Source: Nitrososphaerota archaeon (GTDB lineage: Archaea > Thermoproteota > Nitrososphaeria > Nitrososphaerales > Gagatemarchaeaceae). From it: a stretch of 64,000 nt of DNA. The notes under the pieces were generated by a model that saw nothing but the letters and a program-made list of their open reading frames with translations, had not been told where the DNA came from and made no database searches. The DNA lies in NCBI GenBank assembly GCA_029785825.1, contig JAFLYY010000001.1, positions 1,457,374 through 1,521,373 on the forward strand, written 5' to 3'. This document shows positions 1-64,000 of this stretch, one piece after another; positions within the stretch are counted from its first letter, which is position 1; the number at the start of each line of letters is the position of its first letter. The position numbers and the translations under genes are program-made.

Positions 1-122
1 ATTTGAATCGCCTTAGAAGTACCGAAAGATGAATTTATCCTTTCAGTAGCCGGTCATAATGGGGCGATTCTCTTTCATCCTCGGGAAGGCTTTTACGGAA
101 CCTAGAAGTCTACGGGGTTCTC

Positions 123-1025
123 ATGGGAGCGACGACGTATGCGAAGATTGCGGCCCTCTTTTTCATCCTCACCGGGTTACTGATGGCGATAGGGTACGTC
201 GTCGGGTGGTATTTCTTTGGCGACCCGGTGTTGTTCGTTGGGCTCGCCCTGGCGCTGGCAGCGGTCATCAACTTCGTCTCCTACTACTATAGCGACTCGC
301 TCGTCCTCAAGATGAGCAAGGCGAAGATAATACAGGAGCAAGAAAACCCGGCCCTTTTCAGGGCGGTCAGGAACGTTGCGCAGAAGGCGAACATCCCCAT
401 GCCGAAGGTAGGGATAGTCGACTCCCCCCAGCCTAACGCCTTTGCCACCGGTAGAGGACCGAAGAAGGCGGTCGTATGCGCCACGTCGAGTATCCTTCAG
501 ACCCTAAGCCCTGACGAGTTGGAGGCTGTGATAGGCCATGAGATTGGTCACGTGGTTCACAGGGACGTACTCATGTCGAGCGTCGCCGCGACTTTGGCTG
601 GCGCCGTATCCTACATAGGTCAGATAGCGATGTTCTCGATGATCTTCGGCGGAGGGGGGAAGAACAGGAACGGAGGGTCTCCCCTCGCGTTCCTTGCAAT
701 CATCCTTGTCCCGCTGGGGGCCACGTTCGTCCAGCTTGGCATAAGCCGGAACGACGAGTACAGCGCGGACGAATATGGGGCCAAGTTGACGAGGAACCCG
801 GCAGGGCTGGTGAGCGCACTGGAGAAGATCAGCTCCAAGGCTCAGACAAAACCCATTGCCACGAGGCAGTCCCAGGCACCATCTCCGGCGACGGCTTCGC
901 TCTGGATTGTGAACCCGTTCCGGGGGAGTTCCTTAGTGGAAATGTTCTCGACGCACCCTTCCCTCACTCACCGGGTGGAAAGGCTCAGGAAGATTGGGCA
1001 CGAAATGAACGTCTACGTCCCCTAG
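123..1025 (+). CDS. htpX: HtpX-like membrane zinc metalloprotease (M48)
   Basis: A 300-residue membrane protease of the M48 family, which degrades damaged or misfolded membrane proteins with its active site facing the cytosol. Seen: two hydrophobic segments near the N-terminus (about residues 7-55), the zinc motif HEIGH at residues 139-143, two further hydrophobic segments (about 155-210), and a downstream NDEYSADEYGA block that carries the third zinc-ligand glutamate of the family. The C-terminus has the usual THPSLTHRVERL signature. The length fits the family. The ATG at 123 begins directly before the first membrane segment. The end overlaps the convergent gene at 1022 by 4 nt. Identification is secure; the physiological substrate is unknown. 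Confidence 0.95.
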   Translation: MGATTYAKIAALFFILTGLLMAIGYVVGWYFFGDPVLFVGLALALAAVINFVSYYYSDSLVLKMSKAKIIQEQENPALFRAVRNVAQKANIPMPKVGIVDSPQPNAFATGRGPKKAVVCATSSILQTLSPDELEAVIGHEIGHVVHRDVLMSSVAATLAGAVSYIGQIAMFSMIFGGGGKNRNGGSPLAFLAIILVPLGATFVQLGISRNDEYSADEYGAKLTRNPAGLVSALEKISSKAQTKPIATRQSQAPSPATASLWIVNPFRGSSLVEMFSTHPSLTHRVERLRKIGHEMNVYVP

Positions 1026-1492
1026 CCGAGGAAGAGCTTCAAGAGCACAAATAGCGTCCCCGCTTCTACGAGATCGTCCCTTTCCGAAGCCTTCTTGGCT
1101 TCAGGGCCAGCAGGAGGCGTCGTCTGAACGCCGAGGTTGTAGACTGGAGGGAATATTGATCCTGGGAACAGGGCGGGGGAGTAGGTCTCCATCGGTGACG
1201 GTCCGGGTGTCGTAGTAACCACGGGTTCTGGCGGTTGGGAAGGTTGGAAGGCAGGCTGAGCGACCTGGGCGGTCGGAACGGGTCCCTGGTCGGCGGGCAT
1301 CCTCCTCGCTGCGTCCCAAGTAGGAGGCCGCTTGGTCTCCGTCTGTCGGGGGGGATTCCTCGAGCTTTGACGTGCAGACGGAAGAGTCGACGGTATCAGC
1401 AGGATTATCCCGAAGAGCGAGACCAGGTAGACGCCTGACACCACCCCAAAGATAATCAAGAAGAGAGAGAAAACGAGGAGGTTCCTGTTCAT
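1022..1492 (-). CDS. hypothetical protein, N-terminal membrane hairpin plus proline-rich tail
   Basis: I do not recognise this 156-residue protein. Residues 5-35 are strongly hydrophobic and could form one long or two short membrane segments. From about residue 40 the chain is rich in Pro, Thr, Ser and Gln, so it is probably disordered, and it ends in a short hydrophobic stretch (about 145-156). It converges on htpX and overlaps its stop by 4 nt. The low-complexity tail and clear membrane start are compatible with a real small membrane-anchored protein, but no conserved motif confirms it. Confidence 0.5.
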   Translation of the reverse strand: MNRNLLVFSLFLIIFGVVSGVYLVSLFGIILLIPSTLPSARQSSRNPPRQTETKRPPTWDAARRMPADQGPVPTAQVAQPAFQPSQPPEPVVTTTPGPSPMETYSPALFPGSIFPPVYNLGVQTTPPAGPEAKKASERDDLVEAGTLFVLLKLFLG

Positions 1493-1538
1493 TCCCGGCG
1501 AGAAAATGCGCAGTTCAGAGTATTAAGGGTTGAAGAAG

Positions 1539-1678
1539 TGGGCCGGCCCAGATTTGAACTGGGGACCTTCGCCGTGTCAGAGCCTGACGAGGCGAACCTT
1601 GACGTCCTAACCATGCTTGAGGGTTGAGCCCCACGAGGGTCCAACTTCCCCGCACTTGGCGGACTAGACGACCGGCCC
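1539..1678 (-). tRNA. tRNA-Val(GAC) with two non-canonical introns
   Basis: The acceptor arms GGGCCGG (1672-1678) and CCGGCCC (1540-1546) pair over 7 bp, followed by discriminator A; CCA is not encoded. The T arm is CCCAG/CTGGG around TTCAAAT. Removing 17 nt at 1584-1600 joins the anticodon 5' strand to give TCGCT, loop CTGACAC, GGCGA, i.e. anticodon GAC at 34-36. That intron has a complete BHB: helix GACG/CGTC, bulges TCA and AGG, inner AGG-TTCG-CCT hairpin. A second insertion of about 48 nt (1614-1661) sits in the D loop; removing it restores GTCTAGTCTGGTTAGGAC, but its junction is only a near-BHB (three of four central pairs). The mature length would be 75 nt. A TATA-like box lies at about 1704-1712 on this strand. 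Confidence 0.88.
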
Positions 1679-1779
1679 GGCGAGTCAGCGCCTTTCATTC
1701 CCGGTTTTTATCCTTAGCAGGGGCCGTGGCACCGTCCCCGGTTCGCCGATTGACGAGACGGCAAGATGCGACTTTATCG

Positions 1780-1787
1780 ATTATATA
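1780..1787 (+). promoter_or_regulatory. TATA box for HMG-CoA reductase
   Basis: ATTATATA, centred about 30 nt before the ATG at 1814. The spacing suits a leaderless or near-leaderless archaeal transcript and argues against the in-frame ATG at 1766, which lies upstream of the box. Confidence 0.6.
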
Positions 1788-1813
1788 GCCAGGCACAAGG
1801 ACGCAGCGAGAAG

Positions 1814-3088
1814 ATGACCACGAGCTCCGAGCTCCAGGGGTTCTACAAGCTCTCCATGGAGGACAGAAGGAGGGTGTTGAAGGAGGAGACGTCGCTTTCA
1901 GACGAGGAAGTCAGGGCCATCGCTAACACCGGCGGGCTGTCAGCCGAGACGGCCGACCACATGATCGAGAACGTGGTGGGGGGATACACGTATCCCCTTG
2001 GTATTGCTACAAACTTCAGGATCAACGGGAAAGACTATCTGGTCCCCATGGCTCTCGAGGAGCCATCTGTGGTGGCTGCAGCGAGCAACGCGGCCAAGAT
2101 GGCCAGGGTGAAGGGCGGGTTCAAGGTCACAAACACAGGACCCGTGATGATAGGCCAAGTCCAGGTCGTGAACGTCCCCAGCCCCGAGGAAGCGAAGACG
2201 AAGCTTCTCGCCCGGAAGCAGGAACTTCTGAAGAAAGCGAATGACCAGGACCCTATGCTCGTCTCCCTTGGCGGAGGGGCGAAGGACCTGAACGTCAAGG
2301 TGCTTTCCAGTCTCAAAGGACCCATGGTTATAGCCGAGCTCATCGTCAACACCGGAGACGCCATGGGAGCGAACGCGGTCAACACCATGGCCGAGGCGGT
2401 AGCGCCAATGGTGGAGGAAATCACCGGCGGGAGGGTCTTCCTCAGGATAATATCCAACCTGGCCGACAGAAGGCTGGTCCGTGCCACCGCGGTGTTCGAC
2501 AAGGAGGCGGTGGGGGGCGAGGACGTCGTGGACGGGGTGGTGTACGCTTACGCCTTCGCAGACGCCGACCCCTACAGGTGTGCGACTCACAACAAGGGGG
2601 TCATGAACGGCGTAGTCGCGGTGGGGATCGCGTGTGGGCAGGACATACGGGCGCTCGAGGCGGGAGCGCATAGCTTCGCGTCAAGGAAGGGGGTCTACAA
2701 GCCACTCACGGTCTGGGAGAAGAACGAGGAAGGGGACCTAGTTGGAACTCTCGAGATGCCCATGGCGGTCGGCCTTGTAGGCGGGGCTGCGAGGACTCAT
2801 CCTGCCGCCAGGGCGGACATCAAGGTCCTCGGCGTCAAGACAGCAATAGAGCTTGCGGAGGTCATGGGGGCTGTGGGTCTAGCCCAGAACTTCGCCGCTC
2901 TTAGGGCGCTTGCGAACGAAGGGATCCAGAGGGGCCACATGAAACTACATAGCCGAAACGTCGCCATATCTGCCGGGGCCACGGGCGAACTGGTGGACAT
3001 CGTCGCCCAGAGAATGGTCGAGGAGAGGAAGATAAGGTTCGACAGAGCCAAAGAGCTTGTGGCCGAGCTGTCGAGTAAGACTGGCTGA
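1814..3088 (+). CDS. hmgA: class II hydroxymethylglutaryl-CoA reductase
   Basis: Reduces HMG-CoA to mevalonate (or runs the reverse oxidation), the committed step to archaeal isoprenoid lipids. The protein has 424 residues from the ATG at 1814. Seen: ENVVGGYTYPLG and the ALEEPSVVAAAS block holding the catalytic Glu near the N-terminus, the DAMGANAVNT dinucleotide/active-site segment, and NKGVMNG with the catalytic Lys. The pattern and the absence of membrane segments match class II enzymes, typical of bacteria and some archaea such as Thermoplasmatales and Archaeoglobus, rather than class I. An ATG at 1766 would add 16 residues but precedes the TATA box. The gene stands alone, flanked by a tRNA and a DedA gene. 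Confidence 0.93.
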   Translation: MTTSSELQGFYKLSMEDRRRVLKEETSLSDEEVRAIANTGGLSAETADHMIENVVGGYTYPLGIATNFRINGKDYLVPMALEEPSVVAAASNAAKMARVKGGFKVTNTGPVMIGQVQVVNVPSPEEAKTKLLARKQELLKKANDQDPMLVSLGGGAKDLNVKVLSSLKGPMVIAELIVNTGDAMGANAVNTMAEAVAPMVEEITGGRVFLRIISNLADRRLVRATAVFDKEAVGGEDVVDGVVYAYAFADADPYRCATHNKGVMNGVVAVGIACGQDIRALEAGAHSFASRKGVYKPLTVWEKNEEGDLVGTLEMPMAVGLVGGAARTHPAARADIKVLGVKTAIELAEVMGAVGLAQNFAALRALANEGIQRGHMKLHSRNVAISAGATGELVDIVAQRMVEERKIRFDRAKELVAELSSKTG

Positions 3089-3126
3089 ACGTCCCCGCTC
3101 GCTTAAAGTCCTATAAGCGGTCTGGA

Positions 3127-3936
3127 GTGGTCACGACCCTCTTGCAGAAGGGTCGCAGGTACCTCGGTTCGATGGTCCCGAGGAACAAGTATCTTCTGGC
3201 CGCTTCGTTCGTGGTGTTAGTCGTCGGAGCGCTGGAGGCGACAGACCTGATTGACCTGCCGTTCGGGAGCTGGTTCCAGTTCCTGGGCGGATCGATTTTT
3301 TCTTCGGCCACCCTGAACGCCTTCATGTCAAAGTATGGATATGCCAGCCTCTTCGGCCTGATGGCGCTTGAGAGTGCATCGCTCCCTGTCCCTAGCGAAG
3401 TCGTCCTCCCCCTGGCGGGGTATTTCGTCCGCCTCGGTGTGCTGAACAACTTCTGGGTCGCCGTAGGGGTCAGCACCCTGGGCGGCCTCGTCGGTGCGCT
3501 TGTGGACTACTTCCTAGCAATCTGGTTAGGGAGGCCTTTCGTGGCCGGCCTCCTCAGGCTCTTCAGGATGCATAGGGACGTCCTCGACAGGGCAGAGGCC
3601 TGGTTCGGACGGTCTGCCCAGTGGACGGTCTTCGCTGCAAGGTTCGTTCCTGGGCTGAGGACGGTGATCTCCCTTCCAGCAGGGCTGTTCGAGATGGACC
3701 TTGCGACGTTCGCGGCCATGACCTTGGCGGGGAGCTTTGCATGGTCCGTGGTGCTGATTTACGCAGGGTTCCTGGCAGGCTCGGTTTCGGGAACGGGGTT
3801 CGCTTCTTCTTCGGTGGTGGTCGACGGGCTCTCTGGGATTCTGGCGGCCATCTCAGCCGGTTACATCGGGTTCTACATCTACTCGGCGTCCCACAGGGCT
3901 GGAACGGAGCCTACCCTTCCAGCATCGGGACTCTGA
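3127..3936 (+). CDS. DedA/SNARE-associated (VTT) family membrane protein
   Basis: A 269-residue polytopic protein of the DedA family; bacterial members are implicated in lipid scrambling and membrane homeostasis. Seen: a hydrophobic anchor at about residues 22-42, the family signature [14 protein letters not shown] near residue 80, and [17 protein letters not shown] near residue 170, the amphipathic re-entrant motif of the family, followed by two more membrane segments. The GTG at 3127 gives the longest protein; an ATG at 3172 is an alternative start. It lies 38 nt after HMG-CoA reductase and its 3' end overlaps convergent hutU by 26 nt. The transported lipid is not known. Confidence 0.88.
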
Positions 3937-5566
3937 CCCCCTTCGTCCTGGCGGTCCTGACCGCTTCGTCGTAGCCCGCGTCCACGTGCCTTGCTACCCC
4001 TAGCCCCGGGTCGTTTGTTAGGGCCAGTCCTATTCTAGCCTCAGCCTCGGGGGTCCCGTCCGCGAGCACGGCTAGCCCTGCATGGATGGAGTACCCGATA
4101 CCTACCCCTCCTCCGTGGTGGACCGACACCCAGGAGGCGCCTGAGACGGCGTTGAGGAGCGCGTTGAGTATGGGCCAGTCAGCTATAGCATCGGACCCAT
4201 CCTTCATCCCTTCTGTCTCCCGATACGGAGAGGCGACCGACCCCGAGTCCAGGTGGTCTCTCCCGATTATCACCGGTGCTGAGACGGTGCCGTCCCTGAC
4301 CATGGCGTTGATGATCTTCCCGAACCTCGCCCTCTCTCCGTAGCCGAGCCAGCATACCCGCGAAGGGAGCCCCTGGAACTCTACTCTGGCGTGCGCCTTG
4401 TTAATCCATCGGACGAGTGATTGGTTTTCTCCGAACTCCCGAATCACAGCCTCGTCCGTTGCATAGATGTCATCCGGGTTCCCCGAGAGGGCCACCCACC
4501 TGAAGGGCCCCCGGCCCTCGCAGAAGAGCGGTCTGATGTATTCGGGCACGAAGCCAGGTATCCTGAACGGGTCGTCGACGCCCGCGTCCTTTGCCATCTT
4601 CCTGATGTTGTTGCCGTACTCGAAGGCTACTGCCCCCCGACTCTGGAAGCCGAGCATAGCCCTGACGTGCTTCGCGATCGAGGCCATGGACAGCTCGACA
4701 TACCTCTTGGGATCAGACGCCCTGAGGGCGTCTGCCTCTTTCATGCCCATCCCCTCCGGGATGTAGCCCGAAAGGGGGTCATGGGCGGAGGTCTGGTCGG
4801 TTATGATGTCAGGTTTGAGCCCCGACTCGAGGAGCTCCGGGAGGACCTCGGCGGAGTTGCCCAAGAGGGCTACCGACACAGCCCTTCCTTCCTTGGCGGC
4901 GTCTCTAGCCAACCCGACCGCTTCCTTCACATCCTCCACGACCAGGTCGCAGTACTTCTTGTCAAGCCTCCGTTGAATCGCTCTTCTGTCCACTTCGACC
5001 ACCAGGGCGACGCCGTCGTTCATGGTCACGGCGAGAGGTTGCGCGCCCCCCATCTCTCCCAGGCCCGATGTCAGAGTTATCCGGCCCTTGAGAGACCCGC
5101 CGAAATGCTTCGCCGCGACGGCGGCGAGCGTCTCGTAGGTCCCCTGAAGTATCCCCTGGGTACCAATATACATCCAGCTCCCGGCCGTCATCTGGCCGAA
5201 CATAGTGAGCCCGCGCTCCTCCAGCTCCCTGAAATATGCCCAGTCCGCCCATTTGGGGACTAGCATCGCGTTCGAAATCAGCACCCTGGGAGCGGCAGCG
5301 GTAGTCTTGAAAATCCCGACTGGCTTCCCCGACTGCACGATTAGCGTCTCGTCGTTCTCCAACTCCTTCAAGGATTTCACAATCGCGTCGAACGCTTTCC
5401 ATGAGCGGGCGGCCCTCCCTGTCCCGCCGTAGACGATGAGGCGGTCCGGGTCCCTGGCAACCTCGGGGTCAAGGTTGTTCATGAGCATGCGAAGAGCAGC
5501 TTCCTGATGCCAGCTCTTGCATGAAATCACCGTGCCTCTGGGAGCCCTGACCACGTGCTTCTGCAT
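3911..5566 (-). CDS. hutU: urocanate hydratase
   Basis: Second enzyme of histidine degradation: hydrates urocanate to imidazolone propionate using tightly bound NAD+. The 551 residues match the usual length of about 555. Seen: the N-terminal [11 protein letters not shown] block, [12 protein letters not shown], the [13 protein letters not shown] segment of the NAD-binding core, [15 protein letters not shown], and the cysteine-containing [14 protein letters not shown] block of the active site. The start lies 84 nt from divergent hutI, so the two share a promoter region (5567-5650). All four hut enzymes lie within 3911-9382. Confidence 0.97.
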
Positions 5567-5650
5567 GATTTTCGCTCCTCCTGTCTCGATTTAAGACTTC
5601 AGAACCCTCTGGGAACCCTTATCACGAATGGGTCGGCGCGCAGGCGAGCA

Positions 5651-6883
5651 ATGGTCGACCTTGCAGTGATTCATGCAGGGGAGCTGGTGACATGCGGGAG
5701 CACGGGAGACACACCTGAGGAATCGCTCGGACTCATCGAGGACGGAGCGCTCTCCGTCGATGACGGGAGGGTCTCCTGGGTGGGCACCACGAAAGAGTAT
5801 GATCGGAAAGGGCTGAAGGCGAGGCGGACCGTCGACGCCCGAGGAAACCTCGTCACCCCTGGCCTTGTGGACCCCCACACCCATCTGCTCTACGCCGGGA
5901 GCAGGGAAGACGAACTCGAGCGGAAGGTCGCAGGCGAGAGCTACAAGGCCATCCTGGCCAGTGGGGGAGGGATAACGAGGACGGTGAGGGAGACGAGGAA
6001 AGCCTCTTCCGAGGAAATCGCCAGGGAGTCAGGGGGCCGCCTGGCCCAGCTCCTGAGGAACGGGGTCACCACCGCCGAAGTGAAGACCGGATACGGGCAG
6101 AGCATGGAGGGGGAGCTGAAGATACTCGAGGCCGTAGGGCTGCTGAGAAGGACATCCAGAGTAGAGCTGGTCCCGACGTTTCTCGGCCTGCACGCGACTC
6201 CTCCCGAGTTCCGGAAGGCGGGCGACTATGTCAACTACGTCGTCAAAGAGGTCCTCCCCGCCATCGCTTCGGCCGAGACCAAGTGTGCCTTTTCAGACTG
6301 TTTCTGCGAGGACGGGGTATTCTCACGTCAGGAGTGCGGGACCTATCTCAAGGCGTCCAAAGCATCCGGGTTCAGGCTGAAAATCCACGCCGACGAGTTC
6401 GCAGACTCCGGGGGGGCCTCGCTTGCCGCGGAGCTCGGGTGCACCTCGGCAGACCATCTGGGGAGTAGTGACCCGGCCGGAATCGAGGCCCTGGCCGAAA
6501 AAGAGGTGGCGGCCGTGCTGCTCCCCTGGACCTCCCTGTCGTCCTCCATACCGTTCGCGGACGCCCGTTCCATCATCGAGTCAGGGTGCAGGGTAGCCCT
6601 GGGGACGGACCTCAGCCCTAACTCCTGGGTCGAGTCACCACAGCTTGTCATGAGCCTCGCCTGCGCCGGGATGAAGATGACTCCGGCAGAGGCCCTCCTG
6701 GGGTTCACCGTCAACGCGGCCAGGGCTATTGAGAGGCGAGACCTGGGCGTCCTGACCGAGGGTTCGTCGGCTGATTTCGTCGTCTACTCGCTCCCGAGTT
6801 ACAGGTTCCTCCCCTACCGGATAGGCGGGCAGTACGTGGAGTCTGTCTTCAAGAAGGGGGAAGCCGTCTTCGGACCAGGCTAG
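5651..6883 (+). CDS. hutI: imidazolonepropionase
   Basis: Third step of histidine degradation: opens the ring of imidazolone propionate to N-formimidoyl-glutamate. It is a metal-dependent amidohydrolase of 410 residues from the ATG at 5651. Seen: VDPHTHLLYAG with the first metal-binding His pair, GYGQSMEGELK, the KIHADEF motif with a metal-binding His, and GTDLSPNSW with the metal-binding Asp. An upstream in-frame start at 5555 would run into the hutU start and adds nothing conserved, so I chose 5651. The 3' end overlaps convergent hutH by 4 nt. Confidence 0.96.
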   Translation: MVDLAVIHAGELVTCGSTGDTPEESLGLIEDGALSVDDGRVSWVGTTKEYDRKGLKARRTVDARGNLVTPGLVDPHTHLLYAGSREDELERKVAGESYKAILASGGGITRTVRETRKASSEEIARESGGRLAQLLRNGVTTAEVKTGYGQSMEGELKILEAVGLLRRTSRVELVPTFLGLHATPPEFRKAGDYVNYVVKEVLPAIASAETKCAFSDCFCEDGVFSRQECGTYLKASKASGFRLKIHADEFADSGGASLAAELGCTSADHLGSSDPAGIEALAEKEVAAVLLPWTSLSSSIPFADARSIIESGCRVALGTDLSPNSWVESPQLVMSLACAGMKMTPAEALLGFTVNAARAIERRDLGVLTEGSSADFVVYSLPSYRFLPYRIGGQYVESVFKKGEAVFGPG

Positions 6884-8352
6884 GGAAGGCGCCCTGCTAG
6901 GATTTGCTTCGCCAGCTCCTCGATTTCGGACCCCTGGGACCTGTCTCCCCTGAGCAGGGGAGAGACCGCCCGTACGTATGCGGAGACGCTCCTCGCGTGG
7001 TCTGATATCCCGGTCTCGTTCGAACCGAGGACGTTCGAAGCGCAGATCAGCTCGATGGCGAGAATGCGCGAGACGTTCGTAGCCACCTGGAGCGCCTTTA
7101 CCCCCGCGTTCACACCGTGACTTGCGTGGTCCTCGATCCCGCCCGACACGCTTGCAGGGTATGACGACTCCGGGTAGATGTTCTTCGCGTTGTCGGCGGT
7201 GAGCGCGGTCGCAGTATATTCGAGGAGCATCAGGCCAGACTCCAGGCCGGGCTTCCCCGCCATGTATTTCGTCTCCGGGGGAGTCTTTGAGAGCATGAAA
7301 TCGATCCTAGACAGGGAGATGACGCCGAGATAGGAAATGGCGAGCGAAAGCAGGTCCGAAACCATGGCCACGGGCTGTGCATGGAAGTTTCCCCCGTGAA
7401 GGACCGAGCCGTCCTCCAGCAGCACCGGGTTGTCCGACACCGAGTTCATCTCGTTGACGGTGACCTTCTCGGCGAAGTCGAGGGCGTCACTCAGGGAGCC
7501 GTGGACCTGCGGAGCACACCTGATAGAGTACGGGTCCTGGGGGACGGGCTCTGAGCGGACTCTCCTGCTCCCCTTGAGCAGTGCCCTGATTTCCCTGGCG
7601 ACGGCGCCTTGGCCGGGGTCCTGCTTTACCCCCACGAGCCTCTCGTCGAAGGACTGCGAGCAGGCGCCAAGCGCCTCGGCTGTCGCAGCGAGCGTCGAGT
7701 TGGCCGCCCTTAGCAGGATGCCGCCTCTGTGCACGGCGATACACCCCAGGGCCGTGGTGAAGGCGGTCCCGTTTATCAGGGAGAGGCCCTCCTTCGCCTT
7801 CAAGACAATGGGCTTGAGCTTGGCGTCTGAAAGCGCTCTGCGGGACTCTTCGAGCTTTCCTCGGTGGTATGCCCTCCCTTCACCCACCAGCGTCAGCGCC
7901 ATGTGGGCAGAGGGGGTGAGGTCCCCGGACGCGCCGAGAGAACCGAACTCAGGGACGAGAGGGGTGACCCCCCTGTTCAGGAGCTCGACCATCAGCTCCG
8001 CTACCTCCCTCCTCACGGCGCTGTTTCCGTTCATGAGGCTGTTGAGACGTATCAGCATGGCTGCTCTGACGACTTCGATTGGGAGGGGGGCACCCACCCC
8101 AGAGGAGTGGCTTCGGATCAGGTTCAGCTGGAGCTCTGCCAGATGCTCAGGCCTGACCACCTTGTCGGAGAGAGACCCGAACCCCGTGTTGACGCCGTAG
8201 ACCACCTCTCCCCTCGACAGCTTCTGTTCGAGGAGCCCGCGGAACTTTTCAAGCTGTTTCAGACCGCCAGGGCTCGCCTTCACGAGTGCGCCCCCTTCTG
8301 CCACCTGGACAGCAGCGTCCAGGGTGAGAGAGCGCCCGTCGACCACTACCAA
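6880..8352 (-). CDS. hutH: histidine ammonia-lyase
   Basis: First enzyme of histidine degradation: removes ammonia from L-histidine to give urocanate. Seen: the tripeptide Ala-Ser-Gly in GASGDLTPSAHMAL (about residues 140-155), which cyclises to the MIO electrophile, plus NGTAF, the DNPVL block and the catalytic Tyr/Glu regions of the fold. At 490 residues it is slightly shorter than the bacterial enzymes. The start at 8352 is TTG, with a GTG two codons later. It diverges from hutG across 73 nt that include AT-rich, TATA-like sequence. Confidence 0.97.
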   Translation of the reverse strand: MVVVDGRSLTLDAAVQVAEGGALVKASPGGLKQLEKFRGLLEQKLSRGEVVYGVNTGFGSLSDKVVRPEHLAELQLNLIRSHSSGVGAPLPIEVVRAAMLIRLNSLMNGNSAVRREVAELMVELLNRGVTPLVPEFGSLGASGDLTPSAHMALTLVGEGRAYHRGKLEESRRALSDAKLKPIVLKAKEGLSLINGTAFTTALGCIAVHRGGILLRAANSTLAATAEALGACSQSFDERLVGVKQDPGQGAVAREIRALLKGSRRVRSEPVPQDPYSIRCAPQVHGSLSDALDFAEKVTVNEMNSVSDNPVLLEDGSVLHGGNFHAQPVAMVSDLLSLAISYLGVISLSRIDFMLSKTPPETKYMAGKPGLESGLMLLEYTATALTADNAKNIYPESSYPASVSGGIEDHASHGVNAGVKALQVATNVSRILAIELICASNVLGSNETGISDHARSVSAYVRAVSPLLRGDRSQGSEIEELAKQILAGRLP

Positions 8353-8425
8353 GGTGAAGACCCTTGCGGGGGCGCGTTAAATATGTCACATACCTTTAAC
8401 TCGAATCTCACCTGCCTGGACACCG

Positions 8426-9382
8426 TTGAAAAGGGCGGCATCCTATCCGGCCCAGACGTATGACGACCCGAACGACGTGCGGTTTGTCAGGATCGTTCGG
8501 CCAGCCGATGCTTCTCAAAAGGATGCGGTGAACATCATCGGTGTCCCCTTTGATGGGGGGGTCCTCGGGAGGAGAGGCGCGGCTGGCGGGCCCCCCGCGA
8601 TTAGAGAAGCGATGTCGGGTTTCTCCAACTATAACGTCGAACTAGGAGAGTCGCTCGAAGGGTCGCGCGTCTTCGACCTTGGAGACCTGCTGGTCGACCA
8701 GGAAGACGTGCTGAAGGCCCATCCCCAGATTGAGGCCGAGATGGCCAAATGCTTGGCGGGCAACTCGCTCCTGGTCGTCCTAGGGGGCGACAACAGCCTG
8801 TCTCTTCCATGCATCAGGGCCTCTGGCGCGAAGTTCGGCAAGCTCGGCCTCATAGTAATCGACTCGCACTTCGATCTGAGAGGGAGAATCGGAGGGAAGC
8901 CGACGAGTGGGTCCTCGTATGGGCTCGCCATAGAGACGATGCGGGAGCTTGACCCGCGAAGGGTCGTCGAGGTCGGAGTCCATGGTTTCCTCAACTCGAA
9001 GGATTACTTCGAGAAGGCGAAGAAGCTGGGCATCAAAGTCGTCACGGCTTCGGAAGCCCGCTCCAAAGGCCCGCGCGAGGTGGCGAAGGAGGCGTACGAA
9101 GCCGCTTCGGACGGGGCCGACGCGGTGTATCTCAGCGTCGACCTCGACGCTGTGGACCTGTCTTACGTCTCGGGGGTCAGCGCGCCGAGCGCGGGGGGGA
9201 TCCCGGCGGACTACCTCCTTGACCTTCTCTACGAGCTCGGTAAGATGCCAGGAGTTAGGTGCGCAGACCTGGTGGAATTGGCCCCATCCCTGGACCCCAC
9301 TGGGAAGTCGGCAAGGGTGGCCGCCTCGGCTCTGGTGTATCTGATAGCTGGATTCAACTCCAGGAGGAAGGCTCGTCATTAG
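8426..9382 (+). CDS. hutG: arginase-superfamily formimidoylglutamase
   Basis: Probably hydrolyses N-formimidoyl-L-glutamate to glutamate and formamide, completing the hut pathway next door. It is a 318-residue ureohydrolase. Seen: GGDNS (about residues 117-121), the metal motif DSHFD (DxHxD), and SVDLDAVD with the second Asp pair. The first motif is GGDHS in arginases and agmatinases; here the metal-binding His is Asn. From what I recall, His-to-Asn at this site occurs in formimidoylglutamases and lowers affinity for one Mn, which favours HutG over agmatinase. The start is TTG. The hut context carries most of the assignment. Confidence 0.85.
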   Translation: MKRAASYPAQTYDDPNDVRFVRIVRPADASQKDAVNIIGVPFDGGVLGRRGAAGGPPAIREAMSGFSNYNVELGESLEGSRVFDLGDLLVDQEDVLKAHPQIEAEMAKCLAGNSLLVVLGGDNSLSLPCIRASGAKFGKLGLIVIDSHFDLRGRIGGKPTSGSSYGLAIETMRELDPRRVVEVGVHGFLNSKDYFEKAKKLGIKVVTASEARSKGPREVAKEAYEAASDGADAVYLSVDLDAVDLSYVSGVSAPSAGGIPADYLLDLLYELGKMPGVRCADLVELAPSLDPTGKSARVAASALVYLIAGFNSRRKARH

Positions 9383-9408
9383 GAAGGGGGTGCGCGGCGG
9401 CCGCCCAA

Positions 9409-10326
9409 TCATTCCTTTGACCGCTGTTTCTCCTTCAGCTCGGCAGTCGCTCGCTCTATGTCAAGCAGAATGGAGCTCCGGACGGGGGCCTCGTAAGCCC
9501 CCTTGCAGAACGCCTCGATCACGACTATGACGTCGGTAGGGGTGATGTTCTCGAAATATACCTTCACCGTTTCGGGCTTGGAAACATGGTCGTTCCTGAC
9601 GACCACGTCGTGCAGCGTGCTGGCCAGTAGCGCCGTGTCGACCGGCTTCGGGACGTCGTACCGCACTCTTACGAGCCTCTCGCTCGGGCTCTGGTCCACG
9701 ACCGACGCCTGGATCACTATGCTGTTCGGGACCTTGACCAATGTCCCCTCGTCCAGCCTGATGGCGGTGTAGTTCAAGTGGATGTCTTCCACCACACCAG
9801 TATAGCCGGGGATCAGCAGGTCGTCGGAGAAGAACTTCGGCGGATAGGAAGGGACTACAAACCCCCATTGCCACGTCGAGAGCGTGATCCTGTTCCCCAC
9901 CAGGAACGGCCTTGAAGTGAGGATGAGCAGCCCCGCGAACACGTTCGAGAGCGTCTGCTGACCCGCCAGACCGAGCACCAGACCTGTGAAGGTCCCTCCG
10001 GCGAGCAGCTGGGTCCCGGACACCCCGGCGAGCCCCAGCACTATGAAGGCGAGGGCGATGTACCCGATGAACCTGAAAGCGGTCCCCACCGTCGCTCCCC
10101 TCTCGGGCCCCGAGGTCTTCGAGATCCCCCGCTTGATTTGGTTCGCTAAGATTCCGATTGCGAAGTACCCTGCGACCACCGCGATCGCTATCTTAATCAG
10201 GAGAAGGGCGCTGAAGGGCATGTCGCTGAGGAAGTAGATGGCGAAAGAGATGAGAACCGCCGCGGCCACTACAACCGCGAGCGCCACGACAAGCCTTGAA
10301 GTGAAAGAGCCTTTCCCGGTATCCAT
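9409..10326 (-). CDS. mechanosensitive channel, MscS family
   Basis: A 305-residue MscS-type channel that opens under membrane tension and releases small solutes on osmotic downshift. Seen: four hydrophobic segments in the first 140 residues, then the pore-lining helix and its junction GLAGQQTLSNVFAGL, and the family segment RPFLVGNRI leading into the cytosolic beta domain. The C-terminal third resembles the mixed alpha/beta MscS cage. It converges on hutG with a 26-nt gap. A second, shorter MscS-like protein is encoded at 14470-15216. Confidence 0.92.
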   Translation of the reverse strand: MDTGKGSFTSRLVVALAVVVAAAVLISFAIYFLSDMPFSALLLIKIAIAVVAGYFAIGILANQIKRGISKTSGPERGATVGTAFRFIGYIALAFIVLGLAGVSGTQLLAGGTFTGLVLGLAGQQTLSNVFAGLLILTSRPFLVGNRITLSTWQWGFVVPSYPPKFFSDDLLIPGYTGVVEDIHLNYTAIRLDEGTLVKVPNSIVIQASVVDQSPSERLVRVRYDVPKPVDTALLASTLHDVVVRNDHVSKPETVKVYFENITPTDVIVVIEAFCKGAYEAPVRSSILLDIERATAELKEKQRSKE

Positions 10327-10413
10327 CTGAGCTGATTTCGCCTGCCTCGAAATTTATGCGTTTAATCTGACAGAGTTACACCTTCCGCGGTGCTTCACGC
10401 CCGAAAACATAAG

Positions 10414-10511
10414 TGCGGTGGCCGGGATTTGAATTCTCGAGTCACTCTCATGACTTCCCGAGTTAGTAGCGTGGCAGGCTACTGTCCTGGACCAGGCTAG
10501 ACGACCACCGC
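10414..10511 (-). tRNA. tRNA-Gly(GCC) with one T-loop intron
   Basis: Acceptor GCGGTGG (10505-10511) pairs with CCACCGC (10415-10421); discriminator A. D arm GTC..GAC; anticodon arm GTAGC-CTGCCAC-GCTAC gives anticodon GCC. The T arm is interrupted by 23 nt at 10434-10456, between positions 53 and 54. Removing it gives TCGGG-TTCAAAT-CCCGG. The intron ends form a textbook BHB: central helix CTCG/CGAG, bulges GGA and AAT, inner 5-bp hairpin AGTCA-TGAGAG-TGACT. The mature tRNA is 75 nt. A TATA-like TTAAAAGC at 10539-10546 on this strand is about 28 nt before the 5' end. Confidence 0.92.
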
Positions 10512-10562
10512 TCGTTTCATGTCGCATCGGATTGGAGGTTAAAAGCTTGCGGCTTGCGCGGC

Positions 10563-10892
10563 TCAGCCGACTTTGGCCCCGATGGAGACGCCCCGTTCAG
10601 GTGTCAGGAGGGACAGCTCCGTCTCGTTGAAAGCGGCCAGGAGCATGCATTCAGAAACGACCCCGGCCACAGACTTCGGCTCGAGGTTGAGCACAGCGAC
10701 CACCACCTTGTCTTGAAGCTCTTCCTTCGAGTATCTCTCCTTGATTCCAGCGACGCACTGCCTAGTTACCCCTTCCCCGAACTCGACGGTCAGCTTGTAC
10801 ATCGGCTTCCGCGCTGTCGGGATGTCGTCAACGGTCGTTATTCTTCCGACCTTCATCTCGATCTTTGCGAACTCGTCTATCGTGATGGACAA
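10563..10892 (-). CDS. tRNA-binding domain protein (EMAP II/Arc1p/MetRS-beta type)
   Basis: A 109-residue single-domain OB-fold protein of the type found at the C-terminus of methionyl-tRNA synthetases and in Arc1p, EMAP II and CsaA. Such proteins bind the tRNA elbow and help synthetases. Seen: the start IDEFAKIEMKVGRI, followed by the expected beta-barrel pattern with VAVLNLEPK and a C-terminal GVSIGAKV. It lies between tRNA-Gly and the antiporter, with no obvious operon partner. In archaea such domains may pair with a separately encoded MetRS; that is inference. Confidence 0.9.
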   Translation of the reverse strand: MSITIDEFAKIEMKVGRITTVDDIPTARKPMYKLTVEFGEGVTRQCVAGIKERYSKEELQDKVVVAVLNLEPKSVAGVVSECMLLAAFNETELSLLTPERGVSIGAKVG

Positions 10893-10989
10893 TACGGGTC
10901 TGGCGGCGGCTTCTGGAGTTAAGCATTGAGGAGGCCGCTTTACACATCCTGGCAGGACATATCAGGCCGCACCCCCAGGGGGGAGTGGG

Positions 10990-12240
10990 ATGGTAGACAC
11001 AGTCTCCATTTTCACGATCGTGACCGCCATTATCATCGCAGGCTTTCTGAGCGAGTTGTTCTTCAAGAAGACCGGGGTCCCCATCTTCGTTTTTCTGATC
11101 CTCCTAGGAATCGTCATCGGGCCCATCCTCAACCTCCTCCCCAGGACGTCTCTGCTCCCTGCGCTAGGCGTCTTCGCTGAACTCACGCTCCTCATGGTTC
11201 TGTTCTACGGCGGGATGGACACGAGTCTTGGGGCGATCCTGAAGGGAGGAGGGAGGACGTTCATCCAGGTGGCAATCTATGTGTTCGGAAGCACCGCTGC
11301 CATAGCCGCTGTGGTGAGCTTCCTGACGCACTGGGATCCTCTCTCTTCGTTCATCTTTGCGAGCATGGTCGGTGGAGAGACCACCGCGGCCGTGGTAATC
11401 CCCCTGTCGAGGTCGCTGAAGCTCCCCGAAATTACAGTCGCCTTCATAACGCTCGAGTCGGTGATGAACTCGATCTTTTCTATCATACTGTTCTTCGCTT
11501 TCGTCGGCATCTATCAGACCGGCTCGGCGAACCTGGTGGACACAGTCTCCAAGATTGCCGCGAACTTCTCGGTCGGGATCGTGCTCGGCGCGGTCCTCTC
11601 CGTCGGCTGGGTGTTCATACTGAACAGGTTTCAGCAGAGGAAGTACACCTACGTCCTCACCCTTGGGCTGTTGTTCGGCACCTACGTCATCAGCAGCGAC
11701 GTTGGAGGGAGCGGCGAGCTTTCCGTGCTCATCTTCGGCATCATCCTGGGGAACTACCAGCTGATCAACCGGCTGACCAACAAGACCATCAGCATGGATG
11801 TCCTCAGGCAGAGGCTGGGCCTCTTCCAGGAGGAGATATCCTTCCTCATGGAGACCCTGTTCTTCGTCTTCCTGGGGCTCACGTTCGAGATCAATCCGTC
11901 GAGCATCGCGGCCAACCTAGGGCTGGGGATAGAGGTCGTGCTCGTCCTTGTCCTGTTCAGAGCAGCCGCTACGACCATATCCACCAGCGGGTCGGAACTG
12001 GCTCAGAACAGGAAGGAGATCACATTGATGTGCGCCCAGGGGCTGGTGCCAGCTACGCTCGCAGTCACGGCGGTCAACCTGGGCCTCCCGCACGGCAACT
12101 CCTTCGTCAACATAGTCACTTATGTCATCATCCTGACTAACGTGATAGCAGCTGCAGGGGCCGTCTGGAGGCTGAGGAGCCAGAAGAGCAGCTTCAAGGA
12201 GTTCATGGCCGGGCTCGACTACTCGTACGGCATGAGGTAG
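10990..12240 (+). CDS. cation/proton antiporter (CPA family)
   Basis: A 416-residue membrane protein with about 12 hydrophobic segments, like Na+/H+ or K+/H+ exchangers of the CPA superfamily. Seen: the N-terminal SELFFKKTGVPIFVFLIL segment leading to an LGIVIGP turn, typical of the first helices of NhaP/KefB-like exchangers; ESVMNS near residue 157, in the place of the ion-binding acidic motif; and GELSVLIFGIILG and ETLFFVFLGLTF in later helices. There is no C-terminal TrkA domain. The ion it carries cannot be read from the sequence. ATG start at 10990, 97 nt from the divergent tRNA-binding protein. Confidence 0.88.
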   Translation: MVDTVSIFTIVTAIIIAGFLSELFFKKTGVPIFVFLILLGIVIGPILNLLPRTSLLPALGVFAELTLLMVLFYGGMDTSLGAILKGGGRTFIQVAIYVFGSTAAIAAVVSFLTHWDPLSSFIFASMVGGETTAAVVIPLSRSLKLPEITVAFITLESVMNSIFSIILFFAFVGIYQTGSANLVDTVSKIAANFSVGIVLGAVLSVGWVFILNRFQQRKYTYVLTLGLLFGTYVISSDVGGSGELSVLIFGIILGNYQLINRLTNKTISMDVLRQRLGLFQEEISFLMETLFFVFLGLTFEINPSSIAANLGLGIEVVLVLVLFRAAATTISTSGSELAQNRKEITLMCAQGLVPATLAVTAVNLGLPHGNSFVNIVTYVIILTNVIAAAGAVWRLRSQKSSFKEFMAGLDYSYGMR

Positions 12241-12379
12241 ACCCTACTGAAGGCAGACCGTCGATGCGTCGGGGGGCGCTCTCCCCATCCACGAAGAGCT
12301 GTCGCTTGGCGGTCCTGACGCAGGAAAGCTCCGAAAGTCATTTAGGCCCGGTGAAAACAACTATCCACTGACCGGACAG

Positions 12380-12904
12380 ATGGCCGAGTTTGTTGTCAAA
12401 AAGTCAGGAAGCCGTTCAGACGCAGTCCTGACCGAGGGATGGAGAGAGGTCGGGGAGCTCAAAGCTGATGGAGCGACCGCGTTCAAGCTGACCTCGGAAG
12501 GCAAGGCTTGGACGCTGGACCGGAGGGTCCGCGACGAAGTCAGGCCATTCTCTATCAGCGCGTACCCTGCAGACGATACGTCGGCTCCGGTCCTCGTTAT
12601 AGGAAACCACGTCTTCTTTCATGGCGGGAAGGCGTACTATCTCACAGGCGTCCCTGAAGGTGCTCGCCCAGGAGACCAGTTCCAGGGGAGGCGGCACGTC
12701 AACAGGCTGGACACGTTCCCGTTCTCCAGCCTTGAAGAGGTAGACCCGGAGACATGGGGCCGGTTGGGGAGGTACAGGGGGGTCTCCGTCGGGACGATAG
12801 AAGGGCTCGGTTTCGAAGGATTCCGGGTCTCGGTCGCGGATGAGTTGGAAGACATCGGGCTCCTCCTCGCGGGGGCGGCCTATCTGCTCTATACGTCGGG
12901 GTAG
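12380..12904 (+). CDS. hypothetical protein coupled to GltD-like oxidoreductase
   Basis: I do not recognise this 174-residue protein. It looks mainly soluble and mixed alpha/beta with many charged residues; the last 16 residues (about 158-173) are hydrophobic. No cysteines, nucleotide motifs or metal motifs stand out. Its stop codon is followed immediately by the GTG start of the flavoprotein gene at 12905, so the two are almost certainly co-transcribed and translationally coupled. It could be an accessory or regulatory partner of that enzyme; this is inference from spacing only. Confidence 0.75.
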   Translation: MAEFVVKKSGSRSDAVLTEGWREVGELKADGATAFKLTSEGKAWTLDRRVRDEVRPFSISAYPADDTSAPVLVIGNHVFFHGGKAYYLTGVPEGARPGDQFQGRRHVNRLDTFPFSSLEEVDPETWGRLGRYRGVSVGTIEGLGFEGFRVSVADELEDIGLLLAGAAYLLYTSG

Positions 12905-14407
12905 GTGCTTCTGGTAGTCATCAGGCCAGACAGGGTGGGCCCCTTTCCATTCCCGAAGTCCTCCCCGGAGGCGAGGAGGAAAGACTTCTCGGAGGTCGAG
13001 CAGCCTTACACCAAGGAGCAGGCCATACTGGAGGCAGACCGTTGCCTCCGCTGCGGCACCCCGGTCTGCATCGACGCCTGCCCGGTCCAGTTGGACGTCC
13101 GCGGTATGATGGACGCGGTAGCCAACGGGGACTTCAAGACGGCTTACGAGAGGGTAAGAGAGACCAACCCCCTGTTGGGGGTTACGGCGAGGTGCTGCCC
13201 TCAGCTCCAGGGCCTTTGCGAGGACGCGTGTGTGGTCCGCTGGGGAGGCCAACCCCTCTCCATCGGGATGGTCCAACGGTACGTGGCGGACTGGGAGCAG
13301 AACGAGTCAAGGCAGCCCGGACCCGCCTCCGAGCCCAAGACAGGGAAGAAGGTGGCCGTAGTCGGGAGCGGCCCCGCTGGGCTGGCGGCGGCCGCGCTGC
13401 TCCTCAGGTACGGCCACGACGTCACGGTCTACGAAGAGTCGGACCGCCTCGGGGGGACGGCCTGGTACGGGATACCCGACTACCACCTTCCCAAAGACGT
13501 TCTGTCCTACGAAGCCGGGCGCATCGTAGAGGCAGGAGCCCTCGTCAACACACGGGTGAAGGTCGGCCAAGACGTAAGTTTGTCTTCGTTGCTTGACGGG
13601 GCCGACGCCGTCCTGGTCGCAACGGGATCCAGGGACGTGAGGGTCTTGGACACCCCAGGGGCTCAACTGGGAGGGATTTACGACGGCTATGGGTTCCTCA
13701 GGCGGGTGTACATGGAAGGAGTGGACGCCTACCTCAGGGGCCATGCGAAGGAGCTCGGCAAGAATGTGATCGTCGTTGGCGGCGGCGACAGCGCCCTCGA
13801 CTGCGCGAGGACCGCACTCAGGTTGACACAGGAGAACGTGACTGTAGTCTACAGGCGCGACGAGAAGGATATGCCCGCCGACCCGATCATGGTGCAGGAG
13901 GCGAAGGAAGAGGGGGTCGAGTTCAAGTTCCTCTCTGACCCGACTGAGTTTGTCGGAGACGGACGGGTCGTAAAGGGGGCGGTCGTGGCGGCGATGCAGC
14001 TCGGCCAGCCAGACTCTACAGGGAGGAAGCACCCCGAGCCCATCCCGGGGAAGTCGTCCGTGCTGAAGTGCGACAGCGTACTCCTGGCCATAGGGAGGGG
14101 GCCCGACTCGTTCCTGGAGAAGGCGGAGGGGCTGAAGGCAGGTCCCAAGGGTGCCATCGCTGTGGACGACCACTACCGGACGTCCATGACGGGGGTCTTC
14201 GCGACGGGGGACGCCACCACAGGGGAGACCTTGGTGATAAGGGCTATGGGGCACGCCAGGGAGTGCGCTCAGATAATCCATGAGTTCCTGACAGGGCTTG
14301 AGGACCGTCACGTGTCCCTCTACGAGCGGTACTACCTAGAGAGGACGACCGAGGACGCATACCAGGACATGCTCGACGGGAAAGAGGGAGGCCTCCCTCC
14401 AGATTGA
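12905..14407 (+). CDS. GltD-like NAD(P)H:acceptor oxidoreductase (Fe-S flavoprotein)
   Basis: A 500-residue protein built like the glutamate synthase small subunit: an N-terminal alpha-helical domain with cysteine clusters for two [4Fe-4S] centres (CLRCGTPVCIDACP at about 49-62 and CCPQLQGLCEDAC at about 98-110), then an FAD-binding Rossmann fold (VVGSGPAGLAAA) and an NAD(P)-binding fold (VVGGGDSALDCARTA), ending with the FAD-contacting FATGDATTG. Such subunits feed electrons from NAD(P)H to glutamate synthase, but no GltB large subunit is nearby. The family also includes sulfide dehydrogenase/NfnB-type enzymes, so the acceptor is open. The GTG start abuts the previous stop. Confidence 0.88.
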   Translation: MLLVVIRPDRVGPFPFPKSSPEARRKDFSEVEQPYTKEQAILEADRCLRCGTPVCIDACPVQLDVRGMMDAVANGDFKTAYERVRETNPLLGVTARCCPQLQGLCEDACVVRWGGQPLSIGMVQRYVADWEQNESRQPGPASEPKTGKKVAVVGSGPAGLAAAALLLRYGHDVTVYEESDRLGGTAWYGIPDYHLPKDVLSYEAGRIVEAGALVNTRVKVGQDVSLSSLLDGADAVLVATGSRDVRVLDTPGAQLGGIYDGYGFLRRVYMEGVDAYLRGHAKELGKNVIVVGGGDSALDCARTALRLTQENVTVVYRRDEKDMPADPIMVQEAKEEGVEFKFLSDPTEFVGDGRVVKGAVVAAMQLGQPDSTGRKHPEPIPGKSSVLKCDSVLLAIGRGPDSFLEKAEGLKAGPKGAIAVDDHYRTSMTGVFATGDATTGETLVIRAMGHARECAQIIHEFLTGLEDRHVSLYERYYLERTTEDAYQDMLDGKEGGLPPD

Positions 14408-14469
14408 GCCCGACGGCTGAACCCGGCGCCGTCGTCAGGCTTTCGCTTGGGCGGCGCTGACCGCGGCGG

Positions 14470-15216
14470 CTATTTCGCTTTCCTTATCGAGTTGATTGTC
14501 TCTGTGATCCGCTTGTTCACTTCGGCCAGCATCATGTCCCTTTCCTCGGGGCTCTGGATGTAGACGAGGACCGTCAGCTCGGTAGACTGCGCGCCCTTGG
14601 ACTTCGTCGTAAGTACCGGAGGGAAGCGCTTGTCCAGGTGGAGCCATAGCTTGTCCAGGCTCTTCATGACCTCGCTTTCGAAGGTCGCAAGGTCGACGTC
14701 GTTCCCGACAGTCACGGGGATTACGAGCTCCTTCCACGCCCTGGGAGTCACGTTGACCACTTCTCGCTCCATGAACACGGTGTTGGGGATCGAGACCAGG
14801 CGGTTCTCGTCGTCCAGGATGACGACGCTGATGGAGTTCATCTCGATCACCTTGCCGGTATGGCCTCCCATTGAAATCGAGTCACCCAACCTGAACGGGA
14901 CGTATACGTCAGTGAAGTACTTCGAGCCCATGTTCTCCATCGGCTTCCTGAGGGTCATTATCACCCCGGCGCCCAGCAGGGCGACTATCACGGTGAGTAT
15001 CTCGGTGTTGAAACCAAGAACCCCCAGACCGAGGATTATCCCCACGGCCCAGATCAACAGCTTCACGGCGCGCCTGGTCTGGACGGTGACGGCCGGGGTG
15101 CTGGCGCTCATCACTCGCCCTGTTACGCTGGTCATGGTGCGTGCGACTATCCAGGTCGCCAGGATTATCGCGACGAAGTAGAGCTCTGGCGTGAGCAGAG
15201 CGACAATGTCTACCAT
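14470..15216 (-). CDS. small MscS-like mechanosensitive channel
   Basis: A 248-residue channel-like protein from the ATG at 15216. Seen: three hydrophobic segments (about residues 8-26, 47-66 and 70-90), the third being the pore-like helix ending in LGAGVIMTLRKPMENMGSKYF; then VPFRLGDSISMGGHTGKV, the start of the MscS beta domain, and a short alpha/beta C-terminus. I chose this start because longer versions only add charged residues that overlap the upstream gene. The start overlaps the glycosyltransferase stop by 7 nt, so it is the last gene of a leftward operon with sugar-handling enzymes, where it could release the solute they make. Confidence 0.85.
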   Translation of the reverse strand: MVDIVALLTPELYFVAIILATWIVARTMTSVTGRVMSASTPAVTVQTRRAVKLLIWAVGIILGLGVLGFNTEILTVIVALLGAGVIMTLRKPMENMGSKYFTDVYVPFRLGDSISMGGHTGKVIEMNSISVVILDDENRLVSIPNTVFMEREVVNVTPRAWKELVIPVTVGNDVDLATFESEVMKSLDKLWLHLDKRFPPVLTTKSKGAQSTELTVLVYIQSPEERDMMLAEVNKRITETINSIRKAK

Positions 15217-16640
15217 TTCCCCTCTCCGCCTACGAGCCCCGTTATCATCTTGGACTCGAGCCTTACCCCTTCTGAGATGGTGCACATCTTGGAAGTCACG
15301 AATCCCGCCCCTCCCAGTTTGGCTCCAAGCTCAGTGTCGTCCAACATAAGAGAGATCTTCTCCGCCATGTCTTCTATGTCTTCCGGATCCACAAGATAGC
15401 CGTTCTTCCCACCCTTGATGAGTTCCGCTATCCCGGCCCTGTTCGTCACTATGGCAGGGCGTCGATGGAGCCACCCTTCCACAACGACCAATCCGAACCC
15501 TTCCCTGATTGAAGGGAGGAGCGTCAGGTCGCACCGCTCGTAAAGGGCGTCGAGCTCCTTCTGGGGGATGTGCCCGGTGAACAGGACGTTGTCCGACACC
15601 CCAAGCGACCCGCACAGCCTGGTCAGCTCTTGTCGCCACCGTTCCGACTTCGACAGCCCGAGGCCCTGCCTCGAACCAGAGAAGCTGCCGTTGCCGACGG
15701 CTACCAGCTTCGCCTTCGGATGGCGCTTGACGGCCCTTGCGAGAGCTCTTATCGCCCTGTCCTGCCCCTTCAGCGGGTCCATCCGGGCCACTACGAGAAT
15801 CACCCTGTCATCCCTCGCTATGCCCATCCCTTCCGTGATGGCTGCAACCTCTTTCCCCTGCGGGTGAGAGTAGTCATGAGGGTCAACGTATGGGTAAATC
15901 CTCTCGACCCTCCCCTGGTACCCGAACTGCTTGAGGGAACCCAGGTACTTGTCCGCGCTCACCACTATGAGGTCGTAACTGTTGAAGTATGTCGAAAGCG
16001 GTTCGGTCCACTGCGCCGGAATCATCGAGGTCTCGAAGGGGATGTGCCAACGGTACACCTTGGGCTTCAGGGTCCCTATCATGTGGCCTACCGGAAGCTG
16101 TTGGAAGTCGTGGATGTAGAACAGGTCGAAGTCGTGCCTCTTGTCTAAGTCCCTCATGAGTTCGGCGGTCAGACGGTTATAGTGGGCGAACTCCGCGTAG
16201 TCGTCGCTCCAGAACATGTCGTCCGCCATCGCGCCCCTTGTTTCGACGCCATGAGCCCTGCCCGATATCGTTTCCTTGATCGTCCCGTAGCTCCGGAGCC
16301 TGGAGGTGTCGAGGGTCACGGAGTGCAAGATGACCCCGTCGACATCGACGGTCTTGGGTCCGGTGGGGTTGAGGGAGACCCAATGCGCGCCCTCGACCCT
16401 GCCGTCTTGCTTGAGGTGTCTTAGGAGGGGGAGCACCATGCGCGTCACCCCACCGGGAGAGTATCGATAGTCCACACCTTCCTTCAGCTCGGAAAGCCTG
16501 AGGACTCCGCGTCCTCGTATGCGCCTCTTCGGGAGCTTCGAGACGAACTGGATCAGAGGCGTCTGCGTGTTGACGCAGATGCTGAGCTTGTCCGTGGAGC
16601 TAGCACCGCCTTCGTCGGTGTTGGAAGGAAGGATGGGCAT
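15210..16640 (-). CDS. GT4-family glycosyltransferase
   Basis: A 476-residue retaining GT-B glycosyltransferase. Seen: an N-terminal acceptor domain with SPGGVTRMVLPLLRHL (the glycine-rich loop of the family), then a C-terminal nucleotide-sugar domain with VARMDPLKGQDRAI, GNGSF, and the ExxxxxxxE motif in EGFGLVVVEGWLHRRPAI. It overlaps the upstream HAD phosphatase by 41 nt and the downstream MscS gene by 7 nt, indicating a tight operon. GT4 enzymes next to HAD phosphatases often make trehalose, glucosylglycerate or mannosylglycerate through a phosphorylated intermediate; the actual donor and acceptor cannot be read here. Confidence 0.87.
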   Translation of the reverse strand: MPILPSNTDEGGASSTDKLSICVNTQTPLIQFVSKLPKRRIRGRGVLRLSELKEGVDYRYSPGGVTRMVLPLLRHLKQDGRVEGAHWVSLNPTGPKTVDVDGVILHSVTLDTSRLRSYGTIKETISGRAHGVETRGAMADDMFWSDDYAEFAHYNRLTAELMRDLDKRHDFDLFYIHDFQQLPVGHMIGTLKPKVYRWHIPFETSMIPAQWTEPLSTYFNSYDLIVVSADKYLGSLKQFGYQGRVERIYPYVDPHDYSHPQGKEVAAITEGMGIARDDRVILVVARMDPLKGQDRAIRALARAVKRHPKAKLVAVGNGSFSGSRQGLGLSKSERWRQELTRLCGSLGVSDNVLFTGHIPQKELDALYERCDLTLLPSIREGFGLVVVEGWLHRRPAIVTNRAGIAELIKGGKNGYLVDPEDIEDMAEKISLMLDDTELGAKLGGAGFVTSKMCTISEGVRLESKMITGLVGGEGKW

Positions 16641-17373
16641 CCCTTACCTTCGGAGCCAGCCACGGGGGGTCTCCTCGCTTGCCACGGTCCATAGAAGTCT
16701 GACCTGAGGTTCGGATGCTAATGAACCTCTTTATCGCCTCGGACGCGCCCGCACCGTCGCTCTTCCGCGCGACGTAGTCCGCCTCGCGTGCCAGAACGTC
16801 CGGAGAGTTCTTCACGGCGACCCTCAGATCGGCGATCCGGAACATCGCGACGTCGTTCTCTCCGTCTCCGATGCACATGAGGGGCTTTCCTCTTGCTGCC
16901 AAGGCTTCGATGGCTCGGGACAGGCCAGTGCCTTTGTCCACGCCTGGAGGGATGACCATCAGGCGGTCTTTGTTGAACTCGACCTCGAAGCCCCGGCCCA
17001 GCCAGCGCTTCACCGAGCCCTCTTCCTCTCTGGCGAGCGAGATGATGACCTCCTCTTTCCCGCCTCCTAACCTCTCCAGCAGCTTCCGTCTTACAGCGTG
17101 CCATCCTGGAGGGGAAAGGTCCGTCTCCTTCCCTCCAACCATGAGGATGGCACCGTTCTCTGCGACCACCGCGTCGAACAAGGACAAGTCGACCAGCCCC
17201 ATGAGCTCGGCGAGACTCCTCCCTGTGACGAGGACGAGATTCACACCTGATTTTTTCACGGATGCAAACAGACGGAGCAGCGCCGGACTGACCGGTCGGT
17301 CCCCTGGGTAGATCGTTCCGTCGAAATCCAGGGCCAGGACGCCCACCTTGAGGCGCCGGGAGTCGCGGGTCAT
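16600..17373 (-). CDS. HAD-superfamily sugar phosphatase (Cof/SPP type)
   Basis: A 257-residue HAD hydrolase with a C2-type cap. Seen: motif I DFDGTIYPG (about residues 15-23) with the nucleophile Asp, motif II Thr in LVTGRS, and motif IV GDGENDVAMF with the metal-binding Asp residues. It resembles sucrose-phosphate phosphatase, mannosyl-3-phosphoglycerate phosphatase and archaeal phosphoglycolate phosphatase. Its place between a GH15 enzyme and a GT4 transferase suggests it dephosphorylates the product of that transferase. The last ~14 residues overlap the glycosyltransferase start and look unconserved. Confidence 0.88.
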   Translation of the reverse strand: MTRDSRRLKVGVLALDFDGTIYPGDRPVSPALLRLFASVKKSGVNLVLVTGRSLAELMGLVDLSLFDAVVAENGAILMVGGKETDLSPPGWHAVRRKLLERLGGGKEEVIISLAREEEGSVKRWLGRGFEVEFNKDRLMVIPPGVDKGTGLSRAIEALAARGKPLMCIGDGENDVAMFRIADLRVAVKNSPDVLAREADYVARKSDGAGASEAIKRFISIRTSGQTSMDRGKRGDPPWLAPKVRDAHPSFQHRRRRC

Positions 17374-17385
17374 GGCCTCTTGCAG

Positions 17386-19272
17386 CTACCCGTGCAGCCC
17401 TTCGTCGTTACCGGGCGCCGGCGTTCCCTGCTTCTTCTGCGCGGCGGCTTCGAGCTCCTTCGCGGCCAGTATCAACCCCATGTGGCTGAACGCCTGGGGG
17501 AAGTTGCCGAGCGCCTCGCCGCTCGCTGGCTCGACCTCTTCCGAGTACAGCCCCAGGTGGTTCGAGTGGTTCAACAGCTCCTGGAAGTTCCTCTCGGCCT
17601 CCTCTACCTTCCCAAGCCTCGCGAGACAGGCGACCAGCCAGAACCCGCAGAGGAGGAACGCGCCCTCGTCCCCCTTCAGCCCGTCGTCAATCCTGTACCT
17701 GTACACCAGCGCCCCCTTGGCGAGCTCTCTCTGGATCGCTTCTATCGTGAGGCGCATCTTCTCATCGTCGGCGCTCATGAAACCTATTATGGGGAGCATC
17801 AGGTTCGCAGCGTCCAGATCGCCGCTCCCGTAGTACATGACGAAAGAGCTCTTCTTGGGGCTCCACCCCCTTCTCAGGACCTGCGTCCGTATCTTCTGCT
17901 TCGTCGCGGTCCACTCCGGCACGTCCTCCTGGTGGCCCGTAGCCCTGGCAATCCTGACCGCCCGGTCGAGCCCTGCGAAGCACCACCCCTTGGTATACAC
18001 GAAGTGCTCTCTCTTGTTCCTGATCTCCCAGATGCCGTTGCTGGGCTCGTCCCAGTGCTCGACTATGAAGTTGGCCAGAGGCTTCACGAATCTGTAATAC
18101 ATCTCCTCGTTCACGGCGGCCCCCCGCCTGTGAGAGAAGTAGAGGGCGTCAAGCATGTACCCGTAGGCATCGAGCTGAAGCTGGGACGAGGCCGCATTCC
18201 CCACCCTCGCCGGCTTCGACCCCTTGTAGCCCTTGATGTGCTTGAGCTCCCTTTCAGGGACATTCGTCCCCCCGTCGACGTCATACATCAGCCTGAGGTC
18301 AAGGTCGAGGGCAGGGTTGTTGTCAACCAGCCAGTGGAGGTACCTCTCCGTCTCGCTCTTGAAACCCAGTACGTCGAAAGCCCACAGCGAACTGGCTGAA
18401 TCTCTTATCCATGAAAACCTGTAGTCCCAGTTCCTGTTCCCTCCGAGCGCTTCTGGAAGGGACGTGGTGGCCGCGGCGACCACAGCGCCAGTAGGGGAGT
18501 ACACCAGTAGCTTCAGCGCGAGCGCGGACCTCAGGAGCTGCGCCCTCCATCGGCCTCTGTACCTGCACTGGGACGCCCAGTCCAGCCAGAAGAGCTCGGT
18601 CCGCGCGCGCTGTCGCTCCGTATGGTAGTCGCTTATGCCGCGAGGGGCAGCCTCCCCGTAGCTCAAGACGAAGGTCATCTTCTGCCCCTGGACGATGGCG
18701 AAGGTAGAATCGACCCCGTCCTTGGAAAGCTCGAAGGGGACCGACCAGGACATGACCATCTCGTGCTTCCGATTCCGCATCGAAAGCCCCCGCTCGCTGG
18801 CCGAAAAGACCGGCGTCTGAGCGCCGTAGTCGAAGGTAGGCTTGAACAAGAACCTCAACTGGGCGGAACCGCTCATGCATGAAACGATGCGGTGTATCTC
18901 CGGAGGGGTGGACCATGCGTCTGTGGTGTGAGAGCACGGCATGAAGTCTGTCAGGTGGATGTGGGCCGTCGCCGTCCTGAACTCGGTCCGCAGGATGTTG
19001 GTGTCGTCCAGATAGGATTGGGTGGAGAGCGACGAACCCGTCGGTTGGATTAGCCAGCGACCACCCTTCCCCGGGTCCAGTATCGCAGCGAAGATGGACG
19101 GCGAGTCGAACCGAGGGAGGCAGCACCAGTCGATTGAACCGTCGTACCCGACGAGGGCCACCGTCCTGGTGTTCCCGATCACGCCATAGCCGCTGATGGG
19201 TTTGTACTCCCCAACGGGGGGGACAGAGAAACGCCTCCCAGTGGGCTTCTGGTTCGGACCTTCCCCGCTCAT
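17386..19272 (-). CDS. GH15 glucoamylase/trehalase
   Basis: A 628-residue glycoside hydrolase family 15 enzyme: an N-terminal beta-sandwich followed by an (alpha/alpha)6 barrel. Seen: the N-terminal signature ISGYGVIGNTRTVALV and DGSIDWCCLPRFDSPS typical of archaeal and actinobacterial members; the general acid Glu in NGIWEIRNKREHF; and the general base Glu in YSEEVEPASGEALGNFPQAF near the C-terminus. Known members of this clade include trehalases (Thermoplasma, mycobacteria) and glucoamylases. No signal peptide is evident, so it acts inside the cell. It lies 12 nt before the phosphatase and 34 nt after glucose dehydrogenase; glucose released would feed that enzyme. Confidence 0.93.
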   Translation of the reverse strand: MSGEGPNQKPTGRRFSVPPVGEYKPISGYGVIGNTRTVALVGYDGSIDWCCLPRFDSPSIFAAILDPGKGGRWLIQPTGSSLSTQSYLDDTNILRTEFRTATAHIHLTDFMPCSHTTDAWSTPPEIHRIVSCMSGSAQLRFLFKPTFDYGAQTPVFSASERGLSMRNRKHEMVMSWSVPFELSKDGVDSTFAIVQGQKMTFVLSYGEAAPRGISDYHTERQRARTELFWLDWASQCRYRGRWRAQLLRSALALKLLVYSPTGAVVAAATTSLPEALGGNRNWDYRFSWIRDSASSLWAFDVLGFKSETERYLHWLVDNNPALDLDLRLMYDVDGGTNVPERELKHIKGYKGSKPARVGNAASSQLQLDAYGYMLDALYFSHRRGAAVNEEMYYRFVKPLANFIVEHWDEPSNGIWEIRNKREHFVYTKGWCFAGLDRAVRIARATGHQEDVPEWTATKQKIRTQVLRRGWSPKKSSFVMYYGSGDLDAANLMLPIIGFMSADDEKMRLTIEAIQRELAKGALVYRYRIDDGLKGDEGAFLLCGFWLVACLARLGKVEEAERNFQELLNHSNHLGLYSEEVEPASGEALGNFPQAFSHMGLILAAKELEAAAQKKQGTPAPGNDEGLHG

Positions 19273-19306
19273 GTGGTGGCCTCACCAGGGATCCTCAGTG
19301 GGACGG

Positions 19307-20395
19307 TCAATGCCCGCCCTGCTGTAGCTGAAGCACGGTCTTCACCGAGTCCCCGCCCTTGGCCGAATAGGCGTCGCTCCATCTAGACAACGGGACCTTG
19401 TCTGTGATGAGCTGCTCGAGAAATCCAGGAAAGCGCCTCTTGATGCGAACGAGGTCTGCGGCTCCGTCCCTGAAGTAAGAGATATTGGCGTTCACCGAAC
19501 CGAAGTAGACCCTGTTCCCCAGGACGAGGTTGGTGAAGACCTTGCCTGCGTCCTCGGTGCCGACTTGGGACCTGTATATCCCTATGTATGAGACGACACC
19601 GTTGGTGCCGGAAAGGTTCTGCGCTTCGAGGGCGACCGACGTGGACCCTGTAGCCTCGAGGACGACGTCGAACCTGTCTTCCATGGAAGAGAGCGGGATA
19701 TCCCCGACATCAACGTAGGCCGCGCCTGTCGCCACCGCGAGCCTCGCCTTCAGGCTCCCCGGAGGCTTCCTTGCCACCGTGGTCACTTTGAGTCCCTTCA
19801 TCCTGAGCAGCGCGGTCGCCAGGAGCCCCACGGGGCCGGCTCCGAGCACCAGGGCGTTCTGAGGCTTCCACTTCATCCTCCCCGCCTGGATCCCGAAGGC
19901 CTGGTTCAGCCCCTTTTCGACTATGGTCAGCGGCTCGAGGAGCACCCCCAGCTCGGACAGCGCCTCGGGGAGCTTGACAACAAAGCGCGAGTCTGTCACT
20001 GCGAGCTCGCTGGCGAACCCGTGCAGCCCCTTGATCCCGTGCTCGCTGTAGTGGCCCGTTAGACACATGTCTGACTCACCGCTCCTGCAGTTGAGGCAGT
20101 TCTCTGGGCAGTTCCTCCTGACCGTCGGGACCACAAGGTCCCCCGCCTCGAATCCTTTGGACCCCGGGCCTACCTTTTCCACCCTAGAAAGGGACTCGTG
20201 GCCGATGGTCAGATACGGCGAGCCAGCAGGAGCTTCACCGTAGAACCCAGAGATGATGTCCACGTCAGTACCACAAACCCCCACCCGATGGACGCGCAAT
20301 AGGAGCTCGCCGCGCTTGGGGGAAGGCTCGGGCGCCTCCCTCATCGAGAGTGAGTTGGAAGATCCCGGGACTACGGTTATCGCTTTCACGGGCAT
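19307..20395 (-). CDS. gdh: glucose 1-dehydrogenase (zinc-dependent MDR family)
   Basis: Oxidises glucose to gluconolactone with NAD(P)+, the entry step of the archaeal Entner-Doudoroff pathways. The protein has 362 residues. Seen: VGVCGTDVDI with catalytic zinc ligands, TIGHESL with the zinc His/Glu, the structural zinc cysteines in CPENCLNCRSGESDMC, HGIKGLHGFASE as in Sulfolobus and Thermoplasma glucose dehydrogenases, and the Rossmann motif LVLGAGPVGLLA. The ATG at 20395 is preceded by an in-frame GTG at 20398 directly against the aldehyde dehydrogenase stop, so the two genes are coupled. Confidence 0.93.
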   Translation of the reverse strand: MPVKAITVVPGSSNSLSMREAPEPSPKRGELLLRVHRVGVCGTDVDIISGFYGEAPAGSPYLTIGHESLSRVEKVGPGSKGFEAGDLVVPTVRRNCPENCLNCRSGESDMCLTGHYSEHGIKGLHGFASELAVTDSRFVVKLPEALSELGVLLEPLTIVEKGLNQAFGIQAGRMKWKPQNALVLGAGPVGLLATALLRMKGLKVTTVARKPPGSLKARLAVATGAAYVDVGDIPLSSMEDRFDVVLEATGSTSVALEAQNLSGTNGVVSYIGIYRSQVGTEDAGKVFTNLVLGNRVYFGSVNANISYFRDGAADLVRIKRRFPGFLEQLITDKVPLSRWSDAYSAKGGDSVKTVLQLQQGGH

Positions 20396-20398
20396 CAC

Positions 20399-21880
20399 TC
20401 AGTTGTAAGGGAACAGGTAGGGGAGCCCGGGCCTGTCGCTCCAGTCGACATAGCACGTCTTCAGCTGGGTGTAGAGCTCGAGCCCGTATCTCGAGCCCTC
20501 GGCCCCAAGGCCCGACATCCTGAAGCCCGTGTGCGCTCCCTGCAGCTGCTCCGGACCGACCTGGTTGACGTACGTCTCCCCGAACCTGATCTTGTGCATC
20601 GCTTTCATGACGTTCCCGTTGTCCTTGGTGAAGACATAGGAAGCGAGTCCGTATTCTGAGTCGTTCGCCATCTCGACGGCTTGGTCGAAGGACTCCACCT
20701 CCAGGACGGGCACTACTGGTCCGAATATCTCCTTCTGTACGAGAGGGGAGTCCTGCTGGACACCGTCGATCACCGTGGGTTCCAGATACCACCCCTTCTT
20801 AATCGAAGTAGGGGGGCGCCCACCGAGGACTACTCTTGACCCTTCCCCTTCGGCAAGCTCGACGAACCGCTCGCTGGTCTCCCTTTCCTTCATACTGACC
20901 ATCGGCCCCAGGTCCGTCCCTTCGGCAAGAGGGTCCCCGATCCTGAGCGCCTTCGACATCTCGACGAACTTCGTGAGGAAACGCCCCTTGACCGACCGGT
21001 CGAGGTACATCCGCTCCGAGCTTATGCAGGTCTGGCCACAGTTCCAGTACCTGGCCCATACGGCGCACTTCAGCGCCCACTCCATATCCGCGTCCCGCCA
21101 AACGATGAACGGCGCCTTTCCGCCCAACTCTAGTATGAGCTTCCCCAGTTGGTTCGAAGCGCTCTGCATTATCTTGCGGCCTGCTTCAGTGCTCCCCGTC
21201 ATAGTGACCAGCCCCGTGGCCTTGTTCCCGCAGAGCTCGTCGCCGACCTCCGACCCATCCCCCGTCACCAGGTTCACCACCCCCTTCGGGATGCCGGCTT
21301 CTTCGGCTATCTTCACGATCTCCACGGCGCTGAGTGGAGTATTGCTGGATGGCTTCACAACGACAGAGTTGCCGGTTATGAGGGCGGGAGCGAGTTTCCT
21401 GGCCACCATGGCCGAAGGGAAGTTCCAGGGGGTGATGGCCGCCACTACCCCTATGGGAAGCTTGAGTATCATGATGGTCTGTCGCGGATTGTCGCTTGGG
21501 AGGACATCTCCCTCTATCCTGCGGGCGAACTCGGCGAAATACTCGAAGTGAGACGCCGACCCCTCCACTTCCAGCCTAGACTCGAAAAGCGGTTTGCCCT
21601 GCTCCATCGTCAGCACCCTGGCAAGCCTCTCCTTTCGTTCCCTGATTATTCGGGCCATCTTCAGCATGAACGAAGCGCGCTCGAGCGGGGAGAGTTCCTC
21701 CCACTTCTTCTGGGCCTTCGCGGCCGAGTCCAAGGCCCTCTTCGCGTCTTCCCTCGTCCCCTTTGGAACGGTCGCGATTACGCTCTCCGTCGTCGGGCTC
21801 GCGACGCTGATGGTCTCGTCGGATGTTCCTCTGACCCATTCCCCGTCTATGTACATCAGCTCAGTACGCGGCGCGGACAT
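20399..21880 (-). CDS. NAD(P)-dependent aldehyde dehydrogenase (candidate glyceraldehyde dehydrogenase)
   Basis: A 493-residue ALDH-superfamily enzyme. Seen: the N-terminal YIDGEWVRG, the cofactor-binding ITPWNFP and KPSSNTPLSA, the catalytic Glu in LELGGKAPFIV, the catalytic Cys in NCGQTCISSERMY, and EIFGPVVPVLEV near the end. I start it at the ATG at 21880; extension upstream to 22288 would run antisense through the glycerate kinase gene and adds no conserved sequence. It heads the leftward operon with glucose dehydrogenase and faces glycerate 2-kinase, so glyceraldehyde to glycerate is the likely reaction, though succinate-semialdehyde or lactaldehyde cannot be excluded. Confidence 0.9.
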   Translation of the reverse strand: MSAPRTELMYIDGEWVRGTSDETISVASPTTESVIATVPKGTREDAKRALDSAAKAQKKWEELSPLERASFMLKMARIIRERKERLARVLTMEQGKPLFESRLEVEGSASHFEYFAEFARRIEGDVLPSDNPRQTIMILKLPIGVVAAITPWNFPSAMVARKLAPALITGNSVVVKPSSNTPLSAVEIVKIAEEAGIPKGVVNLVTGDGSEVGDELCGNKATGLVTMTGSTEAGRKIMQSASNQLGKLILELGGKAPFIVWRDADMEWALKCAVWARYWNCGQTCISSERMYLDRSVKGRFLTKFVEMSKALRIGDPLAEGTDLGPMVSMKERETSERFVELAEGEGSRVVLGGRPPTSIKKGWYLEPTVIDGVQQDSPLVQKEIFGPVVPVLEVESFDQAVEMANDSEYGLASYVFTKDNGNVMKAMHKIRFGETYVNQVGPEQLQGAHTGFRMSGLGAEGSRYGLELYTQLKTCYVDWSDRPGLPYLFPYN

Positions 21881-21928
21881 GACCGTGGTATTCAAGAGGC
21901 ACCTAGTGTATTTACATCTTGACTTCAG

Positions 21929-23293
21929 ATGCCTAAAGAAGGAGGTCTCGGATTGGGCGACGCTTTCGGGGATGCGGCAGCGGGGGGTGACCTGAGGGGC
22001 GACGCCCTGGCAGCCGTCAGGGCGGCCATTGACGCGGCTGACCCCCGCCGGCTCGTTCTGAGGGAGCTTTCGGCCGAGGGGGGCGTTCTCACGGCGGGCG
22101 GGTCCAGGGGAGTGCTTGAGGGCTACCGACGGGTAGTGGTCGTAGGCGGGGGGAAGGCCTCGGCGCTGATGGCGGCGGGGGTCGAGAGGGTCCTCGGCGC
22201 CCGGGTTGACGGGGGCGTCGTGATAGTGCCCGAATACCAGCGCCCGCTCCCCAAGCTCCGCAAAGTGAAGTTCGCAGAGTCGACCCACCCTCTCCCTTCG
22301 GAGAAGGGGGCGAGGGCCGTCAGGGAGATGCTAGGGTTTCTGAGCGGCGTCGGCGCTGGGGACCTTGTCATCGTCCTGGTCTCGGGTGGAGGTTCCGCTC
22401 TCATGCCCGCCCCCATAGAAGGGGTCACACTCAAAGAGCTCGAACTCACCACGAGCCTCCTCCTGAGGGCCGGGGCGGAAATCGGGGAGGTCAACTGCGT
22501 CAGAAAGCATCTTTCTGAGATAGCAGGTGGGAGGCTGGTCGAGAAGACTAACGGCGCCGAAGTCCTGACGCTGCTCATCTCGGACGTCGTCGGGGACGAT
22601 CTGAGTTCGGTAGCGTCCGGACCTACGGTCCCGGACCCCACCACGTTCTCTGGAGCCAGGCGCATACTGACTGACCGTGGGATCTGGAGCAGGGTCCCTC
22701 AGTCGGTCAGAGATGCAGTCCGGGAAGGGGCAGAAGGGTCAACCGCCGAGACCCCGAAACCAGGCGACAGGGCGTTCAGGAGGGTGACGAACGTCCTCGT
22801 CGGGTCCAACGATGTGGCTACCACAGCGGCGAGCGAAGCGCTCAGGGCCCGGGGCTACAGGGTCACCCGCGCTTCTTCGGTTATAGGGGAAGCCAGAGAT
22901 GTCGGGAAGAGGCTGGCCGCGCTCGCTCGGGCGACTCCAGGCTCCGGACGGTGGGCGGCGGTGTGGGGAGGGGAGACCACCGTGACAGTCAGAGGGAATG
23001 GGATAGGAGGGAGGAACCAAGAACTGGCCCTCGCTGCTGCCATCGAGCTCAAGGGGACTTCTGGCATCGCGCTTGTCTCTTTCGGGACGGATGGGGTAGA
23101 TGGGCCGACGGACGCGGCCGGGGCACTGGCTGACTCCGTCTCCTTCGACAGAGCGAGGGCCATGGGGCTCGACCCGAGGGCACTGCTGGAGAACAACGAC
23201 TCCCATTCCTTCTTCAGGTCGCTGGGCGACCTAGTCGTGACGGGCCCCACTGGGACGAACGTCAATGACGTGATGTTGGCAATCCGCAGTTGA
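21929..23293 (+). CDS. glycerate 2-kinase (MOFRL family)
   Basis: Phosphorylates D-glycerate to 2-phosphoglycerate, which joins glycolysis at enolase (encoded at 57697). The protein has 454 residues. Seen: VVVGGGKASALMA near residue 70, LVSGGGSALMPAPIEG, the ELTTSLLLRAGAEIGEVNCVRKHLS block that is diagnostic of this family, and a C-terminal MOFRL domain with GGRNQELALAAA and FGTDGVDGPTDAAG. The ATG at 21929 is only about 18 nt after a TATA-like TATTTACA, so a TTG at about 21953 is a possible alternative start. It ends 1 nt from convergent gluconate dehydratase. Confidence 0.93.
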   Translation: MPKEGGLGLGDAFGDAAAGGDLRGDALAAVRAAIDAADPRRLVLRELSAEGGVLTAGGSRGVLEGYRRVVVVGGGKASALMAAGVERVLGARVDGGVVIVPEYQRPLPKLRKVKFAESTHPLPSEKGARAVREMLGFLSGVGAGDLVIVLVSGGGSALMPAPIEGVTLKELELTTSLLLRAGAEIGEVNCVRKHLSEIAGGRLVEKTNGAEVLTLLISDVVGDDLSSVASGPTVPDPTTFSGARRILTDRGIWSRVPQSVRDAVREGAEGSTAETPKPGDRAFRRVTNVLVGSNDVATTAASEALRARGYRVTRASSVIGEARDVGKRLAALARATPGSGRWAAVWGGETTVTVRGNGIGGRNQELALAAAIELKGTSGIALVSFGTDGVDGPTDAAGALADSVSFDRARAMGLDPRALLENNDSHSFFRSLGDLVVTGPTGTNVNDVMLAIRS

Positions 23294-23294
23294 C

Positions 23295-24479
23295 CTAGGA
23301 CTTCTTCCAGGTGTCCTTGACGACCCAGACAGGCTCGTCAGGGTCGAAGGTCTCCTGCCCTTTGAAGACGTGCTCCTCTAAGATTCTCTCATCTACGTCT
23401 ACGCCGATCCCGGGCTTGGAGGAAACGGCGGAGTGCCCCTTCACCACTGGGGTTCCGTTCTTCACAAGCATCCTCTTCCACTCCGGGAACACGTCATAGA
23501 ACGACTCTTGTACGAGGAAGTTGGGGATGGCGGCGTCGACCTGGAGGGTGGCCGCGTTCTGGATGGGGCCGAAGGCGTTGTGGAACGCCATCTCGACGCC
23601 GTAGGCTTCGGCTATGGCGCTCATCTTTTTCGCCTGGGTTATCCCTCCTATGTTCGTGATGTCGGCCTGGAGGAAGTCGGTGAGGTGGTTCGAGCAGACG
23701 TATGCCGCGTGCTCTTTGGTGAGTATCCGTTCTCCCAGCGCCACCCTTATCCGGGTCGAAGCCCGGTACTTCCTTAGCCCTTCCACGTTGTCAGGGTGGA
23801 TAGGCTCCTCTGCGAAAAGAGGCTCGAGAGGCTCGAGCTTCCTCGCAGCCGATATCGCGGAGTTAGGGTTGAACCGCCCGTGGTGCTCTATCAGCAGCTC
23901 CACCTTCCCCCTGGTGGCGTCCCTGACAGCCTCGACCCGCTCGTACGCGAGCTCCAGCCCTGGGGCGTCGATCCAGTCGTAGTACCTTCCGAAGGGGTCG
24001 AACTTCAGCGCCGTGTACCCCATGGCAGCATACTTCTTGGCCCTGGCCCCGAACTGTGCGGGGGTCACGCAGCCTGAGTACCAGCCGTTGGCGTAAAGCC
24101 TCACGGATTTCCTGAATGACCCACCGATAAGCCTGTGGACCGGCTCGCCGAGCTTCTTCCCGACGATGTCCCAGCAGGCGATGTCGAAGGCGCTCAGCGC
24201 GGTGGTCGATTCGAATGACACCGGGAGATAGAAGTCATGCTTGTGCCACTCGTGCTGGTTCAGCTCCATGTCGGCGGGGTCCTTGCCCTTGTATAGCCTC
24301 CCCACCTCTCTGAGAGACTCCACCACGGGCCTCACCCGGAGGGTCGGGACAGCCTCGCCGTAGCCGACGATTCCATCGGAGGTGGTGAGCCTGAGGATGA
24401 TGGATATCCCCGCCCAGGTGGCGCCGCCAGCCTTCGTGGGCTCGCCGAGCGTGAATATCTCGAAGTCTGTTATCTTCAA
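23295..24479 (-). CDS. gad: gluconate/galactonate dehydratase (enolase superfamily)
   Basis: Dehydrates D-gluconate to 2-keto-3-deoxygluconate in the Entner-Doudoroff route. The 394 residues closely follow the Sulfolobus enzyme: VGYGEAVPTLRV near the N-terminus, NQHEWHKHDFYL, ANGWYSGCVTP, ALKFDPFG with the catalytic Lys region, the metal ligands in LLIEHHGRFN, EEPIHPDN and ALGERI, AFHNAFG with the catalytic His, and the terminal EPVWVVKDTWK. It is the last gene of a leftward unit (cyclase-family gene, aldolase, dehydratase) and meets glycerate kinase tail to tail. Confidence 0.95.
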   Translation of the reverse strand: MKITDFEIFTLGEPTKAGGATWAGISIILRLTTSDGIVGYGEAVPTLRVRPVVESLREVGRLYKGKDPADMELNQHEWHKHDFYLPVSFESTTALSAFDIACWDIVGKKLGEPVHRLIGGSFRKSVRLYANGWYSGCVTPAQFGARAKKYAAMGYTALKFDPFGRYYDWIDAPGLELAYERVEAVRDATRGKVELLIEHHGRFNPNSAISAARKLEPLEPLFAEEPIHPDNVEGLRKYRASTRIRVALGERILTKEHAAYVCSNHLTDFLQADITNIGGITQAKKMSAIAEAYGVEMAFHNAFGPIQNAATLQVDAAIPNFLVQESFYDVFPEWKRMLVKNGTPVVKGHSAVSSKPGIGVDVDERILEEHVFKGQETFDPDEPVWVVKDTWKKS

Positions 24480-24510
24480 CCAGAGCGCCTGTCTTTTTCT
24501 CCGTTGCCCT

Positions 24511-25398
24511 CTATTTCAACCCAGCCTTCTCCACCAGCTCTCGGACCTTGCGCCGCTCGAGGTCAGACAGAGGGGTCTGTGGCGGTCTCACTTCGCCTAC
24601 AGGGAATCCTGCTGCGCCCATAGCTGCCTTCAGCCCAGCGGGAAAGTAGCCTGTCCCGGCGGCTTCGACGAGGGGGAGCAGGGATTTCTGGGCTCCAAGG
24701 GCGTCTTCCGGCCGTCCCTTCTCGAAGAGGTCGAAGATGCTCGAGGAAGTCTTCGGGGCTATGTTGGAGATGCTGATGACCGCGCCTTTCCCTCCTGCCT
24801 CCAGGCAAGAATATGCCATGGCGTCAGACCCGGTGAACACCGCCACCTTCTGTCCGACGGCCTCGATGAAAGCCACGAGGTTGAGCATGTTGTACTCGGT
24901 GTACTTCATGCCGACGATCATTTTGTCCTCCGCGAGCCTCGACACGACAGAAAGGGGGACGAAGTTGTGGGTCCACTCTGGGATGTTGTAGAGCACCAGC
25001 GGGAGGGTTACCCCGCCGTGTATCGACGCGAAATGCCGAAAAAGGCCTTCCTCGTCAACCCTGTAGTAGTACGGAGCGGTAGCCACGACCCCGTCGGCGC
25101 CCGCGTCTGCCGCGTCCTTGGCGTATGCTATGGCGTTCTTGGGGGAAGGGTCGGATATCCCCGCCAGGACGGGAATCCTGGAGTTCGTCCTGTCGACGAC
25201 GACCTCCAGCACGCGCTTCCGCTCTCTCTTGTCCAGGAGGGCGAACTCTCCGGTCGTCCCCAGCGGGAACAGTCCGTCGACCCCGCCATCGATGAGGTAG
25301 TCTGTGAGCTCACGCAGTCTATCTTCGTCCACCTCCCCGCTCTTGTCGAACGGAGTAGGCATCGGCGACCATATGCCGCGGAGCTTGAGCGCCAGCAT
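24511..25398 (-). CDS. 2-keto-3-deoxygluconate aldolase-like DapA-family lyase
   Basis: A 295-residue class I aldolase of the dihydrodipicolinate synthase/N-acetylneuraminate lyase family. Seen: PMPTPFDKSGEVD at the N-terminus, the GTTGEFALL phosphate/carboxylate loop, the catalytic Tyr in LVLYNIPEW and the Schiff-base Lys in GMKYTEYN. It lies 31 nt before gluconate dehydratase, so cleavage of 2-keto-3-deoxygluconate to pyruvate and glyceraldehyde is the best reading. Standing alone, the family could also serve in lysine synthesis. Start: ATG at 25398, 10 nt after the cyclase-family gene. Confidence 0.9.
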   Translation of the reverse strand: MLALKLRGIWSPMPTPFDKSGEVDEDRLRELTDYLIDGGVDGLFPLGTTGEFALLDKRERKRVLEVVVDRTNSRIPVLAGISDPSPKNAIAYAKDAADAGADGVVATAPYYYRVDEEGLFRHFASIHGGVTLPLVLYNIPEWTHNFVPLSVVSRLAEDKMIVGMKYTEYNMLNLVAFIEAVGQKVAVFTGSDAMAYSCLEAGGKGAVISISNIAPKTSSSIFDLFEKGRPEDALGAQKSLLPLVEAAGTGYFPAGLKAAMGAAGFPVGEVRPPQTPLSDLERRKVRELVEKAGLK

Positions 25399-25408
25399 CC
25401 ATCATCTC

Positions 25409-26074
25409 CTATAGAGGATACGCCATGGCCCTGGCGGGGGCCCCGTCACATCCTCCGACCTTTATGGGGAGACAGACGAAGAAGACGCGCCCTCCCACCA
25501 ACCCCGCCAACCCTTCGGCGAGCGACTCGACGATAGGTATCCCGTGAGACAGAAGGGCCAGGTGCGCCACGGGGCGGGGGGCGCCGAACCCTTCAACCGA
25601 AAGATAGTCGATTCCGACCGCCTTGACCCTCTTCTTCACCAGCCAGTCGGCGGCGTCCTCGCCCAGGTAGGTGTACTTCCGCCTAGCCTTGGGGTCGCGC
25701 CACCTTTTGCTGAACCCCGTGTAGATCAGGACTATGTCCCCCGCCCGGGCCGATGAAGCGTGCAGTTGGAGGTCGGAGCCGGTTATGGCGGACCCCGGGG
25801 GCACCTCTGACATGTCGACAACCTCCGCTTCCCCTACGAAGCTCTCGACCGGAAGCTCGTCCAGTGCCTTCCCTCCCTTGACGAAATGTGCGGGAGCGTC
25901 GACGTGCGTCCCCGTATGCGACCCTAGCCTCATGAGAGAAAGGTTGACTCCGTCTTTTGCGAGCGTCTTGTACTTCGAGATCTTGGGGACGGCGTCGCCC
26001 ACGTAGAACGTCATGCCGTTTTCGATGGTCTGGGTGAGGTCCACCGCGCTCCCCGTGCTGACTGCCACGGACAC
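25409..26074 (-). CDS. cyclase/kynurenine-formamidase family metal hydrolase
   Basis: A ~221-residue protein of the cyclase family (PF04199), metal hydrolases that include kynurenine formamidase and lactone/amide hydrolases. Seen: the signature SHTGTHVDAPAHF, whose histidines and aspartate bind metal, and a later GIDYLSVEGFG plus HLALLSHGIPIVE as in other members. I place the start at a GTG at 26074 (another at 26068), because longer versions overlap the divergent glycoside hydrolase and look random. First gene of the aldolase-dehydratase operon. A gluconolactone-hydrolysing role between glucose dehydrogenase and the dehydratase is attractive but untested. Confidence 0.82.
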   Translation of the reverse strand: MSVAVSTGSAVDLTQTIENGMTFYVGDAVPKISKYKTLAKDGVNLSLMRLGSHTGTHVDAPAHFVKGGKALDELPVESFVGEAEVVDMSEVPPGSAITGSDLQLHASSARAGDIVLIYTGFSKRWRDPKARRKYTYLGEDAADWLVKKRVKAVGIDYLSVEGFGAPRPVAHLALLSHGIPIVESLAEGLAGLVGGRVFFVCLPIKVGGCDGAPARAMAYPL

Positions 26075-26147
26075 GAAAGCGCACGCCCAGAGACGGGTAA
26101 TACGCCTTTTCGCGGAACGAAATCCGTAAGAGAAGCCGAACCCCGAG

Positions 26148-27260
26148 TTGAGTATGGACATTACGCGGAGGTTCTCGTTCGGGGTGAACCTCGACGACAC
26201 GTGGAGGTATTCTGGGGTGCCTGAGCCGAAGTCGATCATCTTCCCGCACCTGCTTTCCCTGAGCCTTAGAGAAAGAGGGAGATTCGAGAAGGTAGAGGAA
26301 GCCACCATCAAGCTGCGCAACCAGGCGATACCTCAGGACGAAGCCGACAGGGCTTCGCTTGCCCTCGCTGACAGCCTTCGGTCCATAGGCGCTGATTTCG
26401 TCAGGTGCTGGTTCCCGTGGAGGTTCTTCGAGCCGGTCCCCGTCCCCGAGGCTGACCTTGGCTCGCTGCTCGACTCGGGATACGAGAGATGGCCGACTGA
26501 CGGGCTGGTCAGGGCGCTCGTTGAACAGGGCATATCTGTCCTGCCCGTCCTCGCCTGCGGCTACGAACGCATGCTGCCACACGGGATGAGCCCGGACGCG
26601 GGAGAAGAAGAGTACCTGAAGAGGGTCGAGACACATGCGAGGGTGCTGGTCAGGCACTACAGGGAGAAGGTCAGCACGTGGCAGATAGAGAACGAACCGA
26701 ACTGGTGGGCGATGCACGAGGCGGGAGGGTGGCGCACAGGGGCGTCATGGCTCGAAGGGCCAAGCTTCAGGGACGTACTGCTCAAAGTCCTCAACGACGC
26801 GGTCCACGAAGAGGACCCGCAGGCCAGGACCATGACCAACCTCGAGGCTGACGAAGAGAAGCTCGACGTAGCAGAGTTCGCGAAATACTGCGACGTCGTG
26901 GGACTGGACTTCTACCCGAACTACAAGGCTTCGGAGCCGGTCGACGCGGCTGTGATCAGGAAAGCTCGGGACGTGTCCAAGGAGACCGGCAAGCCGGTGA
27001 TGGTCGCGGAGACCGGCTACCCGAGCGGCCCGTCGCTGCTTGGTTACAGCAAGAAGAAACAGGCGGACTACGTCGAAAGGGCCATGAAAGAGGCATTCTC
27101 TCTGGAGGGAGTCACAGCTATAGGCGTCTGGAGGTACCTCGACACCTCCTGGTCTTCGTTCCCGCCGCAGGAAAACCATTTCGGGCTGATAGACGAGAAG
27201 GAGGGTCCCAAGGAAGCCTGGTACAGGTACGGTGAAGTGCTGAAGGAGCTGAGGGGCTAA
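26148..27260 (+). CDS. TIM-barrel glycoside hydrolase (clan GH-A-like)
   Basis: A 370-residue retaining glycosidase-like protein. Seen: VRCWFPWRFFEP early in the barrel, WQIENEPNWW (about residues 182-191) with the presumed acid/base Glu after beta strand 4, and VMVAETGYPS (about residues 284-293) with the presumed nucleophile Glu after strand 7; GVWRYLDTSW follows at strand 8. The order matches clan GH-A (such as GH5, GH39, GH53), but I cannot name the family or substrate. There is no clear signal peptide, so it is probably intracellular. ATG at 26148 with another at 26154. Divergent from the Entner-Doudoroff unit. Confidence 0.82.
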   Translation: MSMDITRRFSFGVNLDDTWRYSGVPEPKSIIFPHLLSLSLRERGRFEKVEEATIKLRNQAIPQDEADRASLALADSLRSIGADFVRCWFPWRFFEPVPVPEADLGSLLDSGYERWPTDGLVRALVEQGISVLPVLACGYERMLPHGMSPDAGEEEYLKRVETHARVLVRHYREKVSTWQIENEPNWWAMHEAGGWRTGASWLEGPSFRDVLLKVLNDAVHEEDPQARTMTNLEADEEKLDVAEFAKYCDVVGLDFYPNYKASEPVDAAVIRKARDVSKETGKPVMVAETGYPSGPSLLGYSKKKQADYVERAMKEAFSLEGVTAIGVWRYLDTSWSSFPPQENHFGLIDEKEGPKEAWYRYGEVLKELRG

Positions 27261-27319
27261 GGGCGCCCGGGATAGGGCTTCAATTCTTTTAACTGCAGGT
27301 TCTCAGGCAGGGCCTAAGA

Positions 27320-27422
27320 GGGCCGGTCGTCTAGTCTGGTAGGATACAGCGGAGCGCGTCTAGTCCCTTGGCAAAGAAATCCAGACTGGGAGAGGTCGGG
27401 GGTCCAAATCCCCCCCGGTCCA
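27320..27422 (+). tRNA. tRNA-Ala(GGC) with two BHB introns
   Basis: Acceptor GGGCCGG (27320-27326) pairs with CCGGTCC (27415-27421) and has the G3:U70 wobble that identifies alanine tRNAs; discriminator A. T arm GGGGG-TCCAAAT-CCCCC. Removing 16 nt (27348-27363) and 13 nt (27374-27386) gives anticodon arm CTCCC-TTGGCAT-GGGAG, anticodon GGC. Intron 1, at 27/28, has helix GGAT/GTCT with bulges ACA and AGT and inner GCG-GAG-CGC. Intron 2 is at the canonical 37/38 site with helix TTGG/CCAG and bulges CAA and ACT. The mature tRNA is 74 nt. TATA-like CTTTTAACT at 27286-27294 is about 30 nt upstream. Confidence 0.92.
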
Positions 27423-27426
27423 CCTT

Positions 27427-28347
27427 TCACTTTGGGTGGGACGGACCGATGATTTCTTTGTACCCTAGATAGAGGTTCCCGAACCCGATTACCCCCACCG
27501 TGAGGAGGACGAGAACTGTCGCAACGCTTACCGAATTGAGGTTAGGGATGGGGTTCCCGGTGCTCAAAGCCAGGTTGCCCAAGACGGGAAGGCCGACCAC
27601 CAGTCCTCCGATTATCGCAAATGCTATTCCGCCAAGATAGAGCGTCCGAGCAGCTGCAGAGCGGCCGACATATTTGATCTGTCCAGCGGTGAGCTTCTTC
27701 AATCTCATTATGTTGGCAAAGATGGAACCCAGGATCACCTGCATCATCATGGTCCCTATCCCGAAGAAAGTCCCCACGAGGGCAGCGTAGAATATGTTCG
27801 GCATCTGGGGCGCAAGGATGAAGACGATTACGCTCGCATAGGCACCGAGCCCCCACCCAGCTATGAAGCCGTGAACGGTGGCGAGTTTCAGGGGCACGGG
27901 CTTGGGCCCGTCTTCTGACTCGTGCATTGGGACCCGCTCCGCCTGGGCCGTATGGTGCTGGTCGCCCCCCAAGAGGCGGTCCAGGGGGACATGGATGTCC
28001 GAACCTTTGAGCAGGTAATAGCCGGCTAGAAGCATCCCGATTCCTACAATCACGTAGATGTAACCTTCGAGGTTGTAGGCTTCGTATATCGCAGCTAGCC
28101 CGGTGAACCCCATCGCCGCCAGAATAGTTCGCTGGATGGTAAATCCGCCGGAGAACATGAACCCGGCCCTCATCCCTCCTCTTGAGCTGTAGCTGCCTAT
28201 CGAGTAGCTGAAGGTTATCGGCCACGTGTGCTCGTCTGGGGTCAGACCGTGGAGCATCCCAAGGATCACGGCTATGCCCAAAATCGCCGGAATCGCTAGT
28301 CCAGACTCGGGGTGAAGGAGCGAGCCCAGGTCAAACATGCCTGGCAC
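27427..28347 (-). CDS. NicO/UreH-like nickel-cobalt (metal) transporter
   Basis: A 306-residue membrane protein with about seven hydrophobic segments. Seen: LGMLHGLTPDEHTWP (about residues 30-44), which resembles the HxxxxDH metal motif in the first helix of NiCoT/RcnA-type transporters, a histidine-rich loop (about residues 127-150, with GGDQHHTAQ), and a second-half motif ATVHGFIAGWGLGAY. It overlaps the start of the DtxR-type regulator by 17 nt and is co-transcribed with it from a promoter carrying a palindrome. It probably exports or imports Ni, Co or another divalent metal; direction is not determined. Confidence 0.82.
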   Translation of the reverse strand: MPGMFDLGSLLHPESGLAIPAILGIAVILGMLHGLTPDEHTWPITFSYSIGSYSSRGGMRAGFMFSGGFTIQRTILAAMGFTGLAAIYEAYNLEGYIYVIVGIGMLLAGYYLLKGSDIHVPLDRLLGGDQHHTAQAERVPMHESEDGPKPVPLKLATVHGFIAGWGLGAYASVIVFILAPQMPNIFYAALVGTFFGIGTMMMQVILGSIFANIMRLKKLTAGQIKYVGRSAAARTLYLGGIAFAIIGGLVVGLPVLGNLALSTGNPIPNLNSVSVATVLVLLTVGVIGFGNLYLGYKEIIGPSHPK

Positions 28348-28747
28348 CTACCGGGATCGGCCTTCCGTGGGGGCATTTCTCTGGGTGGCTCAGGTGGGCA
28401 CAGAGCTTCTCCAGGTCGGCCTCGTTGATCGGAGTCGACATGGATGATGATACCCTGCAGGCCTCCTCCAGCGGCAGGCCGTTCCTGACCAGTACCGTCT
28501 CGATGAGACGGTGGGTCCTGGTCGCCTTTTTGAAGCAGTCAGCCCCCTCCTCTGACAGCCTGTAGCCGCTCGGGCCCTTCTCGACCAGATTCATACCCAT
28601 CAGTTTGTCCAGGAACTGAAGCGCGGTCGGGGGGGCTATCTTCATCGTGGCGGCGATATCTTTCACCCTGGCCGGCCAGCCGTCGGAAGACAGGGAGTGG
28701 ACGGACTCCAGGCAATCCATTTCTCTTCGACTGAGGGCTGAACTCAT
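28331..28747 (-). CDS. DtxR/MntR-family metal-dependent regulator
   Basis: A 138-residue iron/manganese-type repressor. Seen: an N-terminal winged helix (about residues 1-65) with the recognition segment PTALQFLDKLMGMNLVEKG, then the dimerisation/metal domain with THRLIETVL and the C-terminal HPEKCPHGRPIP, a pattern shared by DtxR proteins whose His, Cys and Glu residues bind metal. It is the first gene of the operon with the NicO-like transporter. The perfect palindrome at 28758-28774, 10 nt upstream of its start, is the likely operator, so it should repress itself and the transporter when metal is bound. Confidence 0.92.
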   Translation of the reverse strand: MSSALSRREMDCLESVHSLSSDGWPARVKDIAATMKIAPPTALQFLDKLMGMNLVEKGPSGYRLSEEGADCFKKATRTHRLIETVLVRNGLPLEEACRVSSSMSTPINEADLEKLCAHLSHPEKCPHGRPIPVGARHV

Positions 28748-28757
28748 TTTAGAGCTG

Positions 28758-28774
28758 ACCTAACCAGGTTAGGT
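28758..28774. promoter_or_regulatory. palindromic operator of the DtxR-type regulator
   Basis: ACCTAACC-A-GGTTAGGT, a perfect 8-bp inverted repeat around one base. It lies between the TATA-like box GCTTATATTA (28781-28790, read leftward) and the regulator start at 28747, over the expected transcription start. A protein bound here would block initiation, as DtxR-family repressors do. Confidence 0.75.
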
Positions 28775-28792
28775 AGCGACTAATATAAGCGT

Positions 28793-28814
28793 GCCGCCGG
28801 CACACGCCGGCGGC
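28793..28814. other. perfect 9-bp GC hairpin
   Basis: GCCGCCGGC-ACAC-GCCGGCGGC forms a perfect 9-bp stem with a 4-nt loop. It sits 13 nt after the MFS gene stop (leftward transcription) and just before the promoter of the DtxR operon. No T-tract follows on the MFS strand, so it is not a standard intrinsic terminator; it may stabilise the MFS mRNA end or insulate the downstream promoter. Confidence 0.5.
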
Positions 28815-28826
28815 TGAATCAGCCGA

Positions 28827-30164
28827 CTACTCCAACGCTCCTTCTTCTGGGCTGGTGGGCGTCGGGATACGGCTCACCACCCCGACGGCCGCGAAGACGA
28901 ACACTGCGGCGAGTATGAAGGTGAGGTAGTAGCCGTCGGACAGGATAGAGACGGAGATGAACCCCGAGGCGAAGGCCCCTAGCATTGCCGCTATGCCGAC
29001 GACTGCAGAGTACACGCCCAGGGCAGCCCCGGCGCCCTTGCTTTGGATTGTTGTGAACATCATCGTGTTGGCGGAGGTATAGTAGACCGCGAAGGCCACG
29101 CCACTTGCCAGAGGGTAGAAGACGAGGGCAGGGAACACAAAGTACGGGTCGCGGACGAAGAGGGCCGCCGCGCCGACCGCGAGGTACATCCATCCCCGGA
29201 GCATCAGCCCCTGTATCGACGTGGTGGTCAGGCTTCGCGAACTGACGTATTTCCCAGCGACCCTGAATGCCAACGTCTGGACCGCCAACCCTGCCAGAAT
29301 CACCCCGAACACCTCTGCCTTGGACGATGTGAACAGGTACATGGCTGGGACGAAGGAGGTGTTGAAGAGGCCGCTTGAGATGTAGAAGAGGATGGTCGAC
29401 ATGTAGAACAGGGGACGGCTCCTCGTCAGCGTCGACCTGATTCCCCTGAAGGCACGCTCGAAGTCGGAGAGGGTAGGAATCGTAACAAAGAACACCGGAT
29501 TCGTCAGGAGGCGGGTGAAGAAGCTCGGTCGCCTCCTCGCCAGGGTCTCCCTTTCCAGGACGAAAAGGGGCTCTTTGATCATCAGGAGGGCGAGGACCGC
29601 CGACACCAGCGATAAGGCGCCCATGGGAACGAAGAGAATGACGAGTTGGCTCGGAAGGGCCCCAGCCCAGATGGTCCCTACGACGTATCCTCCGACGTTG
29701 CCCACGCTTGAAATCATTGAGAGCTTCGCGAAGGCGTTCGCCCATCTGGTCTTCATCTCGGTCTCCATTATCAGGAGGTTCATGGGGGTCGCCGAAGCGA
29801 AGGAGACGAACGATATCATACCATAGATTGCGATCGTCCCACCAGCCGAGCCGACGAAATAGAAGGACGCCAGGAGCGCGGCTGTCAGGGAATAGCTCAG
29901 TGCCACCAGTGCCCTTCTCTTGTGGAGTCGGTCTATGGCCACCCCCCAGAAGAGCGCAGCCGGGATGCTTATCCCGTTGAAGACCGCAGAAGCCAGGCCG
30001 CCATAGATGGTGCCAAGGGTCTGGCCGTTGAGTTCCACGAGGTAGAGTAGCACCATCGTCCCCAGCGGACCCGTGGCGAAGGAGACAGGGAAGACGCTGT
30101 ACAGCCACCTGTCGTGCTTGGCTTTCGGCTCCGCCATGCCCCTCCCCTCCCCGCTTCGGTTCAT
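28827..30164 (-). CDS. major facilitator superfamily transporter
   Basis: A 445-residue protein with about 12 hydrophobic segments in two halves of six. Seen: the loop after helix 2, WGVAIDRLHKRRALV, which carries the MFS GxxxDRxxRR motif, and a central cytosolic loop at about residues 200-250 (LERETLARRRPSF). The second half ends in a long hydrophobic segment before an acidic tail. The substrate cannot be told from sequence. The ATG at 30164 is used; a second ATG at 30137 is possible. It diverges from the SPOUT methyltransferase gene across 62 nt. Confidence 0.88.
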   Translation of the reverse strand: MNRSGEGRGMAEPKAKHDRWLYSVFPVSFATGPLGTMVLLYLVELNGQTLGTIYGGLASAVFNGISIPAALFWGVAIDRLHKRRALVALSYSLTAALLASFYFVGSAGGTIAIYGMISFVSFASATPMNLLIMETEMKTRWANAFAKLSMISSVGNVGGYVVGTIWAGALPSQLVILFVPMGALSLVSAVLALLMIKEPLFVLERETLARRRPSFFTRLLTNPVFFVTIPTLSDFERAFRGIRSTLTRSRPLFYMSTILFYISSGLFNTSFVPAMYLFTSSKAEVFGVILAGLAVQTLAFRVAGKYVSSRSLTTTSIQGLMLRGWMYLAVGAAALFVRDPYFVFPALVFYPLASGVAFAVYYTSANTMMFTTIQSKGAGAALGVYSAVVGIAAMLGAFASGFISVSILSDGYYLTFILAAVFVFAAVGVVSRIPTPTSPEEGALE

Positions 30165-30226
30165 CTGTTTTGCACCGAAAGGACTGCGTGGAAGACTGAA
30201 TTAGCGCCCGCGGGGGCCAAGCCCTG

Positions 30227-31048
30227 ATGGCGCGTCCTCGCAGGCTCGTGGCGGTTTCAGTGCCCGACACGGTCCTTGAAGAAAAACAGTCCCCCAGGGA
30301 GAAGACGGCGAAGCTGGGCGTGATCGCGAGGGCTTGCGCGATATACGGAGTGGACGTCATCGAGGTATTCAGGGACCCCCGCGGCAGGGGAGAAGGGACC
30401 GAGATCCGCAGAATTTTGGAGTATCTCGAAACCCCGCAGTATCTCAGGAGGAGAATCTATCCCATAGACGAGTCGCTGAAATATGCCGGCATCCTTCCTC
30501 CTCTCAGGATCCCTTCGCACAAACCGAGGGTCCCGACCGGCTCCATCTCCGTAGGCGAAACGAGAGAAGGGGTCACCAACGCAGACGGAACGGTGGACAT
30601 CGGGCTCGAGGCGCCCGCGAGGTTTCTAGGAGAAGCAGTCCCCGGAAGTAGGGTGACGGTCAGGATTTCATCGGTGACTCCCCTCGAGGCAAGGATGGCG
30701 AGGGCGGATGAAGTGGAGCAATACTGGGGGTACAGAGTGGAGACAGGGTCGCTGGGCCGGGTTACGTCAGACGACAGGTTTGACGTCAAGGTGGCGACTT
30801 CGAGGCTCGGCACGCCGCTGGGGGAGGCTCTGGGTCCGCTGAAAGGCGCTCTGGGACAAGCGAAGGGAGTGAAGCTAGTTTTCGGTTCGCCGTCGAGGGG
30901 ACTACCCGACATCTTCGGGGCCGAGATGTCCAAGTTCGACTTCGTGGTCAACCTCTATCCGCGTCAGGAGGTGAAGACGGTGAGGACGGAAGAGGCAATC
31001 TTCGCTGGACTAGCCCTTCTGAGCATCCTTTCAGTCGGGAAAGCTTAA
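30227..31048 (+). CDS. SPOUT-family RNA methyltransferase (uL3-linked)
   Basis: A 273-residue member of the archaeal/eukaryotic SPOUT family (SPOUT1/C9orf114-like, DUF171), predicted to methylate rRNA with S-adenosylmethionine. Seen: an N-terminal knot half with ACAIYGVDVIEVFRDPRG and YLETPQYLRR, a middle OB-like insertion (about residues 95-170), and the C-terminal knot: VFGSPSRGLPDIF, FVVNLYPRQEVKTVRTEEA and a terminal helix. It stands directly before the ribosomal protein genes, its usual place in archaea, which supports a role in ribosome assembly. Confidence 0.9.
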   Translation: MARPRRLVAVSVPDTVLEEKQSPREKTAKLGVIARACAIYGVDVIEVFRDPRGRGEGTEIRRILEYLETPQYLRRRIYPIDESLKYAGILPPLRIPSHKPRVPTGSISVGETREGVTNADGTVDIGLEAPARFLGEAVPGSRVTVRISSVTPLEARMARADEVEQYWGYRVETGSLGRVTSDDRFDVKVATSRLGTPLGEALGPLKGALGQAKGVKLVFGSPSRGLPDIFGAEMSKFDFVVNLYPRQEVKTVRTEEAIFAGLALLSILSVGKA

Positions 31049-31094
31049 GTGCGAACCGCAAAACGGGCTTCCGGAAAGGAAGGTTTAGCGTGAG

Positions 31095-32045
31095 TTGGGT
31101 CATAGGAAGCATTCCGCGCCCCGTAGAGGTAGCCTTGCATACAGGCCTAGAGGACGCGCCAAGAGCTTCGTCCCCAGGGTAAGGACCTGGCCTAAGGTCG
31201 AGGGAGACAAGCCGACCCTCTTAGGATTCCCGGGATACAAGGCCGGGACCGCCCACGTCATAACCGTGGATGACAGGGCGAAGACCCCCAACTTCGGCAA
31301 GCCCCTGTTCAACGTCTCGAGCGTCCTCGCGCTCCCCGACGCCCAGGTGGTCGGGTTGAGGCTCTACAGGCATGAAAATGGAGCTGACCGGGCGATAGCG
31401 GACGTAAAACAGGCCGGCCAGACTGCAGACAAGATTCCCCTGGACCGGGCCAACAAGGTCGCCGCGGTTGTCTCGTCTGTCCCCAACGACGTTGGGCTTT
31501 CCCAGAAGAAGCCCGTGGTAATGGAAGTGGGCGTGTCCGGCGGGGACCTGAAGGCGCAAGCCGAGTTCGTCCTCTCTTTGATGGGGAAGAAGGTGAAGTT
31601 CACAGATGCTTTCAAGGCGGGGATGTACGTGGACGTCCTCGGGATCACGAAGGGGAAAGGCTACGAGGGCCCCATAACCAGGTTCGGAGTCAAGAGGAAG
31701 CAGCACAAGTCCAGGAAGACCGTCAGGGCGGTGGGGGTGATAGGCCCATGGCACCCAGCGGCCGTGATGTACACTATCGCGAGGGCAGGCCAGATGGGGT
31801 TCCACCAAAGGACGGAGTCGGGCAAGAGGATTCTTCTCGTCGGGGACGCCTCGACGAGTCCCATTACCCCTGAGGGGGGTTTCGGGCACTTCGGGGTCGT
31901 GAGCGGAGACTACGCGGTAGTGAGAGGTTCGGTGCCTGGACCTGCGAGCAGGTTCGTGATGGTAAGGATGAGGGCAAGAGGGTTCACTAGGAACCAGAAC
32001 CCGCCTCAGGTCATAGAAGCCAGCACCATGGCGAGGAAGCCATGA
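31095..32045 (+). CDS. rpl3: 50S ribosomal protein uL3
   Basis: Large-subunit protein placed near the peptidyl-transferase centre. The 316 residues have the archaeal/eukaryotic N-terminus GHRKHSAPRRGSLAY, the PRVRTWP segment, and a C-terminal W-finger region around GPWHPAAVMYTI and GQMGFHQRTE. It starts with TTG at 31095. A TATA-like AGCTTAAGTG at about 31041-31050, at the end of the methyltransferase gene, may give the ribosomal cluster its own transcript. The stop overlaps the uL4 start by 4 nt. Confidence 0.98.
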   Translation: MGHRKHSAPRRGSLAYRPRGRAKSFVPRVRTWPKVEGDKPTLLGFPGYKAGTAHVITVDDRAKTPNFGKPLFNVSSVLALPDAQVVGLRLYRHENGADRAIADVKQAGQTADKIPLDRANKVAAVVSSVPNDVGLSQKKPVVMEVGVSGGDLKAQAEFVLSLMGKKVKFTDAFKAGMYVDVLGITKGKGYEGPITRFGVKRKQHKSRKTVRAVGVIGPWHPAAVMYTIARAGQMGFHQRTESGKRILLVGDASTSPITPEGGFGHFGVVSGDYAVVRGSVPGPASRFVMVRMRARGFTRNQNPPQVIEASTMARKP

Positions 32046-32836
32046 AGACCGAAGTCGTTGGCCTGAACGGGAAGCCGTCCGGCGAGGTCGAGATACCCGG
32101 GGTCTTCGCCACAGTGCTGAGGCCCGACCTGGTGAAGCGGATGTTCTGGCTCGTAGGCTCGCACGCCCTGCAACCGAAGGGGAGGGATCCCCTTGCTGGG
32201 GAGAGGACCACGGCAGAGACGCACAGTCCTCCTACAGGGACAGGGCGCTCCAGGATACCACGGGTGAAGGGAGACAGATATTCGAAGGGTGGACTGGCCG
32301 CAGGAGTGGCCAGCGTCGTGAAGGGGAGGCTCCCCCATCCTCCGAGGTCGGAGAAGGTCATCCACCTGGGAGCCAACAGGAAGGAGAACCGCCTGGCGAC
32401 AGAGTCGGCGATAGCCTATACTGCTAACATTGATGCGGTGAGGGCAAGGGGCCATAAGGTGCCGAAGCTTTCGCTCCCGTTGGTCATAGCAGACGACGTT
32501 GAGACGGTGGAGAAGACTGGGGAACTAGTGTCGTTCCTCGAAAAGGTCGACCTGAAGGCTGAGCTTGAGAGAGTCGACAGGAGCACGAAGCGGAACACGG
32601 GGAAGAGGCGGCTCAGGGGGAGGGCGTACCGGACCGGGGTCGGTCCCTTGATAGTGGTCACGAACGACAGAGGGGTCGGAAAGGCAGCTGGAGGCATCCC
32701 CGGGGTCAGAGTGACGAGGGTCGACAGCCTGAGCGTCCTGGACCTCGCGCCCGGAGGGGTTCCAGGGAGGCTGACCTTGTGGACCGAGTCGGCGCTCGGG
32801 GCCCTGCAGTCGAGGACGAAGGGGGCGGCTTCCTAG
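32042..32836 (+). CDS. rpl4: 50S ribosomal protein uL4
   Basis: Large-subunit protein lining the exit tunnel. The 264 residues include the archaeal extension with HSPPTGTGRSRIPRVKG (tunnel-loop region) and the conserved GKRRLRGRAYRTGVGPL segment. The ATG overlaps the uL3 stop, and the TAG stop is followed immediately by the TTG start of uL23, so translation along the operon is coupled. Confidence 0.98.
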   Translation: MKTEVVGLNGKPSGEVEIPGVFATVLRPDLVKRMFWLVGSHALQPKGRDPLAGERTTAETHSPPTGTGRSRIPRVKGDRYSKGGLAAGVASVVKGRLPHPPRSEKVIHLGANRKENRLATESAIAYTANIDAVRARGHKVPKLSLPLVIADDVETVEKTGELVSFLEKVDLKAELERVDRSTKRNTGKRRLRGRAYRTGVGPLIVVTNDRGVGKAAGGIPGVRVTRVDSLSVLDLAPGGVPGRLTLWTESALGALQSRTKGAAS

Positions 32837-33103
32837 TTGAGGCTGGAAGACGCGCAGAAGATTTTGAAGAGGCCGTATGTCACAGAAAGGACGTTCGACC
32901 AGATCGAGCGAGAGAACAAACTCTGTTTCATTGTAGAGGACAAAGTGACCAAGGTACAGATTGCTAACGCGGTGCAGGCACTCTACGAGGTCGAGGTCGA
33001 GGCCGTCAACACCTCCAGGACTATAAGAGGGAAAAAGGCGTTCGTGAGGCTCACTGAAACTGGAAAGGCCGCCGAGCTGGCGACGAAGATGGGGCTGGTG
33101 TAG
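32837..33103 (+). CDS. rpl23: 50S ribosomal protein uL23
   Basis: An 88-residue protein at the tunnel exit, part of the docking site for SRP. Seen: KRPYVTERTFD and FIVEDKVTKVQIANAVQALY, which match archaeal uL23. The TTG start follows the uL4 stop with no gap; length is typical of archaea. Confidence 0.97.
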   Translation: MRLEDAQKILKRPYVTERTFDQIERENKLCFIVEDKVTKVQIANAVQALYEVEVEAVNTSRTIRGKKAFVRLTETGKAAELATKMGLV

Positions 33104-33106
33104 AGC

Positions 33107-33844
33107 ATGGGGAAGAGGATCCTACAGAGAAGGCGTGGAAAGGCAGGAATACAGTTCAGGGCTCCAAGCAGAGGGAAAGTGGCCCCCGTCAGGTATCCAA
33201 GGGCCGATTCCGACAGGTCGGCGACCGTCACCGCGATACTCGACGAGAGGGGAAGGAGCGCGCCCCTGGCCCAGTTGAAGGTCGGCCGGGACAAGTACAC
33301 CTACCTCCCGGCGGTGGCGGGGATGTCGGTCGGTCAGCAGGTCTCCTTGGGGAACGTGGCAGCTGTGCACGAAGGGAACGTAATGCCTCTTTCAAAGATT
33401 CCCGAGGGGACGCGGATATGCAACGTGGAACTGAGGCCCGGAGACGGAGGGAAGCTGGTAAGAGCGTCCGGGGCATCGGCGGTCCTGTTCTCCAAGGCGG
33501 GAGGGAGAGCCATCCTAAAGCTGCCTTCGGGGAAGAACATCCAGATTCACGACACGTGCAGGGCGACCATAGGAGAGGTGGCCGGAGGCGGGAGGAAGGA
33601 GAAGCCATTCCTGACAGCTGGCGCGAGACACCACGCCATGAGAGCCGCAGGGCGTGTCTACCCGCGGATGAGGGGCATTGCGATGGCAGTAGTCTATCAC
33701 CCATTCGGAGGCGGCAGGCACCAGCATCCGGGGAAGTCGACCAGTACATCAAGAAACGCTCCTCCTGGCAGGAAGGTAGGATTAATAGCGCCGAGGAAGA
33801 CGGGAAGGAAGAGGTTGGCCAGAACCAGCATGGAGATATCGTAG
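33107..33844 (+). CDS. rpl2: 50S ribosomal protein uL2
   Basis: A 245-residue protein of the large subunit needed for peptidyl-transferase function and subunit joining. Seen: the N-terminal KRILQRRRGKAGIQFRAPS, the central YLPAVAGMSVG, and near the C-terminus GVAMAVV-like GIAMAVVYHPFGGGRHQHPG, holding the conserved His of the family. ATG at 33107, 3 nt after uL23; the stop abuts the uS19 start. Confidence 0.98.
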   Translation: MGKRILQRRRGKAGIQFRAPSRGKVAPVRYPRADSDRSATVTAILDERGRSAPLAQLKVGRDKYTYLPAVAGMSVGQQVSLGNVAAVHEGNVMPLSKIPEGTRICNVELRPGDGGKLVRASGASAVLFSKAGGRAILKLPSGKNIQIHDTCRATIGEVAGGGRKEKPFLTAGARHHAMRAAGRVYPRMRGIAMAVVYHPFGGGRHQHPGKSTSTSRNAPPGRKVGLIAPRKTGRKRLARTSMEIS

Positions 33845-34240
33845 ATGCCCAAGGAGTTCAGGTACAGGGGGAAGTCGATGGAAGAACTCAACGCAATGTC
33901 TACCGAGGCCCTTCTCGAGCTTCTGCCGTCCAGGGCCAGGCGCTCCCTCAACAGGGGAGTGTCCGAAGAGAAGAGAAAGCTGCTGGAAGACGCCCGGGCC
34001 CTGAAGGATGGGAAGACGGAAGGACAGATCAAGACCCATGCGAGGGACATGATAGTACTACCGACCATGGTCGGGCTCACCATCGCCGTACACAACGGGC
34101 GGGAGTTCGTCCCGCTCGAGGTGAAGCCGGAGATGATCGGGAGGTACCTTGGGGAGTACGTGATCACCAACAAGAAGGTCGTGCACGGCACCCCCGGAAT
34201 CGGCGCGAGCCGGTCAAGCCTCTACGTGCCTTTGAAGTGA
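33845..34240 (+). CDS. rps19: 30S ribosomal protein uS19
   Basis: A 131-residue small-subunit head protein. Seen: [15 protein letters not shown], typical of archaeal uS19, [24 protein letters not shown], and the C-terminal [12 protein letters not shown]. In most archaea the next genes are uL22 and uS3; here the run stops and an unrelated membrane protein follows after 1 nt. Confidence 0.97.
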
Positions 34241-34241
34241 G

Positions 34242-34646
34242 TTGTTCGACCCTGCGTCCTTTGTCAGGGTCGCTGCATTCGGGATAGTCTACGCAGGCAT
34301 CGAGTACAGATATGTGAACAAATACGAGCGGGAACTGGTCGCCGCTGCGGACGGGGAGGTCGAGAAGCCGGTCCTGTGGGTCATGCTCCCGTACCACCTG
34401 TATCTCCTCCTCCCGCTGTTCGTCATCGTATCATACACTCCGTCGCTTACGGCCTGGGCTGGGAACGTGTTCTTCCTGGCGGGGCTGGAGGACATGACCT
34501 ACTTCGCCTGGAGGAGGACCCTAGTCTCGAAGAGTGACTGGACCACAAAGCTGATGGGGAGCATCAGGGTCGGGCCGATGGAAATCCCCCTATGGTGGCC
34601 CCTCGTAGCCGTGGTCGCAGCCGCACTATTCTGGGTCAGGATATAG
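34242..34646 (+). CDS. hypothetical four-helix membrane protein downstream of uS19
   Basis: I do not recognise this 134-residue protein. It has hydrophobic segments at about residues 8-22, 45-65, 68-88 and 116-133, with a charged loop at about 23-42, so it is probably a small integral membrane protein. It starts with TTG one base after the uS19 stop, where uL22 would be expected, and ends 1 nt before the convergent dehydrogenase gene. Its placement suggests co-expression with the ribosomal operon; no function can be proposed. Confidence 0.65.
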   Translation: MFDPASFVRVAAFGIVYAGIEYRYVNKYERELVAAADGEVEKPVLWVMLPYHLYLLLPLFVIVSYTPSLTAWAGNVFFLAGLEDMTYFAWRRTLVSKSDWTTKLMGSIRVGPMEIPLWWPLVAVVAAALFWVRI

Positions 34647-36233
34647 CTACCTGACATCGGTCTGGGACTGGTCCCTGAGGAAGTTGAGAAGATAGAATGG
34701 GCTTCCCATCCCCTTCCCAGTCACGCCGCTCGCCTTCCACCCCGTGAATGACTGTGCGCCGGGCCATGCCCCGGTGGTCGACCCGCCACTCCTGTTGGCG
34801 TAAGTGACGCCGAAGCCGATGGTGCCGAAGAACCTCTTGATTTCCCTGGGGTCCCTTGAGAATATCCCTGCCGTGAGGCCGTAGTCGGTGGCGTTCGCCC
34901 TGGACAAAGCCTCGTCGAGTGAACTGAACCCGTTCACTACTACGAATGGGACGAATAGTTCGTCCCTGACCAGCCTGCTGTCTTCGGGGACGTCAGCCAC
35001 GACCGTGGGGGAGACGTAAAACCCCTTGGAGGCGTCCAAGACCCGGCCGCCGGCCACAGCTCTTCCTCCCAACTGTTTCGCATCCTCAACCGCCTTCCTG
35101 AAGGTCTCGACCGCCTTGGCGTTGATGACGGGGCCCATGAAGGTCTGTTTCTCCCGCGGGTCACCCACCACGACCTTCTCTACCCGCTCCTTCAGCACCT
35201 CGATGAACTTGTCCTTCACCTCTTTTTGGACATATACCCTAGAAGTGGCGCTGCACTTCTGCCCGCCGTAACCGAAAGCCGCCCGGACGGTTCCCTCCAC
35301 CGCCCTGGAGATATCTGCCTTCGCCGTCACTATGGTCGGGTTCTTGCTCCCCATTTCGAGAAGAATCGGCTTCGGGTAGGGTTGCTCAGAATGGAAGCGC
35401 CTGAAAAGTCTCATCCCGACTTCCCTGGAGCCTGTGAAAGCTATACCGTCGACGTCCGGGCTAGTGACGAACTCGTCCTCGAACGCACCGCCCGGGCCGG
35501 TGACGAAGTTCACAGCGCCTTCGGAGACCCCGGCGTCCACGTACAACTGGTAGAGCATCAACCCGGTGAGCGGCGCCTCACTGGTCGGCTTGAGGACGAC
35601 CGAGTTGCCGGTGATTAGGGCCCCCATTGCCATCCCGTTGGCAAGCATGAAAGGAAAGTTGAACGGGGAGATGACGGGCCAGACCCCGAAGGGCTTCAGG
35701 ACGTCGAGATTCCGCTCCCCAGGGCCGCCAGGTCCCATCTTGATGCAGTACCCCTTTTCCCTCCGCATGACCCCGACGTAGTATCTTACCGCGTCCATTG
35801 CTTCCCAGCACTCGGCGAGGGCCTCGAGCCTGTTCTTCCCCACCTCGTATGTTATGGCGGCTGCGATGTCGAACTTTCTCTCGTCGATTAGCTTGGCGTA
35901 CCTCTCCATGACCCTGACCCTCTCCTGCCAGGGTTTCGAACTCCAGGTCGCGAACCCCTTCCTGGCCGCCTCGATGGAGGCCTTCGCGTGCTCTCTGGTC
36001 CCCACCTGGAACCTGCCGACGACTATGGAAGTATCGATGGGGCTCCGGTGCTCGAACTCCCCGGCAGCCGACCAGACCTCCTTTCCCCCGATATACATCG
36101 GGTGTCTCTCTCCGAGGTGCGGCTCGAGGCGCCCGAGGGCCGACTCGTACCTGGGGTCAAGGCTCTCGTCTGCGAAGAGCGTTACGTAGGTGACCTTTCT
36201 GGCGGACTTCTTTGAGGAGGAACCTTTTGGCAT
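34647..36233 (-). CDS. 1-pyrroline-5-carboxylate dehydrogenase-type aldehyde dehydrogenase
   Basis: A 528-residue ALDH that most resembles P5C dehydrogenases, which oxidise glutamate semialdehyde to glutamate in proline breakdown. Seen: a ~50-residue N-terminal extension before YIGGKEVWS, PFNFPFMLANG, the VLKPTSEAPLTG cofactor loop, catalytic Glu in LLEMGSKNPTIV, and catalytic Cys in GYGGQKCSATSRVYV, whose wording is typical of P5CDH. I start at the ATG at 36233; the stretch further upstream overlaps lipB and is not conserved. It lies 38 nt after lipB and may belong to that operon. Confidence 0.85.
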   Translation of the reverse strand: MPKGSSSKKSARKVTYVTLFADESLDPRYESALGRLEPHLGERHPMYIGGKEVWSAAGEFEHRSPIDTSIVVGRFQVGTREHAKASIEAARKGFATWSSKPWQERVRVMERYAKLIDERKFDIAAAITYEVGKNRLEALAECWEAMDAVRYYVGVMRREKGYCIKMGPGGPGERNLDVLKPFGVWPVISPFNFPFMLANGMAMGALITGNSVVLKPTSEAPLTGLMLYQLYVDAGVSEGAVNFVTGPGGAFEDEFVTSPDVDGIAFTGSREVGMRLFRRFHSEQPYPKPILLEMGSKNPTIVTAKADISRAVEGTVRAAFGYGGQKCSATSRVYVQKEVKDKFIEVLKERVEKVVVGDPREKQTFMGPVINAKAVETFRKAVEDAKQLGGRAVAGGRVLDASKGFYVSPTVVADVPEDSRLVRDELFVPFVVVNGFSSLDEALSRANATDYGLTAGIFSRDPREIKRFFGTIGFGVTYANRSGGSTTGAWPGAQSFTGWKASGVTGKGMGSPFYLLNFLRDQSQTDVR

Positions 36234-36271
36234 GAAAACAGGCGTCGGTACCCCCGCTAAAATCTTGTCGC

Positions 36272-36910
36272 CTAACCTTCTCTCACAAGGTGCTGGTGGA
36301 CCAGCTGGACCCCGAAGACGTTCGAGTATTCCCTGGCGAAGTGGGCCTTGACATCGTCCAGGGGGATTGGGTGCCCGAGGATCTTCTGCATCGAAGTCAT
36401 GGTCGAGGGGTCGAGGCCACAAGGCCTGATGAGTTCGAAAAACCCGAGCTCGGTGTTGACGTTCAGCGCGAAGCCGTGGTAGGTCACCCAGTCCGTGACC
36501 GCCACCCCTATGGACGCCAGCTTCTTTCCTTCGACCCAGATACCCGGATGGCCCTCCACCCTCTCGCCGACGATCCCATAGTCTCGGACGGTGTCGATGA
36601 CTGACTGCTCGATGTTGCGGACGTGCCTCCGGACATCGTGGTCCGCGAGGAGGACTATGGGATATCCCACGAGCTGGCCCGGGCCGTGATAGGTCGCGTC
36701 CCCGCCCCTTTCGACCTGGAAGACAGGGATGCTCTGGGGCTTGATGTTGGTCGGAGATGTCTTGCGACCGAGGGTTATGACATGAGGGTGCTCCACCAGG
36801 ACGAGGGAGTCTGGTATCTCCCCCCTGGCTCGTTTCGCAGCGAGTTCCCTTTGAAGCTCTAGGGCCCCGCCGTACTCCATCCTCTCGAAGTCGAGGAGGT
36901 ATCCGTTCAT
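36272..36910 (-). CDS. lipB: lipoyl(octanoyl) transferase
   Basis: Moves octanoyl groups from acyl carrier to lipoyl domains, the first step of lipoate assembly before LipA inserts sulfur. The 212 residues contain VEHPHVITLGR, the signature RGGDATYHGPGQLVGYP, the catalytic Lys/Cys pair (KLASIGVAV and IRPCGL), and NVNTELGFF. The start overlaps the E3 stop by 4 nt, so it is co-translated with the dehydrogenase complex that needs lipoylation. LipA lies at the other end of the same operon. Confidence 0.96.
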   Translation of the reverse strand: MNGYLLDFERMEYGGALELQRELAAKRARGEIPDSLVLVEHPHVITLGRKTSPTNIKPQSIPVFQVERGGDATYHGPGQLVGYPIVLLADHDVRRHVRNIEQSVIDTVRDYGIVGERVEGHPGIWVEGKKLASIGVAVTDWVTYHGFALNVNTELGFFELIRPCGLDPSTMTSMQKILGHPIPLDDVKAHFAREYSNVFGVQLVHQHLVREG

Positions 36911-38304
36911 GACCTGAGCTGATGTATCGGATGGCCAGCCGCGGACTCGGACGCCTCCATTATCGCCTCTGGGAGGGTCGGGTGGGGGTGGATGGTCAGG
37001 GCGATGTCTTCGACGGTCGCCCCCATTTCGATGGCGAGGGCAGCTTCACTTATCAGGTTCGACGCCTCGGGGCCCACGATCTGGACTCCCAGCACGAGCC
37101 CGTCCTGCTCGTTGGAGACTATCTTCACGAAGCCTTCGGGTTCTCCGGCTGACAGCGCCCTTCCAAGGGCAGCGAATTGGAACCTGCTCTTCCTGACCTG
37201 ATAGCCCGCCTCGACGGCCTTGGCTTCTGTCAGCCCCGCGCTGGCGACTTCTGGGTCGCAGAAGACCGCGTCAGGGACCACCTTCCAGTCCGCTGCCGAA
37301 GGGAGCCCCGCTATGCACTCGGCCGCCACGACCCCTTCCTTGGACGCCTTGTGGGCGAGGAGTGGTGGTCCCCTCACATCTCCGATAGCATAGACCCCCG
37401 GGACGTTGGTCTGCATCTTTTCGTTGGTAAGCACATACCCCCTGGAGTCGGTCTGTACCCCTATGGCCTGGAGGTTCAGCTTCTCTGTCCTAGGCTTTCG
37501 ACCAACGCTCACCAGAATCCTGTCGGCAGTGGCGCTCTGCTTCCCTTCTGGGGACTCTATCTCTACTTCGGCCTCTCCTCCTTTCTTCACGATGCGTGAC
37601 ACCTTGGACTTCAGATGGATCTTCACCCCTTTCGACTCGAGCTTCCTGTGGACTACCCTGACCACTTCTGGGTCGCTCCCCGGGAGCAGCTGGTCCATTA
37701 TCTCGACGATGGTGATGGCGCTCCCAAGTTTCTGGAACATCGAAGCGAACTCCAGGCCGATGGCACCTCCTCCTACTATCATGAGTCGGCCCGGGGCCCC
37801 TTTTAGTTCGAGGCCCTCCTTCGAACTTATGACCAGGTCGCCGTCGAATTCCAAGCCGGGGAGGCTCGATGACCTCGTCCCGGTCGCTATCACGAGATTC
37901 CTGAAGGCGACATCCTCCTTTCCCTTCGCCGTCGTTACCACAAGCCTCCCGGCGGCCGCGACCTCCGCCTCTCCGGTCAAGACGGTGGCGTGGTACCCCC
38001 TGAGGAGGCCCTCCACCCCGCTCACGAGCCTGGAGACCACCTCCCCCTTCCACTTCTGCATCTGGACGAAGTCCACGGAGATGCCTGACGACTTCACCCC
38101 GAACCTCTCGGCGTCCTTCACCCTGTCGACCAGCTTCGCGACGGTGATGAGCGACTTCGATGGAATGCACCCGTAGTTCAGACACTCCCCGCCCAGCCTG
38201 TCTGCTTCCACCACTACCGTCTTCAGTCCCAGCTGGGCGGCGCGGATGGCACAGACGTAACCCCCTGGTCCGCCGCCTATGATTGCGACATCTGCTTCGA
38301 TCAT
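36907..38304 (-). CDS. lpdA: dihydrolipoamide dehydrogenase (E3)
   Basis: Reoxidises dihydrolipoamide on E2 with FAD and NAD+. The 465 residues contain the N-terminal FAD fold IIGGGPGGYVCAIRA, the redox disulfide in GGECLNYGCIPSKSL (CxxxxC), the NAD fold IVGGGAIGLEFASMF, the FAD contact YAIGDVRGPPLLAHKA and the C-terminal active-site His-Glu in HPHPTLPEAIMEA. Third subunit gene of the complex, 55 nt after E2; the stop overlaps lipB. Confidence 0.97.
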   Translation of the reverse strand: MIEADVAIIGGGPGGYVCAIRAAQLGLKTVVVEADRLGGECLNYGCIPSKSLITVAKLVDRVKDAERFGVKSSGISVDFVQMQKWKGEVVSRLVSGVEGLLRGYHATVLTGEAEVAAAGRLVVTTAKGKEDVAFRNLVIATGTRSSSLPGLEFDGDLVISSKEGLELKGAPGRLMIVGGGAIGLEFASMFQKLGSAITIVEIMDQLLPGSDPEVVRVVHRKLESKGVKIHLKSKVSRIVKKGGEAEVEIESPEGKQSATADRILVSVGRKPRTEKLNLQAIGVQTDSRGYVLTNEKMQTNVPGVYAIGDVRGPPLLAHKASKEGVVAAECIAGLPSAADWKVVPDAVFCDPEVASAGLTEAKAVEAGYQVRKSRFQFAALGRALSAGEPEGFVKIVSNEQDGLVLGVQIVGPEASNLISEAALAIEMGATVEDIALTIHPHPTLPEAIMEASESAAGHPIHQLRS

Positions 38305-38359
38305 GAGGACTCTGACGTCGCGACGTGCTATCGGCTTAAACGTTGCTGGTCCGTACCGG

Positions 38360-39571
38360 CTAGAGCACTTCGGCCAGGAGCTTCTTGGTGTCCTGGATGG
38401 TGTCTATGACCTTGGACGTGAACCTGGCGGCGTAGGCGCCGTCCATAACCCTGTGGTCGAAAGAGAGCGAGAGGTAGGTAGTGTCCCTCACTTCGATCTT
38501 CCCGTCACGGACCACCGGCCTCTTTGCAATCTTGTGGAGCCCGAGTATGGCGACCTCAGGGATGTTGATGATCGGGGTGGCGAAGAGCCCTCCTATGGCC
38601 CCGACGTTGGTTATAGTGAAGGTCGAGCCTCTGACCTCGTCCAGGGAGAGCTGGCCGCTCCTCGCCCTCTCCGAGAGATTCGAGATCTCTCCAGCCAACT
38701 CGAAGATGTCTTTCCTATCGACGTCCCTGACCACGGGGACGACAAGCCCCTGCTCGGTGTCGGTCGCTATCCCGATGTTGTAGTACTTCTTCAGGACGAT
38801 GTTGCCTGCCTGCTCGTCCAGGGACGAGTTTGCGTAGGGGAATCCCTTGAGGGCCGGGACCAGCGCTTTGATGAAGAACGGAAGGAACGTCAGGTGGACT
38901 CCCCTCTTTTCCGCGCTCCCCCTGAAGGCGTCCCGCAGCTGGACGAGCTCGGTCATGTCTGCCTCGTCCACGTGGGTAACCTGGGCGGTTGTCCGGAGGG
39001 ACTTTGACATCCGATCGGCGATGGTCCTCCTCAGTCCCCGTAGCGGGACCATCTCCTCCCTCGGGCCCGCCTTGACCGCCGACGGAGGCATGGGGACTGT
39101 CATGGTTGCTGTCACAGAGCCCGACGCTGACCGCTTCACATCCTCATCTGTGACCCTTCCTGCGGGTCCCGAACCGTGGAGAGCCGAGATGTCCACCCCG
39201 AGCTCTCTGGCGAGCCTGCGAGTCGCCGGGGAGGCGATGACCTGACCAGCAGAGACGAGAGGCGGAACAGCACCCTGGGCGGGTACCTGTTGAGGCTGAC
39301 GGGGCTGAACGGTTGGAGCGGCCACGATCGGACCCGACTCTCCGTCGTCAATCACCATTATCGTCTGGCCGACCTTGGCGACGTCGCCCTCTTTCACAAG
39401 CAGCTTCGTGACCTTTCCGCCACGCGGGGACGGAATCTGGACGTTCACCTTGTCTGTCATGACCTCCACTATCGGCTGGTCCTCCTTGACCTGATCCCCT
39501 TCCTTCGTCATCCACTTCAGTATCTCCCCTTCGGTAATCCCTTCTCCCAGGTCTGGCAGCTTGAACTCCAT
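38360..39571 (-). CDS. 2-oxoacid dehydrogenase E2, dihydrolipoyl acyltransferase
   Basis: Core subunit that carries acyl groups on lipoate and passes them to CoA. The 403 residues show one N-terminal lipoyl domain (residues 1-78) with the lipoyl Lys in EVMTDKVNVQIPS, a Pro/Gln/Ala linker, a peripheral-subunit-binding domain (about 110-150; ATRRLARELGVD, GPAGRVTDEDV), a second linker, and the catalytic domain ending with the HxxxDG motif in DHRVMDGAYAARF. It lies 55 nt after E1. Sequence alone does not settle pyruvate versus branched-chain 2-oxoacid as substrate. Confidence 0.95.
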   Translation of the reverse strand: MEFKLPDLGEGITEGEILKWMTKEGDQVKEDQPIVEVMTDKVNVQIPSPRGGKVTKLLVKEGDVAKVGQTIMVIDDGESGPIVAAPTVQPRQPQQVPAQGAVPPLVSAGQVIASPATRRLARELGVDISALHGSGPAGRVTDEDVKRSASGSVTATMTVPMPPSAVKAGPREEMVPLRGLRRTIADRMSKSLRTTAQVTHVDEADMTELVQLRDAFRGSAEKRGVHLTFLPFFIKALVPALKGFPYANSSLDEQAGNIVLKKYYNIGIATDTEQGLVVPVVRDVDRKDIFELAGEISNLSERARSGQLSLDEVRGSTFTITNVGAIGGLFATPIINIPEVAILGLHKIAKRPVVRDGKIEVRDTTYLSLSFDHRVMDGAYAARFTSKVIDTIQDTKKLLAEVL

Positions 39572-39626
39572 TGAGGAGCGCGGCCCTCTGGAGGGTTAAA
39601 AACTCTGCATGCTTGCGATGGGGAGC

Positions 39627-41777
39627 CTAGTACCTGACTAGCTCGAGCGCAGCCTTCGCTATCCCTTCCTTGCTGGGAATGTAGTAGTCCTCGAGCTTCG
39701 CGAGTGGTATTGGTATGTCGAAGCCAGTCATCCTCCTGATGGGCGCCCTCAGGTAGTCCAATGCCCTCTCCGCCACTGTGGCCGCGACCTCGGCCCCGAC
39801 ACCGGCAGTCCGGGGCGCTTCGTGGACGACCACCAATCTGCCGGTCTTCCTGACCGAGCCAAGGACGGTGTTGAAGTCTATCGGAGAGACAGTCCGGAGG
39901 TCAACCACCTCGGCAGACACTGACTGCTCCGCCTGGAGCTCCTCCGCTGCCTGCGTAGTCGGGATCATCATCGCGCCGTAGGAGACGAGGGTGACGTCAC
40001 GCCCCTCCCTCGTGACCTTCGCCTTCCCTATGGGGATCATGTACTCCTCTTCAGGGACCTCGGCCTTGGGAGAGTCGTAGATCTTCTTGGGTTCCATGAA
40101 GACGACCGGGTCGGGATCTACCAGGGCTGACGCGAGCAGCCCCTTGGCGTCATAAGGGGTCGAGGGGACGACCACCTTGAGGCCTGGAGTGTGCACGAAG
40201 TAGGCTTCGGGTGACTCGGAGTGAAGCTCGGGGGGCCTTATCCCCGCCCCGTAGGGGAACCTGATCACCCCTCTGGCTGCGAACCTTCCTCGGGTCCTGT
40301 TCCTCATCCTGGCGATGTGACTGAAGATCTGATCGAATGCCGGGAACGTGAAGCCGTCGAACTGGAACTCGGCCACGGGGACCAGGCCTCCGAGAGAGAG
40401 CCCGACGAAGATTCCGGCGATGCCCAGCTCGGCGAGCGGGGTGTCGAAGACTCTGTCGGGCCCGAACTCGTCGTAGAGCCCTCGGGTCACCTGGAAGACG
40501 CCTCCGTTCTTCGCTACGTCTTCTCCGAAGATCACCACCCTCTTGTCACGTTGCATCCCCTCTCTCAGGGCCATGTTTACCGCGTTCCTGATGTTGACCC
40601 CCTGCCTCCCTCCTGTGGCAGTCGGCTCAGGGGCGGATTCTACGGGCCTTGGCTCCGTGCCGAAACGCTCGGACTTCTCGGCGACGAGGGCCTGGGTGAG
40701 CGCAGAAAAGGTGTAGTCGAAGATCGTCGACGGCTCAGAGGGCGGGGTGTTGCGGTAGGCGGCGATGGCGTCGCTCAACCTCGCCTGTGCGGACTCGGCC
40801 ACCACTTCCTTCGACCTGTCGTCCAGGAGCCCCCTGGACCTGAGGTACTTTTCGAACCTGACGATGGGGCCCCGCTTCTCCCAGTCCACGACCTCGTCAG
40901 GGGCCTTCAGCTTGTTGGAGACCAGCTCCGCGGTTGTGTGCGGCCCCATCCTGTATGTGGAGTATTCGATGAGCGTCGGGCCGCCTCCCCGGCGCGCCTT
41001 GTCGACAGCGTACTTCGTGGCCTCGTACGAAGCGATGGCGTCGTTCCCGTCGACTAGTATCCCCTCGAACCCATAGGCGACAGCCTTCTGGGCTATGGTC
41101 TTCGAAGCGGTCTGGGCGCTTCTCTTCACGGATAGGGCCCACTGGTTGTTCTCGACTCCGAAGACTACAGGGAGCTTGTTGACCCCTGCGAAGTTCAGGG
41201 CCTCGTGGAAGTCTGCCTTCGACGTTCCGCCGTCTCCGGTCACCACGTAAGCCACCGACTTCTCTCCTTCGAGGCGCTTAGCCATGGCCAGCCCTGCTGC
41301 ATGTGGGAGCTGCGTCGCGACCGGGACCGCGAGAGGAAGCATGTTCAGGTTTTCGGGTATCTGCATCCCTCTTTCATCTCCCCCCCAGTACAGGAGGAGT
41401 TTGAGCGCAGGCATGCCGAATGCGAGCATCCCTGCCGAGTCCCTGTACATCGGGACGTACCAGTCCTGTTTTTCGAGCGCGTTCACAGGTCCGACCTGCG
41501 CTGCCTCCTGCCCCTTCCCCGGCGCGTAGGTCCCAATCTCTCTCAGCGTGGAGAGGTTGGTCGCCTTGTCGTCGAAAAGCCTCCCGAAGACGAGCTGCTC
41601 GTACATTCTCTTCAGGGTCTCGGATGAAAGGTTGGGGTCCTTCCCTCTGATGGTGCCGTCTGGCGTCAGCCTCTGGAACAGGAAGTCCTTGGCGTCTGTG
41701 AATCTGAAGTCCGCCTCGCTGAAAATCCTAGGGACGGCGTCAGTCCCCGCGCTCTTCAGAGAGTCTGCTTCTGTCAA
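39627..41777 (-). CDS. 2-oxoacid dehydrogenase E1, fused alpha and beta subunits
   Basis: Thiamine-diphosphate enzyme that decarboxylates the 2-oxoacid and acylates E2. The protein has 716 residues. Residues ~60-370 are an E1-alpha domain with the ThDP motif GDGGTSKADFHEAL...NNQWALS; after a short linker (about 375-395) residues ~395-716 form an E1-beta domain (EGMQRDKRVVIFGEDVAKNGG, EFQFDGFTFPAFDQI, LVVVHEAPRTAGVGAEV). Most archaeal and bacterial complexes of this type encode alpha and beta separately, so this is a natural fusion. The start overlaps the lipA stop by 4 nt. Confidence 0.94.
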   Translation of the reverse strand: MTEADSLKSAGTDAVPRIFSEADFRFTDAKDFLFQRLTPDGTIRGKDPNLSSETLKRMYEQLVFGRLFDDKATNLSTLREIGTYAPGKGQEAAQVGPVNALEKQDWYVPMYRDSAGMLAFGMPALKLLLYWGGDERGMQIPENLNMLPLAVPVATQLPHAAGLAMAKRLEGEKSVAYVVTGDGGTSKADFHEALNFAGVNKLPVVFGVENNQWALSVKRSAQTASKTIAQKAVAYGFEGILVDGNDAIASYEATKYAVDKARRGGGPTLIEYSTYRMGPHTTAELVSNKLKAPDEVVDWEKRGPIVRFEKYLRSRGLLDDRSKEVVAESAQARLSDAIAAYRNTPPSEPSTIFDYTFSALTQALVAEKSERFGTEPRPVESAPEPTATGGRQGVNIRNAVNMALREGMQRDKRVVIFGEDVAKNGGVFQVTRGLYDEFGPDRVFDTPLAELGIAGIFVGLSLGGLVPVAEFQFDGFTFPAFDQIFSHIARMRNRTRGRFAARGVIRFPYGAGIRPPELHSESPEAYFVHTPGLKVVVPSTPYDAKGLLASALVDPDPVVFMEPKKIYDSPKAEVPEEEYMIPIGKAKVTREGRDVTLVSYGAMMIPTTQAAEELQAEQSVSAEVVDLRTVSPIDFNTVLGSVRKTGRLVVVHEAPRTAGVGAEVAATVAERALDYLRAPIRRMTGFDIPIPLAKLEDYYIPSKEGIAKAALELVRY

Positions 41778-42700
41778 GCGTGACTTTCGGCCGCGGCGCC
41801 CATATAAGATTGGTGTCCCTTCCGGTCCTTTTCGACCGCTCTTCTGACGAAGAGTTCGCCGGCCCGGTAACTGCTCCTCACAAGAGGGCCTGACGCGACA
41901 TAAAGGAACCCCAGCCCCTCCCCAATGGACCTGTAGCGCTCGAACCTGTCTGGGGGAACGTACTCCTCCACCCTGACGTGCCTCGCTGACGGCCTGAGAT
42001 ACTGACCTACGGTGAGGAAATCGACCCCTGCCAACCTCAGGTGCGTCATGGCCTGAGCCACCTCCTCCTCAGACTCCCCCAGCCCCACCATGACGGACGA
42101 CTTCGTGAAGACGCGGGGGTCGAGTTTCTTTACGTTCCTCAGGACGGAGAGGGATTGCCAGTAGGTCGCCCGTGGGTCCCTCACCTTGCCCGTGAGAGTC
42201 ATTGTCGTTTCGATGTTATGGGCGATTACGTCAGGCCGTGCTTCGACCACTTTCCTCAGGTCTTGCAAGTCCCCCTGAAAGTCAGGAATCAGGACCTCGA
42301 CTAGGGTCCGTGGATTCTTCTCTTTCACAAGCCTGATGGTCCTGGCGAAGTGAGAAGCACCTCCGTCAGGCAGGTCGTCCCTGTCGACGGACGTGAGAAC
42401 AACGTAGGTCAGCCCCATCTGCGACAAGGCAAACGCTACGTTCTCTGGCTCTAACGCGTCGATTACCCCCTGAGGCTTCCCGGGCGTGACCATGCAGAAC
42501 CTGCAGGCGCGAGAGCAGACGTCCCCCATCAGCATGAGGGTGGCGGTCCCGCCCCCCCAGCACTCATGGATGTTTGGGCAGTGTGCCTCCTCGCAGACCG
42601 TGTGGAGGTTCAGGCGCTTGAAGAGTCCCTTGAGGTCCTGGTAGGTTTCCCCGCCCGGAGGCTCTATGGTGAGCCACCTGGGTTTCGGTTCGGCTAGCAA
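41774..42700 (-). CDS. lipA: lipoyl synthase
   Basis: Radical-SAM enzyme that inserts two sulfur atoms into octanoyl groups on lipoyl domains. The 308 residues carry the auxiliary cluster motif CEEAHCPNIHEC (about residues 36-47), the radical-SAM motif CSRACRFCMV (about 62-71) and the C-terminal RSSYRAGE, whose Ser is the family's unusual cluster ligand. It lies 2 nt after the regulator and overlaps E1 by 4 nt. With lipB it makes the lipoylation pathway complete inside this operon. Confidence 0.97.
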   Translation of the reverse strand: MLAEPKPRWLTIEPPGGETYQDLKGLFKRLNLHTVCEEAHCPNIHECWGGGTATLMLMGDVCSRACRFCMVTPGKPQGVIDALEPENVAFALSQMGLTYVVLTSVDRDDLPDGGASHFARTIRLVKEKNPRTLVEVLIPDFQGDLQDLRKVVEARPDVIAHNIETTMTLTGKVRDPRATYWQSLSVLRNVKKLDPRVFTKSSVMVGLGESEEEVAQAMTHLRLAGVDFLTVGQYLRPSARHVRVEEYVPPDRFERYRSIGEGLGFLYVASGPLVRSSYRAGELFVRRAVEKDRKGHQSYMGAAAESHA

Positions 42701-42702
42701 GT

Positions 42703-43137
42703 TCAGCGGCCCGCGAGGAGTTTCAGCCTGTCAAAATCCTTTGCGGAGAAGGTTCCCTCGCAGGCGCAACATCCTTCGACCTTGAAGCCAGGTTCAAGGT
42801 CCCCGTGAAGTAGACACATCATCTTGTTGAACCTGATGTAATCCAGGACCTCGGTCATCGATCGGAGGGCTTCCCGGAATTCCGGCTGGTCTCGGGAGAG
42901 TTCTTTCGCTATCTCGTCCGCTGCCTTCGCGACCGTCGAGTCAGCTTCGAGATTCACCATCATCCCTCTCGTCTTCCTGGCGTAGTTGCTCACCGAGGCT
43001 TGCGTGACGCCCAGGCGCCTCGCGACCATCTGCTGGGTCATCTGATAGTCATCCTGAAGTCTCCTCGCCACCATGGCTCTGAGGGCTGGTAGAGCGGACT
43101 TCGCCACGATTTCGTATGGACTTATCAGCCGGGACAT
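42703..43137 (-). CDS. HTH transcriptional regulator of the lipoate/2-oxoacid dehydrogenase operon (predicted)
   Basis: A 144-residue archaeal regulator. Seen: a helix-turn-helix at about residues 33-58 (MTQQMVARRLGVTQASVSNYAR), a helical middle, and a C-terminal segment with Cys at LLHG-preceding MMCLL and in EGCCACEGTF, which could bind a metal, Fe-S cluster or thiol ligand. It is the first gene of the lipA-E1-E2-E3-lipB unit, 2 nt before lipA. The inverted repeat at 43147-43160, between its TATA box and start, is the likely operator, so self-regulation and control of the operon are expected. The ligand is unknown; a link to lipoyl or redox status is speculation. Confidence 0.82.
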   Translation of the reverse strand: MSRLISPYEIVAKSALPALRAMVARRLQDDYQMTQQMVARRLGVTQASVSNYARKTRGMMVNLEADSTVAKAADEIAKELSRDQPEFREALRSMTEVLDYIRFNKMMCLLHGDLEPGFKVEGCCACEGTFSAKDFDRLKLLAGR

Positions 43138-43146
43138 CCAGTTTCA

Positions 43147-43160
43147 ATAACGTATGTTAT
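43147..43160. promoter_or_regulatory. inverted repeat and TATA box of the lipA/2-oxoacid dehydrogenase operon
   Basis: ATAAC-GTAT-GTTAT, with a further GTTAT at 43166-43170 and the leftward TATA box CTTATATAA at about 43167-43175. The repeat lies between the TATA box and the regulator start at 43137, where a bound repressor would block transcription. Confidence 0.6.
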
Positions 43161-43319
43161 AGTCTGTTATATAAGCCAATTCTCCGTTGGGAACTCACTT
43201 TCTCCACCTCAATCTTTCCAAGGCTGTGAAGCACCGCAAACTTATTGGATGGGGGTCGGCGGTTTCATATTCCTTCTTGGGTTTAGGCGCTTTCATACCC
43301 CATGAGGTAGGTTGACCGA

Positions 43320-46187
43320 TTGCAGGGTCAGAACGCTTTCCAGCTGCTTTCTCCGCCTCTGGTCGCGGCCTTGAAGGAGAGGGGATTTGATTCCCCCACA
43401 GAGCCCCAGGAGAAGCTGATCCCCATAGTGCGCGAGGGGAAGAATGCGCTCCTGATGGCCCCCACAGGGACGGGAAAGACCGAAGCTGCGCTCCTCCCAA
43501 TACTGGACGCCCTGGTGAGGGAAGGAGAGTCGAGAGAGAAAGGGACGAAGCTCCTGTACATCACGCCCCTGCGGGCCCTCAACAGAGACATGCTGGACAG
43601 GATGCAATGGTGGTGCAAGCGCTTCGACATTAGGCTGGGGGTGAGGCACGGAGACAGTTCTCAGGCGGAGAGGACGAACCTGAGTTTCGCACCCCCGGAC
43701 ATCTTGATTACGACTCCCGAGACGCTACAGATACTCCTCGTCGGGAGAAGGCTCAGGCAGAACCTCTCGAAACTTCGATGGGTCGTTGTGGACGAGGTGC
43801 ACGAACTCTCCGAGGACAAGAGAGGGAGCCAACTGAGCGTCGCGCTGGAGAGGCTGAGAGACGCCGCCGAAAAGGAGTTCCAGATGGTGGGGCTGTCAGC
43901 TACCGTGGGGTCTCCGGAGAAGGTGGCCCAGTTCCTCGTGGGGAGCGGACGGGCCTGCGAGATCGTCCGGGTCCCAGTAGAGAAGAGCCTTTCCCTGAGC
44001 GTGTCCTCCCCGAGGCCGACCGGAGACGACAAGGTCCTGGCCGACGCCATCTACTCCTTTCCCGAGGTGGCCGCCAGGCTGAGGACTGTGAGGGATCTGG
44101 TAGAGAAGTACCGCTCGGTGCTCGTCTTCACTAATACACGTTCTGAGGCCGAGGCACTGTCAAGCAGGTTCAGGGTTTGGGACCCAGGTTTCCCGATTGC
44201 CGTGCACCACAGCTCGCTGTCCAAGGCGACCAGGGAGGCCGTGGAGAAGAGCCTGAAGGAGGGGAAGCTCCTAGGGGTCATCTGCACCAGCAGCCTTGAG
44301 CTCGGCATCGACATAGGGTTCCTTGAGTACGTGGTCCAGTACAATTCTCCGAGGCAGGTGACCAGGCTGATTCAGAGGGTGGGGCGGAGCGGCCACAAAG
44401 TTGGCGAGGTGTCCAACGGCCTCGTCATCACACAGGACTCCGACGACACCTTAGAGGCAGCGGTCCTGTGCAGGAAGTCAGCCATGGGCGAGCTGGAGCC
44501 GCTCGAGCCCGTCTTCAACCCTTACGACGTGGCCATACACCAGGTGGCCGGACTGCTAATCGAACAGAGCAGCTGGAACTTCGACGACGTCATGGCGCTC
44601 TTGAAGCGGAGCTATGCCTACGAAGACCTCGACGCCGAGCGGCTCAGGAAGGTCCTGACTTACATGAGGGAGAGATATCCAAGGCTCGCCTATTACAGTG
44701 AGTCTGACGGCAAGGTGTTCAGGGCCAGGGATGTCAAGCCTCTCTTCCAGTACTACTTCGACAACCTGTCTATGATTCCCGATGAGAAACAGTACCTGGT
44801 CATCGAAGGGGACAACTTCGTCGGCACCCTCGACGAGGCGTTTGTATCAGAGTACGGAGAGGTGGGAGTCAAGTTCGTCGAGGCGGGGAAGTGCTGGAAG
44901 ATAGAGCAAATCTACGGGAACAAGGTTTACGTGAAGTCGGAAGACGACCCCACGGGCGCCGTCCCCAACTGGGTCGGGGACGAGATCCCGGTCCCCAGAG
45001 AGGTGGCGGCGGAGGTCGGGGCCGTCAGGAGGAAATATGCCGAGGAACTGGAGAAGGGGACAGAGTCAGAGTATCTCGACGCGCTGGGGAAGTCCTACCC
45101 GGTCCCGAGGGAGTCGATGCAGGAAGCTCTCAAGGAGGTAGCGGAGCAACTCGAGGCAGGGCTGCCTGTACCATCGGAGAGGTTGTTGACGGTGGAGAAA
45201 TGGGACAAGTACCTTGTCATCCAGGCTGCGTTCGGGCACAGGGTGAACAGGCTGCTGGCCAGGGTCCTAGGGTACCTGATCTCCGAAAGTGTGGGCCAGT
45301 CGGTCGCCGTCCACCAAGACCCTTACAGGATTGTGATAGAGGCGGACGTATCCCCATCCGTGGTCATGTCGATGCTCAAGGAGCTGCACAAGCTGGATCT
45401 GAAGGCGGCGACCGAGAAAGCGGTGGAGAGGAGCGGGATTTTCAAGAGGCGCCTGATACATGCGGGGAAGAAGTGTGGGGCGATCGCCAAGGACGCCGAC
45501 TACGCCAGTGTCTCTATCTCGGGGATCGTAGAGGCGCTGAGGGACACCCCGGTCTACGAGGAGGCCATGAGCGTGATTTTCCATGACGACTTCGACCTCC
45601 CCGCGGCTACGGACGTGGTGGAGAAGATACGTACAGGAGCGATAGAGGTGAAGCTGGTCGCGTACGAAGGTCTCACGCCCATCGCCAGAATCGGCGTGGA
45701 AGAGATAAGCAGGCGAGGAGAGATAGTGTCGCCTGAAAGGCTCAGAGCGCTCCTGAACCAGTCCACCAGGGCAAGGATCAACGAGACTTTTCTCGTCGTG
45801 GTCTGCACCGCCTGCTGGAACTTCCTGGAGCTCAGGAAGGTGTCCGACCTTGAGGGGCTTGAGTCGTGCCCTTCCTGCGGGAAGAATTCGCTCGGGCTGT
45901 CGACGGACTCGTATGAGAACGTCTTTTCGCTCGCCATGAAAGCGCGTAGCAGGGCCGAGATGAGAGGCGCCAGAGAAAAAGTGGTGGAGGGGCTGAAGAA
46001 GTCGGCCGAACTAAGAAAGGAGTACGGCCATGGAGCCGACATGCTGATGGCCGGGAGGGGGATAAGGCTCTCTGACGCGACCGCCCTAGCCGCGAAGATG
46101 AGGAAGGAGGGCGCCAACGTCATCGAGCTCGTGATGGAAGGAGAGAGGGACGCGCTGCGTAGACGCTACTTCTTCGCTCCTTCCTGA
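43320..46187 (+). CDS. Lhr-type superfamily 2 helicase (first copy)
   Basis: A 955-residue Lhr-family helicase, ATP-dependent 3'-5' translocases on DNA or DNA/RNA hybrids implicated in repair. Seen: Q-motif region (PTEPQEKLIPI), motif I APTGTGKTEAALLP, motif II DEVHEL, motif III GLSATVG, motif V SSLELGIDIG, motif VI LIQRVGRSGH, then the winged helix and Lhr-specific domain. Near the C-terminus two CxxC pairs (CTACW and CPSCG) can bind zinc. TTG start at 43320. Its end overlaps by 22 nt the tail of the leftward kite gene. A second Lhr lies at 49611. Confidence 0.93.
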   Translation: MQGQNAFQLLSPPLVAALKERGFDSPTEPQEKLIPIVREGKNALLMAPTGTGKTEAALLPILDALVREGESREKGTKLLYITPLRALNRDMLDRMQWWCKRFDIRLGVRHGDSSQAERTNLSFAPPDILITTPETLQILLVGRRLRQNLSKLRWVVVDEVHELSEDKRGSQLSVALERLRDAAEKEFQMVGLSATVGSPEKVAQFLVGSGRACEIVRVPVEKSLSLSVSSPRPTGDDKVLADAIYSFPEVAARLRTVRDLVEKYRSVLVFTNTRSEAEALSSRFRVWDPGFPIAVHHSSLSKATREAVEKSLKEGKLLGVICTSSLELGIDIGFLEYVVQYNSPRQVTRLIQRVGRSGHKVGEVSNGLVITQDSDDTLEAAVLCRKSAMGELEPLEPVFNPYDVAIHQVAGLLIEQSSWNFDDVMALLKRSYAYEDLDAERLRKVLTYMRERYPRLAYYSESDGKVFRARDVKPLFQYYFDNLSMIPDEKQYLVIEGDNFVGTLDEAFVSEYGEVGVKFVEAGKCWKIEQIYGNKVYVKSEDDPTGAVPNWVGDEIPVPREVAAEVGAVRRKYAEELEKGTESEYLDALGKSYPVPRESMQEALKEVAEQLEAGLPVPSERLLTVEKWDKYLVIQAAFGHRVNRLLARVLGYLISESVGQSVAVHQDPYRIVIEADVSPSVVMSMLKELHKLDLKAATEKAVERSGIFKRRLIHAGKKCGAIAKDADYASVSISGIVEALRDTPVYEEAMSVIFHDDFDLPAATDVVEKIRTGAIEVKLVAYEGLTPIARIGVEEISRRGEIVSPERLRALLNQSTRARINETFLVVVCTACWNFLELRKVSDLEGLESCPSCGKNSLGLSTDSYENVFSLAMKARSRAEMRGAREKVVEGLKKSAELRKEYGHGADMLMAGRGIRLSDATALAAKMRKEGANVIELVMEGERDALRRRYFFAPS

Positions 46188-46729
46188 GCTCGGGAGAGTA
46201 TGAGGGTCATCAGGGTCCTTTCGTCCACCTCCGCGCGGGTCCTCCAGCCGATGTGGAGCATCCCCTTGTCATCCTGCTCCAGGTATCCCCTCTTCACGTA
46301 CCTGTCCAGCGAGTAGTCGACACGCCATCGCGGGAACTTTTCCCTCAGGAACTGCTCTGCCTCCCGCCTCGCCGCCCTCCCGGACTTCGAGTTCACAAAG
46401 GCGATGGTGGCCGCCAGCACCGCCAGGTCGTCAATCCTGATGCCCGAAGTCTCCGCTTCGCTCACCGTCGGGGGCTCCTTGAACCTCAGTAGGAACCTGG
46501 TCGAGTCATCCGACCCATCGGGCCCCTTCACCTCGAAGACTTCCAGGCCCATTGGAGCCACGTCCTCAGACAGCACTTCGAGGATCTTGCGGTAGTCCTT
46601 CCCCAGGTGTCGCCTCACCTCCCACCCTTTGACGCCCGGGTTCCGTCCCCGCTGGAGTACCAGGACCTGGAATGCCCTCCTTACCTTCCTCTCCAGCAGC
46701 GCCCTGTCTCCCCGCTCTGACTCCATCAA
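46166..46729 (-). CDS. candidate Nse1/Nse3-like winged-helix (kite) subunit of an SMC complex
   Basis: A 187-residue protein. The N-terminal half (residues 1-80) looks like a winged helix (VKGWEVRRHLGKDYRKIL, then a strand-rich FEVKG...RFLLRF); the second half (about 100-180) looks like a second one, with AEQFLREKFPRWRVDYSLDRYVKRGYLEQ and the closing LHIGWRTRAEV, which recalls the IGPRxxxEL ending of Nse1/MAGE (Nse3) domains. Two tandem winged helices are the build of kite proteins that bind kleisins. Its start overlaps the upstream candidate kleisin by 4 nt in an operon with an SMC ATPase. The role is inferred from layout and faint motifs. Confidence 0.72.
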   Translation of the reverse strand: MMESERGDRALLERKVRRAFQVLVLQRGRNPGVKGWEVRRHLGKDYRKILEVLSEDVAPMGLEVFEVKGPDGSDDSTRFLLRFKEPPTVSEAETSGIRIDDLAVLAATIAFVNSKSGRAARREAEQFLREKFPRWRVDYSLDRYVKRGYLEQDDKGMLHIGWRTRAEVDERTLMTLILSRAQEGAKK

Positions 46730-47451
46730 CCCTCACCTGTAATCGATATCGCCACGGACCTCGGAGTGCCTTTCGCCTTCTCCGCCAGGGCCATTGTCCA
46801 AATCTTTCCTGTGAGGGGCTCGGTCTTGAGGAGCGCCCTCCCCTCGGTTATCAGGAACGCCATCAGATAGGCCCTCCTCACGCGGTCCTCGAAGGCCTCT
46901 GCGCCTACGAAATCGCGGTAGTCAACCCACTCGCCGTTAGACTTCCGGGTAAGTTCGTCGTAGAGCCGTTCGAGGCCGACTTCGAACTCCTCCTTGGTGA
47001 AGACTCCAAGGCTGACCAGGTCGGAGTACTCCACCGTCCCCGGCCTCACCCCGTAGGTCCCGAACTGGTCCTTGAACCGCTCGGACAACGGCGTCAGCTC
47101 CCTCCAATAGACGAAAGCCCTCTCGAGGCCCCTGGGAGACAGCTGGTCCACCTGGGCGACAGGGTGCCAGCTCTTCACGAATGCGTCGGTAAGCGCCTCC
47201 TTCGGAAGGAGCTTCACCTTAAGCTGTATGAGGAGCGGGTCGATGAAGAGCGCCGAAGCGCGCGATTTCAGCCATTGGTCTTGGAGCTTGACGATCTGGG
47301 CAAGCTCGAGCATCGCCTGGGAGTCGACGAGGAGTTCGTCGAGTAACTTGAGTTCCGGGAGGCGCTGCTTCAGAAGGAGTATCTTCTCTCTGATATCGAC
47401 ATCGAAAGGGTTGGCGGAGCTGGTCTCAACTGACCTGCAGAGTTCAATCAC
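46726..47451 (-). CDS. candidate kleisin (Nse4-like) subunit of an SMC complex
   Basis: A 241-residue protein without enzymatic motifs. The N-terminal ~75 residues are long amphipathic helices (IREKILLLKQRLPELKLLDELL), followed by a less regular middle and a C-terminal domain (about 170-230) with VGAEAFEDRVRRAYLMAFLITEGRA, which resembles the C-terminal winged helix of Nse4-type kleisins. Kleisins join the head of one SMC with the neck of another, and this gene sits 34 nt after the SMC ATPase and overlaps the kite candidate by 4 nt. Kleisins are poorly conserved, so this rests on position, size and helix layout. Confidence 0.68.
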   Translation of the reverse strand: MIELCRSVETSSANPFDVDIREKILLLKQRLPELKLLDELLVDSQAMLELAQIVKLQDQWLKSRASALFIDPLLIQLKVKLLPKEALTDAFVKSWHPVAQVDQLSPRGLERAFVYWRELTPLSERFKDQFGTYGVRPGTVEYSDLVSLGVFTKEEFEVGLERLYDELTRKSNGEWVDYRDFVGAEAFEDRVRRAYLMAFLITEGRALLKTEPLTGKIWTMALAEKAKGTPRSVAISITGEG

Positions 47452-47485
47452 CCTCAGATAGTCGTCGAGCTTTGTCTGGACCAGC

Positions 47486-49492
47486 TCACTTCAGCTCCTT
47501 GACCTCTGACGATCCGTGGACCGCTTGGACCGTGATCACGTGAGCGCTCCTGTCGAAGACTGTGAGGATGGATGGGGTAATCACTATGTACTGGGAGGCT
47601 TCCCTCTGTTTCATCTGGGAGAGTATCATCTTGAACATGGCCTCCCTGTTCCTGGGGTCCATGTGGATGTCGAACTCGTCCATGGCCCGCAGGGGCGAGA
47701 CTATCCTAGCCTGCAGCGAAAGTATGAATGCCATCAGGGCCACGGACCTCTCGCCACCGCTCTGGGTGAAAGGGTCAAGAGTCGTGGGCGCGCCTCCTCG
47801 GAACCCCACATACAGGTCCAGGCCGGCCTCTTCTATAGCGTCCGCCTGTTCGAACTTTATGAAGCCGCTGGCGTCCGCGGCCGACAGGACCGCCTGGTAT
47901 GACGGGTCTACGGCCTCCACCAGGTCCTCTATGGCCCTCTTCCAGACGTCCTTCCTCGACTCGAGCTCGGAAAGCATGACCTTCTTGTTCTCCTGCAGCT
48001 TAGCCAGCTTGACCTTCAGCTCTTCTATGTTCCCGGAGTAGTCGTTGTAGATCTTCTCCGCGTCGTCTGGGACGTCTTGCATCTTTTGGATGTGGGCCGA
48101 GACCAGCTTTAGCTCTTCAGAGACCTCGTATGGCTGCCGCGAGGTCTCCATCCTTGTTCCTGCCTTCTCTAGGTCTGGGGCTAGCTTGCCGAGCTCCTCC
48201 CTGTACTCCTTCGCGCTCCGCTCGAGGTCGCGGAGGTCAGACTCCATCACCCTTATCCTGTACGACAGGACTTCGGCTTTCACTCTGAACGAGACGAAGC
48301 TCTCGATGGTCCGCCCGATTAGCTCTTCTGTCCTAGTTATCTCCGGCTGCAGCGAAGAGACCTCTCTGTCCAACTCCCCCTTCCGGCGCTGGGCGTCCTC
48401 CTCAGCCGTCCGCCCCTTTTCCCCGATGTAGTCTGCCAGCTCCTTGAGCCTCTTTGTCCCTTTGTTTGAAGGGACAATGAGCACCTCATCTATGGCGCTG
48501 GAGAGACCCGTGAGGTCTTCCTTGATCGAGCGGTAGGTGTCCCGTGCCGATTCGTCTTTCGCTTTCTCCGACTCCGCCCTCACAAGGGCATAGTACAGCT
48601 TCCTGAGTTCGACCTGCTTGTCCAGAAGGGTCTGGTGTGTCTCCTCGGCGTCCCCGGCCACCTCCGCCTGCTGCGACTTCAGGTCCTCGAGGGCCCTCGT
48701 CTTGGAAAGGATCTTCTCCTCCGCTCCCTGCAGGGCCTTCGCCAACTTGGTCTCTGAGCTCCAGAGCAGCTCCTTGCTGAGGAGGTCTCTGTGCTCCAGT
48801 AGTCCCCTCTTCTCCTGATAGCGGTCGTACACCTGCTTCCAGTATTCGAGCGCCTGGTTGGCGTTGTCGATGAGCTGCAACAGAGAGCTCTCTTCCCCCA
48901 CCAGCCCGCTCAGTTCCTGCTCGGCAAGGACTATCCTCTGCCTGTATTCTGAGAACCCCACCGCCTCCTCCACCATCCTCAGCCGCTCCTGGGGCGCGAC
49001 GGCCCCCAGCTCCTCAATCATACCCTGGTGCATTATGATGAGGAGGTTGTCGGGATTGATACCGAACTCTCTCAACAGTCTGACGACCTCACTCTTGTCG
49101 ATTTCCTTGTAGTCGGCTTCGAACCAGTATGACCCGTCCCGCCTGAGGTACCTGCTCAGCATGAACGTGTCTGACTTCGAGTAAGGAATCGGGCGTTGGC
49201 CGCTCTTGGGTGAGTTGTCAAAGATGAGGGATACCCTGGCTATGTCTTTCCCCCTCCTGATGAGGTCTGAGAGCTTCCTAGAGCGCTCGGTGTACGCCTG
49301 GCCGAATGCCACAGATATCGCGAGTAGGACCGAGGACTTCCCCGCCCCGTTAGGGCCTACGATGAGGTTGAGCCCTTCGCGGAGTGGTATACGGGCGTAC
49401 TCATAACTCATGAAGTTCTCCAGGATTATCTCCTTGACCGTCGTGAGGTGCGAAGGCCTCTCCTGGGAGACTTCTCTTACGCTTCGCGACAA
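47486..49492 (-). CDS. compact SMC-family ATPase with Smc5/Smc6-like head motifs
   Basis: A 668-residue SMC protein, about half the size of a classical one. Seen: Walker A GPNGAGKSS (residues 46-54), a Q-loop/latch region IIMHQGMIEELGAVAPQ (about 152-168), a long coiled coil, a central break around EVLIVPSNKGTKRL where a small hinge could lie, a returning coil, signature SGGERSVALMAF from residue 578, and Walker B LRAMDEFDIHMDPRN (601-615) followed by YIVITPSILTV. The signature, DEFD-x-HMD and ITP features resemble Smc5/Smc6 more than Smc1-4, Rad50 or bacterial SMC. No CxxC zinc hook is present. TTG start; first gene of the trio. Confidence 0.9.
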   Translation of the reverse strand: MSRSVREVSQERPSHLTTVKEIILENFMSYEYARIPLREGLNLIVGPNGAGKSSVLLAISVAFGQAYTERSRKLSDLIRRGKDIARVSLIFDNSPKSGQRPIPYSKSDTFMLSRYLRRDGSYWFEADYKEIDKSEVVRLLREFGINPDNLLIIMHQGMIEELGAVAPQERLRMVEEAVGFSEYRQRIVLAEQELSGLVGEESSLLQLIDNANQALEYWKQVYDRYQEKRGLLEHRDLLSKELLWSSETKLAKALQGAEEKILSKTRALEDLKSQQAEVAGDAEETHQTLLDKQVELRKLYYALVRAESEKAKDESARDTYRSIKEDLTGLSSAIDEVLIVPSNKGTKRLKELADYIGEKGRTAEEDAQRRKGELDREVSSLQPEITRTEELIGRTIESFVSFRVKAEVLSYRIRVMESDLRDLERSAKEYREELGKLAPDLEKAGTRMETSRQPYEVSEELKLVSAHIQKMQDVPDDAEKIYNDYSGNIEELKVKLAKLQENKKVMLSELESRKDVWKRAIEDLVEAVDPSYQAVLSAADASGFIKFEQADAIEEAGLDLYVGFRGGAPTTLDPFTQSGGERSVALMAFILSLQARIVSPLRAMDEFDIHMDPRNREAMFKMILSQMKQREASQYIVITPSILTVFDRSAHVITVQAVHGSSEVKELK

Positions 49493-49610
49493 AACGCAGG
49501 CCGCACAATCCCTAGACGCTTTTAGACATTGCTGACAGGAGGGGGTGGAATCACTTTCGCGATACCCTCTCCTATCACACCTTAAATCGCCGGAAGCGTC
49601 TCAGAGGCTG

Positions 49611-52451
49611 ATGTCAGCCCATTCATTCGAGGCGCTCGCCCCGGCTGTCAGGGGGCTCCTCGCTGAGACGGGGATCACCACTCCTACCCCTCCTCAGGCC
49701 CAGGCCTGGCCCCTGATATCCAGAGGAGAGGATGCCCTGGTGGTGGCGCCCACAGGCTCCGGGAAGACCGAAGCGGCCCTGCTCCCTCTTCTCAGCAGGA
49801 TTGTCTCGGAGGGGCACGGGGAAGGCATCTCTTTGCTATACATCACCCCGATGCGGGCGCTGAACCGGGACATGCTGAAGCGGCTGCAATCGTGGTGCGC
49901 CAGGCTGGGACTCACTGTAGACATCAGGCACGGTGACACTCCCCAGGCGCAGCGTGCGAAGCAGTCGGCACACCCCCCCGACGTTTTGGTGACCACCCCT
50001 GAGACCCTTCAGGCTATCCTTCCAGGAAGAAGGATGAGGGAGAACCTATCTCATCTGAAGGGTGTAGTGGTCGATGAGCTGCACAACCTCGTCGAGAGCA
50101 AGCGCGGCGTACAGCTCTGCGTGGGGCTGCAGAGGCTCAGAAAGGTTGCCCCTGGTTATCAGCTGGTCGCCCTTTCCGCCACCGTGGGCACTCCCAAGGT
50201 AGCAGCAGAGTTCCTCTTCGGTGATGGGAAGAGGACCCTGGTCGAGGCCAAGGCGCCCAAGGAGTTCGCATATGCCATCGAATACCCTGTCCCAGACCCG
50301 TCCACTCAGGCAGCCGCCAAGGAGACATATTCAGCCCCCGATCTAGCCGCGAGGCTTTCGAAGATCAATTCGCTGATAGACGCCCACACTTCGACCTTGA
50401 TCTTCGTCAACAGCAGGACCGTCGCAGAGATGCTGGGAGAGAAGCTGGCCCGCCTGAGGAAGGACATAGGAGTGCACCACGGTTCGCTTCCGAGGGAAGA
50501 GCGGGAGCGGGTCGAGCAGGCGTTCAAGGCCGGAGAGCTCAGAGCCCTAGTGTGCACGAGCACCCTGGAGCTCGGGATCGACGTCGGGTCGGTGGACCTG
50601 GTCGTCCAGTACATGTCTCCCAGGCAGGTGACCAGCTTAGTCCAGAGAGTGGGGAGAAGCGGCCATAAGCTGGGGAGGGTGTCGAAGGGGATTCTCGTGG
50701 CGGTGTCAGCTGACGACATATTGGAATCGTCAGCGAGCATAAACTCGGCGGCCAGGGGGGAAATCGAGCCCACGCGCCCTTACTCGAACTCGCTCGACGT
50801 CCTCGCGCACCAAATCGCGGGATATCTGATGGACTTCGAGACGATGGATGTGGACAGCATGCTGGCGGAGCTCAGGAAGGCGGAGCCTTTCGCGCGGCTC
50901 ACCGAAGACGCGTTCATGCGCACGGCCGCCTATCTCGCGGAGCTCAGGAAACTGAGGCTCGACGGAAGAATCCTGTCTAGGACGCGTCTGACCAGGGAGT
51001 ACTATTACGAGAACCTGTCCATGATACCTGACGAGACGAGGTATCTCGTGGTCGACGTATCCACCAACCAGACCGTGGGCATCCTTGGCGAGGAGTTCGT
51101 CCTCCTGAGGGCGAAGGCGGGCATTCATTTCGTGATCAAGGGGAAGGTGTGGCAGGTGGAGCAGATAGCCGACGACAGAAAGATCTACGTCACCCCGGTG
51201 GAGGACCCCTTGGCCGCCGTCCCTGGTTGGGACGGAGAGATGCTCCCCATCCCCTATGAGCTGGCTTTGCAGACGGGGAAGCTCAGGCGGGAGATCTCCG
51301 CTGCTTTGGACTCCGGGCCCGAAGCGATAGAAAGCCTGGGAAGGCTGATCCCCGGGGACAGCGCAGCGAGGGCCATGGTGATTGACGAGATAGCGGAACA
51401 CAAGAAGATGGGTGCGCCCGTCCCTTCGGACAGGCTCGTACTCTTCGAGGGGTTCGGCCGATACCTGATAGTACACCTGTGTTTCGGCGAGTCGGTCAAC
51501 AGGACTTTCGCCTACGTCTTCGAAGAGATCCTTTCGAGGAGGGGCCTGGTGAGGGTGTGGTGGCTCGACGGCTACCGGCTGCTCATGGAGCTTACGGCAG
51601 ACACCGAGGATCTGGACCTCGGTGCGATGGCGAAGGAACTGATGGGGCTGACACCGGACGAGCTCGAAAAGACCTATGCCGTCGCCGCCCAGAGGAACTT
51701 CCCCTTCCCAGCCAGGGTGAAGTTCGTCGCCGAGAGGTTCGGCGCCCTCAAGCGCGGGAAGCTGATCGCCCACCCGAACCTCTGCTCCCTCCCGACGAGG
51801 TTCGAGAAGACCCCGATCTTCGAGGAGGCCCTTCAGGAGACAGGCAGGGACCTGATAGACATGGGGAAAGGTAGGCAGATCTTGGTCGCCGTGGCGGCGG
51901 GGGAGGTGGCGGTCGAGACATTCCACGCCGGAGAGAGGCCAACCCCCATCGCATACGGCCTCCTTTACAGGTACCTGGAGGTGCCAGAGGCGGTCGCACC
52001 GGACTCCCTGGGGAAATCGTCGTACCAGCGGATGAAAGCAAGCATCTTCGGCACTGGGGTGAGCCTCCTATGTGTAAAGTGTGGGAGAGACCAAGAGGAG
52101 TCAACCGTCGGGGAGCTCCCGGAGGAACCCCGCTGCGCCGGCTGCGGGTCCGGGCTCCTAGTCCCCTGTTACTGGGGGACCGCTAAGCTGGCAGACTTGG
52201 TGAAGAGGCGGGAAGCGAAGTCACCCCTCACCGAAGAGGAACGCTCGGAGCTCTCCCGGGCGAGGAGGGGGGCAGACTTGGTGCTCTCTTATGGCAAGAA
52301 GGCCGTGGTGGCGCAGACCGTGTATGGGATAGGACCCCAGACCGCTTCAAGGATACTCGCTGAGATGCACGACGACGAGGAGGCGTTCTACAGGGACCTC
52401 CTAGAGGCGAAAATCCGCTTCGTAACGACGCGGCAGTACTGGGGGAGCTGA
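49611..52451 (+). CDS. Lhr-type superfamily 2 helicase (second copy)
   Basis: A 946-residue paralogue of the helicase at 43320. Seen: APTGSGKTEAALLP (motif I), DELHNL (motif II), ALSATVG (motif III), TSTLELGIDVG (motif V), LVQRVGRSGH (motif VI), Lhr winged-helix and core domains, zinc-type cysteines CVKCG and CAGCG near the C-terminus, and a final helix-hairpin-helix-like VYGIGPQTASRIL. I start at the ATG at 49611 because a TATA-like CCTTAAATC lies about 28 nt before it; an ATG at 49545 would add 22 residues. It heads a run with an unknown protein and a metallophosphoesterase and diverges from the SMC operon across 118 nt. Confidence 0.93.
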   Translation: MSAHSFEALAPAVRGLLAETGITTPTPPQAQAWPLISRGEDALVVAPTGSGKTEAALLPLLSRIVSEGHGEGISLLYITPMRALNRDMLKRLQSWCARLGLTVDIRHGDTPQAQRAKQSAHPPDVLVTTPETLQAILPGRRMRENLSHLKGVVVDELHNLVESKRGVQLCVGLQRLRKVAPGYQLVALSATVGTPKVAAEFLFGDGKRTLVEAKAPKEFAYAIEYPVPDPSTQAAAKETYSAPDLAARLSKINSLIDAHTSTLIFVNSRTVAEMLGEKLARLRKDIGVHHGSLPREERERVEQAFKAGELRALVCTSTLELGIDVGSVDLVVQYMSPRQVTSLVQRVGRSGHKLGRVSKGILVAVSADDILESSASINSAARGEIEPTRPYSNSLDVLAHQIAGYLMDFETMDVDSMLAELRKAEPFARLTEDAFMRTAAYLAELRKLRLDGRILSRTRLTREYYYENLSMIPDETRYLVVDVSTNQTVGILGEEFVLLRAKAGIHFVIKGKVWQVEQIADDRKIYVTPVEDPLAAVPGWDGEMLPIPYELALQTGKLRREISAALDSGPEAIESLGRLIPGDSAARAMVIDEIAEHKKMGAPVPSDRLVLFEGFGRYLIVHLCFGESVNRTFAYVFEEILSRRGLVRVWWLDGYRLLMELTADTEDLDLGAMAKELMGLTPDELEKTYAVAAQRNFPFPARVKFVAERFGALKRGKLIAHPNLCSLPTRFEKTPIFEEALQETGRDLIDMGKGRQILVAVAAGEVAVETFHAGERPTPIAYGLLYRYLEVPEAVAPDSLGKSSYQRMKASIFGTGVSLLCVKCGRDQEESTVGELPEEPRCAGCGSGLLVPCYWGTAKLADLVKRREAKSPLTEEERSELSRARRGADLVLSYGKKAVVAQTVYGIGPQTASRILAEMHDDEEAFYRDLLEAKIRFVTTRQYWGS

Positions 52452-52487
52452 AAAAGCAATTAACGTGAGGCCGGGGGGCAAGACGGG

Positions 52488-53171
52488 TTGGTCCTAGCAG
52501 GGAAGGTCTTCCTCGTGAGGGAGAACTATGACATAGGCACCCTCACAGAGAAGCTGAAGTCGTTCAGGATAGAAACAGAGACGAGCGTCGAGGGGAAGGA
52601 CTTCAAACTGGTGACGGAGATAACCGACCTCAGCGTGGGCAAGGAGACCCTGGAGGGGAAGTTCTCCTTCGACTCAGTGTTCGTCGTCCCCCACAGGGGG
52701 GAGCCCCTGCCCGTCCCGCGCACCTACGAAGCTCCTTTCACGTTCAACATGTATAATGACAGGATGTTCCTTGCGGTCTATGACAAGAAGAACAGGGCGA
52801 ACAGCATCGCCAACGAGATGAGCAAAGCTGTGTTCATGAGTCTGGGCCAAATCGTGGAGGCCAGGATAGACCCGGAGACTCTGAGGAAGTTCCACGAAGC
52901 GAACTTCGAAGACACCAAGGTCATATTCTACTCGGATGTGGACCTACCGAACATTACCAAGTTGTCTCTATATGGAGCAGAGCTGGGCAACACGAGCCTC
53001 TATAGCGACTACCTGACCCACGGGAAACTCTGGTACATAGTGTTCAAGAGCAAGGCATACGGGTACGTGTTCGGGCTCACGCGAAACTGCATCCTGACGG
53101 GGTTCAGCAAGATGGAGCTGTCGGAGTTCAAGAACTTCCTGGACGGTCAGGTCCTCCCGCTGATCGCATAG
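52488..53171 (+). CDS. hypothetical protein between Lhr helicase and metallophosphoesterase
   Basis: I do not recognise this 227-residue protein. It appears soluble and alpha/beta, with an N-terminal half rich in strands (about 15-85; VTEITDLSVGKETLEGKF) and a C-terminal half with several aromatic residues (about 150-215; LWYIVFKSKAYGYVFGL). There are no catalytic motifs that I can name. It starts with TTG 36 nt after the helicase and ends 1 nt before the phosphoesterase, so the three are co-transcribed and may act together on nucleic acid. Confidence 0.8.
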   Translation: MVLAGKVFLVRENYDIGTLTEKLKSFRIETETSVEGKDFKLVTEITDLSVGKETLEGKFSFDSVFVVPHRGEPLPVPRTYEAPFTFNMYNDRMFLAVYDKKNRANSIANEMSKAVFMSLGQIVEARIDPETLRKFHEANFEDTKVIFYSDVDLPNITKLSLYGAELGNTSLYSDYLTHGKLWYIVFKSKAYGYVFGLTRNCILTGFSKMELSEFKNFLDGQVLPLIA

Positions 53172-53172
53172 T

Positions 53173-53931
53173 TTGCTGAAGATAATCCCCGGCGAGGCTG
53201 CGTTGGTCTTCTCGAAGGAAGATTCGAGGACACTCCTCATATCAGATCTGCACCTCGGGCTCGAGAAGGAGTTGGCGAAGAAGGGGTTCCGACTACCAGC
53301 CTACTCGGTGAGAATGGTGGAGAGGTTGAAGATAATCGCGGACGACCACGGGATCGAGCGGTTGGTGGTGCTCGGGGACGTGAAGCACACCGTGGGGAAG
53401 GTGGAAGACATCGACTGGGGGGTAGTCCCCTGGTTCTTCGACACCATGCTCGACCTGTTCGAGGCCGTTGAGGTTGTGCCGGGGAACCACGACGGCAACA
53501 TCAGGACGGTCCTCCCACAGCGGATCCTGTTGCACCCGTCCCATGGGACGGTCATCGGGAGAGGCAGGGGGAGGATCGGGGTAGCCCATGGACATGCCTG
53601 GCCCTCGGAAGAGGCCATAGCGACGAGGAACTTGGTGATAGGGCACTCCCACTTTACCTATGAGATGCGCGACGCACTTGGCTCAAGGACAAGGGAATCC
53701 GTCTGGGTGACTGCGGAGTACGACGTGGCGGACCTGATGATGGGAGCCGGCTACGAATCGACGCTCGGTGGGAAAGGGAAGCTCATCGTGATGCCGCCCT
53801 TCAACAGGCTGGTGGGAGGACAGCCAATAAACAGAAACAGGTCGTTCGAATTCGGTCCCATCCTCTCTTCAAGGTCGTTGAGCCTTTCTCAGGCTGACAT
53901 ATTCTTGATGGACGGGACGCGTGTCACCTGA
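53173..53931 (+). CDS. Lhr-associated calcineurin-like metallophosphoesterase
   Basis: A 252-residue binuclear metal phosphoesterase. Seen: motif I SDLHLG (about residues 21-26), motif II GDVKH in place of the common GDxxD/H, motif III GNHDG, and the histidine motifs AHGHAW and GHSHFTYEM. In archaea and bacteria such enzymes often neighbour Lhr helicases, and some have nuclease activity, which suits this operon. Start TTG at 53173, one nucleotide after the previous stop. Confidence 0.92.
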   Translation: MLKIIPGEAALVFSKEDSRTLLISDLHLGLEKELAKKGFRLPAYSVRMVERLKIIADDHGIERLVVLGDVKHTVGKVEDIDWGVVPWFFDTMLDLFEAVEVVPGNHDGNIRTVLPQRILLHPSHGTVIGRGRGRIGVAHGHAWPSEEAIATRNLVIGHSHFTYEMRDALGSRTRESVWVTAEYDVADLMMGAGYESTLGGKGKLIVMPPFNRLVGGQPINRNRSFEFGPILSSRSLSLSQADIFLMDGTRVT

Positions 53932-53934
53932 GGT

Positions 53935-54282
53935 TTAACCGCCGATGGCGCTCGTGATCAGTCGCTCGAGTGACGCTTCTCCGACCGCGCCGATGACCGC
54001 GTCCATGGGCTTCCCCTCCTTGAAGACCATGAAGGTCGGGATGGAGAAGACCTGGTATCGCGATGAGATGCTCATCTCATCGTCTACGTTCAGCTTCCCA
54101 AACGTGACCTTCCCAGAATACTTGGTGGCCAATTTCTCTACCACTGGCTCCATGATTTTGCACGGCCCACACCATGCAGCCCAATAGTCCACTAGGACGG
54201 GCGTGGGTCCCGACACAACCCTGTCGAAGTTCTCTTCCGTGAGCTTCATAATCCGGTCTGCATGACTATGCCCCTGCGACAT
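53935..54282 (-). CDS. trxA: thioredoxin
   Basis: A 115-residue thiol-disulfide carrier. Seen: VDYWAAWCGPCKIMEPV with the CGPC redox site, FGKLNVDDE, and the cis-proline segment SIPTFMVFKEGK. No signal peptide, so it is cytosolic. It converges on the phosphoesterase with a 3-nt gap and diverges from the Nudix gene across 65 nt. Confidence 0.97.
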   Translation of the reverse strand: MSQGHSHADRIMKLTEENFDRVVSGPTPVLVDYWAAWCGPCKIMEPVVEKLATKYSGKVTFGKLNVDDEMSISSRYQVFSIPTFMVFKEGKPMDAVIGAVGEASLERLITSAIGG

Positions 54283-54347
54283 ATCAGATTCGCCTCAGCG
54301 GACCTTAGTGGATATTTAAAATTGGGGCCAGGTCGCAAAGATTTGAC

Positions 54348-54902
54348 TTGACAGAAAGAACCGTCGAGAAGGTCGCAAGGAGGCTGTCAGCTGCAGAGCC
54401 GGCATCGGTCGGATTACGGCTTGCCGCCGTGTCGATGATCTTCCGCAACCCCAAACACCCCGAGGTGTTACTGATCAAAAGAGCCGAGAGGACTGGAGAT
54501 CCCTGGTCGGGCCAAATAGCGTTCCCAGGGGGGAAGATGCAGTCGGGAGACGGCACCGCCAGGAACACCGCAGTCCGAGAGACCCTTGAAGAAATAGGAG
54601 TGGACCTCAACAGGTCGGCGAAGTTTCTTGGCTATGGTGAGCTGACCACCACTCATACCGGGACAATGGAAGTCGTCCCGTCCATTTTCCTCCTCAGAGA
54701 CGAGGTCGCAGTCAGACCAAACAGCGAAGTGGCTTCGTTCCGCTGGATTGGCATCGACGAGATGCTGTCGCCGAAGTCGCGGTCAAGCCATAGCCTGGAG
54801 GTCGGCGGAAGGTCGGTAGACATGCCCGCAGTCCTCGTGGAAGACTATCTGATCTGGGGGCTGACACATCGGATCGTCATGTCAGTATTGAGCCCACCCT
54901 GA
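54348..54902 (+). CDS. Nudix hydrolase, CoA-diphosphatase-like
   Basis: A 184-residue Nudix enzyme. Seen: the UPF0035-like approach LLIKRAERTGDPWSGQIAFPGGK, as in NUDT7/NUDT8 and bacterial NudL coenzyme A diphosphatases, running into the Nudix box GGKMQSGDGTARNTAVRETLEEIGV, in which the first acidic position is Asp. It likely hydrolyses CoA derivatives or related dinucleotides. It starts with TTG at 54348; TATA-like GATATTTAAAA at 54311-54321 is about 30 nt upstream. Confidence 0.88.
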   Translation: MTERTVEKVARRLSAAEPASVGLRLAAVSMIFRNPKHPEVLLIKRAERTGDPWSGQIAFPGGKMQSGDGTARNTAVRETLEEIGVDLNRSAKFLGYGELTTTHTGTMEVVPSIFLLRDEVAVRPNSEVASFRWIGIDEMLSPKSRSSHSLEVGGRSVDMPAVLVEDYLIWGLTHRIVMSVLSPP

Positions 54903-54974
54903 GGCCGCTCCTGATGTCAGCCCGGAAGGCGGGGGTTCAGTCCCGGGTTGTTTTCGCTTCAGCCGAAGCCCCTA

Positions 54975-55415
54975 TCAGTCCTTGGAATATTCACGGATTT
55001 CCGTCAGTATCTTCGGGTTGTCTTGCAGGAACTCGGCCAAACGCTCGAACATCCGCAGGGTGCTTGGATGGACGTGGTGCTCTATCCCCTCGGTGTCAAC
55101 GTAAGCTGTCGTGTCATCCACGCCCAGCATGGAGATCAAGGTCGAAATGACCTCGTGCCTCTTGATGACCGAGCGCGCGACCTTCTCTCCGGAGGATGTG
55201 AGTCTCATCCCCCTGTACCTCTTGTGCTCGAGAAACCCCTTGTCAGCTAAGCTCTTTATCATGTTTGAGACGGTAGGCGGCTTTACTGCGAGTCTATCGG
55301 AGATGTCGGCAGCGCTGACGTAGCCTTTCTCTTCGTTGAGGTTGTAGATTGCCTCCAGGTAGTCCTCGACGCGCGAAATATCCCTTCTCGATTGGGTGAG
55401 CGCGGCCATGCTCAC
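54975..55415 (-). CDS. DtxR/MntR-family metal-dependent repressor
   Basis: A 146-residue regulator. Seen: an N-terminal winged helix with RVEDYLEAIYNLNEEKGYVS and the recognition helix in VKPPTVSNMIKSLADKGFLEH, then the metal-binding/dimer domain with KRHEVISTLISMLGVDD and EGIEHHVHPSTLRMFERLAEF, whose Glu-His-His pattern is that of MntR/IdeR proteins. It is divergent from an Nramp transporter, and a spaced inverted repeat lies between them (55488-55506), so manganese (or iron) uptake control is the natural reading. It differs from the regulator at 28331. Confidence 0.93.
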   Translation of the reverse strand: MSMAALTQSRRDISRVEDYLEAIYNLNEEKGYVSAADISDRLAVKPPTVSNMIKSLADKGFLEHKRYRGMRLTSSGEKVARSVIKRHEVISTLISMLGVDDTTAYVDTEGIEHHVHPSTLRMFERLAEFLQDNPKILTEIREYSKD

Positions 55416-55487
55416 TGGTGCGAACCCCCGCCATCTGATAAAAGGGTTCCGAGCGCCGCAGGTTTGGGGACCGAGTGTTCTAAGACT

Positions 55488-55506
55488 GACAAACCTATGT
55501 TTTGTC
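55488..55506. promoter_or_regulatory. inverted repeat between MntR-like regulator and Nramp gene
   Basis: GACAAA-N7-TTTGTC lies just upstream of the rightward TATA box ACTTATATAC (55513-55522) of the Nramp gene and about 73 nt before the regulator start. It is a candidate metal-regulator operator. It does not match the operator at 28758-28774, which fits two regulators with separate targets. Confidence 0.5.
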
Positions 55507-55545
55507 TATCTAACTTATATACGAATGGCTAAAATGTGACCGCGC

Positions 55546-56940
55546 TTGAGACGGACGTGGAGGAGGGCCCCGAACGACCAAGGGGGACCCCCCATAGGGG
55601 AAGAGCAGCGGGTTTCGGGGAGCAGGCGCCCGCCGTTGCGGTTCCTGCTCTGGGCGGGGCCCGCCCTCATGGTGTCCATCGCATATATGGACCCAGGGAA
55701 TTACGGGACCGACATCGTCGCGGGGGCCGGTTATCAGTACACCCTCCTTTGGGCGGGGTGGCTGGCTTCGGGGATGGCCATGCTCCTGCAGTATCTTTCG
55801 GGGAAGCTTGGTATTGCCTCGGGCCGCTCGCTCCCCGAGCTGGTCAGGTCATCGCTCAGGCAGAGGAGATACGTCATACCGTTCTGGTTGGCGTCGGAGG
55901 CGGCTGCAGCAGCCACGGACCTGGCGGAGTACCTTGGCACCGTCCTGGGGCTGAACATCCTGAGCGGCTTCATGGGGCACCCAATCCCGCTGATTTACTG
56001 CGCCATCTTCGGAGCCCTTGACGTCATCCTTCTGCTCACGATGATGACCAGGCGGTTCCGCCTGGTTGAGCAGTACTTCGCCCTGCTCATCAGCATCTTG
56101 GTCGTCGGAATCTTCTACAATCTGTTCGTCGTGAAACCAGACCTGACCCGGGCGGTGATAGGGTCAGTCATTCCTCTGGCGCCTGACAACGCCGCCCTCC
56201 TGATAGTGGTCGGGATGATCGGGGCCACGGTTATGCCTCATGCCCTCTTCGTCCACTCGTGGCTAACCAAGAACAAGATGGACATGATGGGAGGTGGAAT
56301 CGACGGCGCGCCCGCCCTTTCAATCACCGACTCTCTGGGGAGCGGCGGGCCGACGCCCAGGGCCCACCCGTTGGAAGAGAAGAGGAAGACCAACAGGCTT
56401 CACAGGAACGAGACGATAGTCGCGCTCACCGTAGCCGGGGCCGTAAACGCGGGGATCCTGCTGGTGGCTGTTCCCCTGTTTCATGGGACAGGGGTGAACG
56501 TGGACCTGACTGTCGGGGGTTTCATCTCCAGCCTGGCCCAGATCTACGGCCCCCTCATCGGGATACTTTTCGCCCTCACCCTCCTGGCCTCGGGATTGTC
56601 ATCCTCCGCCCTCGGGACGATTGCAGGACAGGTCATAATGGAAGGGCTCATCGGAAAGAGGTGGAACGTCTGGGCCAGGAGGCTTATCACGAGATTCGTG
56701 AACGTGTTCCCCACGACCGTAGCCATAATCCTTGGGCTTAGCCCTCTCCTGCTCCTCGTCTACAGCCAGGTCATCCTCAGCCTGATGATCCCGCTCCCGA
56801 TGATTCCTCTCGTGTACTACACATCCAAGAGCAAGTTCATGGGGGAGCTCGTGAACGGCAAGGCGATGGTGGTTCTTGCGATAGTCACCGTCGCCGTCAT
56901 ACTGGGGTTCAACGGATACCTGGTCACCGCGTTCTTCTGA
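55546..56940 (+). CDS. mntH: Nramp-family divalent metal transporter
   Basis: A 464-residue proton-coupled Mn2+/Fe2+ importer with about 11 membrane segments. Seen: AYMDPGNYGTDIVAGA, the DPGN metal-binding motif of helix 1; ATVMPHALFVHS in helix 6, where the usual MPHN carries Ala in place of Asn but keeps the metal-site Met and the His; and a hydrophilic loop (about residues 246-290) enriched in Gly and charged residues. The TTG start at 55546 is about 28 nt after the TATA box. The divergent MntR-like repressor supports manganese as the main substrate. Confidence 0.93.
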   Translation: MRRTWRRAPNDQGGPPIGEEQRVSGSRRPPLRFLLWAGPALMVSIAYMDPGNYGTDIVAGAGYQYTLLWAGWLASGMAMLLQYLSGKLGIASGRSLPELVRSSLRQRRYVIPFWLASEAAAAATDLAEYLGTVLGLNILSGFMGHPIPLIYCAIFGALDVILLLTMMTRRFRLVEQYFALLISILVVGIFYNLFVVKPDLTRAVIGSVIPLAPDNAALLIVVGMIGATVMPHALFVHSWLTKNKMDMMGGGIDGAPALSITDSLGSGGPTPRAHPLEEKRKTNRLHRNETIVALTVAGAVNAGILLVAVPLFHGTGVNVDLTVGGFISSLAQIYGPLIGILFALTLLASGLSSSALGTIAGQVIMEGLIGKRWNVWARRLITRFVNVFPTTVAIILGLSPLLLLVYSQVILSLMIPLPMIPLVYYTSKSKFMGELVNGKAMVVLAIVTVAVILGFNGYLVTAFF

Positions 56941-56958
56941 TGGGACCCGCCACTTCTG

Positions 56959-57450
56959 TCATCGCTTCGGAGACTCATCCAGGGCCGCCCTCTGTCGCCC
57001 GACTTCTCCTAACTCGAATGGGAAGACAACCCACTCCGAGACCGTTTCTAAGAAATAGTCCGGTTCCTCCCTGCTCCAGGGCTTCCTGAACATCACCGCA
57101 GTCTCCAGAGACTTTGGACCCTGAGCGAAAAGGTACTTCCTCATGAATGCCAAGGTGTCACCCTCGTCGACCAGGTCGTCGACCAACAGGACGTCCTTCC
57201 CGGCGACGCCCTCAGTAAGGGTCGAGAGGATCTTTGGAGGAGTCCTCTTCCCGATGTCGTTATAGGACTTCACGTTCACGAAATCAATCTTCACGTTCAG
57301 ATGGTCTGAGACCACCATAGCCACGGGGATCCCTCCCCTCGCGATTCCCACCACTAGGTCGTAGTGCCTGCCGTTGGCGCGCACCTTCTCGGCGAGAGCC
57401 TCGGCAAGGTTACCGTACTCTGACCAGCCGATGTACCTGAAGTTGGGCAT
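56959..57450 (-). CDS. phosphoribosyltransferase
   Basis: A 163-residue type I phosphoribosyltransferase. Seen: VVGIARGGIPVAMVVSDHL with the substrate-binding turn, and the PRPP loop VLLVDDLVDEGDTL (about residues 90-103). It resembles archaeal xanthine/hypoxanthine-guanine phosphoribosyltransferases (HGPRTase, Gpt-like), so purine salvage is likely, but the base specificity is not readable. Convergent with Nramp; ATG at 57450. Confidence 0.9.
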   Translation of the reverse strand: MPNFRYIGWSEYGNLAEALAEKVRANGRHYDLVVGIARGGIPVAMVVSDHLNVKIDFVNVKSYNDIGKRTPPKILSTLTEGVAGKDVLLVDDLVDEGDTLAFMRKYLFAQGPKSLETAVMFRKPWSREEPDYFLETVSEWVVFPFELGEVGRQRAALDESPKR

Positions 57451-57517
57451 CCGTCGGTGTCGCCCTCCTTACGTAGTTAACTGTTAGAAAGAAACTTCAC
57501 GGGATGATGTGAAGGCG

Positions 57518-57608
57518 TGGGCCGGGGCGGAGTCGGACCGCCGACTTTGGCGCGCGGATCGCTTCGCCGTGTAAGGGCGACGTCATAACCAGGCTAGACC
57601 ACCGGCCC
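57518..57608 (-). tRNA. tRNA-Val(UAC) with a variable-loop intron
   Basis: Acceptor GGGCCGG (57602-57608) pairs with CCGGCCC (57519-57525); discriminator A. D arm GTC..GAC; anticodon arm TCGCC-CTTACAC-GGCGA gives UAC. T arm GGCGG-TCCGACT-CCGCC. A 16-nt intron at 57547-57562 interrupts the variable loop; removing it leaves AAGTC there. The BHB has central helix GGCG/CGCC with bulges AAG and AAA. Mature length 75 nt. TATA-like CCTTATTA (57631-57638, leftward) is about 26 nt upstream of the 5' end. Confidence 0.92.
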
Positions 57609-57662
57609 GAAGGGCGCGACCGTCCATCAGTAATAAGGCTTGGAGCGGCGAGGAGGCGAATC

Positions 57663-57672
57663 AGATTTTAAC
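57663..57672 (+). promoter_or_regulatory. TATA-like box for enolase
   Basis: AGATTTTAAC lies about 28 nt before the ATG at 57697, which supports that start and a leaderless message. Confidence 0.5.
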
Positions 57673-57696
57673 AGCCAACCAGAGGCAGAACACGGG

Positions 57697-58974
57697 ATGA
57701 CCAAGCCAGCGAAGATTGTCTCCGTGACCGCGAGGGAGGTGCTCGACTCGAGAGGGAACCCGACCGTGGAGGTAGAGGTGTGGACTAACGTAACCAGCGG
57801 CCGGGCAAGCGTCCCGTCCGGGGCGTCGACCGGAAGGCACGAAGCGCTCGAGCTGAGAGACGGGGACCCGGAGCGGTTCCACGGGAAAGGGGTGTCCAAA
57901 GCGGTGTACAACGCGGCGCATATCCTGGGTCCCAGGCTCAGGGGGCTTGACCCTACCAAGCAGAGGGTGGTTGACGACACGATGATCCGACTTGACGGGA
58001 CATCGAACAAGGGAAAGCTGGGGGCCAACTCGATACTCGCCGTTTCCATGGCCACCGCCAGAGCCGCGGCAAACGGGGAGGGGGTCAGCCTGTTCGAGAA
58101 GCTCAGAAGAGCGAAGTCGTACACCCTCCCAGTTCCCATGATGAACGTCATCAACGGTGGGGAGCATGCGGGCAACGAACTTGCGGTCCAGGAGTTCCTC
58201 ATCGAGCCGGTGCACGCGGGCTCGTGCTCAGAAGCGATACGGGTAGGTTCGGAAGTCTATCAGTCACTGAAGTCTGTCCTTACGGAGAAGTATGGGAGAG
58301 GAGCCATAAATGTAGGCGACGAGGGAGGGTTTGCACCCCCTCTGAGGTCGACCCGCGATGCCCTTGGGGCCATACGCGAAGCCATAACCAAGTCAGGGCA
58401 CGGGGAAGCGGACGTGCGGCTAGGCATAGATGCCGCGGCCTCGGAGTTCTTCAATGAAAGGACGGGGAGGTATAGTATTGACGGGAAAACCTTGGAACAG
58501 GACGCGTTGGAAGACTTCTACTCGTCCTTGCGCGACGAGTTCGGACTGCTCACCCTGGAGGATCCCTTTGATGAAGAGGCTTTCGACTCGTTTTCTTCGA
58601 TAACCAAGAGGCTCGGCACCAGAACGAGAGTGATTGGGGATGACATATATGTCACGAATGTACAGCGAATCAAGAAAGGAATCCAGACTGGGGCGACCAA
58701 CGCCGTCCTCATCAAGTTGAACCAGATTGGCACCTTGTCGGAGACGGAAGACGCTGTCGAACTTGCGCGAGGTGCTGGTTGGACCGTAGTGGTCTCCCAT
58801 CGGTCAGGAGAGACCGAGGATCCGTTCATAGCGCATCTGGCGACGGCCTTCGAATCGGATTTCATCAAGACCGGCGCTCCCGCAAGAGGAGAGAGGGTCG
58901 CCAAGTACAACGAACTCCTCCGGATAGAAGAAGGGCTCGGTTCAAAGGCCAGGTACGCTGGGAAGAAGTTCTAG
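57697..58974 (+). CDS. eno: enolase (phosphopyruvate hydratase)
   Basis: Interconverts 2-phosphoglycerate and phosphoenolpyruvate; here it would receive the product of glycerate 2-kinase (21929). The protein has 425 residues from the ATG at 57697. Seen: AREVLDSRGNPTVEVEVW, the loop PSGASTGRHEALELRD, GANSILAVSMA, NGGEHAGNELAVQEFLI, catalytic Glu region GDEGGFAPPL, metal ligands (DAAASEF, LEDPFDE, GDDIYVTN), Lys in LIKLNQIGT, and SHRSGETEDPFIAHLA. It ends 6 nt before the 3' end of the convergent tRNA-Ser gene. Confidence 0.97.
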   Translation: MTKPAKIVSVTAREVLDSRGNPTVEVEVWTNVTSGRASVPSGASTGRHEALELRDGDPERFHGKGVSKAVYNAAHILGPRLRGLDPTKQRVVDDTMIRLDGTSNKGKLGANSILAVSMATARAAANGEGVSLFEKLRRAKSYTLPVPMMNVINGGEHAGNELAVQEFLIEPVHAGSCSEAIRVGSEVYQSLKSVLTEKYGRGAINVGDEGGFAPPLRSTRDALGAIREAITKSGHGEADVRLGIDAAASEFFNERTGRYSIDGKTLEQDALEDFYSSLRDEFGLLTLEDPFDEEAFDSFSSITKRLGTRTRVIGDDIYVTNVQRIKKGIQTGATNAVLIKLNQIGTLSETEDAVELARGAGWTVVVSHRSGETEDPFIAHLATAFESDFIKTGAPARGERVAKYNELLRIEEGLGSKARYAGKKF

Positions 58975-58979
58975 ACAGG

Positions 58980-59121
58980 CGCAGGGGGTGGGACGCTCGC
59001 CCGTCCTTGTCGGACGGGTTTCGAACCCACGAGTCCCGTTAGAGACACAGGCTTAGCAAGCTTGCGCCCGCGCGGCTGCGCCTTACCAGGCTCCCCGTCT
59101 AGGACTCTAGGCTACCCCTGC
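58980..59121 (-). tRNA. tRNA-Ser(GCU) split by three introns
   Basis: Acceptor GCAGGGG (59115-59121) pairs with CCCCTGC (58981-58987); discriminator G as in serine tRNAs; a long variable arm (GTCTC-TAAC-GGGAC) marks class II. Three insertions are removed: 59091-59106 (16 nt, D loop; BHB-like with 3 central pairs), 59062-59075 (14 nt, anticodon stem 29/30; helix GCGC/GCGC, bulges AGC and AAG) and 58994-59019 (26 nt, T loop; helix TTCG/CGAG, bulges AAA and CGT, 7-bp inner hairpin). The result has anticodon arm CAGGC-TTGCTAA-GCCTG, T arm GTGGG-TTCGAAT-CCCAC and 86 nt in total. Confidence 0.92.
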
Positions 59122-59145
59122 GCGAGAGCCAGCCGATTTCTGGAC

Positions 59146-59156
59146 GATAAAAACTT
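59146..59156 (-). promoter_or_regulatory. TATA box of tRNA-Ser at the SRP RNA 3' end
   Basis: AAGTTTTTATC read leftward, 25-35 nt before the tRNA-Ser 5' end at 59121. The T-run also directly follows the 3' end of SRP RNA on the same strand, so the same bases could both end one transcript and start the next. Confidence 0.55.
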
Positions 59157-59158
59157 GA

Positions 59159-59481
59159 GCGGCGGTAGCTCCTCCGGAGTTCTCCACCGCTCTCCGCCCC
59201 CATCTCACCAGGCTGGGAATCCCCCACGTAGACGAGGCAGCGTGGCCACGTCGCCATAGGGCTGCTCCCTCCCGGACCTCGCCCGGTTCGGCAATCAAGA
59301 GTCAAGCCCTCTCCTTCGAGAGGGCTGCCCCTCATGACCGCCCACCCCGGCGTGAGTTCGTCTTCCCTGCCCGGCGCGGGTGACGAGGAAGATGGCTTTA
59401 CCCGGAGGTTACTGGCCTCTGCGTGAAGCCGGTTTCAGCACTCTCGAGGACGGCTACCCCTCGGACCCTACCCACCGCCGA
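59159..59481 (-). ncRNA. ffs: signal recognition particle (7S) RNA
   Basis: About 320 nt. Seen on this strand: the helix 8 core GGTCCGGGAGGGAGCAGCC with the SRP54-binding asymmetric loop and GGAG-type tetraloop region (about 59261-59285), flanked by the long paired arm expected for archaeal SRP RNA, and terminal pairing GGCGGT (about 59474-59479) with ACCGCC (about 59161-59166). A TATA-like box lies 25 nt upstream and a T-run follows the 3' end. The exact ends are estimated from pairing and promoter distance. With SRP54 and SRP19 it targets membrane proteins to the translocon. Confidence 0.88.
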
Positions 59482-59503
59482 ACAGGTCGCCTGTAAGGGC
59501 TCG

Positions 59504-59513
59504 CTTTAAGTTT
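59504..59513 (-). promoter_or_regulatory. TATA box of SRP RNA
   Basis: AAACTTAAAG read leftward, about 27 nt before the inferred 5' end of SRP RNA near 59481. Confidence 0.55.
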
Positions 59514-59591
59514 ACCACACATGTCGAGTGGAACCTTCGAGACGGCTCGTGGCGCCGTGCAGGAGTGGGTCAGACCTCAGCGGGTAGCGAC

Positions 59592-60518
59592 TTATGGCAG
59601 ACGTGTGTGCTCCGCAATCGTGGCTTTCATCCTGCAGACGCTGCAGAGGCCGCCTGAAGATGGCTTTCCACACCGGGAACAGGGGACGGATTCCTTCTCC
59701 GGAGCACGGGCATAGTGAGAAACCACGTCCAAGCTCGACCTGAACATTACGTTCTTGATCCCTGGGTGTTTGGACTCCAATACGTTGAGGTGGTCCCTGA
59801 CCTCGCTCCTCAGCCCTTCGTGCATATAGGGACAGCTAACGCTCTGGAACGGGACCCCTGCCTGATAGGCAAAGAGGGCGACCTCGGCCTCGTATATCTC
59901 CATGAATGGCTTAACCCTCCTCACAGGGAAGCTGTCATCAGCATAGGCCGGGTCGAGCCACCCGAGGCGGGCTACATCTCCGTGCATCAGGTTCAACATG
60001 AAGGTCTGGACGTAATCGTCCAAGTTGTGGGCAGTGGCCACCAACGAAGCCCTGACTCGGGTGGCTGCTTCGTCGATAGCCCTCCTTCTGAAGACACCAC
60101 AGAAGCTGCATGACGAGACGTCCCGCTCCTCTTTCCAGTCGAGGGCCTCGTCGAGCGAGAAACCGAACAACTCCTTATAGGACAAGGTTACGTGTTCGAT
60201 TCCCAGCTCTCGGGTCATGCGTTCGGCGTGCTCTATAGCCTCATCTCTGTAGCCCGCGACCCCTTCGTCTATCGATATCGCGACCAGGGGGTTCCTCCGT
60301 CCGGCGTAGAGCTCCGCGAGGACCTTGAGCAGCGAAAGGCTGTCCTTCCCCCCCGACACTGCCACTGCCACCTTTTCCCTCGGCCCAATCATCTTATACC
60401 TGGAGATTGTCCGCCGCGTCTTCTCGACTATTGACTCCATGAAGCACGACTTGCAGAGGGTCTCTCCAGAGTACTGCTTGGTATAGAACCCGCTCCCCCT
60501 GCAGCGTACGCATTCCAT
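59592..60518 (-). CDS. TtuA/Ncs6-type tRNA 2-thiolation enzyme
   Basis: A 308-residue PP-loop ATPase that adenylates U in tRNA before sulfur transfer (wobble U34 in Ncs6/CTU1, or U54 in TtuA of thermophiles). Seen: N-terminal zinc finger (CVRCRGSGFY..CKSC), the PP-loop SGGKDSLS (about residues 55-62), catalytic cysteines in SSCSFCGVFRRR (about 135-146), a second-half Cys in SVSCPYMHEG, and a C-terminal zinc finger (CSRCGKP..CSVCR). The double zinc fingers and the CxxC place it in this family; the target base is not decided by sequence. It diverges from the site-2 protease gene across 71 nt. Confidence 0.92.
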   Translation of the reverse strand: MECVRCRGSGFYTKQYSGETLCKSCFMESIVEKTRRTISRYKMIGPREKVAVAVSGGKDSLSLLKVLAELYAGRRNPLVAISIDEGVAGYRDEAIEHAERMTRELGIEHVTLSYKELFGFSLDEALDWKEERDVSSCSFCGVFRRRAIDEAATRVRASLVATAHNLDDYVQTFMLNLMHGDVARLGWLDPAYADDSFPVRRVKPFMEIYEAEVALFAYQAGVPFQSVSCPYMHEGLRSEVRDHLNVLESKHPGIKNVMFRSSLDVVSHYARAPEKESVPCSRCGKPSSGGLCSVCRMKATIAEHTRLP

Positions 60519-60589
60519 CTGCCGCCGTATGAGTGAAGGTCAGTATAAAGTCCCAACGCTTAAAGCGATAACGGCTTCCAGCCGACTTT

Positions 60590-61831
60590 GTGCAGCCTGA
60601 GAAGTACAAGAAAATCGAGTTCCAGTGGGGCCTGGTCCTTCTCAGGACCAAGCGATTCCAGTCCATCATGGATAGGCTGGGTTCTAGTAGGATTTCAAAG
60701 CCGACCGGGTGGCTCCTACTCTATGCGATGCCTGCCGCTGCCGCCTCGGGGTTCTATCTTTTCTTGAGCGAGTTGGGTATCCTGCTTTCCCCACGTGGGC
60801 AGGAGGTAGCGTCATTCGTGAGGACCCTGGGACCTCTGGCGAACATCGGAATACCCGGGATCAACCCCTACCTCCCTCTAGTCTACGGTTGGGTCGCTCT
60901 TGTTGTTGCAATGGTCGTCCACGAAGGAGCCCATGGCGTGATAGCCCGGAGCCTAGGCCTCCCGGTGAAGTCTTCTGGGCTGCTCTTCTTCCTCTTCGTC
61001 CCCGTCGGGGCATTCGTAGAAGTAGACGAGGGAGCGATGAAAGCCGCGCCCCACTCGCATTCGGGGAGGGTACTCGGGGCGGGCGCAGGAATCAACGTGC
61101 TCGTGGCGCTGCTGTGCCTCATCCTCCTCTTCGGCGTCACATCGACTATGCATCCAAAGGTAGACGGAGTAGCCATCGTCGGGGTCACTCAGGGATACCC
61201 AGCCCAGAAAGCGGGCATGACAGCGGGAGAGTTCATCCTGGCGGTCGACGGCGTTCACTACAGCGAACCTTCACAGCTGTCGAGTGCCTCATGGTACAAG
61301 ATAGGAGAGAACGTTACGATGACAATATGGCACGGAGGGGCCATCAGTAACTACAGCCTGACCGTAGCGTCCCTCGAACTTAACAACACCCAGACGGGCC
61401 AGATCAGCGTCGTCCCGTACATCGGAGTGCAGATTATAGGGTACTCCGGACTGCAGCAGACGGCTTCTACCTACGCAGGGTCGTTCTTCACGAGGCCGGC
61501 TCTGTACTTGTGTATCCCCACGATACCCAACTGCGAGTCTGTCGTCCCGTTCTCCGGGAGCTTGGCACCCTACTATTCGTCGGCCCTGGGGGCAGGGTTG
61601 GTCCCTGTCGCTTCCCTGCTCTACTGGCTCTTCTTCATAGACTTCAACCTGGCCATATTCAACGCGCTCCCGATATACCCCCTGGACGGCGGGCAGGCCT
61701 TCTTGGTCGGGGTGAGGGCGCTGGGACGAGGGAAGTGGAGTGAAACGACCCTCATGCGGATAACCACTCTGGCCACCGTGGTCGTGGTCGCAGTCCTCTT
61801 CGGGGTCATCGCGGGGCCCTACTTCTTCTAG
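60590..61831 (+). CDS. site-2 protease-like M50 membrane metalloprotease
   Basis: A 413-residue intramembrane zinc protease. Seen: a first membrane segment at about residues 45-62, HEGAHGVIARSLG (HExxH, about residues 112-124) inside a membrane helix, a hydrophobic block (about 160-185), a PDZ-like lumenal domain (about 195-280; QGYPAQKAGMTAGEFILAVDG), and the second zinc motif NALPIYPLDGGQAF (about 356-369) with the metal-binding Asp. Such proteases cut membrane-anchored regulators or clear membrane remnants. GTG start at 60590. Confidence 0.93.
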   Translation: MQPEKYKKIEFQWGLVLLRTKRFQSIMDRLGSSRISKPTGWLLLYAMPAAAASGFYLFLSELGILLSPRGQEVASFVRTLGPLANIGIPGINPYLPLVYGWVALVVAMVVHEGAHGVIARSLGLPVKSSGLLFFLFVPVGAFVEVDEGAMKAAPHSHSGRVLGAGAGINVLVALLCLILLFGVTSTMHPKVDGVAIVGVTQGYPAQKAGMTAGEFILAVDGVHYSEPSQLSSASWYKIGENVTMTIWHGGAISNYSLTVASLELNNTQTGQISVVPYIGVQIIGYSGLQQTASTYAGSFFTRPALYLCIPTIPNCESVVPFSGSLAPYYSSALGAGLVPVASLLYWLFFIDFNLAIFNALPIYPLDGGQAFLVGVRALGRGKWSETTLMRITTLATVVVVAVLFGVIAGPYFF

Positions 61832-61889
61832 GGCGACCCGGCACGCCGACGGGGTGGCTCGTTAAATATCGGACGGGCGTTGACCGGTG

Positions 61890-62156
61890 ATGTCGAGCAT
61901 TCCACCTCCGCCGGGGGTCGAGAACCAGATTCAACAGTTCGCTCAGCAGTTCGTGACTACGACTACGTTCCTCCTCGGCGTCATAGATAACACCGTAATT
62001 GACGTCATGAGGGTGGCTTATGTTTCGCTGCTGATAGTCGGTATACTCCTGTATTACACCCACTCGGCTCAGAGGCTGGGGAAAGATCTGATAAAGGGTG
62101 GAGTGGCTTTGGCCATAATCTCAGAGTTCCTTGTCCCCTGGCTCGTCAAGCTCTGA
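61890..62156 (+). CDS. small hypothetical membrane protein
   Basis: An 88-residue protein I do not recognise. After a proline-rich start (SSIPPPPGV) it has hydrophobic segments at about residues 22-36, 40-58 and 66-86, so it probably crosses the membrane two or three times. The ATG at 61890 follows an in-frame GTG at 61887. A TATA-like GTTAAATAT lies about 28 nt upstream. It ends 11 nt inside the 3' end of convergent pelota. Confidence 0.65.
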   Translation: MSSIPPPPGVENQIQQFAQQFVTTTTFLLGVIDNTVIDVMRVAYVSLLIVGILLYYTHSAQRLGKDLIKGGVALAIISEFLVPWLVKL

Positions 62157-63201
62157 GAGAGTATCTCAGCAACGCCACGATTCCTCCAAAGGAGGACACC
62201 TGCTTGCCGAACTCCATGGAAGAGTCGGCCAAGTACACGTTCCCCCCTTTCCCCTCAATAGTGTTCAGTGTGTCGACGAGCTGCGCCTCGTCCACCCCCG
62301 AAGCGAACACGTCGTCAGAAACCGCGCAGGCCTCCACGGCGCCTGTCGGAGCTGCCTCGGCGACCCTGGGAAGGGTGTAGGTAACCTTCGGATCTCCTGT
62401 TGAGACCCGTTTCACCACTTCCGCGACGAGCCGCTGCATCTCGACCATGACCGAGTCTCTGGCCAGCGACTGGAAGCCAGGGGTCTTGATGAGGGCCCGG
62501 ACACCGTCGGAGCCTGTGATGTCCATCCCCTCTATTATCGCTACTTCTTTGCCCTTCAGCCTCTCCCTGACCTGGTTGGCCACGGCGTTCTTGAAGTTCC
62601 CGGGTCCGGCCAAGACGATTTTGTCTCCATCCTGGTAGACTTGGGCGACCGTCTCGGCGACCTTAGACAGGTAGGGTCGAGGACTCTGCTCTTCACCCAT
62701 CTTCCCCCCGAGGCCTGACTCTGTCGTGGCCACGACTGACAGGTGCGAGCCGCTGAGCGTGCCAATCCCTGCATCCCTCCTGTCAACGGCGACGAGGATG
62801 AACCTCGCTGTGGAGCCTTCTGGCTGTCTGACGAGCCGGATGTCCAGCGGGGTCCACGTGCGCTTCCGAATCGTCAGGGCATGTCCAGGCGAGAGGGTAA
62901 CTGAGTGGGACCCTGCCTTCGTCACGGTCTCGTCGCTGGCTTCGACTATTGTCCCCCTTACCCTGATCCTTTCGATGCTGCTGTCAAGGTGGATTTGATT
63001 CACGGAAAGAGCCAGAGCCACTTTGACCCTCTCGCCTCTGTCCGGCCTGGAGTACTCGTCCTCATTCTTGATGACCCGCGAGCTTCTGGTGACAATCACA
63101 TCCCCCTTTGCGATCAGGCGCCGCAGGACCCAGAGGTCTTCCGCTGACTCGATTGTAAGAGAGCAGTAGCCGTGCTTCGGGTTGAACTCGTTTACAATCA
63201 T
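62146..63201 (-). CDS. pelA: pelota (Dom34) ribosome-rescue factor
   Basis: Archaeal pelota enters the A site of stalled ribosomes and, with ABCE1 and an EF1A-like partner, splits them. The 351 residues have the N-terminal SmD-like domain (AEDLWVLRRLIAKGDVI, TRSSRV), a central domain with VVATTESG-type sequence, and a C-terminal eRF1 domain-3-like region (DEAQLVDTLNTIEGKGGNVYL, FGGIVALLRY). It lacks the GGQ of release factors, as expected. ATG overlaps by 4 nt the stop of a small upstream reading frame. Confidence 0.96.
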   Translation of the reverse strand: MIVNEFNPKHGYCSLTIESAEDLWVLRRLIAKGDVIVTRSSRVIKNEDEYSRPDRGERVKVALALSVNQIHLDSSIERIRVRGTIVEASDETVTKAGSHSVTLSPGHALTIRKRTWTPLDIRLVRQPEGSTARFILVAVDRRDAGIGTLSGSHLSVVATTESGLGGKMGEEQSPRPYLSKVAETVAQVYQDGDKIVLAGPGNFKNAVANQVRERLKGKEVAIIEGMDITGSDGVRALIKTPGFQSLARDSVMVEMQRLVAEVVKRVSTGDPKVTYTLPRVAEAAPTGAVEACAVSDDVFASGVDEAQLVDTLNTIEGKGGNVYLADSSMEFGKQVSSFGGIVALLRYSLRA

Positions 63202-63401
63202 TCTTGTCGCCCACCCGTGATCCCTATGTGGCGTGTCGTCACTATCCTGCGCCTCCCGTCAAGCTCTTCGGTCAGCTGCGCTACGGAACTCCATACGAAG
63301 CGCTTCCATGGGTCGTCGCCCTGCGCCGAGTCCCTAGTCAAGGCTGAGGAAGCCCTGCCCCCCCTCCTGAAGACGAATGCTTTCACACCCCTCCCGACCA
63401 A
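63198..63401 (-). CDS. possible small protein upstream of pelota
   Basis: A 67-residue frame with a TTG start at 63401, a basic N-terminal half and a segment WKRFVWSSVAQLTEEL that could be a helix. I do not recognise it. For it: its stop overlaps the pelota ATG by 4 nt, as in coupled archaeal operons, and a TATA-like GGTTTTATGG (63432-63441, leftward) lies at the right distance. Against it: short length, no known motif, and it fills only the gap between dnaG and pelA. The remaining sequence to 63506 holds only this promoter. Confidence 0.45.
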   Translation of the reverse strand: MVGRGVKAFVFRRGGRASSALTRDSAQGDDPWKRFVWSSVAQLTEELDGRRRIVTTRHIGITGGRQE

Positions 63402-63505
63402 CCTGATTACCTGCTGCTTATCAGTGAGAGGGCCATAAAACCTGCAGCACCTTTCGAGGAGTTGTCTATTGGAAGGATCACGACGCTCCGGCCACGGCGG
63501 CCCGG

Positions 63506-64000
63506 TTACTCGAGCCCGAGGTCTCTGAAAGTCCCGATTCTGACATCGTCTGGGACCGAGTTCAGTTCGCCAGTCCGATGGCCGATTATCCCCTTCACAC
63601 CAACTCTAGCAGCCGACTCCACCAGCCTCTGGGTCACAATTCCGTCGAAGATCAGGTACTGGGCACCGCCAGTCCCTTCCATCTTCTGGACGAGCTCGCT
63701 AATGGGGAACCTCCCGATTTCCTGGAGCCCGGTATCGAGGAGTACGGCTTCCAGTGTCCCGTTGAGGTTCGGATAGATTTCGCGCGTCTTGACCACTACC
63801 GGCTCGTCAGGCTCTTCTTGGGCCTTCGAGGGCGGGGCTTCTGTCGTTCCTCCCCTCTGCCTTCTCTGGGGAGCTTGCGGCTCGACCTTTTCCGCCTTTA
63901 GGAGGTTGATTACGTCAATAGGAGTGAGATCCTCGACCTCTTTCCCTGTGGGGGCGTGTAGGACTTTCTCTACATGCATGACCTGGGCGAGCTCCTTCTC
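63506..64000 (-). CDS. dnaG: archaeal DnaG-type primase, C-terminal part (runs off the window)
   Basis: The frame is open to the window edge, so the 5' part, including the TOPRIM domain, is missing; 164 residues are visible. The visible end has a linker rich in Glu, Pro and Gln, then VLLDTGLQEIGRFPISELVQ, LIFDGIVTQRLVESAARVGVKGIIGHR and VRIGTFRDLG, which match the C-terminal domain of archaeal DnaG, a protein that binds the exosome in several archaea. An internal ATG at 63979 is not the true start. It lies upstream of the pelota unit on the same strand. Confidence 0.88.
   Translation of the reverse strand, partial: EKELAQVMHVEKVLHAPTGKEVEDLTPIDVINLLKAEKVEPQAPQRRQRGGTTEAPPSKAQEEPDEPVVVKTREIYPNLNGTLEAVLLDTGLQEIGRFPISELVQKMEGTGGAQYLIFDGIVTQRLVESAARVGVKGIIGHRTGELNSVPDDVRIGTFRDLGLE

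Follow-up and report, generated by a model that had tools for sequence, protein, structure and literature searches.

An archaeal three-gene operon likely to encode a hinge-less relative of the Smc5/6 core

In the SMC families, the ATPase heads engage on ATP, a kleisin bridges neck and cap, and kite subunits sit on the kleisin. The eukaryotic Smc5/6 core (Smc5, Smc6, Nse4, Nse3, and Nse1) has two different SMC subunits of about 1100 residues and two different kites. Archaeal SMC-ScpA and bacterial Smc-ScpAB share an SMC homodimer and a kleisin with a helical N-domain and a C-terminal winged helix, joined in bacteria by a tandem winged-helix kite, and the three-subunit plan of SMC, kleisin, and kite is also followed by Wadjet (JetABC) and MukBEF/MksBEF. 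Further SMC-like ATPases of archaea include ASRP (coalescin ClsN, Sph), arcadin-4, and Rad50. According to PMC7055376, archaeal SMC complexes are thought to be generally without kites, and a 2023 review (PMC10003631) describes the origin of the eukaryotic SMC-kleisin partners as little known, except that Nse1 and Nse3 are kites. An archaeal 'SMC5/6-related' SMC (Yoshinaga and Inagaki 2021, as cited in PMC9389158) has been grouped with Smc5 and Smc6 in a sub-clade supported by an MLBP of 100% (PMC9389158). The portions of that paper on 'SMC5/6-related' archaea name the SMC and make no mention of a kleisin, a kite, or an operon.

The operon described here lies in a window of 64,000 nucleotides, i.e., the whole stretch of DNA that was analysed, which corresponds to positions 1457374-1521373 of contig C1 in a near-complete archaeal genome (completeness 100). 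Close relatives of this genome are uncultured Nitrososphaerota/Thaumarchaeota assemblies. Three open reading frames on the minus strand form the leftward unit that a preliminary description of this DNA had reported: an SMC ATPase of 668 aa (47486..49492; Pfam SMC_N, 2.8e-35), a middle protein of 241 aa (46726..47451), and a small protein (46166..46729). The last two genes had been said to overlap by 4 nt, which is correct only if the small protein (187 aa) starts from the TTG at 46729; the ATG at 46726, which is at least as likely a start, gives 186 aa and a 1-nt overlap (TGATG). Among 80 archaeal loci encoding a closely related ATPase, 57 carried the complete trio in the same order, which indicates a real gene set rather than chance reading frames. 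These loci belong to Nitrososphaeria-like, Bathyarchaeia, Methanomethylicia, Hecatellales, and Hadarchaea assemblies.

The ATPase harbored the Walker A motif GPNGAGKS (residues 46-53, 49334..49357), which is conserved in an alignment of 36 homologues, the ABC signature SGGER (residues 578-582, 47747..47761; SGGERS with residue 583), in which SGGE is invariant, and the Walker B motif DEFD (residues 605-608, 47669..47680), in which D605 and E606 are invariant; all three lie on the minus strand. Walker B is followed by HMDPRNRE and later by ITPS, so that the head motifs listed previously (signature, Walker B, and ITP) are all present, most of their positions being invariant in the 36 homologues. 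In a comparison of the family profile built from these homologues with the PDB, the top ten rows were Smc6 and Smc5 (8e-56 to 1e-46), followed by Smc2 (2e-43) and prokaryotic SMC, with Rad50 far lower. The profile of the C-terminal head alone placed human and yeast Smc5 first (1.6e-31). A tree of the C-terminal head, for which the eukaryotic sequences (including SMC1A, SMC2, and SMC3) were taken from PDB entries, joined the archaeal family to Smc5 and Smc6 and left canonical archaeal SMC and SMC1-3 outside this group. The support for this grouping was modest (UFBoot 83, SH-aLRT 50), yet the published sub-clade that unites Smc5, Smc6, and 'SMC5/6-related' SMC is in agreement with it, and, like the PDB ranking, the tree points to kinship with Smc5/Smc6 rather than with SMC1-4. 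The SMC of the trio very probably belongs to the same family as the published 'SMC5/6-related' SMC, to judge from the description of the latter in PMC9389158.

The N-terminal head profile did not favour Smc5/6, as Smc2 (1e-23) stood slightly above Smc5 (6e-21). This result is in line with a different explanation, according to which the trio is a duplicated and shortened condensin-type Smc-ScpAB with a role in chromosome folding, its likeness to Smc5/6 being convergent or a long-branch effect. The plan of a homodimer with a kite, which is that of bacterial Smc-ScpAB, would also suit this explanation. However, both the full SMC profile and the C-terminal head profile favour Smc5/6, and we regard a condensin-type origin as improbable, in view also of the kleisin and kite comparisons given below.

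The ATPase differs from eukaryotic Smc5 and Smc6 in its length (about 590-690 aa in the family) and in the lack of any recognizable hinge. No sign of a hinge domain was found in the 36 SMC members, and no CxxC motif indicative of a zinc hook occurred in any of them. Walker A and the signature were 456-563 residues apart in the family, compared with ~1060 in the genome's canonical SMC, and the alignment of the SMC profile to Smc6 in the PDB fell into two pieces, skipping the Smc6 hinge. The arm-tip region, where a hinge would be expected (residues 321-360, 48413..48532, minus strand), was the most variable part of the protein (column entropy 2.7-2.9, gaps 29-38% among the 36 members), and the shortest members (588-591 aa) were largely without it. 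From these sequence features we conclude that the arms would be coiled-coil hairpins with the hinge absent. The earlier characterization of the SMC as short-armed understates the case, because the hinge domain, too, is apparently absent.

The middle protein, with a helical N-domain and a C-terminal winged helix, resembles the kleisin Nse4. Nse4/EID3 were the only solved structures matched by its family profile (best 5.8e-5), and Pfam Nse4_C was matched by 19 of 34 family members at E<=0.01. The window's own copy had no significant Pfam match and nothing informative in NCBIfam, and an Nse4_C search of its genome was empty, so the link to Nse4 runs through its relatives. In the AlphaFold model (pLDDT 71, fair), the C-domain retrieved Nse4 in the Smc5/6 holocomplex, head-bound ScpA (target-normalised TM 0.79), and Scc1-C by Foldseek. 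The resemblance to ScpA-C and Scc1-C, together with the end-to-end alignment of the family profile with canonical archaeal ScpA (hhalign E 3.5e-4, probability 37%), is what the condensin-type explanation would lead one to expect.

A canonical SMC with an adjoining ScpA is encoded in the same genome, as is a Rad50-like ATPase elsewhere, which makes the trio an additional system. The canonical pair served as an internal control. Its ScpA family, sampled from this genome and related ones, matched the ScpA, CAP-H2, and Rad21 profiles and was never matched by the Nse4 profile. The trio kleisin showed the reverse: none of the 34 members matched ScpA PF02616, which was matched by 7 of 15 canonical archaeal ScpA sequences, and other kleisin profiles gave hardly any match (one for Rad21, E 0.09). 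Since the Nse4 and ScpA matches are reciprocal, the two SMCs of the genome appear each to have their own type of kleisin, which argues against a condensin-type duplicate. The canonical ScpA is itself divergent (L131:6713-7336, genome C1:652212-652835); the Pfam ScpA model misses the copy in this genome, and the matches of its family extend to the kleisins of both condensin (CAP-H2) and cohesin (Rad21).

The small protein had been described as a double winged-helix protein, and its AlphaFold model (pLDDT 87) indeed contains two winged-helix domains, as in a kite. When this model was compared with the PDB by Foldseek, chains of Nse3/MAGE-G1 and Nse1 came out best (E from 1.9e-5), JetB and MukE ranked lower, and ScpB did not appear in the 50 matches listed; the last point again speaks against a condensin-type trio. 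By sequence, the link to Nse3 is thin. Pfam MAGE was matched by 4 of 32 kite members (best 3.6e-4), whereas the window's own copy had no significant Pfam or NCBIfam match and is connected through its relatives. The kite profile reached Nse3 in the PDB with an E of 0.13, or 0.56 for a broader alignment with ANME-1 members, the addition of which did not improve the MAGE match. The C-terminal GWRTRAE motif looks similar to the WGPRA motif of MAGE proteins, a resemblance that we take as a lead only.

Defence against plasmids or phages by a system akin to Wadjet (JetABCD), MksBEF, or Lamassu was also considered, given that JetABC is likewise composed of SMC, kleisin, and kite, that JetB and MukE are among the lower kite matches, and that the ATPase had weak PADLOC matches to Mad3, LmuB, and JetC (JetC only 1e-9). 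Nevertheless, the kleisin and the kite had no match to any PADLOC model, including those for JetA and JetB, and the structural comparison favours Nse3 and Nse1 over JetB and MukE. No nuclease gene was a recurrent neighbour of the trio in the loci examined, no JetD was annotated in the window neighbourhood, and the trio SMC appears to be hinge-less, unlike that of Wadjet and MukBEF. The trio is moreover conserved across archaea with stable neighbours, as opposed to the patchy distribution typical of defence genes, and a defence function is therefore highly implausible. Equally hard to credit is a Rad50/RecN/ASRP-type repair ATPase with two unrelated small neighbours: RecN and archaeal ASRP families do include hinge-less short SMC-like proteins (PMC9389158) and weak matches to Rad50 and ASRP were obtained for the ATPase, but these scores are far under those for SMC and Smc5/6 (the ASRP model scores 42 bits where its cut-off is 300, and arcadin-4 38 where it is 860), no zinc hook occurs in the 36 members, the Rad50-like gene is a separate one, and the three genes co-occur almost perfectly, with the small proteins matching Nse4 and Nse3/Nse1. 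We rejected the defence system, the Rad50/RecN/ASRP-type ATPase, and the plain condensin duplicate alike.

The co-occurrence of the trio, which the preliminary description had proposed to survey across archaea, was apparent from 300 genomes belonging to the phylum of the window. Of these, 128 had the SMC (E<=1e-60), 127 the middle protein, and 125 the small protein, and about 122 carried all three when the lists were compared by eye. None of the trio's genes was present in the 20 genomes listed for one family (f10) of the same order as the window genome. In ANME-1, the SMC gene is mostly solitary and at first seemed to be without partners. This impression was ruled out, as the operon is split and the kleisin and kite genes are adjacent to each other at a separate site in 12 of 13 such genomes (L119-L130); an intact trio is retained at one ANME-1 locus (L066). 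The survival of the kleisin-kite pair after the operon was broken is the behaviour expected of a kleisin and its kite. Strong matches to the middle protein occurred in 15 of 148 genomes sampled from the phylum of ANME-1. At one Hecatellales locus (L046), about 2.7 kb separates the SMC gene from the kleisin-kite pair. Additionally, a 3.3-kb contig labelled Nitrosotalea (L064) encodes an SMC 42% identical to that of the window, with scores near those of the ANME-1 matches, and its label is possibly a binning error.

The SMC, the kleisin, and the kite, each tested separately, point to Smc5, Smc6, Nse4, and Nse3/Nse1 as their best matches, in agreement with the Smc5/6-type assignment made at the outset, and the canonical SMC-ScpA pair of the same genomes behaves differently. 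These results make it likely that the product of the operon is an archaeal relative of the Smc5/6 core, made up of a homodimeric SMC without a hinge, a single Nse4-type kleisin, and a single kite species. The trio differs from its eukaryotic counterpart in having one SMC gene instead of two and one kite gene instead of two, and no second gene of either kind was found in its own genome. A homodimeric SMC, as suggested previously, fits the single such SMC gene, and the single genes for SMC and kite together imply a homodimer with one kite species, as far as gene content can tell. We do not refer to the trio as a Smc5/6 complex proper, because a heterodimer of SMCs and kites and a hinge were both looked for and neither was found. 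From Smc-ScpAB it is distinguished by the Nse4 rather than ScpA profile of its kleisin and by the separate SMC-ScpA pair in the same genomes.

By analogy with its relatives, the trio probably works like Smc5/6. Two SMC heads would close on two ATPs. Of the kleisin, the helical N-domain would bind the neck of one SMC and the winged helix would cap the head of the other, with the kites, probably as a dimer, held by its middle part. DNA would then be clamped above the engaged heads, and cycles of ATP would hold or move it. Without a hinge, the arms would be antiparallel coiled-coil hairpins, so that the complex might form a clamp whose arm tips stay open, and not a ring closed at both ends, i.e., an ATP-driven DNA clamp that could possibly still move DNA. 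If this is true, the trio would offer a compact Smc5/6 relative that can be produced from three short genes, as well as a natural test of whether a hinge-less SMC complex can clamp or extrude DNA.

With regard to evolution, we lean towards a Smc5/6 core that predates eukaryotes, having existed in archaea as a hinge-less homodimer beside SMC-ScpA, with the Smc5/Smc6 and Nse1/Nse3 pairs as later duplications. This would trace the MAGE and EID families to a prokaryotic root. The archaeal 'SMC5/6-related' SMC has already been published (cited in PMC9389158), whereas its kleisin and kite partners are apparently unreported: no report of archaeal relatives of Nse4 or Nse3/MAGE was found in the literature searched, which did not extend to preprints and many journals and is thus not proof of novelty.

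The trio is flanked by two genes for Lhr-type helicases (each with Pfam DEAD, WH_Lhr, and DEAD_assoc) on the plus strand, one convergent with the operon (43320..46187) and the other divergent from the SMC gene (49545..52451). Further downstream on the same strand is a gene for a PdeM/SbcD-like metallophosphoesterase (53173..53931), the scores of which for TIGR00024 (2.3e-25) and TIGR04123 (PdeM, 7.6e-15) are below the curated NCBIfam cut-offs. An Lhr-type helicase was found near the trio in several archaeal groups, but it is not adjacent in ANME-1. Based on the homology to Smc5/6 and on the Lhr-helicase and PdeM-like neighbours, the role of the trio would most likely be DNA repair or the resolution of joined DNA together with the Lhr helicase, in parallel with the canonical SMC-ScpA. 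The two helicases and the phosphoesterase, all with scores below the curated cut-offs, also resemble the bacterial ligase-associated Lhr-PdeM DNA-damage set. Between the second helicase and the phosphoesterase, a plus-strand gene (52488..53171) encodes a protein of 227 aa without a Pfam, NCBIfam, or PDB match that would mark it as an extra subunit. This protein is strongly conserved in archaea. Its gene lies close to that of the SMC in several archaeal groups as well, and we consider the protein a possible overlooked repair factor or a candidate accessory factor.
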